Shown: one piece after another, positions 1 through 64,000 of the stretch
How positions within the stretch are numbered: position 1 is the stretch's first letter
Layout of the letters: every line of letters starts with the position of its first letter
From: Tetracentron sinense
Lineage: Eukaryota; Streptophyta; Magnoliopsida; Trochodendrales; Trochodendraceae
Reading direction: 5' to 3'
Assembly: GCA_015143295.1 (NCBI GenBank)
Contig: CM026567.1
Location: 14,960,416 to 15,024,415 of the forward strand
DNA length: 64,000 nucleotides
Program-made: the position numbers and the translations under genes
The notes under the pieces: generated by a model
Seen by the model: only the letters and a program-made list of their open reading frames with translations
Told to the model about the DNA's origin: nothing
Databases searched by the model: none

Positions 1-1094
1 CTACGAATACAGAAATCACAATAAAAACACAAATAATTCACAGAACCTATCGTCATCAAAAAAACTATAGAGAGAAGAAAAAAGGGAACTCATTGTTTCG
101 ACCATATGTTCCCTTCCCTGAAGAACAAGAAAAAAATTTGAAGGATTCAAAACTAAGTCAAAGATCACTAAAACAAAGATAATCTCGATCTACTAGAGAA
201 AAATCTAAATTGAATACAAAGCAAACCCCAACTCTTAGATACATCAAACACCCAAAGCACAATGTCATATTTTCTTAAGATCTGCACAAAATACAAATCA
301 ATCACAAATTAGAATTACGGTGTCAAAGATTTTTACCTCCAAAAACTAAATCATGAACCTCAGACAGATCAGTGAATCTTAACCGCAACATTTAAATCAG
401 CTAAAATGAAAACAAAAAAAAGAATGGAAGAGAAATGGACATGAACAATATAGCGAACTCCCTAACAAAGTCATATGCAGTAGATCTCAGGTAACGCAGA
501 TCTGCCCATGTAGAAATTTCCATTTTTTTTTCCCCAAAAAACAAGAAACAACTCAATGATTGGTAACTATACTTCTTCAAAAGAAGGAATTCAATTTACA
601 AAAAAAAAAAACTTTAATCCAACAGAAACACTGAAACCAAAAACATGTCACAAATCGATCCACAAGACAATCATAGGCAATCGTAAATCAAAGTACTCAC
701 TTTTATTGCCCACGAAAAAAAAAACAGTTTAAAATGTCCAAAACCATGCACAACAAATATAACGAATTAATCAACTATGTTTGCCAGTTCTACTGCCCTG
801 CAATACCACTTCAAGTATAAAAAAGCTTTGAGGAGCATTGCACAAAATTATAGCATAAAAAGCACTTGTACATACATCAAATAACTAAATAGGGATGTAA
901 GCATTCGTCCTACATCTCCTCCTGGGTTCAAGGATTTTAAGCGCTTATGCAAACTAATTCCTAGCACAAATAGAACCATTTTAATATAGTAAAATAAGAT
1001 ATTAAAACAACACCTCCCCACTACCTATAATGAGAAAAGCATTCTCACAACAAACTACCCAATCATGAGAAAATAAGAAAATGAGAAGTGGACT

Positions 1095-1745
1095 ACTTCA
1101 TAAGTCATTTGGAAATGAATAACCAACCCACCGGGACAGAGTAATCCACATCAATAATAAACCCACATATAGAGCAATTGGCAATCTAGAAAACAAGTGA
1201 CAAGCATCATATTAAAAAAAACCAATCATTACTTATCTATATAGTATTGCCCAAGTCGGGCCCCAATTCCAACCATATTTGTGAATCCTGAAAATCACAA
1301 TTCACACTCACTAAAAGATCTCTGACATACCCAACGCCACCAACAAAACCAAGTGCATAAAGAAAGAAAATAAAAGCAACTCATTAATGCCCATGAAAAT
1401 TACCACAAGTCCATTGCTTTCCCTAAAGAACAAGCAAACCAAATAACGGATTCAATATTAACAATGGTTAAAGATGATAGAAAAAAGAAATCCTAACATA
1501 TTAGAGAAAAAATCAAATGAATTTTATTAAGAACCCCTATTGTTCAGTTCTCATATGTCCTTCAAATGACCATCTATAACACTCATTTGTACTTGAAGTA
1601 AAATTCCTTAAAATCGAAATCATCCCCTTAATTCCTGAAAATCAAAATCAACCTTACAAATTATCCAATATAAAAAACTGGGAACCAAACTTAAAAGAAG
1701 CAGAAAATACATACAAAAGTCATACAATGTAACATATCCATACAT
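1095..1745 (+). repeat. Long repeat unit, copy A
   Basis: This roughly 650-bp unit matches 7005-7665 in the same order and orientation. Shared landmarks in order are a CATTTGGAAATGAAT-like start, AGAGTAATCC, AACCATATTTGTGAAT, a CCAACGCCACCAACAAAACC-like string, TTTCCCTAAAGAACAAG, the CCTATTGTTCAGTT block, and a GATCCAATATAAAAAC-like segment. The copies differ by many substitutions and small indels, so the duplication is old. A shorter third copy runs from about 4415 to 4760. Confidence 0.6.
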
Positions 1746-3471
1746 TAAATATCAACCAATTGCATGTGATGTTATGGCATAAAGATCAATCCAAGGACAA
1801 TGGTCAATATTAGGAGTGTCACTTAACACATCAAAGAAGACTAAACAGAAACCTCACATGGTACTCAAGGAGACTAATGATCGACGCCAGAAGCCTCACA
1901 AGGTACACTAAGAGAAAGACAAATGTTAAAAATTGTCACGTGACTCAACACTCTAAAAATAATGGTCGATACTAGGGGTCTCACACGACACGTCAGAGAA
2001 GACTAAAAACCGATTCTGGTGGCCTCACAGAGTAGTCCAAGAAATAAGGTTGTAGCCTACCTAGCTTTTAACAACCAAGGATAAAGAAAACGTTATGGTT
2101 TTAGAAATTTTGTTCAGCTGGTGAGGGTTCAAAGATGGCAGAAACAGCAAGAAATCCCAATAGATTAGAAAAAAAAAAAAAAAACAAATGAATTTCATTA
2201 AGAATCCCCTATTGTGTAAATTCTCATCAATCCTGCAAATGACCTTCTATAGTACTCATCTTTACTAAATTACTAATCGTAAAATTGCTTAAGATCACAA
2301 TCATCCCTTCATTTCTGAAAATCCAAATCATCCTTACAAAATATCCAATAAGCAAAACCCTGAATAGAAATAATTTCTTAATAGAGACAAAAAATATCAC
2401 AATGAGTGAAACCAAACAAACTCTTGAGATAAAACAAAGGTATTGTCTTCTAACTATGAGCTGACAGAATGACTATGGCATTGAACACAACTATCAATCA
2501 GAAAACTAATTAGCTTCCCAGCATTCTTACATCTATACAGCATTGTTACTTATGCATCAAAGGCCCTTAAATTTCTTATGATATGAGACCCTTAGTTTTA
2601 ACTCAAAACAAATTGCATAATACACCAGAATAATAAAATCAATAATAGTGGTAATTATTGTAGCAATCATGACATGTTGACTAGAAGACAGGTTAAGAAC
2701 AAATTGACAAGGACAAATAGGGGTATTTAGGAGCAATAAAGTGAGAAAAGAAACAAAAAGTGACAAAATAACCTCCATGATAATCAACATAAGAAACCAG
2801 CAGGAAAGAGTAAAATGCATGACGAATATAATAATATAATACAGCCAACAAAAAACATTTCAATGGATCATAAACCAGAACACGACTAATTCCCCACTTC
2901 AATCTATCTATCTATAATATCTAGACCAGAACAATGCACAGGAATGAAGGAAATGAACATTACGTCTTCTAAGACAGCAAAACAGCTCATATCAAGTGTA
3001 GTCCACCCCCAGCTCAGCAACCTGATCACCACCATCTGGAAACCCAAAAGATCCTCTGACCAACCAACTTCTTCAATCCTTAAAAAAAATGACCACAAAA
3101 TGATGTAGAACACTAACTTGAATGGAAATTACTCAATTAGGGTATCATGGCGATGGCATACAGCAGAACGTAACACATATTTGTAACACAGATTCATTGG
3201 TTGATGCTACCCAAAATTGCATGCATTTCTGAAATAATAAAGTAGAAAAACTGGAAAGGACAAGTGGAAAAATATCCCACTATCAGATAATAATGGCCAA
3301 AAAAGTAAATCCACACGAAAATAAACTCCCTAGAATTCAGCTCCAGGTGCAAATCTTTACATAGGCTAACTAACTGCACATTCACCTGAAAAAAACACGA
3401 CCATATGCATATAGGTCCTCCAACAAAATCCTAACCATCTAAAATACAAGATCCAACTAAATTACGTAACA

Positions 3472-3485
3472 CCCCCCCCCCCCCC
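3472..3485. repeat. Poly-C run, 14 bases
   Basis: This is an uninterrupted run of 14 C in otherwise AT-rich DNA. It lies at the head of one of the CCTATTGTG-type blocks. It is a simple repeat whose true length may vary or be miscalled. Confidence 0.9.
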
Positions 3486-6400
3486 TTGTGCCGTTGTCAT
3501 CTGTAACGTAAATGAATCCATTGTGCAATAATCACTTGTGCTAAAGCAACAAATTCTCCTAAACATCAAAATAATTCAGTCAATTTTTGGCAATAAATCA
3601 GATCTATTAAAGATCGAAGATACAAAACTAGGGAAGTAAACATGGATCAACTCGAGGGAAGAAACAAATAAGGAAAAAAATAATCCAAATAACACAGTCT
3701 TGCTCTAGATTTGAGATGGGGCAAAAAGGAAAAAAGGAAAAAACGATTGAAGAAACCCCAATCATGTAACGCAGCCTTGCTCATGAATCAGTCCCAAGTT
3801 GCATCAAAGAAAAGTCCCAAAGAGACTCTTCCTAAATCCATAACAAAACCACATATCACACTTACAAAGAATAGTGAACTATAAAAAAAAACACACAAAG
3901 AAACAAGTGTTGTATAGTTTGAAACTACCCAGCGCATCAAACAATTTGAGATACAACACAATGGAATGATGCTTCTTACACTGAGTTGTATCACACATTT
4001 ATATACCTGGAAAAAATAAATATGAAGTTCAAAGCCTAATACCATTCTCATTGAGTTGTATCTTACATCTATATGCCTGGGAAAAAAAACGTGATGAGCC
4101 AAATACAGTCGGGGATTCATCAACAAAGTCACCCAAAGAGAAGACAATTCAAACAAGAGCAACTTCAACGAACAGAGAAAACATAAACAATATAACAATA
4201 GAAACCCCATCAAATCCACTTCAGATGCAACCATAACCAACTCGATAATTGAAAACCCCCCTCCAGGAGGAACGAGCCCAATACCTTTCCACCCGAGAAC
4301 AACTGGGAGTACAGACTCTTGTGTGATTGTGTATGTCAATTTCATATAAATTAGCTAAATTGACTAACCAAAAGCGACTCAAGTACTGAAAGCCCTGAGA
4401 TCAACTTTCATTTGCAGTCCATAACAAGCATCAACTAAATCACAACACCCACATGGACACTAAGAATTACCTTCAATAAAATTATACATAGGTCAAAACT
4501 TAACGATCTAGGAAAACAAGAATAAAACATCACGAGAAAACCCACCTATACAGTAGACATCCGTATTTCCGTGCCCAAATCGAAAGCCTAGAACGAACTA
4601 AACCTGTGAGTCCTGAAAATCACAACTGAGACTCAAAAATTCCTCTCATGAACCAACGCCATAAAAGAACTATTGGTAAGAGGCAGAAAGGAAAACTTAT
4701 TCATTGGAACATACATTCCCAAAGTCCATTAAACAAATCTTGCAAAAATCGAGAGAAATCTTAATATACATCAAATCATAATCTGAATTTTTTTTCAAAT
4801 CTACAGACAATAAAAGTCAAATCACATATCAAAAAGCAGAACGTATATTTACATGGAAAGGAGAGGGAAAGAGAAAAGGACACTAGCACAATTCTTAAGA
4901 GGGGAAAAGAAATCGACATAATAAATACAGTCAAAACTCCCTAACAAAACCATACATAGGAGAACCAAGGAAACATAGATTAGATCTTTCCACTTTGTCA
5001 ACGACTGCGCATTTAACTATACTTCATTAGAAGAAGAAAATCAACTCACAACAAAAAGAAACAGCCTTTCTTGAATTTAACAAACACCAAAACCATATAT
5101 TGCATTTATACACTGATCTGCATAAAATACATTTCAAACACCAAAACCACATAACAAGTCCAAGTAGTAGAATCTAGTAATGAAACAAGAAGATAAAGAG
5201 TATTCAATAACAAGTCTCAAAAAGACTCCCAAGCTACATTCATAACAAAACAACTTAAAACACTTCAGTCATCAAATCAGACAAATAGAATAATGAGCTA
5301 TGCACCAAAACTCTAGAAAGAAACAAGTGTTGTACAAATTGCAAATATCAAACTAACAAGAGCATCAAATAAGGACATTCCTTCCACCGAATTGTATCCC
5401 ACATCCATATACCTAGGAAAACAAAAGCAAGAAATTCAAAGCATAACATAATTAGAGATACACAACATGAGAAACATGGAATGAGAAATAAATAAACAAT
5501 GTGAGAATGTAAACCTCATCAAATCAATGTCAGTTCTACCATAACCCCATATAAGCACCTCAAAGACCAGTTGCGAGCTCAGTAATATGTGCCTAAAGTC
5601 CTTTGCCTTGCTTGAAAAACAAGGAAAAATTGGAGGAATCAATATTGGGTCGAAAATCGCTGGAATAGAGATGAATCTCAATATATCAGGAAAAAATCAA
5701 ATTAAATCTAAAGCAAACTCCATTTCTAAAATACATCAAACATCCAAACCATATGGATGTATTTTGTTCAGATCTACACACAATACAAACCAATAGAAAA
5801 TTAGAACTACAGTGTCAAAGATCAAAGACAACCACAACGAAACCATGAACCTTAGACAGAAGAATGAATCTCAACCACATCATTTGACTCAGCTAATACT
5901 ACAAACAAGAAAAAGAAGGGATGAGTAACAAACATGGACAATACAAGGAACTCATTAACAAAACTATATACAATAGAACCCAAGTAACACATATCTGCCC
6001 GTATAGATATTTCCATATTGCATTCACCCAAGAACAATAAAATCAACTCAATGATTGCACGTGTACTTATTCAAAAAGAAATAAAATAGGACTATCAGTC
6101 CCGAAAGGATGAAGGGAACACCCAACACAACCCAATGAACACTAATTACTCCAAAAACCATAAGTTATGGGATAGTGCAAAAGCAGGTGATCCACCTATT
6201 AATCCACATGAAGGCAACATAGTGATTTGTTATACACAACCTCCTGTAATCATCAAATGGTCACACATGAAGCTTTTATTCAAATCTGTCATCCAAATAA
6301 AGAAAGATACCTTAGACAAAATATCAGAATTCCACAAAGCTTAAATAAGGCAAGTGATTTGCCATCTTATCATATTCACTTGTGTTCCCAAAAGAATAAA

Positions 6401-7004
6401 TATAACAAATTAAATTAATGGATTTCTAGGGAATGAATAGAACCTTTTGGAAGACATGTAGTTAGAATTACTATCTGAAAAAATAATTGACAAAAAAAGG
6501 AGCTACATGCAATGAACTTCCAATAATGCAACACCAGGTGCAATCTGTCACTGAGACACTAAACAACAGCATACCCACCTGAAATAAAGATTCAATATGT
6601 AAATCCTAACCATAACGAAATAAAATTGAATTTCAAAAAAGAGCTCACTATTGTTCAATGGTCATCTGTATTGCAAATGAAACCTCCTTTTCTAAAAAAC
6701 ATCTATGCTAATAATAGAATGGCACCTTAATCATCTCCTAAAATCCTAAAATCCATACTAGTGTCACAAAAGATCCAATAGTCCAATCTAAAATCTGGAG
6801 TTGGACAAACTTAAAAAGATAAAGGAGAAAAGAGATCCAGACTATATAGCACAACCTCGCCCATAATCAATCCCAAAATGCCATACTTTCCCCTTTGAGG
6901 AACAAGTAAATCAATTAAAATAAAATTAGCCAAACCTTGACTACCCTAAGCAATCAAATTACTGTAGTAAACAAAATTTAGTAGTAGCCACTGAAAACCC
7001 CATA

Positions 7005-7665
7005 CAATCTGACTTCATTTCCAATCTGTAACAAGCTTCTCAAATGAATCACCCCACCCCAACCAGGACATAGAGTAATCCTTAATAATAAAACTATATA
7101 AAGACGAACTAACGATCTAGAAATTTGATGATAGAACATCTAATAAAAAAACCCTTCATTGGTGATCTAAATGGTCATGTACAACTTGAAGCCCCAAATC
7201 CAACCATATTTGTGAATTCTAAAAATCACAATTGACGCTCATTAAAAGATCTTCAATATACCAATCCCACCAACAAAACCAAGGGTAAAAAGAAAGGATA
7301 CAAAAGTGAACTCATTGAAACCCATGAAAACTACCCCAAGTCCAATACTTTCCCTAAAGAACAAGTAAAGCAACTAAATTCAACATCAAAATTGGTTCAA
7401 AGATGGCAGAGATAGCAAGAAATCCTATTAGAGAAAAACAAAAAGAATTTAAAGAACCCCCTATTGTGCAATTGTCATCGGTACTGTGAATGACCTTCTA
7501 TAGTAGCATATGTATTAATAGTAAAATTCCTTAAAATAGAAACCATCCTTAATTCATGAAAATCCAAATCGGCCTTACAAAAGATCCAATATAAAAACAA
7601 ACAGTGATCCAGACTTAAATGAAGCAGGAAAGTACATACAAAATAATTCATTACATGTAATACAA
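7005..7665 (+). repeat. Long repeat unit, copy B
   Basis: This is the second full-length copy of the unit at 1095-1745, about 5.9 kb away and in the same orientation. The landmarks occur in the same order and at similar spacing. No target-site duplication or terminal repeat was seen, so segmental duplication is more likely than insertion of a mobile element. Confidence 0.6.
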
Positions 7666-7960
7666 CCTTGTTTATGAATTAGTCCCAAAACATCTTTCTT
7701 GTCTCCTTACAAAAAAAGTCAAGTAGTGCATAGCACAAGAAGAAAGTAGTATTCAAAGAGACTCCTGTGTTGAAGGAACACCAACTTGAAAGGGAACTAG
7801 AAATATTAGGGCAACATAGCATAGATAAGAAATGAACTCGTTATTTGTAACACAGATTCATTGGTTGGCGCTGCCCAAAATTGCTTGCATTTCCTAAAGG
7901 GAAATGGAAAACGAACCCAGAAGCTGACCCCACTGATCTCATTCGTCCACCACCCTTTTT

Positions 7961-10110
7961 TGTTGGTATAATTGTGAGTTTATTATAGTTATGGGCCCCT
8001 CTTATGCTGTAGTGGCCCACTAGTTATGTTTTTTTATTTCTGTTTCTCTTATATGGGCCTTGGGCCCATCTTATGTATAAGCCAAGTTTATAGTCACAAG
8101 AGAGAAGAAGAAACCTAACTTCCTCTCTCTCTCTTTCCCATCTCTCTTCGTTCTCTTCTCCTCATCTCTTCTTTAATCTAGCTACAAATCTACTTGGTAT
8201 CAGAGCATAAAAAGGGGAAAGGAAGCTTGATTAAATCAAACAACTCAAAGAAGGAAGACAAAGGGAGCTTGGTGACGTTATTGTTATACGGCTGAAATCA
8301 GCCATATGGCTTAGGGAACCCATAGGGGTGTTTTGAAGGTATGTTCTTAGAGAACTTGATTTTAGGGATTTTTTGAACCCTATCTCATTTGATTTGGGTC
8401 TATATTGAAGAAGTTGTGATGACTTAAAGGAATATACAGAAAATTTCCAGAAAAATAACTAAAGTGTTTCAGATCATATTGTGTTTTAGTAGGTAGGAAC
8501 GTTTTTTTTGCAAGGAACGTTTTGAAATAGGTCTTGATGTGTTTTGTGGCGATTTGAAGGAGTTGTGAACTGTTTTCAACCCCTTGAAGTGGCTTTTTTT
8601 TACTATTTTTTGCCCTTGCTGTCCACGGTTTCATAAGACAGCCACTTGGATGATTTTCTTTGGTGTTTTTAATGTCAATGGATATTTTTGAATGATCTCA
8701 AGCAAGTTTGAAGGAGTAGTTGTTCCTTTGGATGCATTGAAGTTAGAGTGAGGGGTTGAAATTGGAGGCGTGACTCCATTTTTTCGCAAGTTGGAGGTGT
8801 GACTCCATTTTGAACTCTTGGGTTGCCTTGTGGGTGTTTGACAAAAAGGCTATGTCGGACGATTCACCATCCTCGGGTGTGATACCTCTAAGGGTTGTAT
8901 TAGAACATGAGGGGTCTAGTAATGACAACCCTCACTTGCAAATCACTTCGGAGAAGCTTGATGGTGAAAACTACGTTTATTGGGCTAAAGCTGTTGAAAT
9001 GTACATTGGAGCAAAGGGTAAAATGGGTTATCTACTTGGAGAGATAGAGGAACCTGCTAAGTCGGACCCTACACATGCGAAGTGGACTCAAGAAAATTTG
9101 ATTGTGATGTCTTGGCTCACCAATTCTGTATTACCCCACATTAGTAGGGATTTGGTGTTCTTGAAGACTGCTAAAGCCATTTGGGACACCCTCTCTCAGA
9201 CTTACTCAAATGTAGGAAATTTCGCCCAACTTTATAAAATCCAAAGGGATATCTCCCAAACTTGTCAGGGGGAGATGCCCTTGAAAATGTACTATGCCAA
9301 GTTGAAGGAAAAATGAGAGGAAATTGATCACTACTCAAACTTTAAGCCCAGTTGCACTGCTGATATTGTTGCCTTCAAGAAGTGGGTTGAATGAATGCGG
9401 ATTTTTGAGTTCCTTGCTAGTCTGAATCAGGAATATGAAAATGCTCGCTCCCAGCTCCTAGGTCGGGATCCTCCTCCTGAGAAACTTAGTCTGGCCTATG
9501 CTCATATCCAGAATGAAGCAAGTAGGCGTGATGTGATGACCACCAAGATGGTGACTGCACTAGAGAGGTGTGCCATCTCTTCCACTTTCCAGCATGATGG
9601 AAGAGGAGGTGATAGAGGATCCTTTAGAGGTCGTGGTGCTCATTTTGATGACAAAGACAAGCTGAAATACGATTACGGTGGGAGGACCCGACACACTCGT
9701 GATCAATGTTGGCAACTACATGGCCAGTCTACGCAGAGGGGGGGTCGCTCAGGTGGATATGGAGGTGATTCTCTTCGTCTAGAAGGGGTCGGAGATCCTT
9801 CTGCCCATACTGCTACAGCCACTGCGAATTCGGGCTTTACTACAGCACCAACATCTCAGTTAGTACCCAGAGATGATCTGGAGTCTCTTCTCCACGACCT
9901 TGATGAGATTCATAGGGTCATGTCCCACTTAGAGACTCCTGCTTGAGGTACATCCGCCACTGCTTTCAATGTCTCAGTACCTTTTGCTCATCACTCTTGG
10001 ATCATTGATTCTGGAGCATCCGATCACATGACTGGTATGTCCTCTATCTTTTCATCATATCATCTTTATTCTAGGAGAGACAAAGTTCGTATTGCGGAAA
10101 GTAAAAACAT
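7961..10110 (+). mobile_element. Copia LTR retrotransposon fossil: 5' LTR, primer site, gag, start of protease
   Basis: An LTR beginning TGTTGGTATAA runs from 7961 to about 8190. It is followed at 8195-8206 by TGGTATCAGAGC, the usual plant Copia primer site matching initiator Met tRNA. A gag region follows, and then the start of an aspartic protease with the signature DSGASDHMTG near 10000-10035, which is typical of Copia. Integrase, reverse transcriptase, RNase H and the 3' LTR are absent from the window. The leader near 8762-8815 holds two copies of a GGAGGYGTGACTCCATTTT-like segment. The element is broken, with a few breaks in the coding region plus loss of the 3' part, and looks moderately old. 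It ends abruptly against minus-strand LINE sequence. Confidence 0.9.
8810..9946 (+). pseudogene. Copia gag region (UBN2-like), broken
   Basis: The translated text shows the Copia-type gag signature: a YVYWAKAVEMYI segment, a WLTNSVLPHIS segment, a TAKAIWDTLSQTYS segment and LYKIQRDISQ, followed further on by FLASLNQEYENARSQLL. A glycine- and arginine-rich stretch and a CCHC-like zinc knuckle segment come next. These are standard parts of plant Copia gag, which forms the nucleocapsid core. The likely start is the ATG near 8851 (MSDDSP). The gene is broken by a small number of changes. Confidence 0.85.
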
Positions 10111-10111
10111 G

Positions 10112-10949
10112 TCATAGACATCCTAACTGGGAGTCTCCCTGAAAAGGAAGATCCTCTACAAATGTATGAGATGAGCACCAAAACAAGATAAGATGACGAA
10201 TATGGGAAGATGAGATTTCGTAAAAAAAACTCTTCATTTTCTCTCCTTCCAAATACCCCCAAGCTATGGCTCTCAATAACAATGACCAAATCACCTCACT
10301 CGAAATGTTTAATCTCATTGAAGACCTACAGGATAAGAAATCCATAAAAGGAGAAAAAACCCAATAAACCCTAGGTGAGATAGGAAGAACTCCCAAATTC
10401 CAAATGCAAAAGGGCAAATGCAACAAATGGTCTACCGATTTCTCTGCCTAAAGACATAAAAAATAGCGATTAGCCATCCTCCACCCTCTACTTTTCATAT
10501 GGTCGATAGTGAGAATCTTATCTAAAGTTGAAGTCCAAATGAAGAAGGATATCTTGGATGGAACTCCCTGATTCCAAATAGATCAATGAGAAAAAGGAAT
10601 AGCAGGAACTGAACGATTTGAAAGAACGAAAGATCTCATTGAAAATTCACCACTCTTGGCCCTAGTCTAGAGTCTAGACCCCATAATTCTTACTCTGATT
10701 GCTTAGAAGCAAGACTAGTCGACCCAATAATGTAAGCATATCCTTTACCTCCCAATCATTCAGCCTTCGCCTAAACTTTGGACACCACACCTCTCACGTC
10801 TGCCACTCTATCCATATAGTCCACCACTTTAGCCAAACGGTCCATTGCTAACAAGAAGAGATTCTTGAAATCATCTTTCAAACGCGATTGCCACCACCAA
10901 AGGTCCTCCCATAACCTAACCTCCTCCCTCTTCCTACTAAGGTAATATA
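10112..10949 (-). mobile_element. LINE (L1-type) 3' part, C-terminal zf-RVT region, degraded
   Basis: On the minus strand the text VRLWEDLWWWQSRLKDDFKN, then FLLAMDRLAKVVDY, matches the region after reverse transcriptase in plant L1-type LINEs (typical form VRFWEDxWxGDxxLKxxFPxLF). Lower coordinates carry the end of the zinc-binding RVT region, with text such as VIWSLLLRAIAW and YLEGEKMKSFF that parallels the usual VIPWCLxxxIWxERN. Several stops and frameshifts interrupt it. No 3' poly-A tail is seen, because the LINE meets the Copia fragment at about 10110. The upstream half of this LINE continues at 16405, beyond an inserted LTR. Confidence 0.75.
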
Positions 10950-11649
10950 TTCTGTGTAAGCACCCCATTTTTACACCCCTACCCTCTTTCTCAAGCTCCA
11001 AGCCCAAGCCCTAACCCTGACCTATGCATGGTATAACATTAACCTAACCCTGACCTGGCCCTTACTCAGCCCGAGCCTAGGCCTAACCCTGACCTTAACC
11101 CTAACCATGACCTACTCTACGCCTAACCCTAGCTCAACACAACACAAACACTAAGCCTAAAACCAGTTCCATTACTCAAGCCCATGTCTAAACCCTAAAC
11201 CAAACCCTAAGTCCAAAATCAAGCCCATGTCTATAACCCCAAAATCAAGCCCATGTCCCTAAAGTCAAGCCCTTGAATCAAGTCCATGTCTAAACTCTAT
11301 CCCAAGGCCAAGGCCCAAGCCCATTTAGCCAAACTTATACCCAAACAACTCAATCAAGCCCAATTACCTAATTCCATTACCCAAGCCCAAATAGTCAAGC
11401 CCAATGACCCAATTGCCTTAGCCAAAGATCAATTGCTCTAGCCAAAGCCTAATTACCATAGCCCAAGCCCAACTGTCATAGTCAAAGTCCAATAACCATA
11501 ACCCATGACCCATCCACTAATAACTCATGATCCATAAGATCTAGTCCACATACCCACATCCATTCAACGCACATCCAAAACCCACAAACCTAAGCCCACT
11601 TTCCACTTGCCTACAAAAGACTTTATTTTATCTTCAAACCCCAAATAGC

Positions 11650-11983
11650 CCAATTTTTGTGTCTACACACCTTTTTGATCACCCAATCACAGGTCACCAA
11701 GTACAAACTTTTTTTACTACCCGATCACCAACTACACCCCTTTTGACTAACCAATCACCTCCCTTACTCTCTTAACCTCTTACAACTTATTCATACACCT
11801 CTTACATAACAATTAATTCTCTTACACCATTTTTGGCCACCCAATCGCCTTTCACCAAGTACACACCTTTTGACTACCCAATCACCAACAATACCCGTTT
11901 TGACCAACCAATCACCTACCTTCTCCTTACAAACCCCTCTAGTAATTACCAAATTACCACAACCCCTTGAAAATCTATAAATA
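11650..11983 (+). promoter_or_regulatory. CCAAT-type direct repeats and TATA box of the Ogre-like LTR
   Basis: Seven copies of a segment like TTTTGACYAACCAATCACC or its CCCGATCACC variant lie between 11660 and 11915, some followed by a TCACCAAGTACA segment. The TATA box TATAAATA at 11976-11983 follows, so the array sits 60-320 bp upstream of the expected start. CCAAT boxes are common promoter elements; that they act here is inference. Confidence 0.5.
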
Positions 11984-13330
11984 CAAGACCCTCATAAGCC
12001 ATTTGCATCATCTCCAAAATCTCAAGTGGAAACCCTAGCTCTTCATCCTCTCTATCAAAAAACCCTTCTAAAGAATCCCCCAAGTCCAAAAACCAATATG
12101 CCCCTAGGCCCCATGATCCCTTAGAAGACTCTTACCCCTTTATCTTTCTTTTTAGTCTTAAGAAAATGAGAAGAAGCTAAGGTTTAGAGTGTGTAGAGAA
12201 TTCTAAAACTAAAAGCCTAGAGTTCATTACTAACTCGCTTCCTTTGTGGACTCTAAAAAACCCTCACCTCTTTGAGCATTGGAGAAGAAATCTTGGAAGA
12301 GTAAGCACTCTTCTTTTTATCATTTTCTTTACTTCTTTGTCTCATATTTATTTATTTTCTTTTTCTTGGTTTCTAGTCCTTTTCTAGAGCCATTTAGAGA
12401 ATCCCCCTTCTCAAGTATAGTTGGGTCCCTCTACACCAATCTGATGGTGTAGAGGGACCCCATCTCAAAAGCAATGAGAGGTCTTTTCTTTTTTTCCTTT
12501 TCATGTACATATTTTTTTTTATGTTCTCAAAAGTGTGGATATGGGTAGGCCCATAGAGAGTAGAAGCTAAAGTTATACATCTCTTTTCATTTTGTTTCTT
12601 TATTGGGATTCTAGTCCTCCTTCTAGAATTCTTTGTGAAAGTTCATCCCCTCTTTTTAACCTTCATAGGGCCCATTACATCGGTCACATTACATCATTTA
12701 TAATGGTATAAATGAACCACATTAAAAGGGAGATGATGAGTTTTTAATTTCTCTACTTTTATTCCTTAATGTTATATTTTGAATGGGTAAATGAGGTTTA
12801 AGGATTTAAAAGAGGATGTTGTCCAAAATGCCTCATACCAAGACAATTGTATTTGATTTATCGTCAACACAAATCCAACAAAATAGGTGTTAACAATAGA
12901 CCATCTACTATCCATAATGCAAACACCCCTCTTTATGTCCTAAATATGATCTTTTAGCCTAATCGCTCCTTAACCTTCTCTTGAGTTAAATTTGACTTTA
13001 GTTAAGTTTGCCAAAATCCTTCATATGCTCCGCAAGGAGCTCAAACTACTATACAAAAGAATAGAAAATGTTCAAAAGACCAAAAATAATACAAAATCCA
13101 AAAATACAAAAAATCTGACTTAAAGATACTCCGGTGCACTCCCTAACCATGGTTAATAGTCTTAACCATGGTTAACTCCCCTTAGCCATTCCGATGAAAC
13201 CCTAGCCACTTCGATGCAACCCTAGCCTCTCGGGCTAACCTCTAAGCCACTCTGGTGCACACACACACCTCTTAACCTCAGTATGGGTCTAAGGTACCAC
13301 CCGAACTACACTCGGTCTGATCTCACCCCG

Positions 13331-15449
13331 TGTAGAGACCCGAAATTATTTTCTTGTTATTCGTGCAATTGTTTTGAATTTCTAGATAAATGTGTCAAAT
13401 TTAAATGCATGATTCTTATAAAAAATTAATGTTTAATATCTCGAATAAGAAAAACTATTTATTTCGTTAATTCTAACTCGTTCCAAGGAATAAATTGCAT
13501 GAAAAGAAAGCTAGTCAAAAGTAGCAAAAGACTAAAAAAAAAAGTTGTTGATTGGCGCACTGGCTGATCGATCAATCATCGGCAATGATTGACCGCCCTC
13601 CGGCGGCGATCGATCGCTCGAAACGCCGATTTTTCTCGGGTTTTGTGATTTTTTGATTTATTGGACTCCTTGGGGTTCCCAACCCTATATATAACCCTTA
13701 TATTCGTGGGTTGAGGGTTTCTAAATCATTCTAAACCTAAAAGAGAGAGAGAGAGAGAGAGAGAAGGTTATTTTGAGAGATCTAAGAGAGGAAATCAAAG
13801 GTTTTGCAAGGAGAAGAGCGTGAAGATTTAGATCGAGCCCATTCGCAAGCGCTTGATCGTAGGGAAGCGATCAGGAGAGGTAAATATGGATTCCTTTCTA
13901 CCAATAGGATGATTATTAATATAAACAAGAAGAAATTGTTAGATTTAAAGTAAGAAAACAAGATCAAGCATGTTATGTTATATAAATCATTTATAAAATG
14001 TGTTTATGATTTTTGGAGATGTTTTCTTTATGATTCTTATTATGTATATCAACAAGGGGAAATTGAATATTTTTGTGGTGTATGTATGATGGAGAATGGA
14101 GGAAAGGATGATTTTTGGACTTGATGGAATGATTATGATTTTGATTTAGAAATTGTGATGTGTTATGAAATTAGGGCTTTTGTTAGATTAATTTTATAAA
14201 AATTATATGTCTGAAATTGATGCGTGATTAATTAATTGTTTCATTATTTTATTGTTGAAAACCTTATAGATAATGTTTTAGATTTATTAATTATAAGAAT
14301 TTTGATATGTTTTAAATTGATGTATGATATACAAATTGCATGAATGATATATGCTTGTTAAAACAAACATGAATTAGGGTTGTGTGGCTTAGGGGTATTA
14401 TCATGACAGCTTTAGTCGTTATGATGAATCTTCGAGAGCCCTTAATCTATAATTTAGGGTTCAATTTAACTAAGGGTTATCATTGCTCACTCACACTCAC
14501 TCATGAATCGAATATACACAAGCATGAAGAGAAGCAAAAATATAAGAAATTCATATAAGTATACAAGTACACAAGCATGAATGCATTTTGAGTTTTGCAC
14601 GGCTCGAGTACCAACAAGCCTAAGATCAAGGCAAGACAAGCCGTATGCACCGGACAATGTGTAGACAAGTCGTATGCACCGAATAATGTACAGACAAGCC
14701 GTATGCACCAGATAATGTGTAAATCATGTGGTACCTCGGTAAGTAGGGTATATCATATATGTTAGTCTCTAAACAATATATGGGGTAGAGTTATTTTAAG
14801 TTATTGCATAAGTGCATGTTGTTTGATACACTTATGAACAAGAAAGACAAGATAAGTACAAGTGAGCACGTATAAGGATTGAATAAAAAAGATGTTTTCG
14901 CACTCTGAATTGTTATGTGTATACATGTATTATGAAATCATGATTTATGCTATATATTAATGTTGTTATATTATTAGTAAGGAGTTCATATACGCGGAGT
15001 GTTTTCAATACTCAACCGAACTGTTAATTTTCGGCAGATTCTAGGTTCGATATTTGTGCAACTGGACCTTAGAAAGAGGAAGAGTACAAAGAGGAAGAAG
15101 AAGATCCAACAGGTGATTATCCCGAGGGTAAATGAAATCTGGATCCTTGGCCATTTTCTGGAAATTGAATTATCAGTATTTAAATTAGAGTTCAAGACAT
15201 TGTAATAGACTTAATTTTGGAATTTATGGTTAGGTTAAATTGATAATTGAGAATCATGATGGATGATTTAAATGATTTATTATGTTTTAGTTTTAAATTG
15301 AGATATTTAGATTTAGTCGTGGTTAATTGAAAATAAAATTTCAGGTTTATATCTTAAATTGCCTTAAATGTTTTATGACATGATGTTATGATGGTTAAGT
15401 CACATGCCAAGGCCTCTTTTTAACCTAGGTGGGATTTTGGGGCGCAACA
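13331..15449 (+). mobile_element. Solo LTR, family 1, inside the Ogre-like LTR
   Basis: The sequence runs from TGTAGAGACCCG to GGGGCGCAACA, with the 5-bp repeats CCCCG at 13326-13330 and 15450-15454. It holds no coding sequence. The U3 part has a GATCGATC-rich palindromic cluster at 13551-13620 (perfect palindrome GCGATCGATCGC at 13606-13617) upstream of a TATATATA box at 13686. A (GA)n run follows at 13745-13764. It belongs to the same family as the minus-strand LTR at 58372-60719, sharing the start, the end, a 29-bp tandem repeat and a GATCGTAGGGAAGCGATC-like segment. Being nested, it is younger than its host LTR. Confidence 0.88.
14636..14722 (+). repeat. 29-bp tandem repeat, three copies, within the family 1 LTR
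   Basis: Three units of ACAAGYCGTATGCACC followed by GRAYAATGTRYAG start at 14636, 14665 and 14694. The same unit occurs four times on the opposite strand at 59133-59245 in the other LTR of this family. Confidence 0.85.
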
Positions 15450-15747
15450 CCCCGGCGGATATGTAGGCAACCTAACCCAGGTTCGACCCTAATGTAGGAT
15501 TTTCTCCTTCTTGGGTTAGCATTATTCTAAATACTAAAATATTTTTTGTTAACTTTAATTTATTTGGTTTATACGTAGGAAGTAGGTAACCATCTTAAAT
15601 GGGTGTCCCGGGATGCGTAACGCCTTCCCCGGGACTTAATCGAACCACTTTCCTAGAATTTAATCAAGACCATAGGTCTTATCTAACCACCCAGGTCCTA
15701 TTTCTCCCAAATAAAACAGGCAGCGACTCTTAGTCCACCCGTAAGAC

Positions 15748-16319
15748 CATGGTTTAAAAAATCGATGAAACTGTTACGTAATGCCTGTTACGTAAATGTT
15801 TCGGTGGCCTCCGATACCCGATACCGTACCTTTACCCGTTTATCCCGAAACCGTTACGTAACAGGCGTTACGCTCGATACGTAAAGGTTTCGGTCGTAGG
15901 ACTGGGTTTCGAAAATCCCTGAACTCATTCTAAAACCTCATATTTGCTTCATCTCTTCTTCTCTACCTATTCTTAGTACCCTTTTTTTTTCCAAAAATCC
16001 TTTTGAATTTTGTTGATTAACAACTTGATTTGAGGTTTAATTCATAGATTTGAAGGAATTCAAGACAAGTTCTTTATTTCGGGTATGTTTCAATCCTCGA
16101 CCCATCTAATTTCCATATTTTTAAATTTTGAGCTTCATATTGGCTTTAAAAGTATCTTGTTGCTCATTTATTATATGTTTTTTTATTTTTTTTCTATTTA
16201 TTGAAATTTTTTGGATTTTTTAAGCAAAAAAGAAAAAAAAATAAGTAAAAGCCGAAACCGTTACGTAAAGGTTTCGGCCGTGTCCGTTACGGTGTCCGAA
16301 ACCATTTTTTTAAACCTTG
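15748..16319. mobile_element. hAT-like MITE in the Ogre-like LTR
   Basis: The ends are inverted: the left end is CATGGTTTAAAAAA and the right end, reversed, is CAAGGTTTAAAAAA. An 8-bp direct repeat CGTAAGAC flanks it (15740-15747 and 16320-16327), which is the target size of hAT elements. Since the next base is C on both sides, a 9-bp duplication cannot be excluded. Both subterminal regions are rich in TTACGTAA and GTTACG words and in TTTCGGYCGT. No transposase is encoded, so it is non-autonomous at about 570 bp. Confidence 0.8.
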
Positions 16320-16404
16320 CGTAAGACCCTAAAAGGGCGTTTTAGCGTCGTTCCTTCGCAGGGCCCTGCCTAGAAGAAAAGGTGGTAAAAATCCCGCTCT
16401 CACA

Positions 16405-16925
16405 TTCTGAAAACACCGAAGTCCAACTCATAATACCTTTTCATAAACCAACCCCATTTGGACCTCTCAACTCTCTTGACACCCAGCAAGATTTTAAACC
16501 GTACTTAGCCACTCACTTTCCTCTAAAGAGTATCCCTTCCAACCCCAAATCTCCATAATCATTTCACAAGAAGTTCCCTATTCGCCACCAATAGGGGCTC
16601 CTTCTACAGAAGGCACATTTGCTTCTAAGGAACCAAATTGTATTTCTTCCTATCCACTCTCGCATTCAATAAAAACTCTCTCCGCATCCTCTCTAGCCCA
16701 CTCGCAATCGAATACGAAAAGGTAGCAAAGATATGAGGAGGTGGAAAGACTACTCAGTTTGCTTTTGATTAAGGTCAGGTGATGATTTTTCATCTTTCTA
16801 ATATGGTGGAGAATCTATCACCTTGTTCCAAACCACTTTAGATTTAACCCTTTTTAAAGGAGGGATACCCAAATATTCCAAAGGGAGGGCACCTGTACAA
16901 CACCCTATCTATGCTTCAAAGGATT
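16405..16925 (-). mobile_element. LINE reverse transcriptase C-terminal part, separated from its 3' end by an LTR insertion
   Basis: Minus-strand translation gives pieces in LINE order: CPPFGIFGYPSFKKG (compare LPxxYLGxPL in plant L1 reverse transcriptases), KSKVVWNKVIDS, then IGRNTIWFLRSKCAF, and finally GPNGVGL and SVFSECES (compare GSYGVGLWKxIxxGW and FxxxVxFxVGxG). The next expected motif, VRLWEDLWW, lies at about 10.9 kb, so 10949 and 16405 are the two sides of an insertion into one LINE. The LINE is truncated at its 5' end near 16925 and carries several stops, so it is old. Confidence 0.7.
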
Positions 16926-18040
16926 GATTTTAATTTTTTAACTTTCCTTTCACTAGAAATAAAGAGAGAGGTGATAGGAGTTACAAAGATGATGATATCC
17001 ATTTAAGACGGTCAAGAATGTGTAAAAGAATTTTAACAATTCTTCTATGTTCAACCCAAATAACAACTTTCATTTTTCTTTATGTTACTTTTCTCTTGTA
17101 GTCTTAAGTATGATATTACTACCACCCCATTACTTGGTCATGCACTTACAAAAAAGGAGAAAGATGTTCAACCTCTCAGGTCATCTCTTGCTTCCATTAT
17201 AATTGGTGTAGTTATAAAATTGATAGATGATTTTCACTTTTTAGTGCGTGCGAGTAATTTTATGAATTTATAATGTGTAGTCAATAATTTTTAATAATAT
17301 GGTACAATCATCAAATATTGGGATGCCCCTAACACCATAGTCACAAAAAAGCTACATTTTTTAAAAAAAACTCGTTTAAAATGCACATTAATACCCTGTT
17401 GTAGAAAATATAGTTTAAAACCCTTTTTTTGGAAAAAAAAAAAAACGTATTATAGTTTAAAACACGTTTAAAACGAATAATACGAAGAAAAAAAAATGAT
17501 AATCTTGGAAAAATTTTGGCATTCCCAAATATATTTGAAGTTGAATGGAATCATGACCTTGAAAATGAAGCACCCTCTTCCAGTAAATCTTTAGGAAATG
17601 AAAATTATGCAAATATTGATGACTTTGATGATAATGTCGCTTTTGAGCGATTGATGAATATGAATTAGTGATTTTATTAGTTAACATATTATAATATTAT
17701 TTTTAATCTTGATAGTTGATGTTTTAATTAATTTTGATGTTTTGATGGAATGAATTGGATGTTAAAATGATGTTATGAACTTATTATTGTTGATTATAGT
17801 TATTATTTTTGTATATTATCTTACCAAATTATTAGATATATTACTTAGCATTGTTTTTAATTTTTATAATTATTAATTTTTTCACCTTTTTTTTTCCCAA
17901 ATTTTTTGGATTTTTTCATACTTGACCCTTGCCGAATTATTCCCGAACCCCGACTTTGTGGCTATGCCTAGCACCACCCTTCTCATCAAACATTATTCTA
18001 AGATTTAGGAATTTGAGAATTGATTTGTTTCCAATATGGG
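16926..18040. other. No recognised gene; possible end of a DNA transposon
   Basis: Mostly AT-rich. Near 17480-17670 one plus-strand frame reads an acidic tail, ENYANIDDFDDNVAFERLM, followed by a stop. Tails of this kind occur at the C-terminus of some plant transposases, but I cannot assign a family. Near 17905-17990 there is a run of text ending GACTTTGTGGCTATGCC that resembles the end of a degraded insertion. Nothing else is recognised. Confidence 0.3.
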
Positions 18041-18210
18041 CAGTGATTTAAAACTCCAAAAAAAAAAATTTTGATTTAAAACTCTCGATGGTACCTACTA
18101 TCGAGAGCTGCGCGTCCACCATTTTATCATATGCGCCTTGAAGCCATTCAATTGTTAATCAGGCGGCGCAGCTCTCGATAGTAGGTACTATCTCGAGTTG
18201 TAAATCACTC
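18041..18210. mobile_element. MITE with long near-perfect inverted ends
   Basis: The left arm at 18073-18113 (with a partial duplicate of its first 15 bases at 18042) and the right arm at 18166-18210 are about 40-bp inverted repeats around a short centre. The shared core is GTACCTACTATCGAGAGC and its reverse GCTCTCGATAGTAGGTAC. The outer ends read AGTGATTTA on both sides when inverted. No clear target duplication is visible. A diverged trace of the same arm (AGTAGGTACTCGAAATCACT) occurs at 60779-60798. Confidence 0.75.
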
Positions 18211-18377
18211 TCCTTCCAAAAGTAGATAATCACTAGAATTGATGCCAGAGAGGCCTTAACTTATAATCATTCAGGCACCTTCTTCCATAGGTCCCTTTAG
18301 TTGGGGAATCTATTACAGCGTCCCTGGATACGGCCGTATTTTTGGCCATTGATGCATGGACACGTGTATTTAATCGA

Positions 18378-19397
18378 GTCAAGCCACATAGGATCGGGTC
18401 AAAACCCGCCATCAACAACCAAGAAAATCACTTCCCTGTATTCTGAGCTAACACAGAAAAAAGACAGGGCCGGCCTGAAGTAGATTAAGAAATATTACAG
18501 GTTTCTAAATGTTACTGACCGAAATTGACTGTGCAGAGCTCCCTGTGATTGCAAACCAACCGAATCCCGGCAAATCCAGAAGATATTCTCAACAGAAATT
18601 CACCTTATGGAACTAAAATTCATAGAAATTAAATTAAAATTAGGAGTGTAAATAGAAAATTAAATTACAATATAATGAAAAGACCTCAAACACAAAAATA
18701 AATTGCTGAAGAGATTTCAGCCATTTTGGAAAGGTTTTCAAAGTGTAAGAAACTAGAAATCAGAGGCGCTATGGTTCATGTAACTTTATAGGGAGATAAA
18801 ACCATTAGAGTAAGTTTCCAGTTCAGTCCCTTTAGTCTCCCACTCACAAAACCATCACAAACACACCAAATTCAACTGCTTTTCAGGATTTTATAGCACC
18901 ACCATCAACGAATTCTTCACAACAAATACCAAACCCAACTTTAGAGTAAAGACTCCACCATTCTAATTCCCTCTCCACAAAAAAAAAAAAAAAAACCCTA
19001 GTATAGCTTAGGAAACTCAATTTCTGCTGGACCATAAAAATAAAAATGAAATAAGGAAAGAATTTCATGAAATGGGAGAGATATACATACGAGAGCTAGA
19101 GAGAGGCCATACAGTTGCAGGAGAATCGATCTCTATTGTGAGCAAACTCAGAACTCAGAAGAGTGACAACTTCAAGACTCTTTTAACTATCCAAAGAGGT
19201 GAAAGTGAAACGAACTACAGTGACAGTCATACGCGGTTTTTATGGAAACTGTACGAAACTAAGTCTACAGCTAATGACGGGTGGACATATTACACTTTTT
19301 TTCCTGTTATGGTGTTTGTGATTTAAGTACGATGCTGATGTCCTCTTAATGTTTCATTAGGATCGAGCTGATGTGAATCCCATGGCCATCCAACGGT
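18378..19397 (-). repeat. Inverted segmental duplication, copy 1 (promoter/5' region of an unknown gene)
   Basis: Read on the minus strand, this matches 62744-64000 on the plus strand. In order the shared landmarks are ACCGTTGGATG, GGGATTCACA, a CCATAACAGGA segment, TATGTATATCTCTCCC, ATTTCATGAAATTC, TTTGGTATTTSTTRTGAAGAA, CCTGAAAAGCAGTTGAATTT, GAGAATATCTTCTGGA and CTTCAGGCCG. By eye the matching blocks are about 80-90% identical. Copy 1 is shorter because of several indels, and its region equivalent to the heat-shock-element promoter has diverged. The match may extend below 18378, but the other copy is cut by the window edge. The gene is not identified. Confidence 0.75.
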
Positions 19398-19402
19398 AAA
19401 GA

Positions 19403-19490
19403 GTGTGTGTTTGTGTTGTGTGTGGGTGATATAGTGTGTACAAGTATTGTGTGTGACTTTTTGTGTTTTTTCTTTTTTTTTTTTTTTTGG
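19403..19490. repeat. GT-rich stretch and poly-T run
   Basis: Repeated GTGTGTG/TTGTGTT text at 19403-19465 is followed by a run of T near 19468-19488. It sits just outside the border of the inverted duplication at 19397. Confidence 0.7.
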
Positions 19491-19549
19491 ATAAACGTGA
19501 GTATCCCCCGGCGACTCAGACTAGTCCAACGTGTTGTGTTGGTGAAGAT

Positions 19550-19640
19550 TAAATCACAGCCAATCGTGATTGAACTCGGGGAGAGTTCAATCATACCCAA
19601 CCCACAAATCAACACCCGTCCTTTTTAACCTTTACTAACC
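19550..19640 (+). mobile_element. SINE tail fragment
   Basis: The text AATCACAGCCAATCGTGATT, then GAACTCGGGGAGAGTTCAAT, then CTTTTTAACC, repeats in inverted form the tail of the SINE at 19925-20141. No tRNA-like head is recognisable here, so it is a partial or composite copy. Confidence 0.5.
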
Positions 19641-19666
19641 ATGGATAGGATTTCTTAACCTTTATG

Positions 19667-19809
19667 CTATGTTTAGTTGCTGAGAAAATAGAGGCAAACA
19701 TAGAAAAGAAAAGAAAATTTTAGATTTTTAATACAATTTTTAGTTGTGTTTTGTACCATTTTCTTTTTTTTTCTATGTTTTCATTTATTTTCTCGGCAAC
19801 CAAACATAG
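19667..19809. mobile_element. Short MITE, CTATGTTTRGTTGCYGAGAA type
   Basis: The left end CTATGTTTAGTTGCTGAGAA and the reversed right end CTATGTTTGGTTGCCGAGAA are inverted repeats that continue for about 45 bp with AAAACATAGAAAA-like text. The whole is about 143 bp with no coding capacity. No clear target duplication is seen, so the superfamily is not assigned. Confidence 0.75.
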
Positions 19810-19924
19810 GGTTAGGGTTCAATAATCTACCCTTAGTTTTTAAAAATTCTTTTTTAAAAGCATTTAACCTTGGGGTTAAAATATCTTTACCCTAAAGTTA
19901 ATTTATTTAAAATGTCTCTTTCCA

Positions 19925-20141
19925 ATGAATTGTAAAGGTTAAGGGACCTTGACCATGGATATTAATAAGAGTTAAAAAGGAAACATGTTGACTTGTGGGT
20001 GCGATTGAACTCTCCTTGAGTTCAATCGCAATTGACTGTGATTCAATCTTGTGTAGGTGAACTCCCAACCCATTGAGCTCAAATTCGATCCCGAGACCTC
20101 CGGATTTATAGTTCGTCCTTCCACCATTAGGCTACACTCCC
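19925..20141 (-). mobile_element. tRNA-derived SINE
   Basis: Read on the minus strand it opens GGAGTGTAGCCTAATGGTGG, containing an A-box-like TAGCCTAATGG. About 35 bases on, GGTCTCGGGATCGAATTT resembles a B box. The tail has the GATTGAACTC/GAGAGTTCAATC inverted words and ends CCTTTTTAACTC. This head-plus-tail arrangement is standard for plant SINEs made by RNA polymerase III. It is not a tRNA gene, since no cloverleaf forms. Confidence 0.7.
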
Positions 20142-20177
20142 TAGGATTAGTTAAGATATACTTTCAAAACCGGCAAA

Positions 20178-20386
20178 AGTTTGGCTTTGGTGGACGCCCT
20201 AGCTAAGCGCTCGACATCCACAAATGATGGGGCACCTTGCGATAATTGGGGGGAGAAGTCATTTCATTTTCTCCCCATGATTTTGACTTCTCCCTACTTG
20301 ATATCTCTCCCCACATGTCTCATCATTTGTGGATGCCTGACCACTTGGCTCGGCTCGGCTCGGGCATCCACCATAGCAAACTCGAG
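20178..20386. repeat. Foldback (inverted repeat) element of about 210 bp
   Basis: GTTTGGCTTTGGTGGACGCC at the left pairs imperfectly with GGGCATCCACCATAGCAAAC at the right, and GACATCCACAAATGATG pairs with CATCATTTGTGGATGCC further in. An inner pair is GGGGAGAAGTCA and TGACTTCTCCC. This looks like a non-autonomous foldback or MITE. The target duplication is unclear. The longest open frame through it (20181-20525) is judged accidental. Confidence 0.5.
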
Positions 20387-21053
20387 GCCTTCGAAACCTT
20401 GGTTTTGTGATATATATTTTAACGGTCACTCAACAACTCTCGAATTTTTCTTTTCTAAAAGTTCTCACTTTCCTCGATGTTTCTTGGACACGGCCAACAA
20501 AGAAAAAATGGATCACGCAAGTTAGAAGATCAATATACCCTTGAATTTTTATTTTTCTCTCAAAGCTCATTTCCTAGAGTTGAGCCCAATTTGAATGTCT
20601 AGATAGACATTTTTTATTGACCTTAGGGAGTTTTTGTAATTTTGCTTCTATTATTTATTTTATTGGATAATAAACCTAAGTAGAAGGAGAATAGAAAAGA
20701 TTAAATGGAAGGAACACATGATTCAATGAGAGATTTGATATCTTCCCAATCTTCAAAAGAAGAATCAAGAATTTATTACTATTTTATTTTTCTTGTGTCG
20801 AAATAATAATGGAGGACAGGAAAGATCGTGCTACGATTTTGTAGTGCAGGAATTTTTTTTTAAGGTCCATAAACTGTCCCTTAAAAGTCTGATTAGATAA
20901 TTTTGGAGCCACGTTAGCTTATCTATTTTGAGTTACACATTTATTTTTTAAAAAAATTACATTTTCTCATTGTACGTGAAAACTTTACTTTACATTTGAC
21001 TTACTAAATCCTTTGCCTATTATCACTTTACTCCTCCCTGTGATCATTTTCAG

Positions 21054-21168
21054 GCTTTGGAGTGTCCTAGACGATGCAGGGGACGATGAAGATTTTGTTT
21101 TGGAGATGTTCTTACCGGACATACCAGCTGGCATAAAATCGAACAATGAGAAATTGTCGGGGTCTTAA
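21054..21168 (+). CDS. Possible terminal exon of an unidentified host gene
   Basis: A good 3' splice site (TGATCATTTTCAG then GCTTTGG) precedes a short frame of 37 residues ending in TAA at 21166-21168. It reads LWSVLDDAGDDEDFVLEMFL, then PDIPAGIKSN and NEKLSGS. The residue mix is protein-like, acidic then hydrophobic, and codon use looks ordinary, unlike the AT-rich chance frames nearby. I do not recognise the family. No upstream exon was found with confidence, so this could be the end of a gene whose other exons are diverged, or a captured or orphan exon. A SINE starts 11 bp after the stop, which would place it in the 3' UTR. Confidence 0.35.
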
Positions 21169-21179
21169 TTTGAATAGAA

Positions 21180-21340
21180 ACACGCCTGGGTTTGTCCCAG
21201 TGGTAGTGTATCTCCCTTTAGGGAGGAGTGACTCGTGTTCGAGTCCCTGTGTGGCCGTTGAGCGCACACCTTGAGTTCTAACCCCTTAACCCCTGACATA
21301 GATAGATAGATGATCTAGCTGCCTACCCCAAAAAAAAATT
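21180..21340 (+). mobile_element. tRNA-derived SINE with intact target duplication
   Basis: The element opens ACACGCCTGGGTTTGTCCCA and has an A-box-like TGTCCCAGTGGTAG and a B box GTGTTCGAGTCC. It ends with a GATAGATAGAT run and A-rich tail. Flanking direct repeats TTGAATAGAA at 21170-21179 and 21341-21350 mark target-primed insertion. The intact 10-bp repeats suggest a fairly recent event. Confidence 0.85.
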
Positions 21341-21350
21341 TTGAATAGAA

Positions 21351-22639
21351 CATTCTTTTTTTAAATTTTGTCTTTTCTCACTTTGACTACGACTTTTCTT
21401 CTACTTATAGATAAAAAAGCTTGAGAGCTTTGTTGGGATTAAAATAATAATATGGTTAACCTAAACAATATTATTTAAATCCGATCTAAACCATGCAATT
21501 AGATTTTCTAGAATACATAATTAAGAGAGATTATGGTTGAAAAAAGTAATCACATACTAACTCACTAGGATATCCATATTCCCTTCTCTGTGCGATGCAA
21601 GGCTTTTTGTACTGCAAATCAGAAAATCTTCTATTTTTTCCTTAGGTCTTATTCAATGGGGCTTCAAAATAACTTAAGAGAAAAGATGGACTTCCAATTC
21701 TCCCTTAGAACCCTACTCATCATAAGATCCAAGGGCTGAGAGGAGCCACACCAAGGATCTAACAGTTGTCAACCCTAATATCTTCAACCTTTCATGTCAA
21801 CTAGACATGCTAAAATACAGAACCATGTGAAGCATGCTAAAATACAGAACCAAGTGAAGCATGAGAAAAACAAAGTGATAAACTAGGTAGTACAAATATG
21901 GTATGTATGTACTTCAACATCTTCTCCCCCTTTTGGCACGAATGCGAAAGCATTAAATTCAAAACACAATTCGAGGAGAAGTAACCATAGAGCTCAAATA
22001 TGAGTTCTAGATTACATCCAAATCAAAACACTCTATCAAAACAAGCTATCAAGAATAAATCCATATGTCCAATCAATGATAGTATCAAGATAATCATCCA
22101 TAAAAATATGATGTATAGCAATAATCATCCACACATAGCTATCCAAATATCCAACCAGAATATGTAATCAAAAACATCATATGAACCACAACTAGATATA
22201 TCAGGCAAAGAAATAGACTTGGTTCATAGGTCAGAGTACATCATCATAAACATAATATCATCCATAAAGTGATAATAGGGTCCAGAAGCAGAATAAAAAT
22301 GGTCCATGTGCCAATATACATCGACAAAAAATAGCAAGAGGATAGAAAATCTAGGCATCAGCAGCCTGGTCATCATCACTCGAATCACCATCACCATCAG
22401 CTGGACGACGCGAGCACTCCACTCTAAGATGCTCAAAACCAGACGTCAGATCCATTACTGAAGTGCTGAGATGCTGAAAGTGACCACGAGTCTCGATTGG
22501 AAAATTGTGTCTACATCATGTTATGAAAAGCAGCTTGGGTTGAGCGAGACTCATCAAGTCATCTGAGCGGCCAATAAATCCATAGTCATAGGAGGAGTAG
22601 GTAGAAGTGGAGGGTGAGCTGAAGATGAAGAGGGTCCAG
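21351..22639. other. No gene recognised; probable element tail
   Basis: AT-rich sequence. On the minus strand the text CCAAAAGGGGGAGAAGATG near 21925-21945 resembles the purine-rich stretch often seen downstream of retroelement genes. A stretch of simple text (CATCATCACTCGAATCACCATC region, about 22370-22400) is low-complexity. It probably belongs to the degraded element whose gene lies at 22640-23689. Confidence 0.3.
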
Positions 22640-23689
22640 TATCAGGTGTAGTTGCAATGGGGTCGGCCGTATGAGCAATGCTATTGGTGTAGGCCATCGT
22701 TTTGAGGGGCCCTTTAAAGGTACCAACCCCATCATCAGCCGAATGTGGCCAAAATTAGTTTGACCAAGATGTCGAATGGCAAACCAATACTACCAAAAGT
22801 AATGTAGGATGCATGGATCATCAACTCAATGATGTGGGAAGCAAGATCAATCAGCTCATCCGTGAGAAGAGAATGGAGGAATCGAGCAAGATATGGACTG
22901 ATGTAAGTGCTATGACCTCTAGGTGGAGGTTGGAGCACATGAGCAAATGAAGAATCCAGGCAAAAGGAGTCAACCTATTTGGCAGAAGGTGAGTAGAAGG
23001 TCATCTAGTCTGGGAGCCACAAATCTTGGCGGCAATCTCATCCATATCATGGCCTTGGTGATCTATCCTATAATGGAATGGGAAATAAGCATCTGGAACA
23101 TGAGGAATATGTAGGAGCCTAGCTTTGAAGTCCAGGTGAATGGTCATCAGAATACCACGAACTTGAATTTCAAAGGTCATGTTTACAAGGTCCTCTCCAT
23201 ATACATTAGAGTCAAATTCCCAGAACAAAACAAGAGGGCATTGCCCTATCAAGGCAAGAACACCCTGCCCTGAGATTGGATAATGTGAAGAAGGTCAGTG
23301 TAATTGAAATCACGAAGATGAACAATCCTTCCAATGATAACTGACCAGTTTTCAAAGTAGTGCTCAAACTGATATGCAGTAGTGGGGTTCCTGAACCTAG
23401 GGTCATCTGAAGAAGGATAGGCTTAACTAACTTTGGCTCTTTTTGCAGACTTTTTAGGAGTGGGCTTAGCCTTAGAGACATTCGGGGCTATTCCTTTACC
23501 AGAGGCATCCTTGGCTTTAGCCTTAGAGGGTTCTGAGGCACGAATTTCCTCAAGAACAATTCCCAGTCCTTGACCATGAGGAGGCCCAGAATAGGAGTCG
23601 CTCTCACCCTCAGAATCAGATGAGGATGATTGAGAATCCTCAATGCTTGGGGATTTTCGAGCAGATTTTTTTCGATAAGAATAGGGCAT
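22640..23689 (-). pseudogene. Plant transposon protein (PF20167-like) remnant
   Basis: Minus-strand translation starts MPYSYRKKSARK, runs through a serine/acidic stretch and a lysine-rich stretch, then gives NPTTAYQFEHYFENWSVI, DLVNMTFEIQVRGILM, YRIDHQGHDMDEIAAKICG and LARFLHSLLTDELIDLASHI. From memory this order matches the domain called 'putative plant transposon protein' found in degraded plant retroelements. Its biochemical role is unknown. The gene is broken by a few changes. Its upstream region, at higher coordinates, has promoter-like palindromes. Confidence 0.6.
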
Positions 23690-23874
23690 GAGAAAAGCGA
23701 GAATTCATAGGGGAATAATGGAAAACATGATGAGCAATGAGAAATTTGAATCCAAGGAAAGGAATTTCAAGATCAGGGAGAGATTACCTCAAGGAGATCA
23801 GAAAATTTTGGAGCCCTAGTCTCTGTTCTTAACTCGTTCGAACACGTAAGTGAAAATTAGGGAAAAAGAGTGTT

Positions 23875-24035
23875 TTTAAACACTTTTTGCGATGCCCATT
23901 CGAACAACTGGATGCCCATTCGAATGGTATGAGCAGTGAAATCTCATCGTCCATTGCACAGGTGTATGTGCAATTGCACACACCAGATCATCATCTCTCA
24001 GAGAGATGATTCAAATTCGTGCATGCCTATGGCAC
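23875..24035 (-). promoter_or_regulatory. Palindromic words upstream of the transposon protein remnant
   Basis: The text GCCCATTCGAA occurs at about 23893 and 23915, with CCATTCGAATGG near 23918-23929. GTGCAATTGCAC near 23966-23977 and ATCATCTCTCAGAGAGATGAT near 23990-24010 are also palindromic. A TTTAAAAAC word on the minus strand near 23875 could serve as a TATA box. The arrangement resembles the U3 regions of the LTRs in this window. Confidence 0.35.
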
Positions 24036-24083
24036 TCGCGGTCCCTTAGCCTGTTAGCATTTAATGCTGACGGTTGGCCATCA

Positions 24084-26339
24084 TGTAGAACCCCGGAATC
24101 AAGTTTATTATTGTTGTGAATAGTGTTGTGAATAGTGTTGTGAATGGTGCCTTCAAGGCCTAAAGCCTTAATGAAATTGTGGGTTCATGTTTTAAAATGA
24201 AAGGAGGTTTTGAATGAATAAAAATATGTATGGAAAGTGTTTGTGGGGGTTAGGGATAAATGAAAAATGAGAGTATGGCATATTCTAAGTGTCAATGAAA
24301 GGAATGCCTAAACATACCCTCAACTTTGACGAGCTCTAGATTTCTTACTGCTGATCAGAATTGAGTGATTCTTAAATATTTGGAAAGATATCGAAACCCT
24401 CTTCGAGGTTTATGTTTATCATATTTTCAGATTTTGAGTCGAGGATGGGTCAAACAACAGATTTCTGAAAACAAGTCTGCTGAAAATCTGGGCTGCTGAA
24501 ATCCATTTCAGACCAGTCAGCTTTAAGGGCAATTTGGTCTATGAATAAAGAAGAATTAGAAATTTTGCAAAACATAAAATTTGTTCCCCTTTCAAATATG
24601 AATCCAACGCAATTGAATCATCAAAATCTGATAAGCAAGTCAAAAGTTACGATCGAAATACCAAAGCAGGAAAAACTCAAGCGAGTTACTGTTTCCACTC
24701 GTCGCCGAGTGCCTTGGACTCGTCGACGAGTGAACCAAACAGAGTGCGAAATTTTCCTATTCGGTGACGATTTTTGACCACTCGTCGAAGAATGGAACCC
24801 ATTTTTCGACGACTGGAGACCACTCGTCGACGATTTCAGGCCCAGAACGACCCAGAACTCTTCCATCGACCTTGGCACCGACCTCGGGAGATATTTTGAG
24901 ATATTTTCAATGACTTTTAGGGGTTTTGGCAACCCTAGAACTATAAATAAAATCTGAATTTGTGGGATTGATCTACTCAAACCCTAAGCTTGGATTTTTG
25001 AGAAATCGAAGAAGAGAAGAAGAGGAAGAACACTTTGATTTCTCAAAGTGTTCTTTTCAGACCAAAGTGAAGCTCAATCCTTGCTTCTACCCAAGGTGAT
25101 TCTCAAATTCTGAAATCAAAAGAGGGGTTTTTGGTTTATTTTCCAATTAAGGTTCAGGCTTCTCAAAGCTTCAACCACGTTTCCTCAAGCTTGATTCTTG
25201 TTCCACAGAAGTGTAAGAACTTCCTTTTGAGGTAGATACACTCTACTACCTACCATGTGCTATATTTTTAAGAAAACCATGATGCACAGTATATTTCTTG
25301 GATGACTTGAATGATGATTTTTACATAGGATGTAAACTATCATTACTATTGAAATTATATGAATATGATTCCATGTTTATAAGCTTTCTAAGTTTATCAT
25401 GATGTTCACAAGTACTCTATGCACTCTATATTCACAAGTTTTGCATGATTCGATGATTTCTCACAAGAAAGGGTTTTTCCAAAGTTCATAAGCAAGGTTT
25501 TTATAAAATAAATCTCACAAGTTCACAAATGTTGATAAGGCTAAACTATGGGTTGGTAAGTGACAAGGCCAAACTTTGGGTTAGCGTTCTAAGATTGTTT
25601 CAAAGCTCACAAGGAATCCCACTATACATGGACTCACAAGAAGTCATGTCTCACAAACTCACAAGTTCACAAGAAATCATGCATACTCAGATCTCGTATG
25701 CTCACAAGGAATCCCAACTCTCGCAAGAATTCACAAGAACTCACAAGAACATGATTATCACATGACCTCACAAGATTTACTTGGTTTTGATTTCACACGA
25801 ATACTGTTAAGAAAAGGTTTTTGGGAAACTACTTTCATGTATGCTATACTCTAAGTTTTTGTATGTTCATGATATTATTCACTATTAGCTGGTAGTTTGT
25901 ATGTGACTGAGTATTCTGTGCTCAGCCAATTATTGACTTCGGCAGGTGCACGTGTTCCTTTCGATGTCTATGGTATGGAGCCTTGGATAGAAGAAGAATA
26001 CTGCAATTCGGAGCCCTTTATGGACCAGGATGATGGATCGTTGGATAGGCGGCCCGATTTTGATTTCTGTTGAGAGAATGAGAGGGATGATACTGATATT
26101 TTGTGTATGTTGAGAGTGGGACTTGTCCACTCGATACTTCATATTTTGGACATGTTCTGTTGGTTCAAACTTGAACCTGACGATAGGAGTGTTTGATTAT
26201 AAATTGTTTCCGTTATGTGTATAACTTGTGTACTCTGACAGGATGTTAAGTATGCCTTATGTATTATACAGGAGGGTATGATACGGCGGTCATGAACTAA
26301 AGTATCCCTAACTCCTAGGGAGTATTTTGGGTCGCGACA
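24084..26339 (+). mobile_element. Solo LTR, family 2
   Basis: It begins TGTAGAACCCCGGAAT and ends TTGGGTCGCGACA, with identical CATCA repeats at 24079-24083 and 26340-26344. There is no coding sequence. The U3 has palindromes of the type ACTCGTCGACGAGT (perfect copy at 24718-24731; variants to 24840) and a TATAAATA box at 24942-24949. The 3' half holds many TCACAAG words (25490-25765). It is related to, but clearly diverged from, the minus-strand LTR at 45522-47950, with which it shares CCAAACTTTGGGTT text. Confidence 0.88.
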
Positions 26340-26344
26340 CATCA

Positions 26345-26796
26345 TGCCATTAAAACATGATAGAAGCCAATCTATAGGGATAAAACCTCACGGATGCAAC
26401 TCTGAGTATCAACCGCTGAAGCTGACACGTATCTAATCCGTGAGATCAAAATCTCACGGATAAACCTTAGTGCCAACCTTTGAGAGGTTGACACGTGTAT
26501 AATCCGTGAGACCAAAATCTCATAGAAGAATCCCTAGTGCCAGCCTCCGAGTGGCTGACATGTGTATAATCTGTGAGACAAAAATCTTACGGATGATCTT
26601 TCTGTACCAGCCTCTGAGAGACTGACACGCGTACAATCCAAGAGACCAAAATCTCATGGATGAATCTCTAGTGCCAGCATTCAAGATGCTAACACATGTA
26701 TAATCCGTGAGACCAAAATCTCACAGATGATATTTCTGTGTCAGCCTCCGAGAGGCTAACACGCGTATAATTCGTGAGACAAAAATCTCATGGATG
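26345..26796 (+). repeat. Hairpin minisatellite of the G0 LTR, left part
   Basis: About seven units of roughly 60-64 bp. Each unit has two hairpins: CCGTGAGACCAAAATCTCACGG (stem CCGTGAGA/TCTCACGG) and a second like CAGCCTCCGAGAGGCTG. The word GACACGTGTATAAT links them. The Athila-like element is inserted in the array, which resumes at 35751. Stem sequences differ between units but often remain paired (see findings). Confidence 0.85.
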
Positions 26797-26801
26797 AATC
26801 C

Positions 26802-28129
26802 TGATCGGTGCTAGATGTTACACATATATGCACCTTAAACTTAAATTGTTAACCCTTTAGAGTAATCTTTTAAATCTTTTTATGCTACTTAATTATTTAT
26901 ATTTGTTTCAGGTTCATGCGAGAAAAAGAGTTTAAAATGGAAGGTTTAAAAGCTTTGAAGACTCATAAGGATCTCAAGAAGAAAAAGACTAAAGAATGGA
27001 GCAAAAATCAGAAGCAATAGAGACATTTTACTCTGGGCGATCGATCGCCCAGGGTGGGCGATCAATCGCCCTCCCTACGTGTGGAGATTTTAAAGCTGCG
27101 AGAAATTTATATTTTTGGTCCAATTTGATTATTCTTAAAGGCCCAAATTTCGTAGGGAAAAAAGAAAATATGAGTTGTAGTCAAATTAGAAGTCCTTATT
27201 GTGTAAGGACTTTATCTTTCTCTCTTTCTCTATAAAAGGGAGAATCTCTAGCCATAATAAAGGAGATATTCTTTGTAGAGACTTTGAATCAGAAAAAGGA
27301 GAAGCTCTGGAGATCAAGGAAGCCATGAAGAAGAATGCAGCAGCTTTGTCTATAAAGATGATGCATTCCTCCCTCGCGATGAACTAATTTTCATTCTAGG
27401 GTTTCGATGAAACCCTAGCCAAGTAACTGTGTCGTTCTATTTTGTTTCATTTTGATTTCTTAGTTGTAAAAAATTGATTGCATAATGAGAGGGTTGTTTC
27501 AACAACCAAAATTTATTTGAATATTATTTGATTTCAATGGAATTCTTAACCTTGTCTTAGGTATTATGAAATTGAAATTGAATTCACTTGTGTTCATTTT
27601 CATTAGGATTTAAACATAAGTTTTATGCAATGGTTTTAATATATCAAGAGATTAAATTTGAAAATATTTTATGCTAAGGGAAGACGAGTAATTATACAAC
27701 CGTAGATTTGTGTATATTATTCGTGCTAACCGAAGATACGATATGTTTAAAATATAATCTCTTAAACTTTTCTTGATCAGTTAAGAGGTGACATGCTGTC
27801 ACTCTAACTGGAATGTTTGAAATTTAAGAAGTTAGAATAAATTCAAAATAGGGATTAGTTATTAAGTTAGTGGTGGATTTGAAAACCCTAGATTTTCTCT
27901 TCCAAATGATTTAAAATCAGTAGTTGATAATTAAGTTAGAAATCTCTCTTAGTTTAATTAATTGTTTTAGTTTAATCAAGCAAAAATCAATTGTCCATCT
28001 CATTAGTTTAGAATTAATCTTGATAAAAGGTAACGAAACCAATGCAGTCCTCAGAGGAACGATACCCTTACTAGTACTATTCTACGAAATTATTACTATA
28101 AGGAATAATTTAAAATTGCGTGACGATCA
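26802..28129 (+). repeat. 5' LTR of the Athila-like element
   Basis: It runs from TGATCGGTGC to GCGTGACGATCA. The U3 contains the perfect palindrome GGGCGATCGATCGCCC (27035-27050) followed by GGGCGATCAATCGCCC. The TATA box TATAAAAG is at 27231-27238, so R and U5 begin about 30 bp later. Confidence 0.9.
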
Positions 28130-28134
28130 TTTTT

Positions 28135-28152
28135 TGGCGTCGTTGCCAGGGA
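28135..28152 (+). promoter_or_regulatory. Primer-binding site, Asp-tRNA type
   Basis: TGGCGTCGTTGCCAGGGA lies 5 bp after the 5' LTR end. It closely resembles the TGGCGCCGTTGCCGGGGA sites of Athila elements, which pair with the 3' end of Asp tRNA. Confidence 0.8.
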
Positions 28153-28568
28153 CTGCTGAAACGGTCTAGTTGTTAATTTGAAAGATTAACTTTAAATTAA
28201 TTATAATAAAAATCCAAAAATATTTTTTCTTTTATTTAATTGGAATTATTTGTGTTTTCAGGTACCAAATCGCTCAAACTGCAAAGATTGAAAAAGCTTG
28301 CTTAACATCATAGAAAGCATGAGAGCTTTGTAAGTATTTACTTTCTTAAGTAGATATTTTATTTCAATTTGGTGTCTGTCAAACATAGAGTTTTTCCATA
28401 GGGTGTATGCACGGTAGGAGGTCTTGTAATCTAGATTTATTTTCCCTTGATTCAGTGTTAGAGCTTACTGCTAGGTTCCTCAAGGCTTCGGCCTTATTCC
28501 AATTAAATTCATAAGCTAAGGCTTCTACCATCCCTAGAGCAAACCTAGAAGCTATTTCTTTCCCGAAC

Positions 28569-29565
28569 ATGGCAGAAGAACAGGACCCGATCAAATCTTT
28601 AAAGGAGTATTTTACTCCTTCTAAATACCAATCCCCCTCCTACATACGACTGCCAGAAACATCGGCAGCCCACTATGAGATTAAATCCAGTATCATTCAG
28701 ATGATATCATTCTACCATGGACTTAACAATGAAGATCCCTATAAGCATCTTGACGAATTTCATAAGATCTATACCACATTCAAGTTGCAAGGATTTTCGA
28801 ATGACGCCCTTAGATTACGCCTCTTCCCCTTCTCCCTAAAAGATAAAGCCAAGTATTGGCTTAATTCTTTAGATGTCAATTCTATTGAGACATGGGCTCA
28901 ACTACAGCAAGAATTTCTAAGGAAATTTTTTCCCATTGGAAAAACTAACTTGATTAGACGAACCATCACGAGCTTTGCTCTAATTGATGGGGAGCTATTT
29001 CATGAGACTTGAGAAAGATTCAAGGATCTTCTTCGTAAATGCCCCCCCACCAAATTTCAAAGTGGCAATTAGTCCAATCTTTCTATGATGGGCTGCCTCA
29101 TTATACCGTCAGCTGGTTGATGTCTCCTGTGGTGGGACATTTATGATGAAAAATGAGGCTCAGGCATGAGAGTTATTTGAAAATTTGAGTGAAAACTTTC
29201 TCCATCATGCCTTGAATAGCCGTTCTAAGAGACAATCATCTACCTCGAATCCCAAGATAGGCATTTATGAAGTAGGCACTTCTATAGATGTCTTATCTAA
29301 AGTGGATGAGTTGTTTCAAAAATTATACCAACTCATGGCTACAGGGTCATCTTCTTACACACCCCCTCAACCAACTTCTACTCAGAGGGAGGTGTGTCTT
29401 ATCTGTTCTAGCCCTGCACATTATATGCGTGAGTGTCCATCTGCTGCCCAATTCTCAGATCTTGTCCAAGAGTATGCTAATGCTGCCTATATCTGCCCGG
29501 GTAATGATCCTTACTCAAATACTTATAATATGGGTTGGAGAAATCATCCTAATTTTTCTTGGTAG
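28569..29565 (+). pseudogene. Athila-like gag region, broken
   Basis: The text includes EYFTPSKYQSPSYIRLP, FYHGLNNEDPYKHLDEFHKI, LRLFPFSLKDKAKYWLNSL and TWAQLQQEFLRKFFP, which is the standard retrotransposon gag domain of Athila/Tat elements. Further on, CLICSSPAHYMRECPS is a CCHC zinc knuckle (C-X2-C-X4-H-X4-C). The likely start is the ATG at 28569 (MAEEQDP). Gag forms the particle and the knuckle binds RNA. The gene is broken by a few changes. Confidence 0.85.
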
Positions 29566-30293
29566 CCACAAACTCAGGGGAATAATTTTCTCCAACCTCA
29601 AAGGCCATTCAATCGGCCTTTTCAAAATCAGCCCAACTATCATCCTCCCCAACAACAGGAATTCCAACACTCTCCTCTTCAAAGGAACTCATCTTTCAAG
29701 GAGAAAGTGTTACAAGCTCTCAAAGGCTAGAGGCCAACACTCAACTGTTACACTCTCATTCTCAATCTATTCAGAGGATTGAGTTTCAATTGAGACAGTT
29801 AGTTAGTGTCGTATACAAGAGAGAAGAAGGAAAACTCTCAAGCCAACCGGTGAGCAACCCTAAGGGTGCAACTATGGTTGACAATGCTCAAAACAATGAA
29901 ATTCATCTTGAGCATGTTTTTTCCATTACCACCTTAAGGAGTGGGAAGGTAATTGAAAATGAGGTTAGAGAGAAGAAGAGTGAGAAAAAAGAGCTCAATG
30001 TAGGCCAAACAAATCTCCAAGGAGAATAGGTGAGTGTCTCTAAGAAGGACCAAAGTCCTTCATCTTTATCTAATCTTACTCCCCCGGAATCCTATATGCC
30101 CAAGGCTCCTTATTCTCAGTGTTTAAAATATTTCTCTCCTTTTCGAAAAAAGAAAACTAAAATGGATGAGATGATGGAGTTATTTAAACAAGTCTAAATC
30201 AACCTTCCGCTCATAGATGCTATCAAGCAAATCCCGGCGTATGCCAAATTTCTCAAGGATATATGCACTCAAAAGCGCAAATCTAAGACTCAT

Positions 30294-30607
30294 GTGTCCA
30301 AGAAAGTCCTTCTCACCGAGCAAGTGAGCTCCATTATCCAACACAACATTCCTCCAAAATTTAAGGACTCCGGTGCTCCTACTATTTCATGTATCATTGG
30401 AGACCACTCCATTGACCGGACACTTCTTGATTTAGGAGCTAGTGTTAATATATTACCCTTCTTGGTATATGAGAAACTTGGCTTAGGAGAGCTTCGCCCC
30501 ACATCCGTTGTATTACAATTGGCGGATAGATCCACGAAAAAGCCTCATGGGGTAGTTGAAGATGTTTGGATTAAAGTCGATAAATTTTTCTTTCCTTCTT
30601 GTCCTTG
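30294..30607 (+). pseudogene. Athila-like aspartic protease region
   Basis: The text SSIIQHNIPPKFKDSGAPTI, then IDRTLLDLGASVNILPF and VYEKLGLGELRP, matches the Athila-type protease. DLGAS is the active-site signature variant usual in this lineage. The region is cut shortly afterwards by an insertion of about 1.5 kb. Broken. Confidence 0.8.
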
Positions 30608-30635
30608 ACATGAAACCCGTGCACAATGTAAAGTC

Positions 30636-32110
30636 CATGTTTTATGTGTTGGCATATTTCGGTGTCAAAACAAATGAATCTAAGTGTCTAAGTGTGTATC
30701 TTGTGTCGTTACCGTCAAACATTCGCAAACAAGTGAAGTTGAAGACCGTTGAAGACTCGATTTGATCATTTTCTTCATAGGATGGTAAGTGACCTAGATA
30801 CCATGTGAACATAGGTGGGATTTGACCTAGAATAATCCTAACATAATGCCTTAAGTGGTAAGTGTCCTAGACTAATCATACGGACCCTAGGTGATGAGAT
30901 AAGTAGTGCAAAATTGGTTTAAAATTCTGAAATTTTTCAAAAAACCAAGGTTACTTGTTTTGGGCATATCTCTCAAACGGTAGCTCAGATTTTGCTTCAT
31001 AATATGTCAAATTGACCGCGTTGAAAAGAGCTACAACTTTTGTGAAGGGATCAAGAGCTAAACACAAAGTTGTAATTTTGGTTTTTCACCTCAGGGTCGA
31101 CCCTGGGCGTTGAGGGTCAACCCTGAAGTGGCAAAATTCACTATGGGGATTTTTGGAAAAACGTTGCAAATGTGGGGGTCGACCCTGGAGGATCCTTGGG
31201 TCGACCCAAGTGTACATTTGGGTCGACCCTGAATTGGGAAACATGCCTAAATCATTCTTTTAGTGCCACTTTGGTTTTTGATCAACTTTAGCAACTTCTA
31301 AAGGTTGTTTTTGATTCCCTATAAGTGGGGAACCCTTCCACTTCGTGGAGAACAACTTAGGGAGGGTGTGGAGAGTATTTTAAAGTTTCTCCAGAGGTCA
31401 TAAAACCTATGGAATCTATTTTTCTCAACCCCTTTTGTTAGTACATTAAACCTAGAGTTTGCAAGCCCAAAGTTCTAATTTAGCTTGTTTGGACTTGTCC
31501 TTTGAAGGAGTCCATCTAGGTATTGATTTATATCAAATCATCATCCCGTTCTGAATAGAACACCTTGGCCATAGTCTTCCGGAGCCTTTGCAAAGGAGAT
31601 CGATCCGAGAAGGATCGTGGTAATGTGATTTGGTCGGTGGATTCCGAATCCGTCATTGACGGAGATCGATCGGAAGATCGTGAACTGTTTTCGAGACACA
31701 AAGAGAAGTATGGGCGGCTGCGGTTGATCATAGGACTTGAGAGTACATGATGAATTTTCGAGGCGTGGAGGACTAAGAACTGAAGGATCATGGTGTCGAG
31801 TCCGAAGGATTCAAGTTCGAGTCTTGTAAGTTCTTGTTTACTTTGTCTTAGTGGATTTTCTTAGCTGGACTAGGTCCCATGGTTTTTCCCGGAAGGGTTG
31901 CCACGTAAAAATCCTTGTGTTGTGTTTTGCTTGGTTTTCTATTTTCCGCACTTAAAGTACATCATCCCTTAATTTATAACTTAATTGTTAAAACATCAAA
32001 CATGGTATATAGACCTATAGGGAGCCATAACCATCCCCTTGACTTTGTGAGATTCTCAACTCAAACCTTGATTTGAGGTTCACCGAATTGTGTTTTTTCA
32101 CACAATTTAA
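30636..32110 (+). mobile_element. Insertion inside the Athila-like element, probably a solo LTR
   Basis: Athila sequence stops after AAAGTC (30630-30635) and resumes after another AAAGTC (32111-32116), with the downstream text reading IPIILGRPFLVTANA as expected for Athila. The inserted 1.47 kb has no coding capacity. It holds the perfect palindrome CAGGGTCGACCCTG (31092-31105) and three further GGGTCGACCC copies to 31225, then a TATAAGT word at 31320. Its later part (CCCATGGTTTTTCCC, CACGTAAAAATCC) recalls Copia LTRs of the SIRE/Tork type. The ends do not clearly show TG...CA, so the class is uncertain. Confidence 0.55.
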
Positions 32111-34416
32111 AAAGTCAAATTCCAATCATACTCGGTCGTCCCTTCCTGGTTACTGCCAATGCTTGCATAAATTGTAGGACTGGGGTGATGAAGGTGTCAT
32201 TTGGTAACATGAAAATTGGGTTGAACGTCTTCACTACCCCCGAACAACAATCGAAAGGGGAAGATTGCTTCCTGGTTGATATGCTTGATACAATAGATGA
32301 GGATGCCCCTCCATATGCTTTAATTGATAATCCTTTGGAGGCATCTCTTACTCATCTTAAACCCCCGGACCCCATCATAGAAAAATCCATAGGGAATGGA
32401 CATTCTTTGCTTAATCTCACTCATCATTGGAAAAACATAAAGTAAGGGCCAAACATAAAAATGCAACCTTGCAAAGGCATAGGAAATACCTCCAGCCTTA
32501 CATGATCCCATCTACCTAGACGGTTGAATGATTTTAAGGTCATCTGGCTAAAGACGATAAACTTAGCGCTTGTTGGGAGGCAACCCAATCTCTTAGGTTT
32601 ATTATAAGATCTTTCTTTATTTGTTTCGTTTTGTTAATTCAAGTTTGGGGTGAATTTCACATCCATCCAATTCTTTAAGAGTTTAGGTTAGAAGTTTATA
32701 AAAGAGTCTAGGTTTGGAGTTAAAAAAAAATCGTATAATTTCGACCTTTTGGCGATCGATTGCCCCTAGGGGAGATTGATCGCCCAAACTCGTACGTAAA
32801 AAAAAAAATCGGCGTTTTTGGCGATCGATCGCCCCTAGGGGAGATCGATCCCCCAAATTCTTAAAAAAAAATTAAAAAAAATTAAATTTTTTTTAAAATA
32901 TCCCTATTTTATTCTTGCATGATGCTTTCTTTAATGGAGATATATTGATTTAGCATCTATTTTTTTGTGTGGATATTTCTTGTCTTGTACTAACCCTGTT
33001 AGGTACTGTGTGGACCAAGTTTGAGGTGATTCATGATCACACCCACTTCTTATCTTTCATCATGGTTTGCCTTTCACCAGTTAAGTATTATTGTTCTAAT
33101 CCCTTCTGTGCTTAATTTCTATTTTTACATTGAGGACAATATAAACTTTAAGTTTGGGGTTGGGGTTGGGAAATAATAGGTCAGATTATTATTTTATTTA
33201 CTATTTTTGATGATTGTGCAACCATGACATAGGGTAGAACATGCAAACACTGAAAATTTTTATTGATTGTTATATTATGAAATTTGAAAGATTGTGATGC
33301 ATATAGGGTAATCCAAATCTTATTAATAAGGTTAAATTTGAGAACACATAATCCCAAATACACACTGTTTTTAACCCTTGATTGAACTATAGAAACTTAA
33401 ATTTTTTTTAAAAAGTCATGAATATACTTTGATATATGCACGAGCACTCTAACATATTGTCTAGTGGAGTTTAGAACCGAACTAATTGATTAGTGTTTTT
33501 GTTAACTCATAGGAAATTGGATGACCTAGAAATTGAACTTCAACCTCGGTAAATTTTTTTTAAGAAAAGTGATAGAAGAATGGGTTACCAAACCATGTTT
33601 TACACTTAGTAACCGGGCATCTGGCCTCACTAAGCATAGAGTGTTCGCGTCAAACCATGTGATTTTTGGAATGAATAAAATAACGTAGTGTGACCAATTT
33701 AAGTTCGTAGCCTATTTAACTCCAGTTAATAAGCCCTTAGAGGTGTCTTGACACTTGGTGCCCTAAAGTCATCTGGTTTGGGAGTCACCGGCCTAACACT
33801 CACTACCTGGGTTGTCTAGATTGTTTAATGGACTTAAATTTTGCACAGTCAGACTTATAAAAGAAAAGAAATATATTGAGTGAAAAGCCTTGGGGTTGGG
33901 AGTTTAAATTGAAAGAAAATTCAATAACAAGTGAGAAAATAGAAAAACTATTGAAAAGTAAGGTTGATAGCACACATTCGATTGTTAGTCATATTACATA
34001 TCAAAGAAAATTCTGACAAATATTTTAGAAGCTAAATTTTTTAGAAATGGTTAAGAATGGTGTGAAATTGAGAATGTGGAGAGTTAAAAAGTCAATCTTA
34101 TTAATAATTTGTGGATTATTTTGTATGCATTGTGATTTTGGAAAAATTAGAATATGATTCAATTACTGTTGAAAATTGCATGTTGTACTTGAATATATTG
34201 TACAATGACAGGGTAGTACAGATGTTTGTAGGTGTCATCACTATAAACCTTCACGAGACTTCACTTGTCCTCTAGGGCCACCTAGGGGTTCAAAAGGCTT
34301 ATTGCATATGCAAAATGCAATGCGCGATCCCACAAAAGGGGATATAGATATAGTTTAGTTTAGTTTTATTTTATCTTTCATTGCTCGAGGACTAGCAATG
34401 TCTTAGTTTGAGGTTG
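32111..34416 (+). other. Athila-like 3' region
   Basis: A short coding remnant continues to about 32445 (text VSFGNMKIGLNVF), followed by the conserved Athila word GCGCTTGTTGGGAGGCAACC near 32568-32587. The rest is non-coding, with two CGATCGATYGCCCCTAGGGG segments near 32754 and 32822 and a purine-rich AAGTTTGGGGTTGGGG word near 33149. The 3' LTR begins at 34417 just after TAGTTTGAGGTTG, a degenerate polypurine tract. Confidence 0.65.
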
Positions 34417-35745
34417 TGATCGGTGCTAGATGTTACACATATATGCACCTCAAACTTAAATTGTTAACTCTTTAGAGTAATCTTGTAAATCTTTTTATGC
34501 TACTTAGTTGTTTATATTTGTTTCATGTTCATGCGAGAAAAAGAGTTTAAAATGGAAGGTTTAAAAGCTTTGAAGACTCATAAGGATCTCAAGAAGAAAA
34601 AATCCAAAGAAGGGAGCAAAAATCAGAAGCAACAGAGACATTTTACTCTAGGCTATCGATTGCCCAGGGTAGGCGATCTATCGCCCTCCCTGTGTGTGGA
34701 GATTTTAAAGCTGCGAGAAATTTATATTTTGGGCCCAATTTGATTATTCTTAAAGGCCCAAGTTTCGTAGGGAAAAGAGAAAATAAAAGTTGTAGTCAAA
34801 TTAGAAGTCCTTATTGTATAAGGACTCTATCTTTCTCTCTTTCTCTATAAAAATGGAGAATCCCTAGCCATAATAAAGGAGAGATTCTTTGTAGAAATTT
34901 TGAATCAGAAAAAGGAGAAGCTCTAGAGATCAAGGAAGCCATGAAGAAAAATGCAGCAGCTTTGTGTATAAAGATGATGCATTCCCCCCTCGCGATGAAC
35001 TAATTTCCATTCTAGGGTTTCGATGAAACCCTAACCAAGTAACTGTGTCGTTCTATTTTGTTTTATTTTGATTTCTTAGTTCTAAAACATTGATTACATA
35101 ATGAGAGGGTTGTTTCAACAACCAAGATTTATTTGAATTATATTTGATTTCAATGGAATTCTTAACCCTTGTCTTAGGTATTATGAAATTGAAATTGAAT
35201 TCAATTGTGTTAATTTTCGTTAGAATTTAAGCATAAGTATTATGCAATGGTTTTAATATATCAAGAGATTAAATTCGAAGATATTTTATGCTAAGAGAAG
35301 ATGAGTAATTATACAACCGTAGATTTGTGTCTATCATTCGTGCTAACCGAAGATACGATATGCTTAGAATATAATCCCTTGAACTTTTCCTGATCAGTTG
35401 AGAGGGGACGTGCTATCACTCTAACTGGAATGCTTGTAATTTAAGAGGTTATAATAAATTCAAAATAGGGATTAGTTATTAGGTTAGTGGTGGATTTGAA
35501 AACCTAGATTTTCTCTTCCAAATGATTTAAAATTAGTAGTTGATAATTAATTTAAAAATCTCCCTTAGTTTAATTAATTGTTTTAGTTTAATCAAGCAAA
35601 AATCAATTTTCCATCTCATTAGTTTAGAATTAATCTTGATAAAAGACAACGAAACCAGTGAAGTCCTCAGAGGAACGATACCCTTACTAGTACTATTCTA
35701 TGGAATTATTACTATAAGGAATAATTTAAAATTGCATGACGATCA
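34417..35745 (+). repeat. 3' LTR of the Athila-like element
   Basis: It runs from TGATCGGTGC to GCATGACGATCA and is collinear with 26802-28129. Its palindrome cluster is near 34657-34686, somewhat degraded compared with the 5' copy, and its TATA box is at 34846. Confidence 0.9.
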
Positions 35746-35750
35746 AATCC

Positions 35751-35990
35751 CTAGTGCCATCTTAAGAGAGGCTGATACATGTATAATCTGTGAGACCAAA
35801 ATCTCACAGATGAACCTTAGTGCCAGCCTCCGAGAGGCTGATACATGCCTAATCCATGAGGACTAAAACCTCACGGATGAACCTTGGTGTCAACCTCTGA
35901 GAGGCTGACACGTGTCTGGACCATGAGGAGAAAACCTCACTTAGTGTTAACCTTTGAGAGACTAACACGTTTCCATAGGACTAGCCATAA
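35751..35990 (+). repeat. Hairpin minisatellite of the G0 LTR, right part
   Basis: This continues the array of 26345-26796 after the Athila insertion, with about four units. The clearest second hairpin is CAGCCTCCGAGAGGCTG at 35825-35841. First-hairpin words such as TGTGAGACCAAAATCTCACA remain paired. Confidence 0.8.
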
Positions 35991-37330
35991 ACCCTACTGT
36001 TGACTGGGTCATAACTGTCAATAACTGACTGTCATCCACAAGAAGATCCCCAAATGAGATCTTCCTGATTTTGGGGATCCCGAGATAAAGATCCTCTCTT
36101 TTGAATCTCATGATGGGGTGCCACATAACACCCCAAAATGGTAAAAGGATAAGGACTTTGTCATTGATTCTATGAAAGGATGCAATCTGACATCCATTCT
36201 TTGGGGAGAAGATATGATCTCCCCTCCCTTTTTGAGAGGTATCAGGATTCCCCCAAAAGAGAAAACCTGGTACAAGAGTATTCTAAAAAAAAGATGACTC
36301 TATTTCCTCTAGGAGACTCCCAGATAAGGGAGACCGTGAGCTGACCTCCTCGAAGAGGAGAGTCAAAGTTTGACTTCCCCAAAATAAGGGAGTCAAAGAC
36401 AGAGACCCAAAAAGGACTCTCTAAAACCTATAAATATAGAGTTTTTCACAAGAAATTTAGATGAAGAAAAACAGAAGAAAACCCTAAGAAGAGAAAAAGA
36501 AAGGTCATTTCTCCTTGAAAACACAGCCAATAAAGAGCAAGCTAACCAAAGAAGAAGACTCTCTCGACATGGAGAATATCAGGTGAGCCTCTTAAAATGA
36601 CCACCCCTCTTCTCTCTTCCTTTCTAAATTTCAAGACCTCAAAGAGGCATCTGTAACGCCTACATGGGATCTAGGTAATCCATTTGAATAAATAATATAT
36701 TTTATTTAAATGTTTGTTCTTCTTTTATTTCTGCTTCTTAATCAGAGGTTCTTTCCTAAATTGTGAAGGTAATTAATAATCCGGGTTACTCGGATTGGAA
36801 GGATAGTCCCCCACATAAAATAATAAACTTCATACAACAATTGAGGTAATCTGACAGCAAGGTTCAAGATGTCAATCATCAAAAGATGCTTGAAATTTAC
36901 GTGTACAAATTTCTGTCACGCCTGGTGAGACATTTTTCTCCTCTCATCTTTGAAGAAGAATAAAAAAATGAATAACAAAAATAAGAAAGGTGAGTGATCT
37001 TTTCCTCCCTTTTCTTTTTCCATTTTGTGTAGGATAATTGAGATCCTCTACGAACATCGGGCCTACGTCTTGACTATCAACAAGAGGGTATACGTTCCTC
37101 CAATTCCGATTCCAACAACTTAACCCCTCCCTTGGGTTGAGGTGGCAGTGGCCACAATCATGAGGTCTCGGTCTACTGGTCAAACCCTCAATGAGGACAC
37201 TACTGTCCCCTCATGGAGCAACCTCCATCTCATCAACTCAGGGATGAAGAGAATGATATCTCATCCCGGAGGGTGCAACCCCAGGGATGCACTACTGACA
37301 TGGTGTTTCCCCAAGGATGCACCACAAACA
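35991..37330 (+). mobile_element. G0 LTR promoter, R/U5, leader and start of gag
   Basis: U3 continues with inverted words such as AGATCCCCAAA/TTTGGGGATC and AGTCAAAGTTTGACT. The TATA box TATAAATA is at 36429-36436. The LTR probably ends at about 36907 (ACGTGTACA), followed by TTTCTGTCACGCCTGGTGAG, which may be a decayed primer site. From 37142 the text MRSRSTGQTLNED begins a gag-like N-terminus, which is interrupted at 37331 by the CACTA element. Broken. Confidence 0.5.
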
Positions 37331-37344
37331 CACTACAAAATTCT

Positions 37345-37795
37345 TCATTTATAACGGCGGTTAAAACCTACCGTTACATTACAAATACCCGTCGATGATT
37401 ATCTTGTCGGGTATCATGTTGCGGCGGATATCAACGGCGATTTCAATGACCCGCCGTCTTATATCAACAAATGGCTGCGGTTATGAACCGCCGCAGTTCT
37501 GTTTTAAATATGGTTATTAAAATGGCCTATTGCGTCGTATATTGACCGCCGTTACATATAACTAATATGACAACGGTTAGACCCGCCATTCTTTAGAATT
37601 TATTTGACGGCATCTACGACCGCTGTCCTACATAAATTAGATGGCGGCGTCTACTACCACCGTTATGTATAACAATGGGACGACAGTTTAAACTGCCCAA
37701 ATATATTACGCCGGTTATGAACCGCAATCACAAAGTTATAATAAATTGAATTAATATTCAATATAACGGCAGGTATAACCGCCGCTAATTGTAAA
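37345..37795. repeat. CACTA subterminal repeats
   Basis: Short words such as AACGGCGGTT, ACCGCCGTTA, ACGGCGGG and GAACCGCCGC recur in both orientations over about 450 bp, next to the left terminus. Clustered inverted short words of this kind are the transposase-binding subterminal regions known in CACTA elements. Confidence 0.75.
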
Positions 37796-38226
37796 AAATA
37801 ATTAAAAAAAGAATTTATTTTAAAAAAAAATTCATTTTTGTCCCTATATTATTTGTACCTGTGAACAATATAAAAATCAATAAACACATATTGTACCTGT
37901 AAACAATAGATAATTCCAATTAAAAATAAAAAAATTCATATCAATCAATAAAAAAATGCCTCAAACATTTAATATTAAAATTATATATACATGCTCATAA
38001 GAAGTATCATAAAAAGCACACAGTCCCAAAGGAAATAAAATCAGAAAGTAGTCGCCTAGCTCCCTCCTGGCGATGGTCGGAAACCCGATAGGTGTATGCT
38101 GCCGGCTCCCTCCTACAAAAAAAAATAATATACAATTTACTAATAATTTTTTAGAAATAAAAAATTTTAGATTGTAATAATTAATAAATATGCAAACAAC
38201 CAAACTCATCTCAAAATATTAATAAA
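37796..38226. other. AT-rich CACTA interior
   Basis: No gene or repeat is recognised between the subterminal repeats and the satellite array. Confidence 0.5.
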
Positions 38227-41200
38227 TTTCTCAAGTATACTTTGGCCTAAACTTACCATCTTCCACCAAATCTAAACCAGAGGTTGGAATTCGATCCCAT
38301 TTCTTCTAGCGCATGTATTTCAATATATCCTAAGTGTTGAAGTTGGTTTCGAGGGAACCCGAGGCCGTTTGCCCGATTTGGGCACCGAGAAGACCGAAAT
38401 CCATGTTTCTCAAGTATACTTCAGCCTAAACCAATAAACGCCAACCAAATCCAAACCGAGGGTCGGATTTCGATGTCGTTTCTTCTAACGCGTGTATTTT
38501 AATATATCCTAAGTGTTGGAGTCAGTTTCAAGCAATTCCGAGGCCGTGTGCCTGATTTGGGCACCGAGAAGGCCGAAATCCATGTTTCTCAAGTATGCTT
38601 TGGCCAAAACCTATCACCTTTCACCAAATCCAAATTGGGGGTCGGATTTCGATCCCGTTTCTTCTAACGCGTGTATTTCAATATATCTTAAGTATTGGAG
38701 TTGGTTTCAAGCAATTCCGAGGCTGTGTGCCCGATTTGAGCACCGAGAAGGCTGAAATCCATGTTTCTCAAGTAAGCTTTGGCCTAAACCTACCACCTTC
38801 CACCAAATTCAAACCGGGGGTTGGATTCTGATCTCATTTCTTTTAGTGCGAGAATTTGAATATATCCTAAGTGTTGGAGTCGGTTTCAAGCGATTCCGAG
38901 GCCATGTGCCCGATTTGGGCATCGAGAAGGCCGAAATCCATGTTTCTCAAGTATGCTTTGGCCTAAACCTACCACCTTCTACTAAATCCAAACTGAGGGT
39001 CGGATTTCGATCCTGTTTATTCTAGCGTGAGTATTTGAATATATCCTAAGTGTTGGAGTCGGTTTCGAGCGATTCCGAGGCCGTGTGCCCGATTTGGGCA
39101 CCGAGAAGGCCGAAATCCATGTTTCTCAAGTATGCTTTGGCCTAAACCTACCACCTTCCATCAAATCCAAACTGGGGGTCGGATTTCGATCTCGTTTCTT
39201 CTAGCGCGTGTATTTCAATATATCCTAAGTGTTAGAGTTGGTATCGAGGGAATCCGAGACCGTTTGCCCGATTTGGGCATCGAGAAGGCCGAAATCCATG
39301 CATGTTTCTCAAGTATACTTCAGCCTAAACCAACAAACGCCCACCAAATCCAAAATGGGGGTCGGATTTCGATGTTATTTCTTCTAACGTGTGTATTTTA
39401 ATATATCCTAAGTGTTGGAGTCAATTTCGAGCGATTCCGATGCCGTATGCCCGATATGGGCACAGAGAAGGTTAAAATCCATGTTTTTCAAGTATGCTTT
39501 GGCCTAAACCTACCACCTTCCACCAAATCTAAACTGGGAGTCAAATTTTGATCTAATTTCTTCTAACGTGTGTATTTCAATATATCCTAAGTGTTGAAGT
39601 CGGTTTCAAGCGATTCCGAGGCCATGTGCCCGATTTGGGCACCGAGAATGCCAAAATCCATCTTTCTCAAGTATGCTTTGGCCTAAACCTATCACCTTCC
39701 ACTAAATCCAAATCAGGGGTCGGATTTCGATCACGTTTCTTCTATCGTGAGTATTTGAATATATCCTAAGTGCTGGAGTCGGTTTCGAGCGACTCTGAGG
39801 CCGTGTGCCTGATTTGAGCCCCGAGAAGGCCGAAATCCATGTTTCTCAAGTATGCTTTGGCTTAAACATACCACCTTCAACCAAATCCAAATCGGGAGTC
39901 GGATTTCGATCCCGTTTCTTCTAGCACGTGTATTTCAGTATATCTTAAGTGTTAGAGTTGGTGTCGAGGGAATCTGAGGTAGTTTGCCCGATTTGGATAC
40001 CAAGAATGCCGAAATCCATACATAAACCTCAAGTATACTTCGGCCTAAACCAACAAACGCCCATCAAATCCAAACCAGGGGTCGGATTTCAATGTTGTTT
40101 CCTCTAACGCTGGTATTTTAATATATCCTAAGTGTTGGAGTCAGTTTCGAGTGATTCCAAGACCGTAAGCCCGATTTGGGTACCGAGAAGGTCGAAATCC
40201 ATGTTTCTCAAATATGCTTTGGCTTAAACCTACCACCTTCCACCAAATCCAAATTGGGGGTCGATTTTCATTCCTGTTTCTTTTAACGCATGTATTTCAA
40301 TATATTCTAAGTGTTGGAGTCAGTTTCGAGCGATTCCGAGACTGTGTGCCCGATTTGGGCACCGAGAAGGCTGAAATCCATGTTTCTCAAGTATGCTTTG
40401 GCCTAAACCTACTACCTTCCACCAAATCCAAACCGAGGGGTCGGATTTTGAACCCATTTCTTCTAGTGCGTGTATTTTAATATATCCTAAGTGTTGGAGT
40501 CAGTTTCGATTGATTCCGAGGTTGTGTGCCCGATTTGGGCACCGAGAAGGCCGAAATCCATCTTTCTCAAGTATGCTTTGGCCTAAACCTAGCACTTTCC
40601 ACCAAATTCAAACCGGGGGTTGGATTTCGATCCCATTTTTTTTAACACGTGTATTTAAATATATCCTAAGATTTGGAGTCGGTTTCGAGTGATTCCGAGA
40701 CCGTGTGCTCGATTTAGGCAACGAGAAAGCCGAAATCCATGTTTTTGAAGTATGCTTTGGCCTAAACCTACCACCTTCCACCAAATCCAAACTGGAGGTC
40801 GGATTTTGATCATGTTTCTTCTAACGTATCTATTTTAATATATCCTAAGTGTTAGAGTTTGTGTTGAGGGAATCCGAGGCCGTTTGCCCGATTTAGGCAC
40901 CGAAAAGGCCGAAATTCAGGCATATTTCTCAAGTATACTTCGGCCTAAACCAACAAACGCCCAAAATCCAAACCGAGGGTCGAATTTTGATGTCATTTCT
41001 TCTAATGCATGTATTTTAATATATCCTAAGTGTTGGAGTTGGTTTCGAGCGATTCTGAGGCCGTGTGCCCGATTTGGGCAACTAGAAGGCCGAAATCCAT
41101 GTTTCTCAAGTATGCTTTGCCTAAACCAATCACCTTCCACCAAATCTAAACCGGGGATCGAATTTCGATCCCGTTTCTTCTAGCATGTGTATTTTAATAT

Positions 41201-41706
41201 ATCCTATGTGTTGGAGTTGGTTTCGAGCGATTACGAGGTCGTGTGCCCGATTTAGGTACCGAGAAGGCCGAAATCCATGTTTCTCAAGTATGCTTTGGCC
41301 TAAACCTACTACCTTCCACCAAATCCAAACCGGGGGTTGAATTTCGATTTTGTTTCTTCTAACACGTGTATTTGAATATATCCTAAGTGTTGGAGTCAGT
41401 TTTGAGCAATTTAGAGGTCGTGTGCCCGATTTGGGCACCAAGAAGGCCGAAATCCATGTTTCTCAAGTATGCTTTGGCTTAAACCTACCATCTTCCATCA
41501 AATCCAAACCGGGGGTCGGATTTCGATCCCGTTTCTTCTAGCGCATGTATTTGAATATATCCTAAGTGTTGGAGTCAATTTCGAGCGATTCTGAGGCCGT
41601 GTGCCCGATTTGGTCACCGAGAAGGCTAAAATCCATGTTTCTCAAGTTTGCTTTGGCCTAAACCTACCACCTTCCACCAAATCCAAACCGGGGATCGGAT
41701 TTCGAC
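38227..41706 (+). repeat. About 19 tandem monomers of a 180-bp satellite with higher-order pattern
   Basis: The word CATGTTTCTCAAGTATGC, or a close variant, starts monomers at about 38402, 38581, 38761, 38940, 39119, 39302, 39481, 39660, 39839, 40022, 40201, 40380, 40560, 40740, 40922, 41100, 41279, 41457 and 41636. Each monomer has TCGGATTTCGATC, ATTTCAATATATCCTAAGTG and GTGCCCGATTTGGGCACCGA-like text. A variant monomer (text AGCCTAAACCAACAAACGCC, preceded by CGAGGGAA and a CCGTTTGCCCG word) recurs at 38402, 39302, 40022 and 40922, that is every five, four and five monomers. No coding role is likely; open frames persist because 180 is a multiple of three. Confidence 0.95.
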
Positions 41707-42378
41707 AGTGTCTTTCCAGTAAAGCATGCAATCATTGGGGCAAGTATCGATTTTTTCATATTTAAGCTCCAAGTCAGACATCACTTTTTTTGTCTGAAAG
41801 TACGTATCTGGTAGTGTTGATCCCTCGGGGAGTACCTCCCTCAACAACTCAAGCAACAGGGTGAATGATGATTTACTCCATCCACTAAGACACTTAATGT
41901 GATAAAATCTTACGATGAAAGACAACTTCGTGTGATTCAAACATCCTGGATACAAAGCCTGTCTCGCATCCCTTACCAATTGGAAAAATTTATCCTCCTC
42001 AGGAGTGGGATCTTGACTACTGATGCCGGTTTCATCTCGATTTGGTACCCCAAACAAATCGTGCACCAGATCTTTTATCTTATTCTATCTGTCGTGCACG
42101 TCTGAATTTTGAGACACTTGGCCAACCGATGTGTGTTGTAATATGTCTTCCCTGTGATAAAACCAGATTTTATAAATAAGGTCGAATCCATAACAGATCT
42201 TATGGTCATACGATGTACCTCTCTCTTGATAAACCACATTGTTGCATTTCGGACATGGACATTTTATACCGCCATTGTTATCAGTCGCTCCACGAGCTAA
42301 TGCAAACTCTATAAACCCCTTCACCCCTTCTATGTATTCCCTTGACGTCCTATGCAACCCAAAACAAATCATATACAT
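41707..42378 (-). pseudogene. CACTA TNP2 transposase, N-terminal remnant
   Basis: From 42378 downwards the frame reads RTSREYIEGVKGFIEFALAR, then GGIKCPCPKCNN and YGFDLIYKIWFYHRED, the transposase-associated domain. It continues in the same frame with VHDLFGVPNRDETG, then FIVRFYHIKCLSGWS, TYFQTKKVMSDLELKYEKID and CPNDCMLYW, the start of the TNP2 domain. A single TAG at about 42085 interrupts the frame, between the DVHDR and NKIKDLVHD text. The domain stops after CMLYWKD, where the satellite begins. The catalytic part is therefore missing. TNP2 cuts and joins CACTA ends in intact elements. Confidence 0.88.
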
Positions 42379-42656
42379 GCATAGATACAGGAAATTTTAT
42401 CATTTCGAGTTTTGTCAAAACTTATGAAAAATAGTACTTTGACATTCTAATCCAACTTCAATTCATTAGGGATGAGATTAGATAGCTAAGTCCTTCTTCG
42501 TTAGTTATTCTAAGAAATAGCAAACGTTGATCATATCAGTCAATTGCAATAAAACAGTTGTCAAATAACTTCACCATCTACACAATATGTATGCATGCAT
42601 GCTTCTTATTGTTATCAGCTTCTCTTCTAACATGTGGGGTGTTCCTATCCCATTCA
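42379..42656. other. CACTA interior, no gene recognised
   Basis: Upstream of the transposase remnant on its coding strand. AT-rich, with no motif recognised. Confidence 0.4.
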
Positions 42657-42879
42657 GGAATGCATAATCTCCAATATTCAGTTGCTTAAGTACTTTGTTC
42701 CATTTTAAGGAAATTGCGGCAGTATTTCCCTATGGTTCTCCAAGCACACGACTTAGACTAGGTGCAAGCATGCCACATGGTCTAAATATTTACCCAGAGA
42801 ACAAGAGAAACAACTGTCAAAATTTTCATCAATCTAGACAAACAATGAGCAACTAAATATATTGGAGATTATGCATTCC
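42657..42879. repeat. Inverted repeat with a perfect 21-bp stem
   Basis: The 21 bases at 42657-42677 (centre ATGCATAATCTCC) are exactly reversed and complemented at 42859-42879. Inside, CAGTTGCTTA pairs partly with GAGCAACTA. The 180-base middle is not obviously structured. It could be a small MITE or a hairpin-forming transcript. Confidence 0.6.
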
Positions 42880-43384
42880 CAAACTGCCCAACCAGATAAT
42901 TCAAGAATCATATACAGACAAATACACTGTATCATAAACAAGACTGAAAAGTTGTTAACATGCATTTAGCCCCACAAGATAACTGAATGACATAGTTTAC
43001 AATTAATTCGTCCTAATATGTGATACAAGAAATGCACTTGTCACACAATGATTGTTGAACGGGAAATCTAAGCTTCAATGCATGGATGAGTATGAACCTA
43101 TGAACTTAAATTTCCATTTAGTCACTGATAATGTCTTAAATAGGATAATATGTACATTATCTACTCCAACATTGACATATAGCATAGAGATCAGAAGGAA
43201 ATATCATAGAACCACCCAAACATTTAATATAGACCACGGAGTTCAGTCATGTACTGTACAAAGTGTAGCAAAACAAGACTGTTAACAATTAAGTAAGCAC
43301 AAGATACATGTAATTGAGCTGCAAATCTTACTGGGCATATATACCATATATAAAACAAGAGATTAAGAAATCTCATTACTTGGG

Positions 43385-43613
43385 CAAGGTTAGATGGATA
43401 AATCTTAGTGTTAAGTCACTCTTAACCATTGTTCGTGGGTGTTAAAAGGGAACACGTGTCAGCTTGTAGAGCCTTTTAATTGTGGTTAAGCATAATTAGA
43501 CTAAGTTTTTTTTTCTAAAACCAAGGTTAGATGGATGACAACGCCCACCTTCACGAGATTCGAACTCGGAACCTCCCTCGTAATGAGACACACTACCATT
43601 GGGCTATTCCCAT
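43385..43613 (-). mobile_element. tRNA-derived SINE inside the CACTA element
   Basis: On the minus strand the head reads GGGAATAGCCCAATGGTAGT, with an A-box-like segment, followed by GGTTCCGAGTTCGAATCTCG, a good B box. The tail contains ACACGTGTTCCCTTTTAACA and AATGGTTAAGAG, shared with other SINE copies here. No cloverleaf is formed and no clear target duplication was found. Confidence 0.65.
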
Positions 43614-44284
43614 GGTGTGTAATTGTTTACGTATTTAATTGGCATAATCACGAGACAAGGGGACAATTGTACCCTAAAAAAATTATACTCTATTATTTAA
43701 TATGCCATACCTGTGGGGCAAAGAAAACAAGCCCAAGAACTTATAGTTGTTTGAAAACTCTACTCAAATATAATAAGCTCTTAAAAATAAACTCTAAAGT
43801 TTTATACCCGAAAAATAAGTTACTCCCGTGCTACTTATTTGTTTAGAGGTTTTTCCTTTACTTTTACATTTTCTAGAGGTCTAATAAGCCTATTATCAAA
43901 CATTCTAAAACCCAAATAAGCTCTTATTATTTAGAGTTACCAAACACCACCTTATGGACATCTATACTATATACTATAGAAATATGATGCCTAGGTAGCA
44001 TCCTCTTTGATCTCCATTTTAAGATTTGTGATGCCATATCATCACATAGTGAGAGCCATAAATACCATTTCTTAACTTCCCATTTTCTCTCCCCATTATT
44101 TCTAATTTTTTCCCATTTTCACAATTGGTTGGAAGATTACATTAGATACATATAGAGTTCATGATTCTCCGGTTAATGTATTTTTCGTTTCATATCTCAT
44201 TAGTTGTGATGATTTTCCTTCCTTATCTTGCACATGCATACAAACACACATATCTTAAAATATATGAACATACATGATTGATTT

Positions 44285-44505
44285 GGGTTAAAAGGGACAC
44301 GTGTTGGCCGATAAGTTCTTTTGAACTCTCCCCAAATCCAATCACAATTGGCTGTCATTCAATCTCTAGGATTAGGAATGAGAGTAGGTGCCGCAAAACT
44401 TTGAATTTTTTTTTTTGAGTTGAGATCATATTCAATCACGATTGAACTTTCCCCGAGTTCAATTACACCCACAGGTTCAACAATCTAACCTTTGTTTTTA
44501 GAGAA
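44285..44505. mobile_element. Two SINE tail fragments in inverted arrangement
   Basis: At 44285-44385 the minus strand carries the GAGAGTTCAA/AACACGTGTCCCTTTTAACC tail. At 44425-44495 the plus strand carries CAATCACGATTGAACTTTCC with CACCCACAGGTTCAAC. The same inverted pairing of tails occurs at 19550-20141. Confidence 0.5.
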
Positions 44506-45521
44506 AAAAAAAATTAACCCTAATGGTTTAAAGTTCTTAACTAGAATGAAAACGAGGTTATGTGAGTGTTACTGTCTGAATTCAATCACAATTGGATAGG
44601 ATCGGGACTCATAATTTCTTATACTAAATTATTTAAGTATTTTTTTTCACAATCTAGGGTTAGGGGTTAGTATATGTAGCAAAGTGTGGAGAAATCTCAA
44701 TAAGAAAAATTTTCAATAATCAGATTGGCAGCACATCCTTTCCCAGAAAATCATAGATTAGTATGCCCTATATATATCCAACTAAAGCAACAAAACGAAT
44801 TCAAACCATCAAAAATTCAAGTAATATAACAAACAAAAAGAGACAATTAAAAATAAGATTCATGTTTTGTCATGTAAGTAAAATATACTGATATACAAAC
44901 CAAACAAGAATTCCAACAAACAAGAATCCATATACTGATATAAAAACCCAAAGAAAACAGTAAACGCCTCAAGGTTAAAGGTTAACACATTTCTCACTCA
45001 TCCAATCCCAAAATCTGTTCAATTTAATGTCTTGGCAAGAAAATCAACAAACGAGCAGCACCTATTTCCATCTCCCATAATCATGAGTTATTCTATGAAT
45101 CAAAAAAAAAAAAACAGCATCAAGAGACTTACCTGTGCGAGTAGGGACTACTGCTGGTGTGTTTAAGCAACGAGAATAGATCGGTGCCTGGAGCATCAAC
45201 AGTATAAGGGAAAAAAAAAGGGATTACCGGTGCTATCAAAAGCTCTCACATGAAAAATATAGCAAGAAATAAAAAAAAATTCAGATTTTTTATAACCAGA
45301 GTGTGGCCGGAGGTGGAGGGGTGGAGCTACCATCGACTGTTCGTGGAGCTACCGTCGACTGTCCGTGGAGCTGTCGGAGGTGGGAGAGAGAAAGATAAAA
45401 TTTAAAAAATGGCTTGCATGTCGGTTTCGAGGGATTACCTGAGCATGGAGAGGGGATAACAGTTCGCCGCTACAAGCCATTATTTTTGTAGTGACAGGGT
45501 GTACCTAAAAGGATGCGTCAC

Positions 45522-47950
45522 TGTCGTAACCCAAAATACCCCCTGGGAGTTAGAGATACTTTGGCTCGAGATGTGTCATAACTGATACCAAACCATCTTG
45601 TAATAATACTTAAGGCATGACATAATAGAATCTTAAATAATGCGGAAGCTTAAATCATAGTGCGGAAACGTAACCCAAAAATTTCTTTCTATGTATATCA
45701 ACTGTATTCCAAGTTTGAACATACATAACTAAAAATAAAGGTGGACATGCCCACCTCTCAAAATTACAAAATGACCTCTCACTATCACTCCACTCAGCAA
45801 TATTCTAGATATGGCCACATGTCTAGGTCTCACTCCTCTTGTGGCTACAACGAGATAGGCGGATCCCTTTCTTTTACATATTCCTCTTCAACCCATGGCA
45901 CCAGGTTGTGGGTGTCGAACGAACCTACCGACATGAAATGTACGGCTGAGCTTGGAATATTAAACTAGTACAAGCTAATAGCTAACAATATTATAACAAA
46001 CATAATACCACATACCCATCATACAAGAACACAATTCACAAAATGCATGCTTAAAACCCGTCATAGAAAACCTTTCATAAAACTTATTCTTTTTATGGAA
46101 AACAAACCATCTTATGCATGCTTATGAGTTTTTATGAATGGTTGTGAGCCTCGTGGTTTCTTATGAGTTCTTGTGAGCTTATGAGTTCTTATAACCTTTC
46201 TTGTGAGCTTATGAGCTTTCTTGTGAGCTTGTGAGCTTATGATCCGTAGAGACATATACAAGATCTTAGACTTGTGAGATTCTTACGAATTCTTGAAAAG
46301 CCTTGAGAGATTTATGATCCGTGGAGTTTATGCAAGATCTTAGACTTGATCCTTGTGAGCATGAGTTAACCGATCTTAGAATACCAACCCAAAGTTTGGC
46401 TTTGTCAATGCTTATGTTTTTTTCTTATGAATTGCCTTGAAAATCTTCCTTATGATTCTTGAAATACATGCTTATGATAAAATTTCGATTCATGCAAGTA
46501 TGCGTGTTCTTGCTTGACAATTAGTGGCAATCATAATGATATATAACAATTAAAAGAACATGGTATCGTATTTCAAACATTTCTTGAACTAGGCAAGCTT
46601 TAAAGTAAACATATAAAGTATTTCACTTAACATTTGTCAATTGAGGAAAAACTCCCTAAATCATTTTTTCATTTTCTTAACTTAGTCCTCATTCATGCAT
46701 TTCATCATACACGTGGTGTTCAACACTTTCTTAGGTCTATTAACATATGGTTTCATATTCACATTTCATCAAACATCATAGGTGTATTCGTTATTGGTAC
46801 AATGCCCATCCATCTTTTCCATCACACAACATCATCACATCCTACTTGGCATCCATTCGCCTTAACCTCCATACATTCACCCCACATCCATTACATTTCC
46901 TTTAATCTTATTCTTTTAGGTTATGTGATTAACTTCATGAAAAGAACTCAAAATATAGGGTAATAGTAGGATAACTATAACAAAGTACTAACCTTGAGTA
47001 TAAACTCTTAATCTTGAAGAAAAACCCCCTTGATTTAAATCCCAACTTGGTGGAGTAAGATCCCAAAAAGATGATCCAAGCTTTAATGGGGGAGATCCAA
47101 CCTTGATCTTGATCTCCAATCTCTTCAATCTAAACCCTCTTGAAAAATCCCTAAATCTTTCCATCTTTCTCTTCTCCTATCTCTCTCTTAGCTTTTAGGT
47201 TAACCAAAACCCCCAAATGGCTTCCTATTTATAGGCCCAAGGGTTAAAACCCTTGATTTCGCGACTTTAAATAAAAAATTCCGCAATGACAATTGATCGT
47301 TGGCTTGGGGGCAATCGATCGTCAGCTTGGGGATGATCGATCGTCCAAGTTTCAGTGAGCTACCCAGATTCTGGGTTCCGGGCGATCGATCATCAGTTTG
47401 GGGATAATTGATCGTCCAAACCTCAGTGAGCTGTCCGAATATTTGTTGTTTGGTATTTCAACCATAACTTTTGACTCACTCATCGGATTTTGACGATTTA
47501 ACTTGCGTTGGACTCTTCATATAAAGAGAAACAACTTTGATTTTTTATAAAAATCTTAATTTTGAGTTTTTAATTACCTAATTAAGCTCTAAAGCTGACT
47601 GGTCCGAAAATGGGTTTTAGCAACCTATATTTGCAGCAGATCCGATTTTGGAAATCGGATGTTTGACGTAACCCCGACTCAAAATCTAGAAAAGTGATCA
47701 ACATGAACCTTGAAGAGGGTTCCAATACCTTTCCAAAAATTTAAGAATCACTCGATTCTGATCAGCGGTGAGAGAACTAGATCTATTCAAAGTGGAGGGT
47801 ATACTAAGGCATAACCCTTGTTAATACTTAAGAGTATTCTATACTCATACTTTCTTCATTCCAAACACCCATATACTAAAATATATTCTTAAAATCTTTA
47901 ATACGTGATATCTTTCATCATACTAGGCCATCAAGATCCGGGATTCTACA
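45522..47950 (-). mobile_element. Solo LTR, family 2 relative
   Basis: On the minus strand it runs from TGTAGAATCCCGGATC to GGGTATTTTGGGTTACGACA, with identical GTCAC repeats at 45517-45521 and 47951-47955. The palindrome cluster, with several CGATCGATCRTC copies, is at 47285-47430 and the TATA box (minus TATAAATA) at 47226-47233. The 3' half is full of CTTGTGAGCTTATGAG words (46140-46350), the counterpart of the TCACAAG words in the LTR at 24084. There is no coding sequence. Confidence 0.88.
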
Positions 47951-49503
47951 GTCACGGAGAAGGTGCATCCGACAAGATGCACCACAAACAAGATGTTCCC
48001 AGCAGGATGCACCACAGACAAGATGTTCCTAGCAGGATGCATCCCTGACAAAGTGCACCCCACTCAGATTGCACCGTGGAGAGTGTACCCAACTTGGTAA
48101 ACACATTGCATGGTGGTTCAACCACTCTGCGACAGGTTAGGCCAATAGGGAGACCTATGTCAACCTCTAGGCCTAGTCAAATAGGCGGTCACAATTCGCA
48201 ACATTCTGCATTGGGGTGCCTCAAAGGCTGACATTAGGACCTGCTGCTAGTTGTAAGCCCCTTTAGTTCAAGCTGGCTGCGAGAACTCCCCTTTAAAAAA
48301 TTCTTCAAGTGGGGGAGATGCTGCCCAATTTTCATCAAGACAAAAGGAAATGGCTAAGTGCCTTAAGGACTTAATGAACAATCCCTCAAATAATCTTCTT
48401 GAGAAATACAAAGAAAATGAGAAAGATGCCCCAAGGCATTCATCCATGAACAAGAAGCGTCCACGGACAACAGTCCAAACCATCCCACGAATGGGAGACA
48501 GAGACCGTCCACAGACAGATATTCAACTCTGCCCATGGATGGGTATTCGAGACCATCTACGGGCAGACATTCAATGCTGCCCATAGACAGAACTCCAAAA
48601 CCATCTGTGGGTAGTCCCAACCCAAGCCCACAGACAAAAGATTCAACTCTCAAGGACAGAGGCCCAAGCCAGTCCACGGGTTGGAGGCATGACCTCCTCA
48701 TGGACACTAGCCCAAGCAGATCTATGGACAAGGTCCACAGACAGAATTCCCTCAAAAGGGAGAGAGATTCACAGACAAGTACTTTGTCCTCCATGGATAA
48801 TTCCCTCTCTAAGAAGAAAATAAGTTGGCAATATAAAGCCAACAAGAGAAGGGCTCCCTTGGGGCAGAATTCATCACCCAATTACATCAGTATTGACATC
48901 ATCAAATCAAGGAAAGAAAGGGCGGACTTACGGGTTTCTTCAAACAACGTAAGGGCCATTAACAACCGCGATCAAAGTCACCCGGCTATTAATGCAAGAA
49001 CTAACATGGACTCCTCATAAGCATACAAGAACATGTTGTTCTGGTTAGGTCCGAATGCCTTATGAGGCTTTAATTCAATAACCTTCACAGCAATGATGAA
49101 AGTTGTTCGCCATCAACGACCTCCGCCTAGAGATGTCAGTCCATTCTAGGGCCGAACAAACACATAACCGAAAAGAAGGAATACAGTACTCTATGACCCT
49201 CGGGTCAAAGTGTTGCGTAAAGCTCTTCTCTTTTTGAAATGTCAAGGAAGAAAACTCCTGAGTAGATCTTTGAGCTTAGAAATCAGAAATACCCTTCAAC
49301 GCCGCCCAGAAGGGTACACAACTACCGGTCAACACCAAGAAGGCCTCGGAAGCAAAGGCCAAGAAGGTCATCTGATGTTCCGATAGAAGCTCGCTCTGTC
49401 GTAGGGAATTGAGGACAAAAATCCTAGCTTTTACTCATCTTGTTCGGGAAGAACCAATAACCATGACGTCGCACCTCCATTATGAAAGGGTATCTGTTAA
49501 TGT
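47951..49503 (+). mobile_element. G0 gag N-terminal region, repetitive
   Basis: Opens with tandem copies of AGGATGCACCACARACAAGA-like text (to about 48070), the same words found at 37310-37330 and 45497-45516. From 48350 to 49020 there is a long frame rich in charged residues and in degenerate GTCCACAGACAG repeats, typical of the variable N-terminal gag region of Tat elements. Interrupted at 49504 by a solo LTR. Broken. Confidence 0.5.
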
Positions 49504-52364
49504 TGTCGCGCCCCAAAATACCCCCTAGGTGTTAGGATACTTTGGCGACGTTACTTAACCTTAAGGCAACCTGCAAGAGTATACAAGGCATGCAAAATAG
49601 TGAACTAGAGATTTTCTTTAACAAAAATGTGATTCCAAGTGTCAACATAAACAATGACCGGATAAAATACAATAATCCCAAGGGTGCAAATGCTTGAGTT
49701 ACCCACTCAAGCTCACACGAAAAATCCCTAAAAGAAAATCCCAAAATACATGTCCCTCTCTTACTCATCCCAACCTTTGGCCACATGCCAAGACTCCAAA
49801 TATCTGGGTGACCACCCGAGCGGTCTCCTGCTCTCCCTGAACTACCTCGATTCAAGGGACAAAAGTCCACATATCGCATAATGTACCTGCCGACATAAAA
49901 GTACGGCTGAACATGGAATACTCAGCGAGTACAAGCTACTAACTAACAATAATAATAACGATAAAATAACATACATAATACAGTTCATCATCACCTTTCT
50001 AAAATCAGAGTGCGGAAGCAATAACAAATAACAAGTATTATCTTGAATATCATATTTAACTCATACTTTAGGTTCATGCTTTAACTAACACACATTTCAC
50101 CTTCCTTGTGATTCTTGTAATTTACACTTTACATTTTATGCTTCTTGTGGTTTCCTCACATGTCGTATGAGATTATTCTTATTGGCTAGTACCTGAACTA
50201 TGAAATGGACAAACATACTAGGTTCTTATCTGGTTCTTGTCTCGTGAGTATCATGTGTATTTTCTTGTCGACTTGCTTGTGAATTTTCTTGTTTGCCTGG
50301 GAACAGATGATAATGCCCGTACTTGGTCTTAGTACATTATCACCCTTCCATTATTTCTTGGTTCTTGCTTGGAGACAGATACTAGTACCCGTACCTGATC
50401 TTAGTATACTAGTATCATCTCATACTTGTTGAAAACAGGTGTTAATGCCCGTACCTAGTCTTAGTACATTAACACCCTTTCATTCTTGTCTTGGAAACAT
50501 ATACTAGTGCCCATACCTGGTCTTAGTACACTAGCATACTTTCATGTTTGTCATGTTACTTGGAGACAGATGCTAGTACCCGTGCCTGGTCTTAGTATAC
50601 CAGCATCCTCTCATACTTGTTGGGGAACAGATGTTAGTGCCTGTATCTGGTCTTAGTACACTAACATCCTTCCATACTTCGTGATTCTTCCTTGTCATGT
50701 TTTCTTGTGAGCTAGGTATGACATATCCTAAGGATATGCCCTACCCTTGACATTCATATCTGTTTAACTTGTGAGCTAGAGGCTAGCACCCGAACATCCC
50801 TGGGCTACCAACCTCCTTGATGTTTCATTTTCTTATTCTTGTTGTTTCATCTACTCATAAAGGGAAAAACCTCGATTTATGCGTACGTGCTTGGTGTGTG
50901 ACCCTTGGTAATATCATGTTGGCATGAGACGATAAAACATAATATAGTAATTCAATTTCTAACATGATTGTATGAGAAATTGGGGAACATATAAAACATT
51001 TAATCAATTTTAGGCACATGATAGACATTAGAAATTTCACAAAGCATATCATTATTTTTACTAAAATTTGGGGAAAAGCCCTTAGTTCATATCTCATGGC
51101 TTTAGTTTCACATTGTACACAGGCATTACATCAAACACCTTGCATGCAATATTGTTTTAACCCTTTACATATATTTCCCTAACCTTATATTCCCAATCCA
51201 TTCATGCATTCTCTCAAACATGTGGTATTCAACCTTTTTACCTTTATTTATCTTGTATTTTCTCATTCAAGCATTTCATCAAACACATGGGGTATGTTCA
51301 TTATGAGTAAAGTGTCCTTCCACCATTTTTCATCACACCACACATCACAATACATAGCATCCAATCGCCTCTACATCCACCATTCATTCATACATCCCCA
51401 ACTCATCTTTTATCTTGTTTAATTTAGAGAAGTTAAGCATTTAAATCAAAGAGAGGGGAAAATAAGGGAGATTCAATACACATTATACCCAAGGAAGCTA
51501 GATTATTACCAAGGTAGTTAGGGTGTACTAACCTTGAAATCAAGGCTTGACCTTGATGAAACCTTGAAATAGAACCCCAAATGGTAGGAAAGAACCCTTG
51601 CTTGAAGAATGCTTGACTTGGGAAAGAAAGCCCTTACAAAATGCGGTAGGATCGCTGCCCTAGCTTGGAATGGAAATACCACATGAGCTTGAGGTTGGAT
51701 TTGATGAATCCAAGCCCTTTTGGGATGATCTTGGGTGTTTAAACCCTTGATTCACTCTCAAGATGCAACCCTAGGAGAAAACCCCTCTTCCTCTCTCAAA
51801 ATGCTGTCCTAAGGGTTTATGAAACCCTTAGGCTCTAGCAAGCCTTATAAGGCAAGGGTGAAACGCCCAAATGACGAAAAAGCCCTTAATGAAATTTCTG
51901 CAAAACACGATAGCCCGATCAATCGGTGGTCAGGACCGAGCGATCGGTTGCCTACCGAGCGATCGGTGTTCTTGACCGAGCGATTGGTCAAAAACACCCT
52001 CTCTGGAATTTTTTCCCATACAAAAAAGTACACTAGTCGATAGCCATCGATTGATCGGTTTTGGACCGATCGATCGCTAATCCTGACCGAGCGATCGGTT
52101 GCTCTGCAAATGTTTTACTAAGTCCATTTTTCACCCATTCCCACTACTTGGACTTATCCTATTTACCTTTTGACCTTTTCTAAACATGACTAGGACCCTT
52201 GTAAGGCTTATGGACATTAGTAAATAATTTATCTATTATATTATAGCATTCTTAACACAATTTTCTCAAAGTTCCAAATTCTCATTTCATGAAATTTGAG
52301 ATTACATGCCACCATGCCTTGACACATTTTCCAAGGCATATGCAAAAATTTTCGGGGTTCTACA
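49504..52364 (-). mobile_element. Solo LTR, family 3, with hairpin array
   Basis: On the minus strand it begins TGTAGAACCCCGAAAA and ends GGGGCGCGACA. Identical AATGT repeats lie at 49499-49503 and 52365-52369. The U3 palindrome cluster (51910-52100) has several copies of ACCGAGCGATCGGT and one ACCGATCGATCG. The TATA-like word CTTATAAGG lies at 51844-51850. The R/U5 part holds an unusual array of hairpins at 50308-50668. There is no coding sequence. Confidence 0.88.
50308..50668 (-). repeat. Array of six hairpins with covarying stems
   Basis: Six units of about 60-75 bp share the loop text CCCGTACCTGGTCTTAGTA. The flanking stems are, in order: TGATAATG/CATTATCA, GATACTAGTA/TACTAGTATC, GGTGTTAATG/CATTAACACC, ATACTAGTG/CACTAGCAT, GATGCTAGTA/TACCAGCATC and GATGTTAGTG/CACTAACATC. 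Four are perfect and two have one mismatch, although the stem sequences differ. The array lies within the solo LTR, downstream of its promoter in the minus sense. Confidence 0.9.
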
Positions 52365-53280
52365 AATGTGGTTGGCACTAGACTTCATCCAAATCTAGAA
52401 CAATTTACAACTTCGGTATTCCAAAGAACTGGGACACTGCCTGAGCAAGACCTGTCAGAAAGGCAACATTCTCATAACACAGCTGCTGCTATTGTAGTTG
52501 CCTTGGAGGAGGTAGAATCCTTTGGAGTAGTTGAAACACTGGTTCCTAATCAAAGGATTCCAAGGGGGAAGAGGGGCCACATAAATAAGGCCAACGGCAA
52601 AGAGAAAGTTCAAGATCTAACTCAGTCCAAGTCAGATCACAAGCAAAGGCCCCCAATCGATCATGCACAAGAACAACAGTCTGATCTGGATCTGGATATG
52701 AAGGAATGCCAAGATGGGTCATTAACCCCATTAACCTCTCTAAGAGAGTTGGGAAGAACACCTCAAATGGAAGGCTATGACTTTTAAGGACCAATCCTTA
52801 GTCTACAGTCCCAGAAGTGGTGCCAGACTTGCCTCAGGAAATTTATAGTGCACCTAACCCTCTATATGGAATGCCTAAATCCTTATTTTTAGAGGACGAG
52901 TTTCCATTATTGTTCCTTCCACAAGGATCAAGACATGATCGATCAGTAGCGGTCATGATGACAAATTTAGACGGGAACGGAAATCTAGGAAATCACCCTT
53001 CAACGTTGGTACCTCCACCATCAGGCGACCAAATAGTTGCTTTACAGGCTCAACTCAAGTACAAAGATGATGAGATCACAACCATCATGTCCTAAATGCA
53101 AGAATTGGCAGCTTTATTGACAGCTCTAAAATCTACGTCAGTTGCCCCATCGGCACTAGGATAAGCACTTCCCTTACCAAGGACAGAGCAGTAATCAAGG
53201 CACAACTACTGCACCTCCAAATCACCCAACTACACCAAAACTATGCCAATACAGGACCAAGCCTCACTTGTAGGAGGAAG
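52365..53280 (+). mobile_element. G0 gag middle region
   Basis: Resumes after the solo LTR with text such as ERQHSHNTAAAIVVALEEVE and a lysine-rich KRGHINKANGKEKVQ. A proline-rich segment and a coiled-coil-like ALQAQLKYKDDEI follow, which is usual just before the gag capsid domain. Interrupted at 53281 by a Copia-like solo LTR. Broken. Confidence 0.5.
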
Positions 53281-54755
53281 TGTTAGCCCAAATGGTTACA
53301 TCTCTAAGTACCCCTAATAATTTTGATTATGACATAATAAAGCAATGAACATTTTAGTACTAATTGTCCTACCAAGTTTATGTCAATTTCAGATATAAGG
53401 AACATTAGTCCATCATTGAACAAATATTCAACATGTCTAAGAGCTATCTCAAATCAAAGCCAAGATCATTCAATGAAAAAGAAATCAAGTCAAAAGGCTA
53501 CAAGAGCCAAATTGCATTTGAACTCAAAACAAGATTCAAGAAGTCACCAAAAGTCCAAAGTTGGATCATGAAGTCTCAAAGAAAAAAATCATTCAAGATC
53601 AAGACAAGGAAAGTGAAGACTCATGAAGGTTTTATTTTTTTATTTTAAGAGTTTAAGACTTATGTAAAAAGTCTTCTTTTGGTTGAAAATTCAAAAGCTT
53701 AGATTGACCTTAGGAATCTGTGACTTAATTGAAGAACAATCCAAGGCCATAGGATATCTTAAAAGGTGATCAAAAACATGATAAAGGAAGCCCAAAAGCC
53801 TATGAATTCATTCCCATGTTAAAGGTCTTTTAAAACAGAGTGTTTGGTGAAAATAAGCTGCAGACATTGACGTATGTGATGGTAATGTCGACGTTTGGCG
53901 TTTACAGTAACCCGGGAAAATTTCTATTTTGAAGATGTTGACGTTTGTGAAGGAGACGTCTATATTTGTGAGTAACAAAATGAAATAAAAAAATTTGAGT
54001 TGTAGACGTCGAGGTCTTAAAGCTAAACGTCGACGTCTACCTGCGGGAAGCTTATAACGGCTAGTTTTTCAACGACTAAAACCACATTAAATGCTTCACC
54101 AACGACTATAATCATCCAAACCCTACAAATTGAGTTCATTTATGAACTATGAACAACCATTGATCATACTTTAAGTTTACATTGATTATAGCATTCAACT
54201 CTCATCAAATCATACGGGTAAAAATCCCAAAATCCTTAAATCCTCCTATTTGAGCTTTTAACTCCCAATCATTTGAGTGATTTTTAGAAGAGTGATTTCA
54301 ATCTTATCTACCTCATTAAGGAGCCTTGTATTCGGATTCAAGTCCAACCAACTTCATACTTTGAAGAAAATCAAGAATATGTGTATTCTTGTCCGAGAAG
54401 CCGGATAGCTTCAAGAAGTCAAGAGAGGGTGTTCTCTTGTATCAAAGGTGGTGTCCCAGCCTATGAAGGGAATTGTAAAGGTTAGGACTCGCCTAGAAAA
54501 AGTCTAATCGATTTTGTAATAAATCGTGTGAATCCTTGAAGCGGGAAGCTAAAAGGCGGGGACGTAGACAAGTTGTTGAACCTCGTGAACAAAATCTCAG
54601 TGTTTGTATATCTATATCTCTTTACTTTTTACCTCTCTGAATTACTGCTTGTTGCATAATCTTAATTTTATTTATCGCGCAAAATAGACCAAGGTAATTT
54701 TTTATTGTGTCATTGACCCTAATCCCCTCTTCTAGGGTCCATTTACTAGGCAACA
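53281..54755 (+). mobile_element. Copia (SIRE/Tork-like) solo LTR
   Basis: It begins TGTTAGCCCAAATGG and ends TCTAGGGTCCATTTACTAGG then CAACA. Identical GGAAG repeats lie at 53276-53280 and 54756-54760. The 3' end (AGACCAAGGTAATTTTTTAT, CATTGACCCTAATCCCC) is like LTRs of the SIRE/Tork group. GACGTCGACGT-type palindromes lie at 53865-54045, including GTAGACGTCGA paired with TCGACGTCTAC. There is no coding sequence. Confidence 0.88.
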
Positions 54756-56330
54756 GGAAGTTCACCATTTCTTCTTGCTGCAATTAAAGAGACCGTTCAC
54801 AATCAAAGTGAAAGATTAAAAAAAAAAACAAAGAAGATATTTGGATGATTGTGAAGCCTTATCTAACTATCATGGATGTAGTTCCTTTCACGCTAGGCTT
54901 CGTTCAACCAATATTCAAAATGTTTGATGGTACCGGAGATCCAAGGTAACATCTATCCCATTTTCTCTCAAGATGCAGATTAACATCCAAGACTAGAGCT
55001 CTTTGCTTCCAACTCTTTGTGCAATCCCTAGAAGGTGTTACTTTTACATGGTATGCCAATCTCCTTGAGGCTTCGATCCCATATAGGAATACAATGGTGT
55101 TCGAATTCAGCAAATAATTCTACAACACTCAAAGAAGAGTAGGTGTTCCAGAATTGATTGAGACCAAATAGAGGGACAATGAATTTGTAACAGAGTTCAT
55201 TTCTCGATGGAGAGCCTTAACCTTTTCATGTCCTCAGAAGTTCACTCGGCCAGAACTCATCCAAATGTTTCTTAATAATTTCAGGCAAGATCTGTCAACA
55301 ACCCTCATGGCCCAAACCTTTGTAGGTTTTGAAGATATGTGCACAAAAGCACATGACATGGAAATTCACATAGGAAAGAGAAGGCGGGATTGAGATACTA
55401 ACCGCCTCGAATCTTCAACAACCGCGGCAGTTGAAACCAAGAAGGCTGCACAACTAACATCAGCTGCTGGTAGACCAGCTGGTCGATCAAATAATGAGAA
55501 AGGACAAGTTCAAGTCGGCAATAAACCAGCTCAGGGTGGAGCCAGAAGGCCACAACAACAAGATAATCATGACCCTCCAAAGAGAGCCACCATTGAAGAA
55601 AGAATTAATAAAACATATTCTTTCTTTGAGGATATTGTCGAAGACCTTTTGGCCAATGGATTGATCACTATTCCAGAAAGTAGGGACCCCAAGAGATCAG
55701 AATGAATGATGATCCCAAATATTGTCCTTATCATCGCATAAGCAGTTATAAAATAAAGGATTTTTTTTATATTGAATGACATCATTCAGCGACTCTTGGA
55801 CAATAAAGAAATTGTCATTGGTCAAGATCTTTAATAGACAGCTACATCCAATATAGTAGTTGCTTCAGAACTTCTTGATAAAGATGAAGCTCTTCCAAAT
55901 GACAGCCTTTCTAATGACAAACCGTCAGATGAAGAAGATTTGACCATTGTTGAAAGCAAATGTGCCAAGAAAAAGAAGCAATTGGCTTAAAATGCAGAAT
56001 CTAGAAAGCAAGCTCAGGTTAGAAGGTAAACTCAAGCTCAGAGAAAGGAAGGGAAGTAGATAGCCAAGGGAGAGAAAAAGAAGAAGAGAGAAAAAATAAG
56101 GAAAGCCAAGAAAATGACCCTGCCCAAGACACTCTTTTGGAACAAAAGCCTTTGATGGCAATCACTCTGATGGATTTTATCCCTCCATATTTTTACTATA
56201 ACTATGACTATGACAGCCTTCAATCAATATACTCGGGGGATGAATCTAATGTCTTCTCTTATTATATCATCAATCTTGTTCCGAATGAAGACCCTTCGGA
56301 GATGTATGCCCCAGTAGAATAAGTAAATTG
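54756..56330 (+). pseudogene. G0 gag capsid region, Tat type, broken
   Basis: The text VPFTLGFVQPIFKMFDGTGD, then LFVQSLEGVTFTWYANLLE, FISRWRALTFSCPQKF and ELIQMFLNNFRQDL is a Tat-lineage retrotransposon gag domain. Further on, ERINKTYSFFEDIVEDLLAN and LPNDSLS-like text precede a lysine-rich stretch and ITLMDFIPPYF, in the order known for this lineage. No protease, reverse transcriptase or integrase is recognised after it. Broken at several places. Confidence 0.75.
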
Positions 56331-58371
56331 GAGTTCATGACGACATCGAGCAATGCTGGATTGGCTAGATTAAGCTGAGCTGATTGAATTCTCAGACCTG
56401 AATAACAGACCATCCACACCAGGACAGACACATTACTGTCAATTAAGACATGTATGAAATAATGGGAGCATAATTTTAGATTATAGTACTCCCGAATTAT
56501 ATTAGTGTGACTATTAAATTATCTATGGGTAAATGATATTATAATCAATACATATATGAATGATAGAGGAACACAAATGATAGTGTAAATTAACCTCAGA
56601 CTTTGATAGATAATAATTATACAAATATAGGATGACTCTTATAATATGAAAAGAATATTAGTCATATGTTTGGAAGGTAAGCATGGTGGACAAACCTGCA
56701 TTATAGTATGAAATTAACTCATGGCTTAGTGATCAGAATACAAGCATGAAGAGTGAACCCATTAGTTTAACGAGGAAAAATCTCATGACTTGATAATAGA
56801 TGCGTAATGGGAAATCATATGTATTGCAGAAAATCTCATGGCTAATAATTGATACATATATCATGGGTAAAGCCGTTGTAAAGCGTGGAAAAGACCTCAT
56901 AGATTGATGATCAATACGTATAAGTGCAAATGTCAAAAATAATAAGATGATATAAACTAAGAAGCATTTTGGGAGAACTCGTAGATTGGCGTGAAAAAAC
57001 CAAATGACTTAACACTTAGAAAAACATTATAGGAGAACCCGCAGATGAATGTGGAAAAACTAAATGACTTAATTCTCATAGAATCATTTTGGATTTTGGG
57101 AGCACCCACAGATTAGCGTGGAACCAAATGACTTAGTTGTCTGAAAAAGAATTTTGAGAGAACCTATAGGATGGCGTGGAAAAACCAAAATTGCTTAAAT
57201 GGTCAGAAATGAATAGAATGTTAGGAAAACCAGCAAGTTAGTATGAAAAAATCAAATTGCTTAATTGTTAACCCGTGTAGAGTAAGACCATAAATATGAA
57301 TTTAAAATACGAGTCAAGAGAAAAAGCTTGTTAGACATGCATAACCCTACTCGATATATGAAGATGCTTATTAGGGTGATGACCTGGACAAAATGAAAGT
57401 TGATATCCGGTTATAAGTTATTAGGGTGAACAATAAGAAATAAACCTCTGTCAAAGCAGAGTAACCAATATGGTATTGTTTGAGAAGTCATCTGGTTAAA
57501 ACACTTCATTGATAAATTAATGAAGTTGGTAAAGACTGATGAATCCATGAATTTATACTCCAATAATCGAGCCGGCATTAATATGCTAATAGAAGCATAA
57601 CAATACGTTAGAGATGTGGTTGAGAAAGAAAATTTATATTCTTCTAGATCTCATCGCCTGAAATGATGTTTGTTAAATCATTAACAAAGAAAATGCATGT
57701 TGGACATATTTATATATTTCTTAAATGAGGTTAGGGTAAATGTTATACAAAACGACTCTTAAAATTAAGTGGGAGTATTAGAATTATTGGTCGTAATAGC
57801 CATTTAGTTGAGTCATCGAGAAGGGATCCGAAACCCTTGACCAGTAGTGTAATGATAGCCATAAAGGCGTTGGTTACAGATAGAGACAAGAACATGTAAA
57901 AAGTGACTCTTTCTAATGATTCTATCACCCAGATCTGGTTCAAGGGGGTCGATCACGAGCCATTGGTTTACATTCACGGTCATCTCTTCTTGATGATTTG
58001 GTTCGTTGATCCTACGAAATTCTTACATTTGCCTGAAATAAAATTTTGAAGACAACTGAATATGATCAAGAAGTTTGGACGAGATATGTCGCAATATACA
58101 TCTCTTCACAATTCTGTATGATTACTCATGTTCATAATTAATCTCTTATTATTGTAGTGTCAGTAAACAAATTTGGGGGCATTTTTAAGTTTCAAAACAT
58201 ACGGGTGTAGCTCATTATAAGGTAACAAATCAGGTATCCTAATAAGCCCAAAACAAACACCCCTCCTCTTGTGTTGATGGTGGAATGTGGCCACTCTCAA
58301 TAAAAAAGAAGTCTCGAGATTATATCTCGGAGAGATTAAATCTCAGAGTGAAGAGTAGTAAGAGCTCACGT
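56331..58371 (+). mobile_element. G0 3' region, non-coding
   Basis: AT-rich, with a degenerate tandem repeat at about 56960-57265 (units of roughly 65 bp with GGGAGAACCCGYAGATTGGC and GTGGAAAAACCAAATGACTT). A purine-rich AAATTTGGGGGC near 58169-58180 may be the polypurine tract before a 3' LTR. Only a short, unresolved part of that LTR would remain before the solo LTR at 58372. Confidence 0.5.
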
Positions 58372-60719
58372 TGTCGCGCCCCAAAATCCCACCTAACTTA
58401 ATGTGAGACTTTGGCACGTGACTTAATCATTAATTCCATAACTTCTTATCATAAGCATTTAAGGAAATTCTAAAAACATGGACCTAAAAATTTATTATTA
58501 TTTTTTTTTTCTCTTTAAATAAATGCAATCAAGTCCAATATCTGAAATAAATACTAAGACCTCATAATCAATTTAAAATCAACCTCTATGAATCTCCAGT
58601 CATAAACTCAAACTAACTATAAATCCATAATTTGTCTATTACAATTCTAAAATTCAAAATCCAAATATACTAGTGATCTAGTGTCCTGTGTATGGCCAGT
58701 AATCCAAGTTCCATTCTCCATCAGGATAGTCACCTGCTGGCTCTTCCTGCTCTTCCTCGTATTCTTCCTCTTCCCAAGGTCCTGGGGTACAAATGTCAAA
58801 TCTAGTACCTGCCGACAACAACAGTCATCGGCTGAGTAACAAGTTACCCAGCGTATATACAAAATCCTGCCTAACAATATACGAGATTTGATAACAATAT
58901 ATTTTAAGATTCAACATCACAAGTGAACTCACAATATTTCAAAGTGCGGAAGCATAATTAAATTTGATTCTTACACCTGATTACTCATGCTTATTTCTCT
59001 TATTTATCTTGCCTATTTTTGTTCATGAATTTATTCAATAACATGCAATTGCAATAACTTAAAATAACTCTATCCCATATATCGGGTAGAGACTAACATA
59101 TACTCTACTTTCCGAGGTACCACACAATATACACATTATCCGGTGTACACGACTTGTCTACACATTATCCGGTGTATACGGCTTGTCTACACATTATCCG
59201 GTGTATACGGCTTGTCTACACATTCACCGGTGCATACGGCTGGTTTTGCCTTGATCATAGGCCTGTGGGTACTTGGTCAGTGCAAAACTCAATCATGCAT
59301 AATGCTTGTGTCCTTGTGTACTTGCATATTACTTGTCATCTTGTTTATTCTCATGCTTGTTCATGTATAGATTTCGTGAATCCGTGTGAATGAAATAAAA
59401 TACTTGTAAATCATGCATAGATTTAAACATGCAAGGGTTTTCCTAAGTGATCAATATAAAGCATAATTTGTCAAATAAAATAAGGGATAATTTTATTTAC
59501 CGCGTCTAAATTTTTAATACGCATCTATATTCAAATAAGTCTCACAGGGCCTTAGTTTTCACAACACATAATGATCTCAAACAAACTTATAATAATTTCA
59601 TCAATTCTGAACATCATCCACTTCCTCAATTCTCATCATTCATACACCACAAAATCAATCACATTCCCCTTGTTGATATAGAATAAAAAAATCATAAACA
59701 ACATCTTTTTCAAATAATTATCACAAAGAAATCACCATCTAAAATGTTCTTTATTCATCATATATATATTATCCATCAGATAACCAAGATCTAAAATTTT
59801 CTAACATCGTCTATAGATTTTTCAAGGGAAAATCCTGATTTAGAACATTACAAAAATCATCATATATATTTTCCATAAAAAAAATCTGGGTATGAACATC
59901 GTAAAATCATCATATATAATTTCCCATGAGAAAATCTGAGTATAAACATCATAAAATCCTCATATATAATTTTCATCATAGTTTAAAACAATAAAAACAT
60001 ATTTACTATTGTCGTTCTTACTTTAGATCTATTTCTTCATCATATTTGTATCAATAATTCCTATATTGAGAGGAAGGAAGTCGTATTTACCTCTCACGAT
60101 CGCTTCCCTACGATCAAACGTTTGCGAATGGGATGGATCTAAGCCTTTTTGTACTTTTTCCTTGCAACACCTTTGATTTCTCCTCTTGGATCTCTCCAAA
60201 ACCCTTTTTTCTCACTCTCTTTAATGAGAACTCATAGGTTTTTCTTCTATTTTTCTCTCTAATAAGTTTTAGAATGATAAAATACCTAAAATCCATGAGT
60301 TAGGATCTTTATATAGGCAATACCAGAGTTAGAAAGTGATAAGAACTGCTAAAACACTATTCACGGTTACTGTTCACGCGGTTACTGTTTATCGTATTTA
60401 CAGTTTTGCCACTGCACTTTGAATAATTCTATAGAGCTCAATTCTTATCGGATTAACCTGAAATTTGAACCATAGCTACTTTAGGTCATATAGAATCTAC
60501 ATTAAAATTTTCATAAATTTTGGATTGCACAAAATGACCAAAATGCCCCTCTTATGATAAAGGAGATTTCGTCTATTTTTCACTTTATTAATTTATAAAA
60601 CACCCTCATGCTACTTTAATTGTTCCAATTTTAAACTTATGTAATAAATTAATCATGACAACCAAGAATATTAAAATAATTGATATGAATACCAAGAAAT
60701 TAAATTTCGGGTCTCTACA
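58372..60719 (-). mobile_element. Solo LTR, family 1, minus strand
   Basis: On the minus strand it begins TGTAGAGACCCGAAATT and ends GATTTTGGGGCGCGACA. The flanks CACGT (58367-58371) and CATGT (60720-60724) are a target repeat with one change. The same family as 13331-15449. The TATA box (minus TATATAAA) is at 60308-60315; upstream of it, at 60355-60415, the CGGTTACTGTTCACG word is repeated. Longer than its relative by about 230 bp. There is no coding sequence. Confidence 0.85.
59133..59245 (-). repeat. 29-bp tandem repeat, four copies
   Basis: Units start at 59133, 59162, 59191 and 59220, with text ACATTATCCGGTGTAYACGR then CTTGTCTAC. This is the reverse of the three-copy array at 14636-14722. 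Confidence 0.9.
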
Positions 60720-61246
60720 CATGTCAACCCTGTCAATTTGCATAATTGAATTTTCAATCCAACGGTCCAGCTATAGTATAGTAGGTACTCGAAATCACTT
60801 CCCAAACAAAAAACTAATGAGAACCAATGTTTGAAATTTCGGTTTCGGCCAACCCCAACGACATTGAAACTGAGTTTATTTTAAAAATCAGATTTCAGTC
60901 AAAATTTTGGGGTTTTGAAGATTTCGGAATTTCGGCCGAAATCTGATTTTTTATTTTTAAATAATTTTTTTTAATTGTTTTTTATTAAAATTCTGAAATA
61001 TTTCGAAATTTTTACTGAAATTTCAAAAATTTATATATTAATTTTAAAAATAAAATAATAATATTTATATAAATATATAAATTTTAATAAAATATTATTT
61101 TTTAAAATATATATATATTAATAAAATATATATAATTAATCAAATATTAATATTTCAGATTTCGAAATTTCGTCGAAATCCCTTAATTTTTCAAGATTTT
61201 GGTTTTGGTTGGCTGGCCGAAATCATCGCAAATTTCGAAATTAAAA

Positions 61247-62553
61247 GGAGAAATACATTTACACTCCATAAGGTTTGAGGAAAATACACATAGACCCCCG
61301 ACCCCCTCAGGTTTCAAAAAATACATTAGGTATTCCTACTTTTCAAAATATTAACACTTACACCCCTTCCATCAGTTGACCGTTAGTCAATTGACAGAAT
61401 GATGATGTCATGTGATAAAATGGTTTGAACTATAAAAAATGTCATCTCTAAAGTTGTCATTTTCCACTTTTCTCATATACGAAATTGTTCCCTCATTTTT
61501 AAATAAAGTCAAATCCTCTAGGGTTGGCCACGTGTTCTTTTTGACACCCTATAAATGGGGTAGATTCACCCACCCCTAGGGTTCACCTGCCCATCCTTGG
61601 TTTTTTTTTCTAAATATTAATTTTTTTTTAAATTGTTATGAAGATTTTTTTAATATTAAAATATTTAAAAAAAGAATTAATATTTTTTTTAAAAAAAACA
61701 AGGATGGGCTGGTGAACCCTAGGGGTGGCCACGTGTCCTTTTTGACACCCCTTGAAATAGCCATGTGTCCCTTTTGACACCCCATAACTATGGTTAAGAT
61801 TCACCCACCCCTAGGATTCACTCACTTTTTTTTTTAATTAATTATTTTTTTAAAATATTAATTATTTTTAAAAAATTTAAAAACTGTTTTTAAGGTTTTT
61901 TTAATCTTAAAATATCAAAAAAAAAAAAAAAGCCAATCATGGGCGGGGGAACCCCTGAGGTGGCCACGTGTCCTTTTTGACACCCTTTGAGGTAGCCACG
62001 TGTTCTTTTTTACACCACTTAAATGGGGTTAGATTCACCCACCCCTAGGGTTCATCCACCCATCCTTGGTTTTTTTTTTAAATATTATTTTTTTTAAATA
62101 TTTTAATATTAAAAAAACCTTTAAAATAGTTTTTTTTTTTTAAAATAAAAAAATCAAGGATAGACGGGTGAACCCTAGGGGTGGGAGAATCTAACCCCTT
62201 TAAGAGGTGTCAAAAATGACACGTGACCACCTCAAGGGATGTCAAAAAGAACATGTGGCCAAGGGATGTCAAAAAGGACATGTGGCCATTCCTAGAGATT
62301 TTAGCTTTATTTAAAAATGATGGGGCAATTTCGTATATAAGAAAAGTGAAAAATGACAACTTTAGTAGATGACATTTCATATCACTTATCACATGACATC
62401 ACTATTCTGTCAGTTAAGTAACGATCAACTGATGAAAATGAGTAAGTGTTAATATTTTGAAAAATAGGAGTACCTAATGTATTTTCTGAAACTTGAGGGG
62501 TCTTTATATTTTCATCACACCTGAGGAGACTCAGGTGTAAATGTATTTTCTCC
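61247..62553. mobile_element. Mutator-type foldback element with long terminal inverted repeats
   Basis: Both ends read GGAGAAATACATTTACAC or GGAGAAAATACATTTACAC when oriented outward-in, and inverted similarity runs for roughly 400 bp per side. The 9-bp direct repeat AAATTAAAA at 61238-61246 and 62554-62562 fits Mutator-like elements. There is no coding sequence; the centre is A/T homopolymer-rich with CCTAGGGGTGG and its reverse. The element is non-autonomous. Confidence 0.85.
61520..62290. promoter_or_regulatory. G-box array within the foldback element
   Basis: The word GGCCACGTGTCCTTTTTGAC and close variants occur near 61525, 61728, 61960 and 61997 on the plus strand, and as GTGACACGT-type text near 62217 on the other. 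CATGTG variants lie near 61767, 62249 and 62278. CACGTGTC holds a G-box and an ABRE-like core, bound by bZIP and bHLH factors in plants. Any activity here is inference. Confidence 0.55.
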
Positions 62554-62568
62554 AAATTAAAAACCTTG

Positions 62569-62743
62569 CCAAGAACTGTCATGCCATTTACATCTTCAAT
62601 CATCTTGTTGCTTTCGTTTGCGCGACAGTGTCAAAAAGAAACTTCGGGGAAAGAGATGTCTTTCTTCTTATAGAAGAGTTAGAAGAGAAAATTCGTCACT
62701 ATATATTTCAACACAAGACTTTGAACGTACTCCTTAACCCTAC
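62569..62743. other. Unassigned stretch between the MITE and the duplication
   Basis: An open frame crosses it but no family is recognised. No repeat is seen. Confidence 0.3.
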
Positions 62744-64000
62744 ACCGTTGGATGCCATCGGGATTCACACGAAGTCGATCCTGATAAAACATCCAGGGAA
62801 CATCAGCATCACACCTATACATTTTACACACCATAACAGGAGAGTGTGAGGTGTCCACCCCCATTTGTACCTGACAACAGCGCGTGGATTTTGGCCGTCG
62901 TGTCTGGTAAAGAAAGTGATATGTTACTTCCAGAACCTTCCAGAACTGGAGCTCGTTATAAATAGTTGAGCTTTGAAACTCTTCCTTTCTCAGTTTGCTT
63001 TAAATATCTTCTCAATTTGCTCCAAATATCTCTGCAATACTTTATGATCTCTTTCTAGCTTCTGTATGTATATCTCTCCCATTTCATGAAATTCTTTCCT
63101 TATTTTAATTTTTTTTAATGGTCAAGCCGAAAATGAGTTTGCTAAGCTATGCTTGGTTTTGTTTGATTTTATTTTCTTCTTTTTTTTTTTATATGAAATT
63201 TCAGTCTTCTTTTTTTCTTCTGGCGATGTGGGTTGTGGGGAGAGTGATGCTGGTTTTGTCAAACTACAGAGTACAAAGCACGGACCAGAAACCCCTAAAA
63301 AGCAATGATCTTCAAACTAAAATTTCGGATAGAACGGAAAAAAGAAAATCAAACAAAGCCAAGAGTAGCTTAGAATACTCATGTTTTGAAGATCCTACAT
63401 TGGAGGTGGGGGGATGTTCTGTAATCTGTCGTTGGGAACTTGGGTTTGGTATTTCTTATGAAGAATGTATTGATGGGGTTGCTATATAATCCTGAAAAGC
63501 AGTTGAATTTGGTGGTTTTGTCTTGGTTTTGTGAATGGGAGACTCAAGGAACCGAACTGGAAACCTACCCATATGGTTTTCTATGAATCATAGCCTCTGT
63601 TTTTTAGTTTCCTTCCCAAAATGCCAGAAATCTCAGCCGTTTATTTTCGTGTTTGAGTTCTTTTCGTTAGTGATTTTGAAGAGAAACGCAGGGATTTACA
63701 CTCCTAATTTTAGTTTAATTTCAACGAATTTTAGTTCCATAAGGTGATTTTCTTTTGAGAATATCTTCTGGAATTGCAGGAATTCAAATCGGGAACTTAC
63801 TCAGTTAGCTTTCCATCACAATTCACAAGGGAGCTCTGAGCTGTGGATTTTAGTGAGGTAATATTCAGAAAACCTTTAATTATCCTTAATATACTTCAGG
63901 CCGTCCTCCTTTTCTTCTTTATCTGTTAGCTGAATATACAAGAAAGTGATTTTTCTTGGTTTTTGATGGCGCGTTTTAACCGAACTCCCTGTGGGTTGAC
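62744..64000 (+). repeat. Inverted segmental duplication, copy 2 (promoter and 5' region, gene body beyond the window)
   Basis: It matches 18378-19397 in reverse. The landmarks appear in the order given for copy 1 and continue to the window edge. After the promoter at 62928-62964 comes probable 5' UTR text with CTCTCCC, then probable intron or UTR sequence. The longest open frame (63118-63489, starting MVKPKMSLL) is not kept in copy 1, so it is not taken as coding. Compared with copy 1 it has about 150 extra bases around 63220-63420. The gene itself is not identified. Confidence 0.7.
62928..62964 (+). promoter_or_regulatory. Perfect heat-shock element and TATA box
   Basis: TTCCAGAACCTTCCAGAA at 62928-62945 is four alternating TTC/GAA units spaced by two bases, an ideal binding site for trimeric heat shock factors. 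TATAAATA follows at 62957-62964, so transcription should start near 62990-63000. Such close HSE-TATA spacing is typical of plant heat-inducible genes. The matching place in copy 1 lacks this site. Confidence 0.7.

Follow-up and report, generated by a model that had tools for sequence, protein, structure and literature searches.

Sense-strand RNA hairpins, probably under selection, in the LTR of a Ty3-type retrotransposon of Tetracentron sinense

A solo LTR of an abundant Ty3-type retrotransposon in Tetracentron sinense carries six consecutive hairpins of one design, in which the loop is constant and the stems differ from unit to unit while staying paired. The LTR lies in a 64,000-nucleotide stretch of contig CM026567.1 (the window). 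We read the array as a selected set of RNA hairpins on the sense strand of the element and, judging from sequence comparison, give this reading a probability of roughly 70%. The first-pass annotation of the window had offered two readings of these hairpins, selection on RNA or DNA structure in the LTR transcript and a mutation process that mends one arm from the other; selection on the RNA structure of the LTR transcript is the best of these, and the selected strand can be named: the sense strand, which is the minus strand of the window. Covariation of the stem pairs, strand-specific wobble and the difference between older and more recent changes all speak for selection acting on the transcript. 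Plant LTRs are usually interpreted as DNA promoters, and hairpins within them as silencing targets. Clusters of hairpins in plant LTRs are already known; what is unusual here is the evidence that the RNA is selected.

The hairpins had been placed at 50308-50668; all six are present, over the slightly wider interval 50300-50673, with start-to-start spacings of 72, 60, 62, 69 and 61 (Table 1). The stem letters of each unit are those that the first-pass annotation gave, and the arms adjoin the 19-nt loop gaplessly. Its tally of four perfect stems and two with one mismatch is correct as to the letters, but the supposed mismatches are A.C pairs on the plus strand and G.U pairs on the sense strand. 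It also overlooked an outer 4-bp stem (GGAA/TTCC, GAGA/TCTC or GAAA/TTTC, depending on the unit), which covaries too. On the sense strand, each unit forms a hairpin of 15-16 bp, with a single bulged base on its 3' side and a fixed loop of ~17 nt (ACUAAGACCAGGUACGG); in sense order, it comprises the 4-bp outer helix, a fixed G.U pair, a 10-bp variable inner helix, usually a closing U.G pair, and the 17-nt loop. Hairpin type T5, which sits between T4 and T6 in other subfamilies, is missing from the window array. RNAalifold, unprompted, recovers the same helix from 63 sampled units (9 per type), with two-sided changes at 9 of its 16 pairs. All six hairpins form in the predicted fold of the window's minus strand, at -112.2 kcal/mol with z -2.73, an energy that none of 100 shuffles attains; for the plus strand, z is -0.34 and 40 of 100 shuffles are as low. 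A comparison of Rfam covariance models with 49400-52500 gave no match up to E 1.

Table 1. The solo LTR, its hairpins and its candidate transcription signals, in window coordinates
Feature	Position	Strand	Remarks
Solo LTR holding the array	49504..52364	-	2861 bp; TG..CA ends, 5-bp TSD
Hairpin type T1	50300..50349	-	last of six in sense direction
Hairpin type T2	50372..50421	-	
Hairpin type T3	50432..50481	-	
Hairpin type T4	50494..50543	-	
Hairpin type T6	50563..50612	-	
Hairpin type T7	50624..50673	-	first in sense direction
AATAAA	51243..51248	-	possible poly(A) signal; sense position 1117
TATA-like motif	51842..51849	-	putative promoter; 515 nt from U3 start

The boundaries and the orientation of the host element are well marked. 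On the sense strand, U3 starts with TGTAG.. at 52364 and U5 ends with ..GCGACA at 49504, and the TSD AATGT stands on both flanks of the LTR (49499-49503 and 52365-52369); the TSD around the L012 copy is ATATG. Across the 1.16-Gb genome, the loop 19-mer has 2143 perfect matches, 1082 of them forward and 1061 reverse, and the reversed-control 19-mer has none. An initial scan of the genome for array units gave 1734 candidate places. A PPT adjoins the LTR end equivalent to 52364 in L010 and L013, and a PBS (TGGTATCAGA..), which we take to be tRNA-iMet-like, follows the LTR end equivalent to 49504 in L030, L041 and L014. The placement of PPT and PBS in these relatives makes the minus strand of the window the sense strand of the element; the RNA is therefore the reverse complement of what the first-pass annotation described.

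The element is assigned to the Ty3 type because a Gag ORF in L030 matches PF03732 (2.2e-17) and PF19259 (6.4e-12) and the subsequent piece matches zf-CCHC (1.8e-5) in Pfam. The 5' LTR of this Gag ORF has no array match at up to 6 mismatches; the 3' LTR at L010, downstream of the same internal region, has five hairpin units. At L041, a Gag-like ORF behind an array-bearing LTR has no Pfam match. Two loci, L010 and L013, show the sequence just upstream of the PPT; there the frame extends slightly beyond the CCHC region and the PPT comes only ~300 nt further on, so that there is no space for pol; the five ORF pieces upstream of the PPT in these two loci have no Pfam match at E 0.1. With TR-GAG non-autonomous elements, the element shares LTRs, gag and, in those two loci, the lack of space for pol. 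With Tekay-type Ty3/gypsy chromoviruses it shares long LTRs, a tRNA-iMet-type PBS and Retrotrans_gag plus CCHC, a likeness to which no reverse transcriptase or chromodomain has been found to add a phylogenetic placement. At L029, an insertion near two array-bearing LTRs holds copia pol ORFs (RVT_2, GAG-pre-integrase); since these are on the opposite strand, the insertion is taken to be nested.

Comparison between copies rests on 77 array loci (5-kb stretches for 37 of them, from C1 and C2, and short stretches for the other 40) plus the window. Loci were chosen by an exact loop match or by likeness to the window array, and conservation of the loop is somewhat overstated for that reason. Typed yardsticks sort their 489 units into seven types, T1-T7, whose order recurs in most arrays; the arrays of L037, L039, L040, L042 and L043 are rearranged or more diverged. 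Alignable units number 5, 6 and 7 in 21, 41 and 7 of the 78 arrays, with extremes of 2 and 9. Covariation was counted in the 440 units (378 of them distinct) with at most 9 differences from a type, and types were tabulated from 433 units with at most 7; the other 49 of the 489, which differ from the nearest type at more than 9 places because they carry indels, are broken or are chance hits, were excluded from the covariation counts. No gaps are needed to align the units retained. Units are paralogues, and the covariation tree was made from the units themselves; because paralogous units may recombine, the independent events behind the counts perhaps number ten rather than hundreds.

The covariation signal is stronger than the first-pass annotation reported. 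When the 1711 column pairs of the 440 units are ranked by two-sided Watson-Crick covariation, the seven best are all stem pairs (in6, out2, in3, out3, in1, in7 and in10), two of them in the outer helix. Measured against a phylogenetic null in which each column's changes are redistributed along the tree (150 simulations), their E values over all column pairs are 0.000 for in6, 0.027 for out2 and 0.087, 0.14, 0.18, 1.05 and 3.3 for the rest; since among the seven E<0.05 is reached in this way by in6 and out2 alone, the significance of the covariation depends on the structure being given. Once the structure is given, covariation summed over its 15 pairs reaches 5.10, whereas the 500 null simulations average 0.32 and never exceed 1.62. 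The paired change of the stems, on which the first-pass annotation had built its case, is thus real and goes beyond the phylogenetic null. Watson-Crick double changes on the same branch number 8 in 14 stem pairs, as against 55 in 1526 others. Pairing on the sense strand holds for 97.4% of the 900 cells in the 63-unit sample, as against 33.7-53.2% with slid partners, and 111 cells are changed on both sides, as against 33.7 when shuffled (0 of 500 shuffles reach the observed count); for this sample, neither the number of pairs with two-sided change (70/500) nor the number of further pair types (448/500) exceeds the shuffles.

These comparisons bear on the simplest account of the array, that it is an ordinary tandem repeat, its duplicated stems too young to have decayed and its covariation a matter of shared ancestry. 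Most units of a type did inherit one common stem, and the T1-T7 order has likewise been inherited. Seven stem pairs, however, distinguish the seven types, in most cases with a change on each side; the tree-based null simulations fall short of what is seen; sliding the partners abolishes pairing; and the units align gaplessly. A plain repeat is, on this evidence, extremely improbable. Derivation of all the stem variants from one arm pair by whole-unit shuffling, which had been named as an outcome fatal to the claim of covariation, does not account for the array either: the seven types combine stem states that need several separate paired changes. In some types, moreover, both members of a pair differ from locus to locus (at in9 of T3, 15 A-T and 19 G-C of 67).

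The identity of the selected strand emerges from the wobble pairs. When each combination of type and pair is represented by its commonest state, 105 of 105 are standard pairs on the sense strand, as against 94 of 105 on the antisense strand, and all 11 antisense exceptions are A.C on the plus strand, that is, G.U on the sense strand. Seven of the 11 occupy the same position, in11, and these seven may come from one ancestral event. At the 14 pairs other than in11, the non-Watson-Crick states that are found in at least 6 units of a type (units of the same type being nearly all from different loci) are 12 sense-G.U, 0 sense-A.C and 0 other; the rarer states are 48 sense-G.U, 44 sense-A.C and 59 other. 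For shared versus rarer states of the first two kinds, Fisher's p is 0.001. Part of the 12 shared sense-G.U states may come from recurrent deamination (C-to-T); shared plus-strand changes at the same threshold are 8 C>T and 9 G>A in the loop and 12 C>T and 5 G>A in the flank. Among 24 arrays drawn at random from 71, the sense strand has the lower fold z-score in 23 (mean -3.73, as against -1.25 for the antisense strand; 20 shuffles each). Unit by unit, 412 of 440 are more stable on the sense strand, 25 on the plus strand, and 3 are tied; the arrays of L014, L015, L037, L040 and L043 fold well on the antisense strand too. The ratio of sense-G.U to sense-A.C in old as compared with recent changes offers a cheap general test for the selected strand of transposon-borne hairpins.

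That the old mismatches are G.U on one strand only disfavours DNA cruciforms. In duplex DNA, A.C and G.T amount to the same thing, yet one kind alone persists, and it is pairing that is conserved between types, not the sequence of the arms. A function at the DNA level, whether as inverted-repeat protein sites or as cruciforms, along the lines proposed for the palindromic cis-regulatory boxes of Sirevirus LTRs, is quite unlikely on these grounds, even though several arms hold short palindromic cores such as CTAG and published palindromic LTR arrays are interpreted as cis-regulatory (PMC2829016, PMC10760457). The location of the array is also at odds with that precedent: where a TATA-like motif is seen, the array is downstream of it, whereas the Sirevirus boxes are upstream of the TATA box (PMC2829016).

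The age of the changes separates selection from mutation. Old stem differences are paired, and those between close relatives are nearly all one-sided, a contrast that, so far as comparison of extant copies can tell, favours selection on the sense RNA in an active lineage. It comes from 36 disjoint closest-relative locus pairs, which are relatives and not proven LTR pairs. Stem changes are one-sided versus two-sided in the proportions 12 to 0 for pairs less than 3% apart, 64 to 1 at 3-6%, 70 to 1 at 6-9% and 34 to 3 at 9-16%; the two-sided changes expected by chance in these groups are 0.1, 1.1, 1.9 and 1.6. The two nearest groups (9 and 14 pairs) thus contribute 76 one-sided stem changes and 1 two-sided one. 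Watson-Crick pairing is preserved in 2 of the 5 two-sided changes, both in the most diverged group.

A process of templated correction, in which one arm of a hairpin formed in cDNA or DNA serves as the template for restoring the other, would generate paired changes without any selection. This is the mutation process that the first-pass annotation had put forward, and the paired changes that it would yield are perfect ones, including transversion pairs such as the C-G, T-A and A-T of in6. As a repair process acting on inserted DNA it is disfavoured: between near relatives, two-sided changes (0 of the 12 changed pairs in the nearest group, 1 of 65 in the next) show no excess over what independent hits predict. 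Correction confined to reverse transcription is compatible with one-sided recent changes, but that version, too, should erase old wobble pairs, and G.U is the majority state at in11 in all seven types and at other pairs in T1, T3, T4 and T6. Because it also leaves the strand bias, the constant loop and the scarcity of old alleles unaccounted for, we consider templated correction in either form unlikely.

The scarcity of old alleles is specific to certain parts of the unit. Raw changes per site, with base composition uncorrected, are 0.009 in the stem, 0.018 in the loop and 0.027 in the flank for locus pairs less than 3% apart, and 0.033, 0.062 and 0.068, respectively, for pairs 3-6% apart; since stem sites changed less than loop and flank, some of the differences between near relatives may predate insertion. 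Rare alleles (seen at most twice) arise at similar per-base rates in stem, loop and flank, 0.009-0.020 per site, with the lowest values for A and T in stems (0.009, as against 0.012-0.014). Alleles seen at least 3 times per column amount to 0.11 for A, 0.22 for T, 0.33 for C and 0.46 for G in the stem, to 0.10, 0.02, 0.52 and 0.55 in the loop, and to 0.50, 0.45, 0.85 and 1.09 in the flank, a class that includes the in11 columns and the bulge. Stem and loop accordingly have ordinary numbers of rare alleles and few shared ones, which suggests that dead copies decay almost freely and that the source lineage is constrained.

Selection on the sense RNA would operate as follows. In the active lineage, stems would be kept paired and the loop fixed, the letters of the stems being left to drift by compensating changes, often by way of G.U; after insertion, each copy would decay. 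A constant loop on stems of free sequence implies some partner that reads the loop and requires a stem to present it, and the 5-7 units per array in most copies might provide avidity for such a loop-binding partner. Another proposal is that the hairpins are small-RNA precursors, a by-product of silencing or a lure for it, retained since the host or the element benefits from their processing. A bulged stem of ~15 bp is indeed structured RNA, but it falls short of the ~20 bp or more typical of Dicer substrates; there is no obvious benefit to the element, and the constant loop is unaccounted for. We judge this proposal very unlikely. What speaks for it otherwise is that hairpin-rich regions of Copia LTRs are richer in small RNAs in maize (PMC10760457).

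In sense direction, the TATA-like motif of the window LTR precedes the first hairpin loop by ~1.19 kb. The window and 6 of 37 other loci (L009, L010, L012, L013, L018 and L028, of which L009, L010 and L012 are near-identical copies) have such a motif 460-515 nt from a U3 start. AATAAA precedes the first loop by ~590-662 nt in the window and in 11 of 37 other loci. With both motifs upstream of it, the array would be in U5 and probably in the 5' leader. Judging from motifs in a minority of loci, it is probably located in the leader of the genomic RNA, between the cap and the primer-binding site, where, if these motifs are used, it would follow the cap by ~1.1 kb and precede the primer-binding site by ~0.8 kb.

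A family with a Ty3 capsid and a CCHC knuckle makes Gag a natural candidate for the loop-binding partner. The retroviral psi/DIS leader consists of stem-loops with constrained loops that are recognised by the nucleocapsid of Gag. It is made up of a few unlike hairpins, whereas the array repeats one design 5-7 times in most copies; the array loop, moreover, lacks a 6-nt palindrome of the retroviral-DIS kind, and binding by Gag is conjectural. Our tentative guess is that Gag binds the hairpin array as a multivalent RNA signal that serves packaging or dimerisation. The wider form of this proposal, that tandem constant-loop hairpins in plant Ty3 leaders constitute a polymeric recognition code, maintained through selection on nothing but the RNA, by which Gag (or an RNA-binding protein of the host) is concentrated and the genome singled out for packaging, is more speculative still. 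We know of no described counterpart to a psi element that is built from repeats and, to our knowledge, the recognition of plant Ty3 genomic RNAs for packaging is little understood; no paper on packaging signals of non-autonomous plant elements turned up in a literature search. With about two thousand exact copies of its loop in one genome, the array is a concrete, testable candidate for plant Ty3 RNA recognition. GUAC and ACC-A-GGU within the loop could serve loop kissing; those positions are not the best conserved. Pairing between loop and leader was considered and rejected: a search for loop complements of at least 8 nt in the window LTR, L012, L028 and the leaders of L030, L041 and L014 found 8-9-nt complementarity in two leaders (L041 and L014), at different places, and none in the other four targets.

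The nearest known system is the palindromes of Sirevirus LTRs. Like the array, Sirevirus RM boxes (CACCGGACNNNGTCCGGTG in maize) are many short, hairpin-forming palindromic units clustered in a plant LTR. Their host is Ty1/copia, whereas that of the array has a Ty3-type Gag. With the exception of one element, the RM boxes share CGG-CCG as their core signature and are situated ahead of the TATA box (PMC2829016); the CGG-CCG core was not found in the stems of the array. The array, unlike the RM boxes, has stems that vary with compensation, a long constant loop, an outer helix, a bulge and strand-specific pairing. The repeated palindromic motifs of Sirevirus (Copia) LTRs are interpreted both as cis-regulatory and as small-RNA targets in PMC2829016 and PMC10760457. 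The latter describes maize Ty3 elements as generally having no obvious peak of such structures, and the strings 'covari' and 'compensatory' are absent from its main text. PMC6911290 deals with insertion sites and not with LTR hairpin arrays. The first-pass annotation's remark that no LTR feature of this form had been described must therefore be narrowed, as clusters of palindromes in Sirevirus (Copia) LTRs are published (PMC2829016 and PMC10760457); it holds for a covarying or compensatory hairpin array in a Ty3 LTR, of which a literature search, with subscription journals mostly outside its scope, found none. Inside the U3 end of the window LTR, at 51918-52105, there are CpG-rich palindromic repeats around CGATCGGT that recall the Sirevirus motif boxes.

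The window contains other repeats. A second tandem array, at 26358-26800 and 35746-35970, has ~67-bp units with two hairpins each, their loops around CCAAAA and CGA; a search in which 40 of 892 candidates were scored gave 79 matches to it. In its hairpin A, the best covarying pair is on the stem and 7 of the 10 top pairs are not stem pairs; in hairpin B, one stem pair is in the top 10. Both hairpins pair slightly better than do permuted arms, above all 200 permutations. With some covariation in A and weak covariation in B, the second array was rejected as an instance of the same phenomenon at equal strength. Direct repeats of 1.33 kb, 93.6% identical (26802-28129 and 34417-35745), look like the LTRs of a later element that inserted into this second array and split it. 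A satellite-like array of 19.4 copies of a 179-bp unit occupies 38227-41705. An identical 29-bp tandem repeat occurs in opposite orientations at 14634-14721 and 59130-59241, inside the inverted matches 14487-15449 / 59393-58372, and AT-rich nested inverted repeats at 61247-62553 form a fold-back structure.
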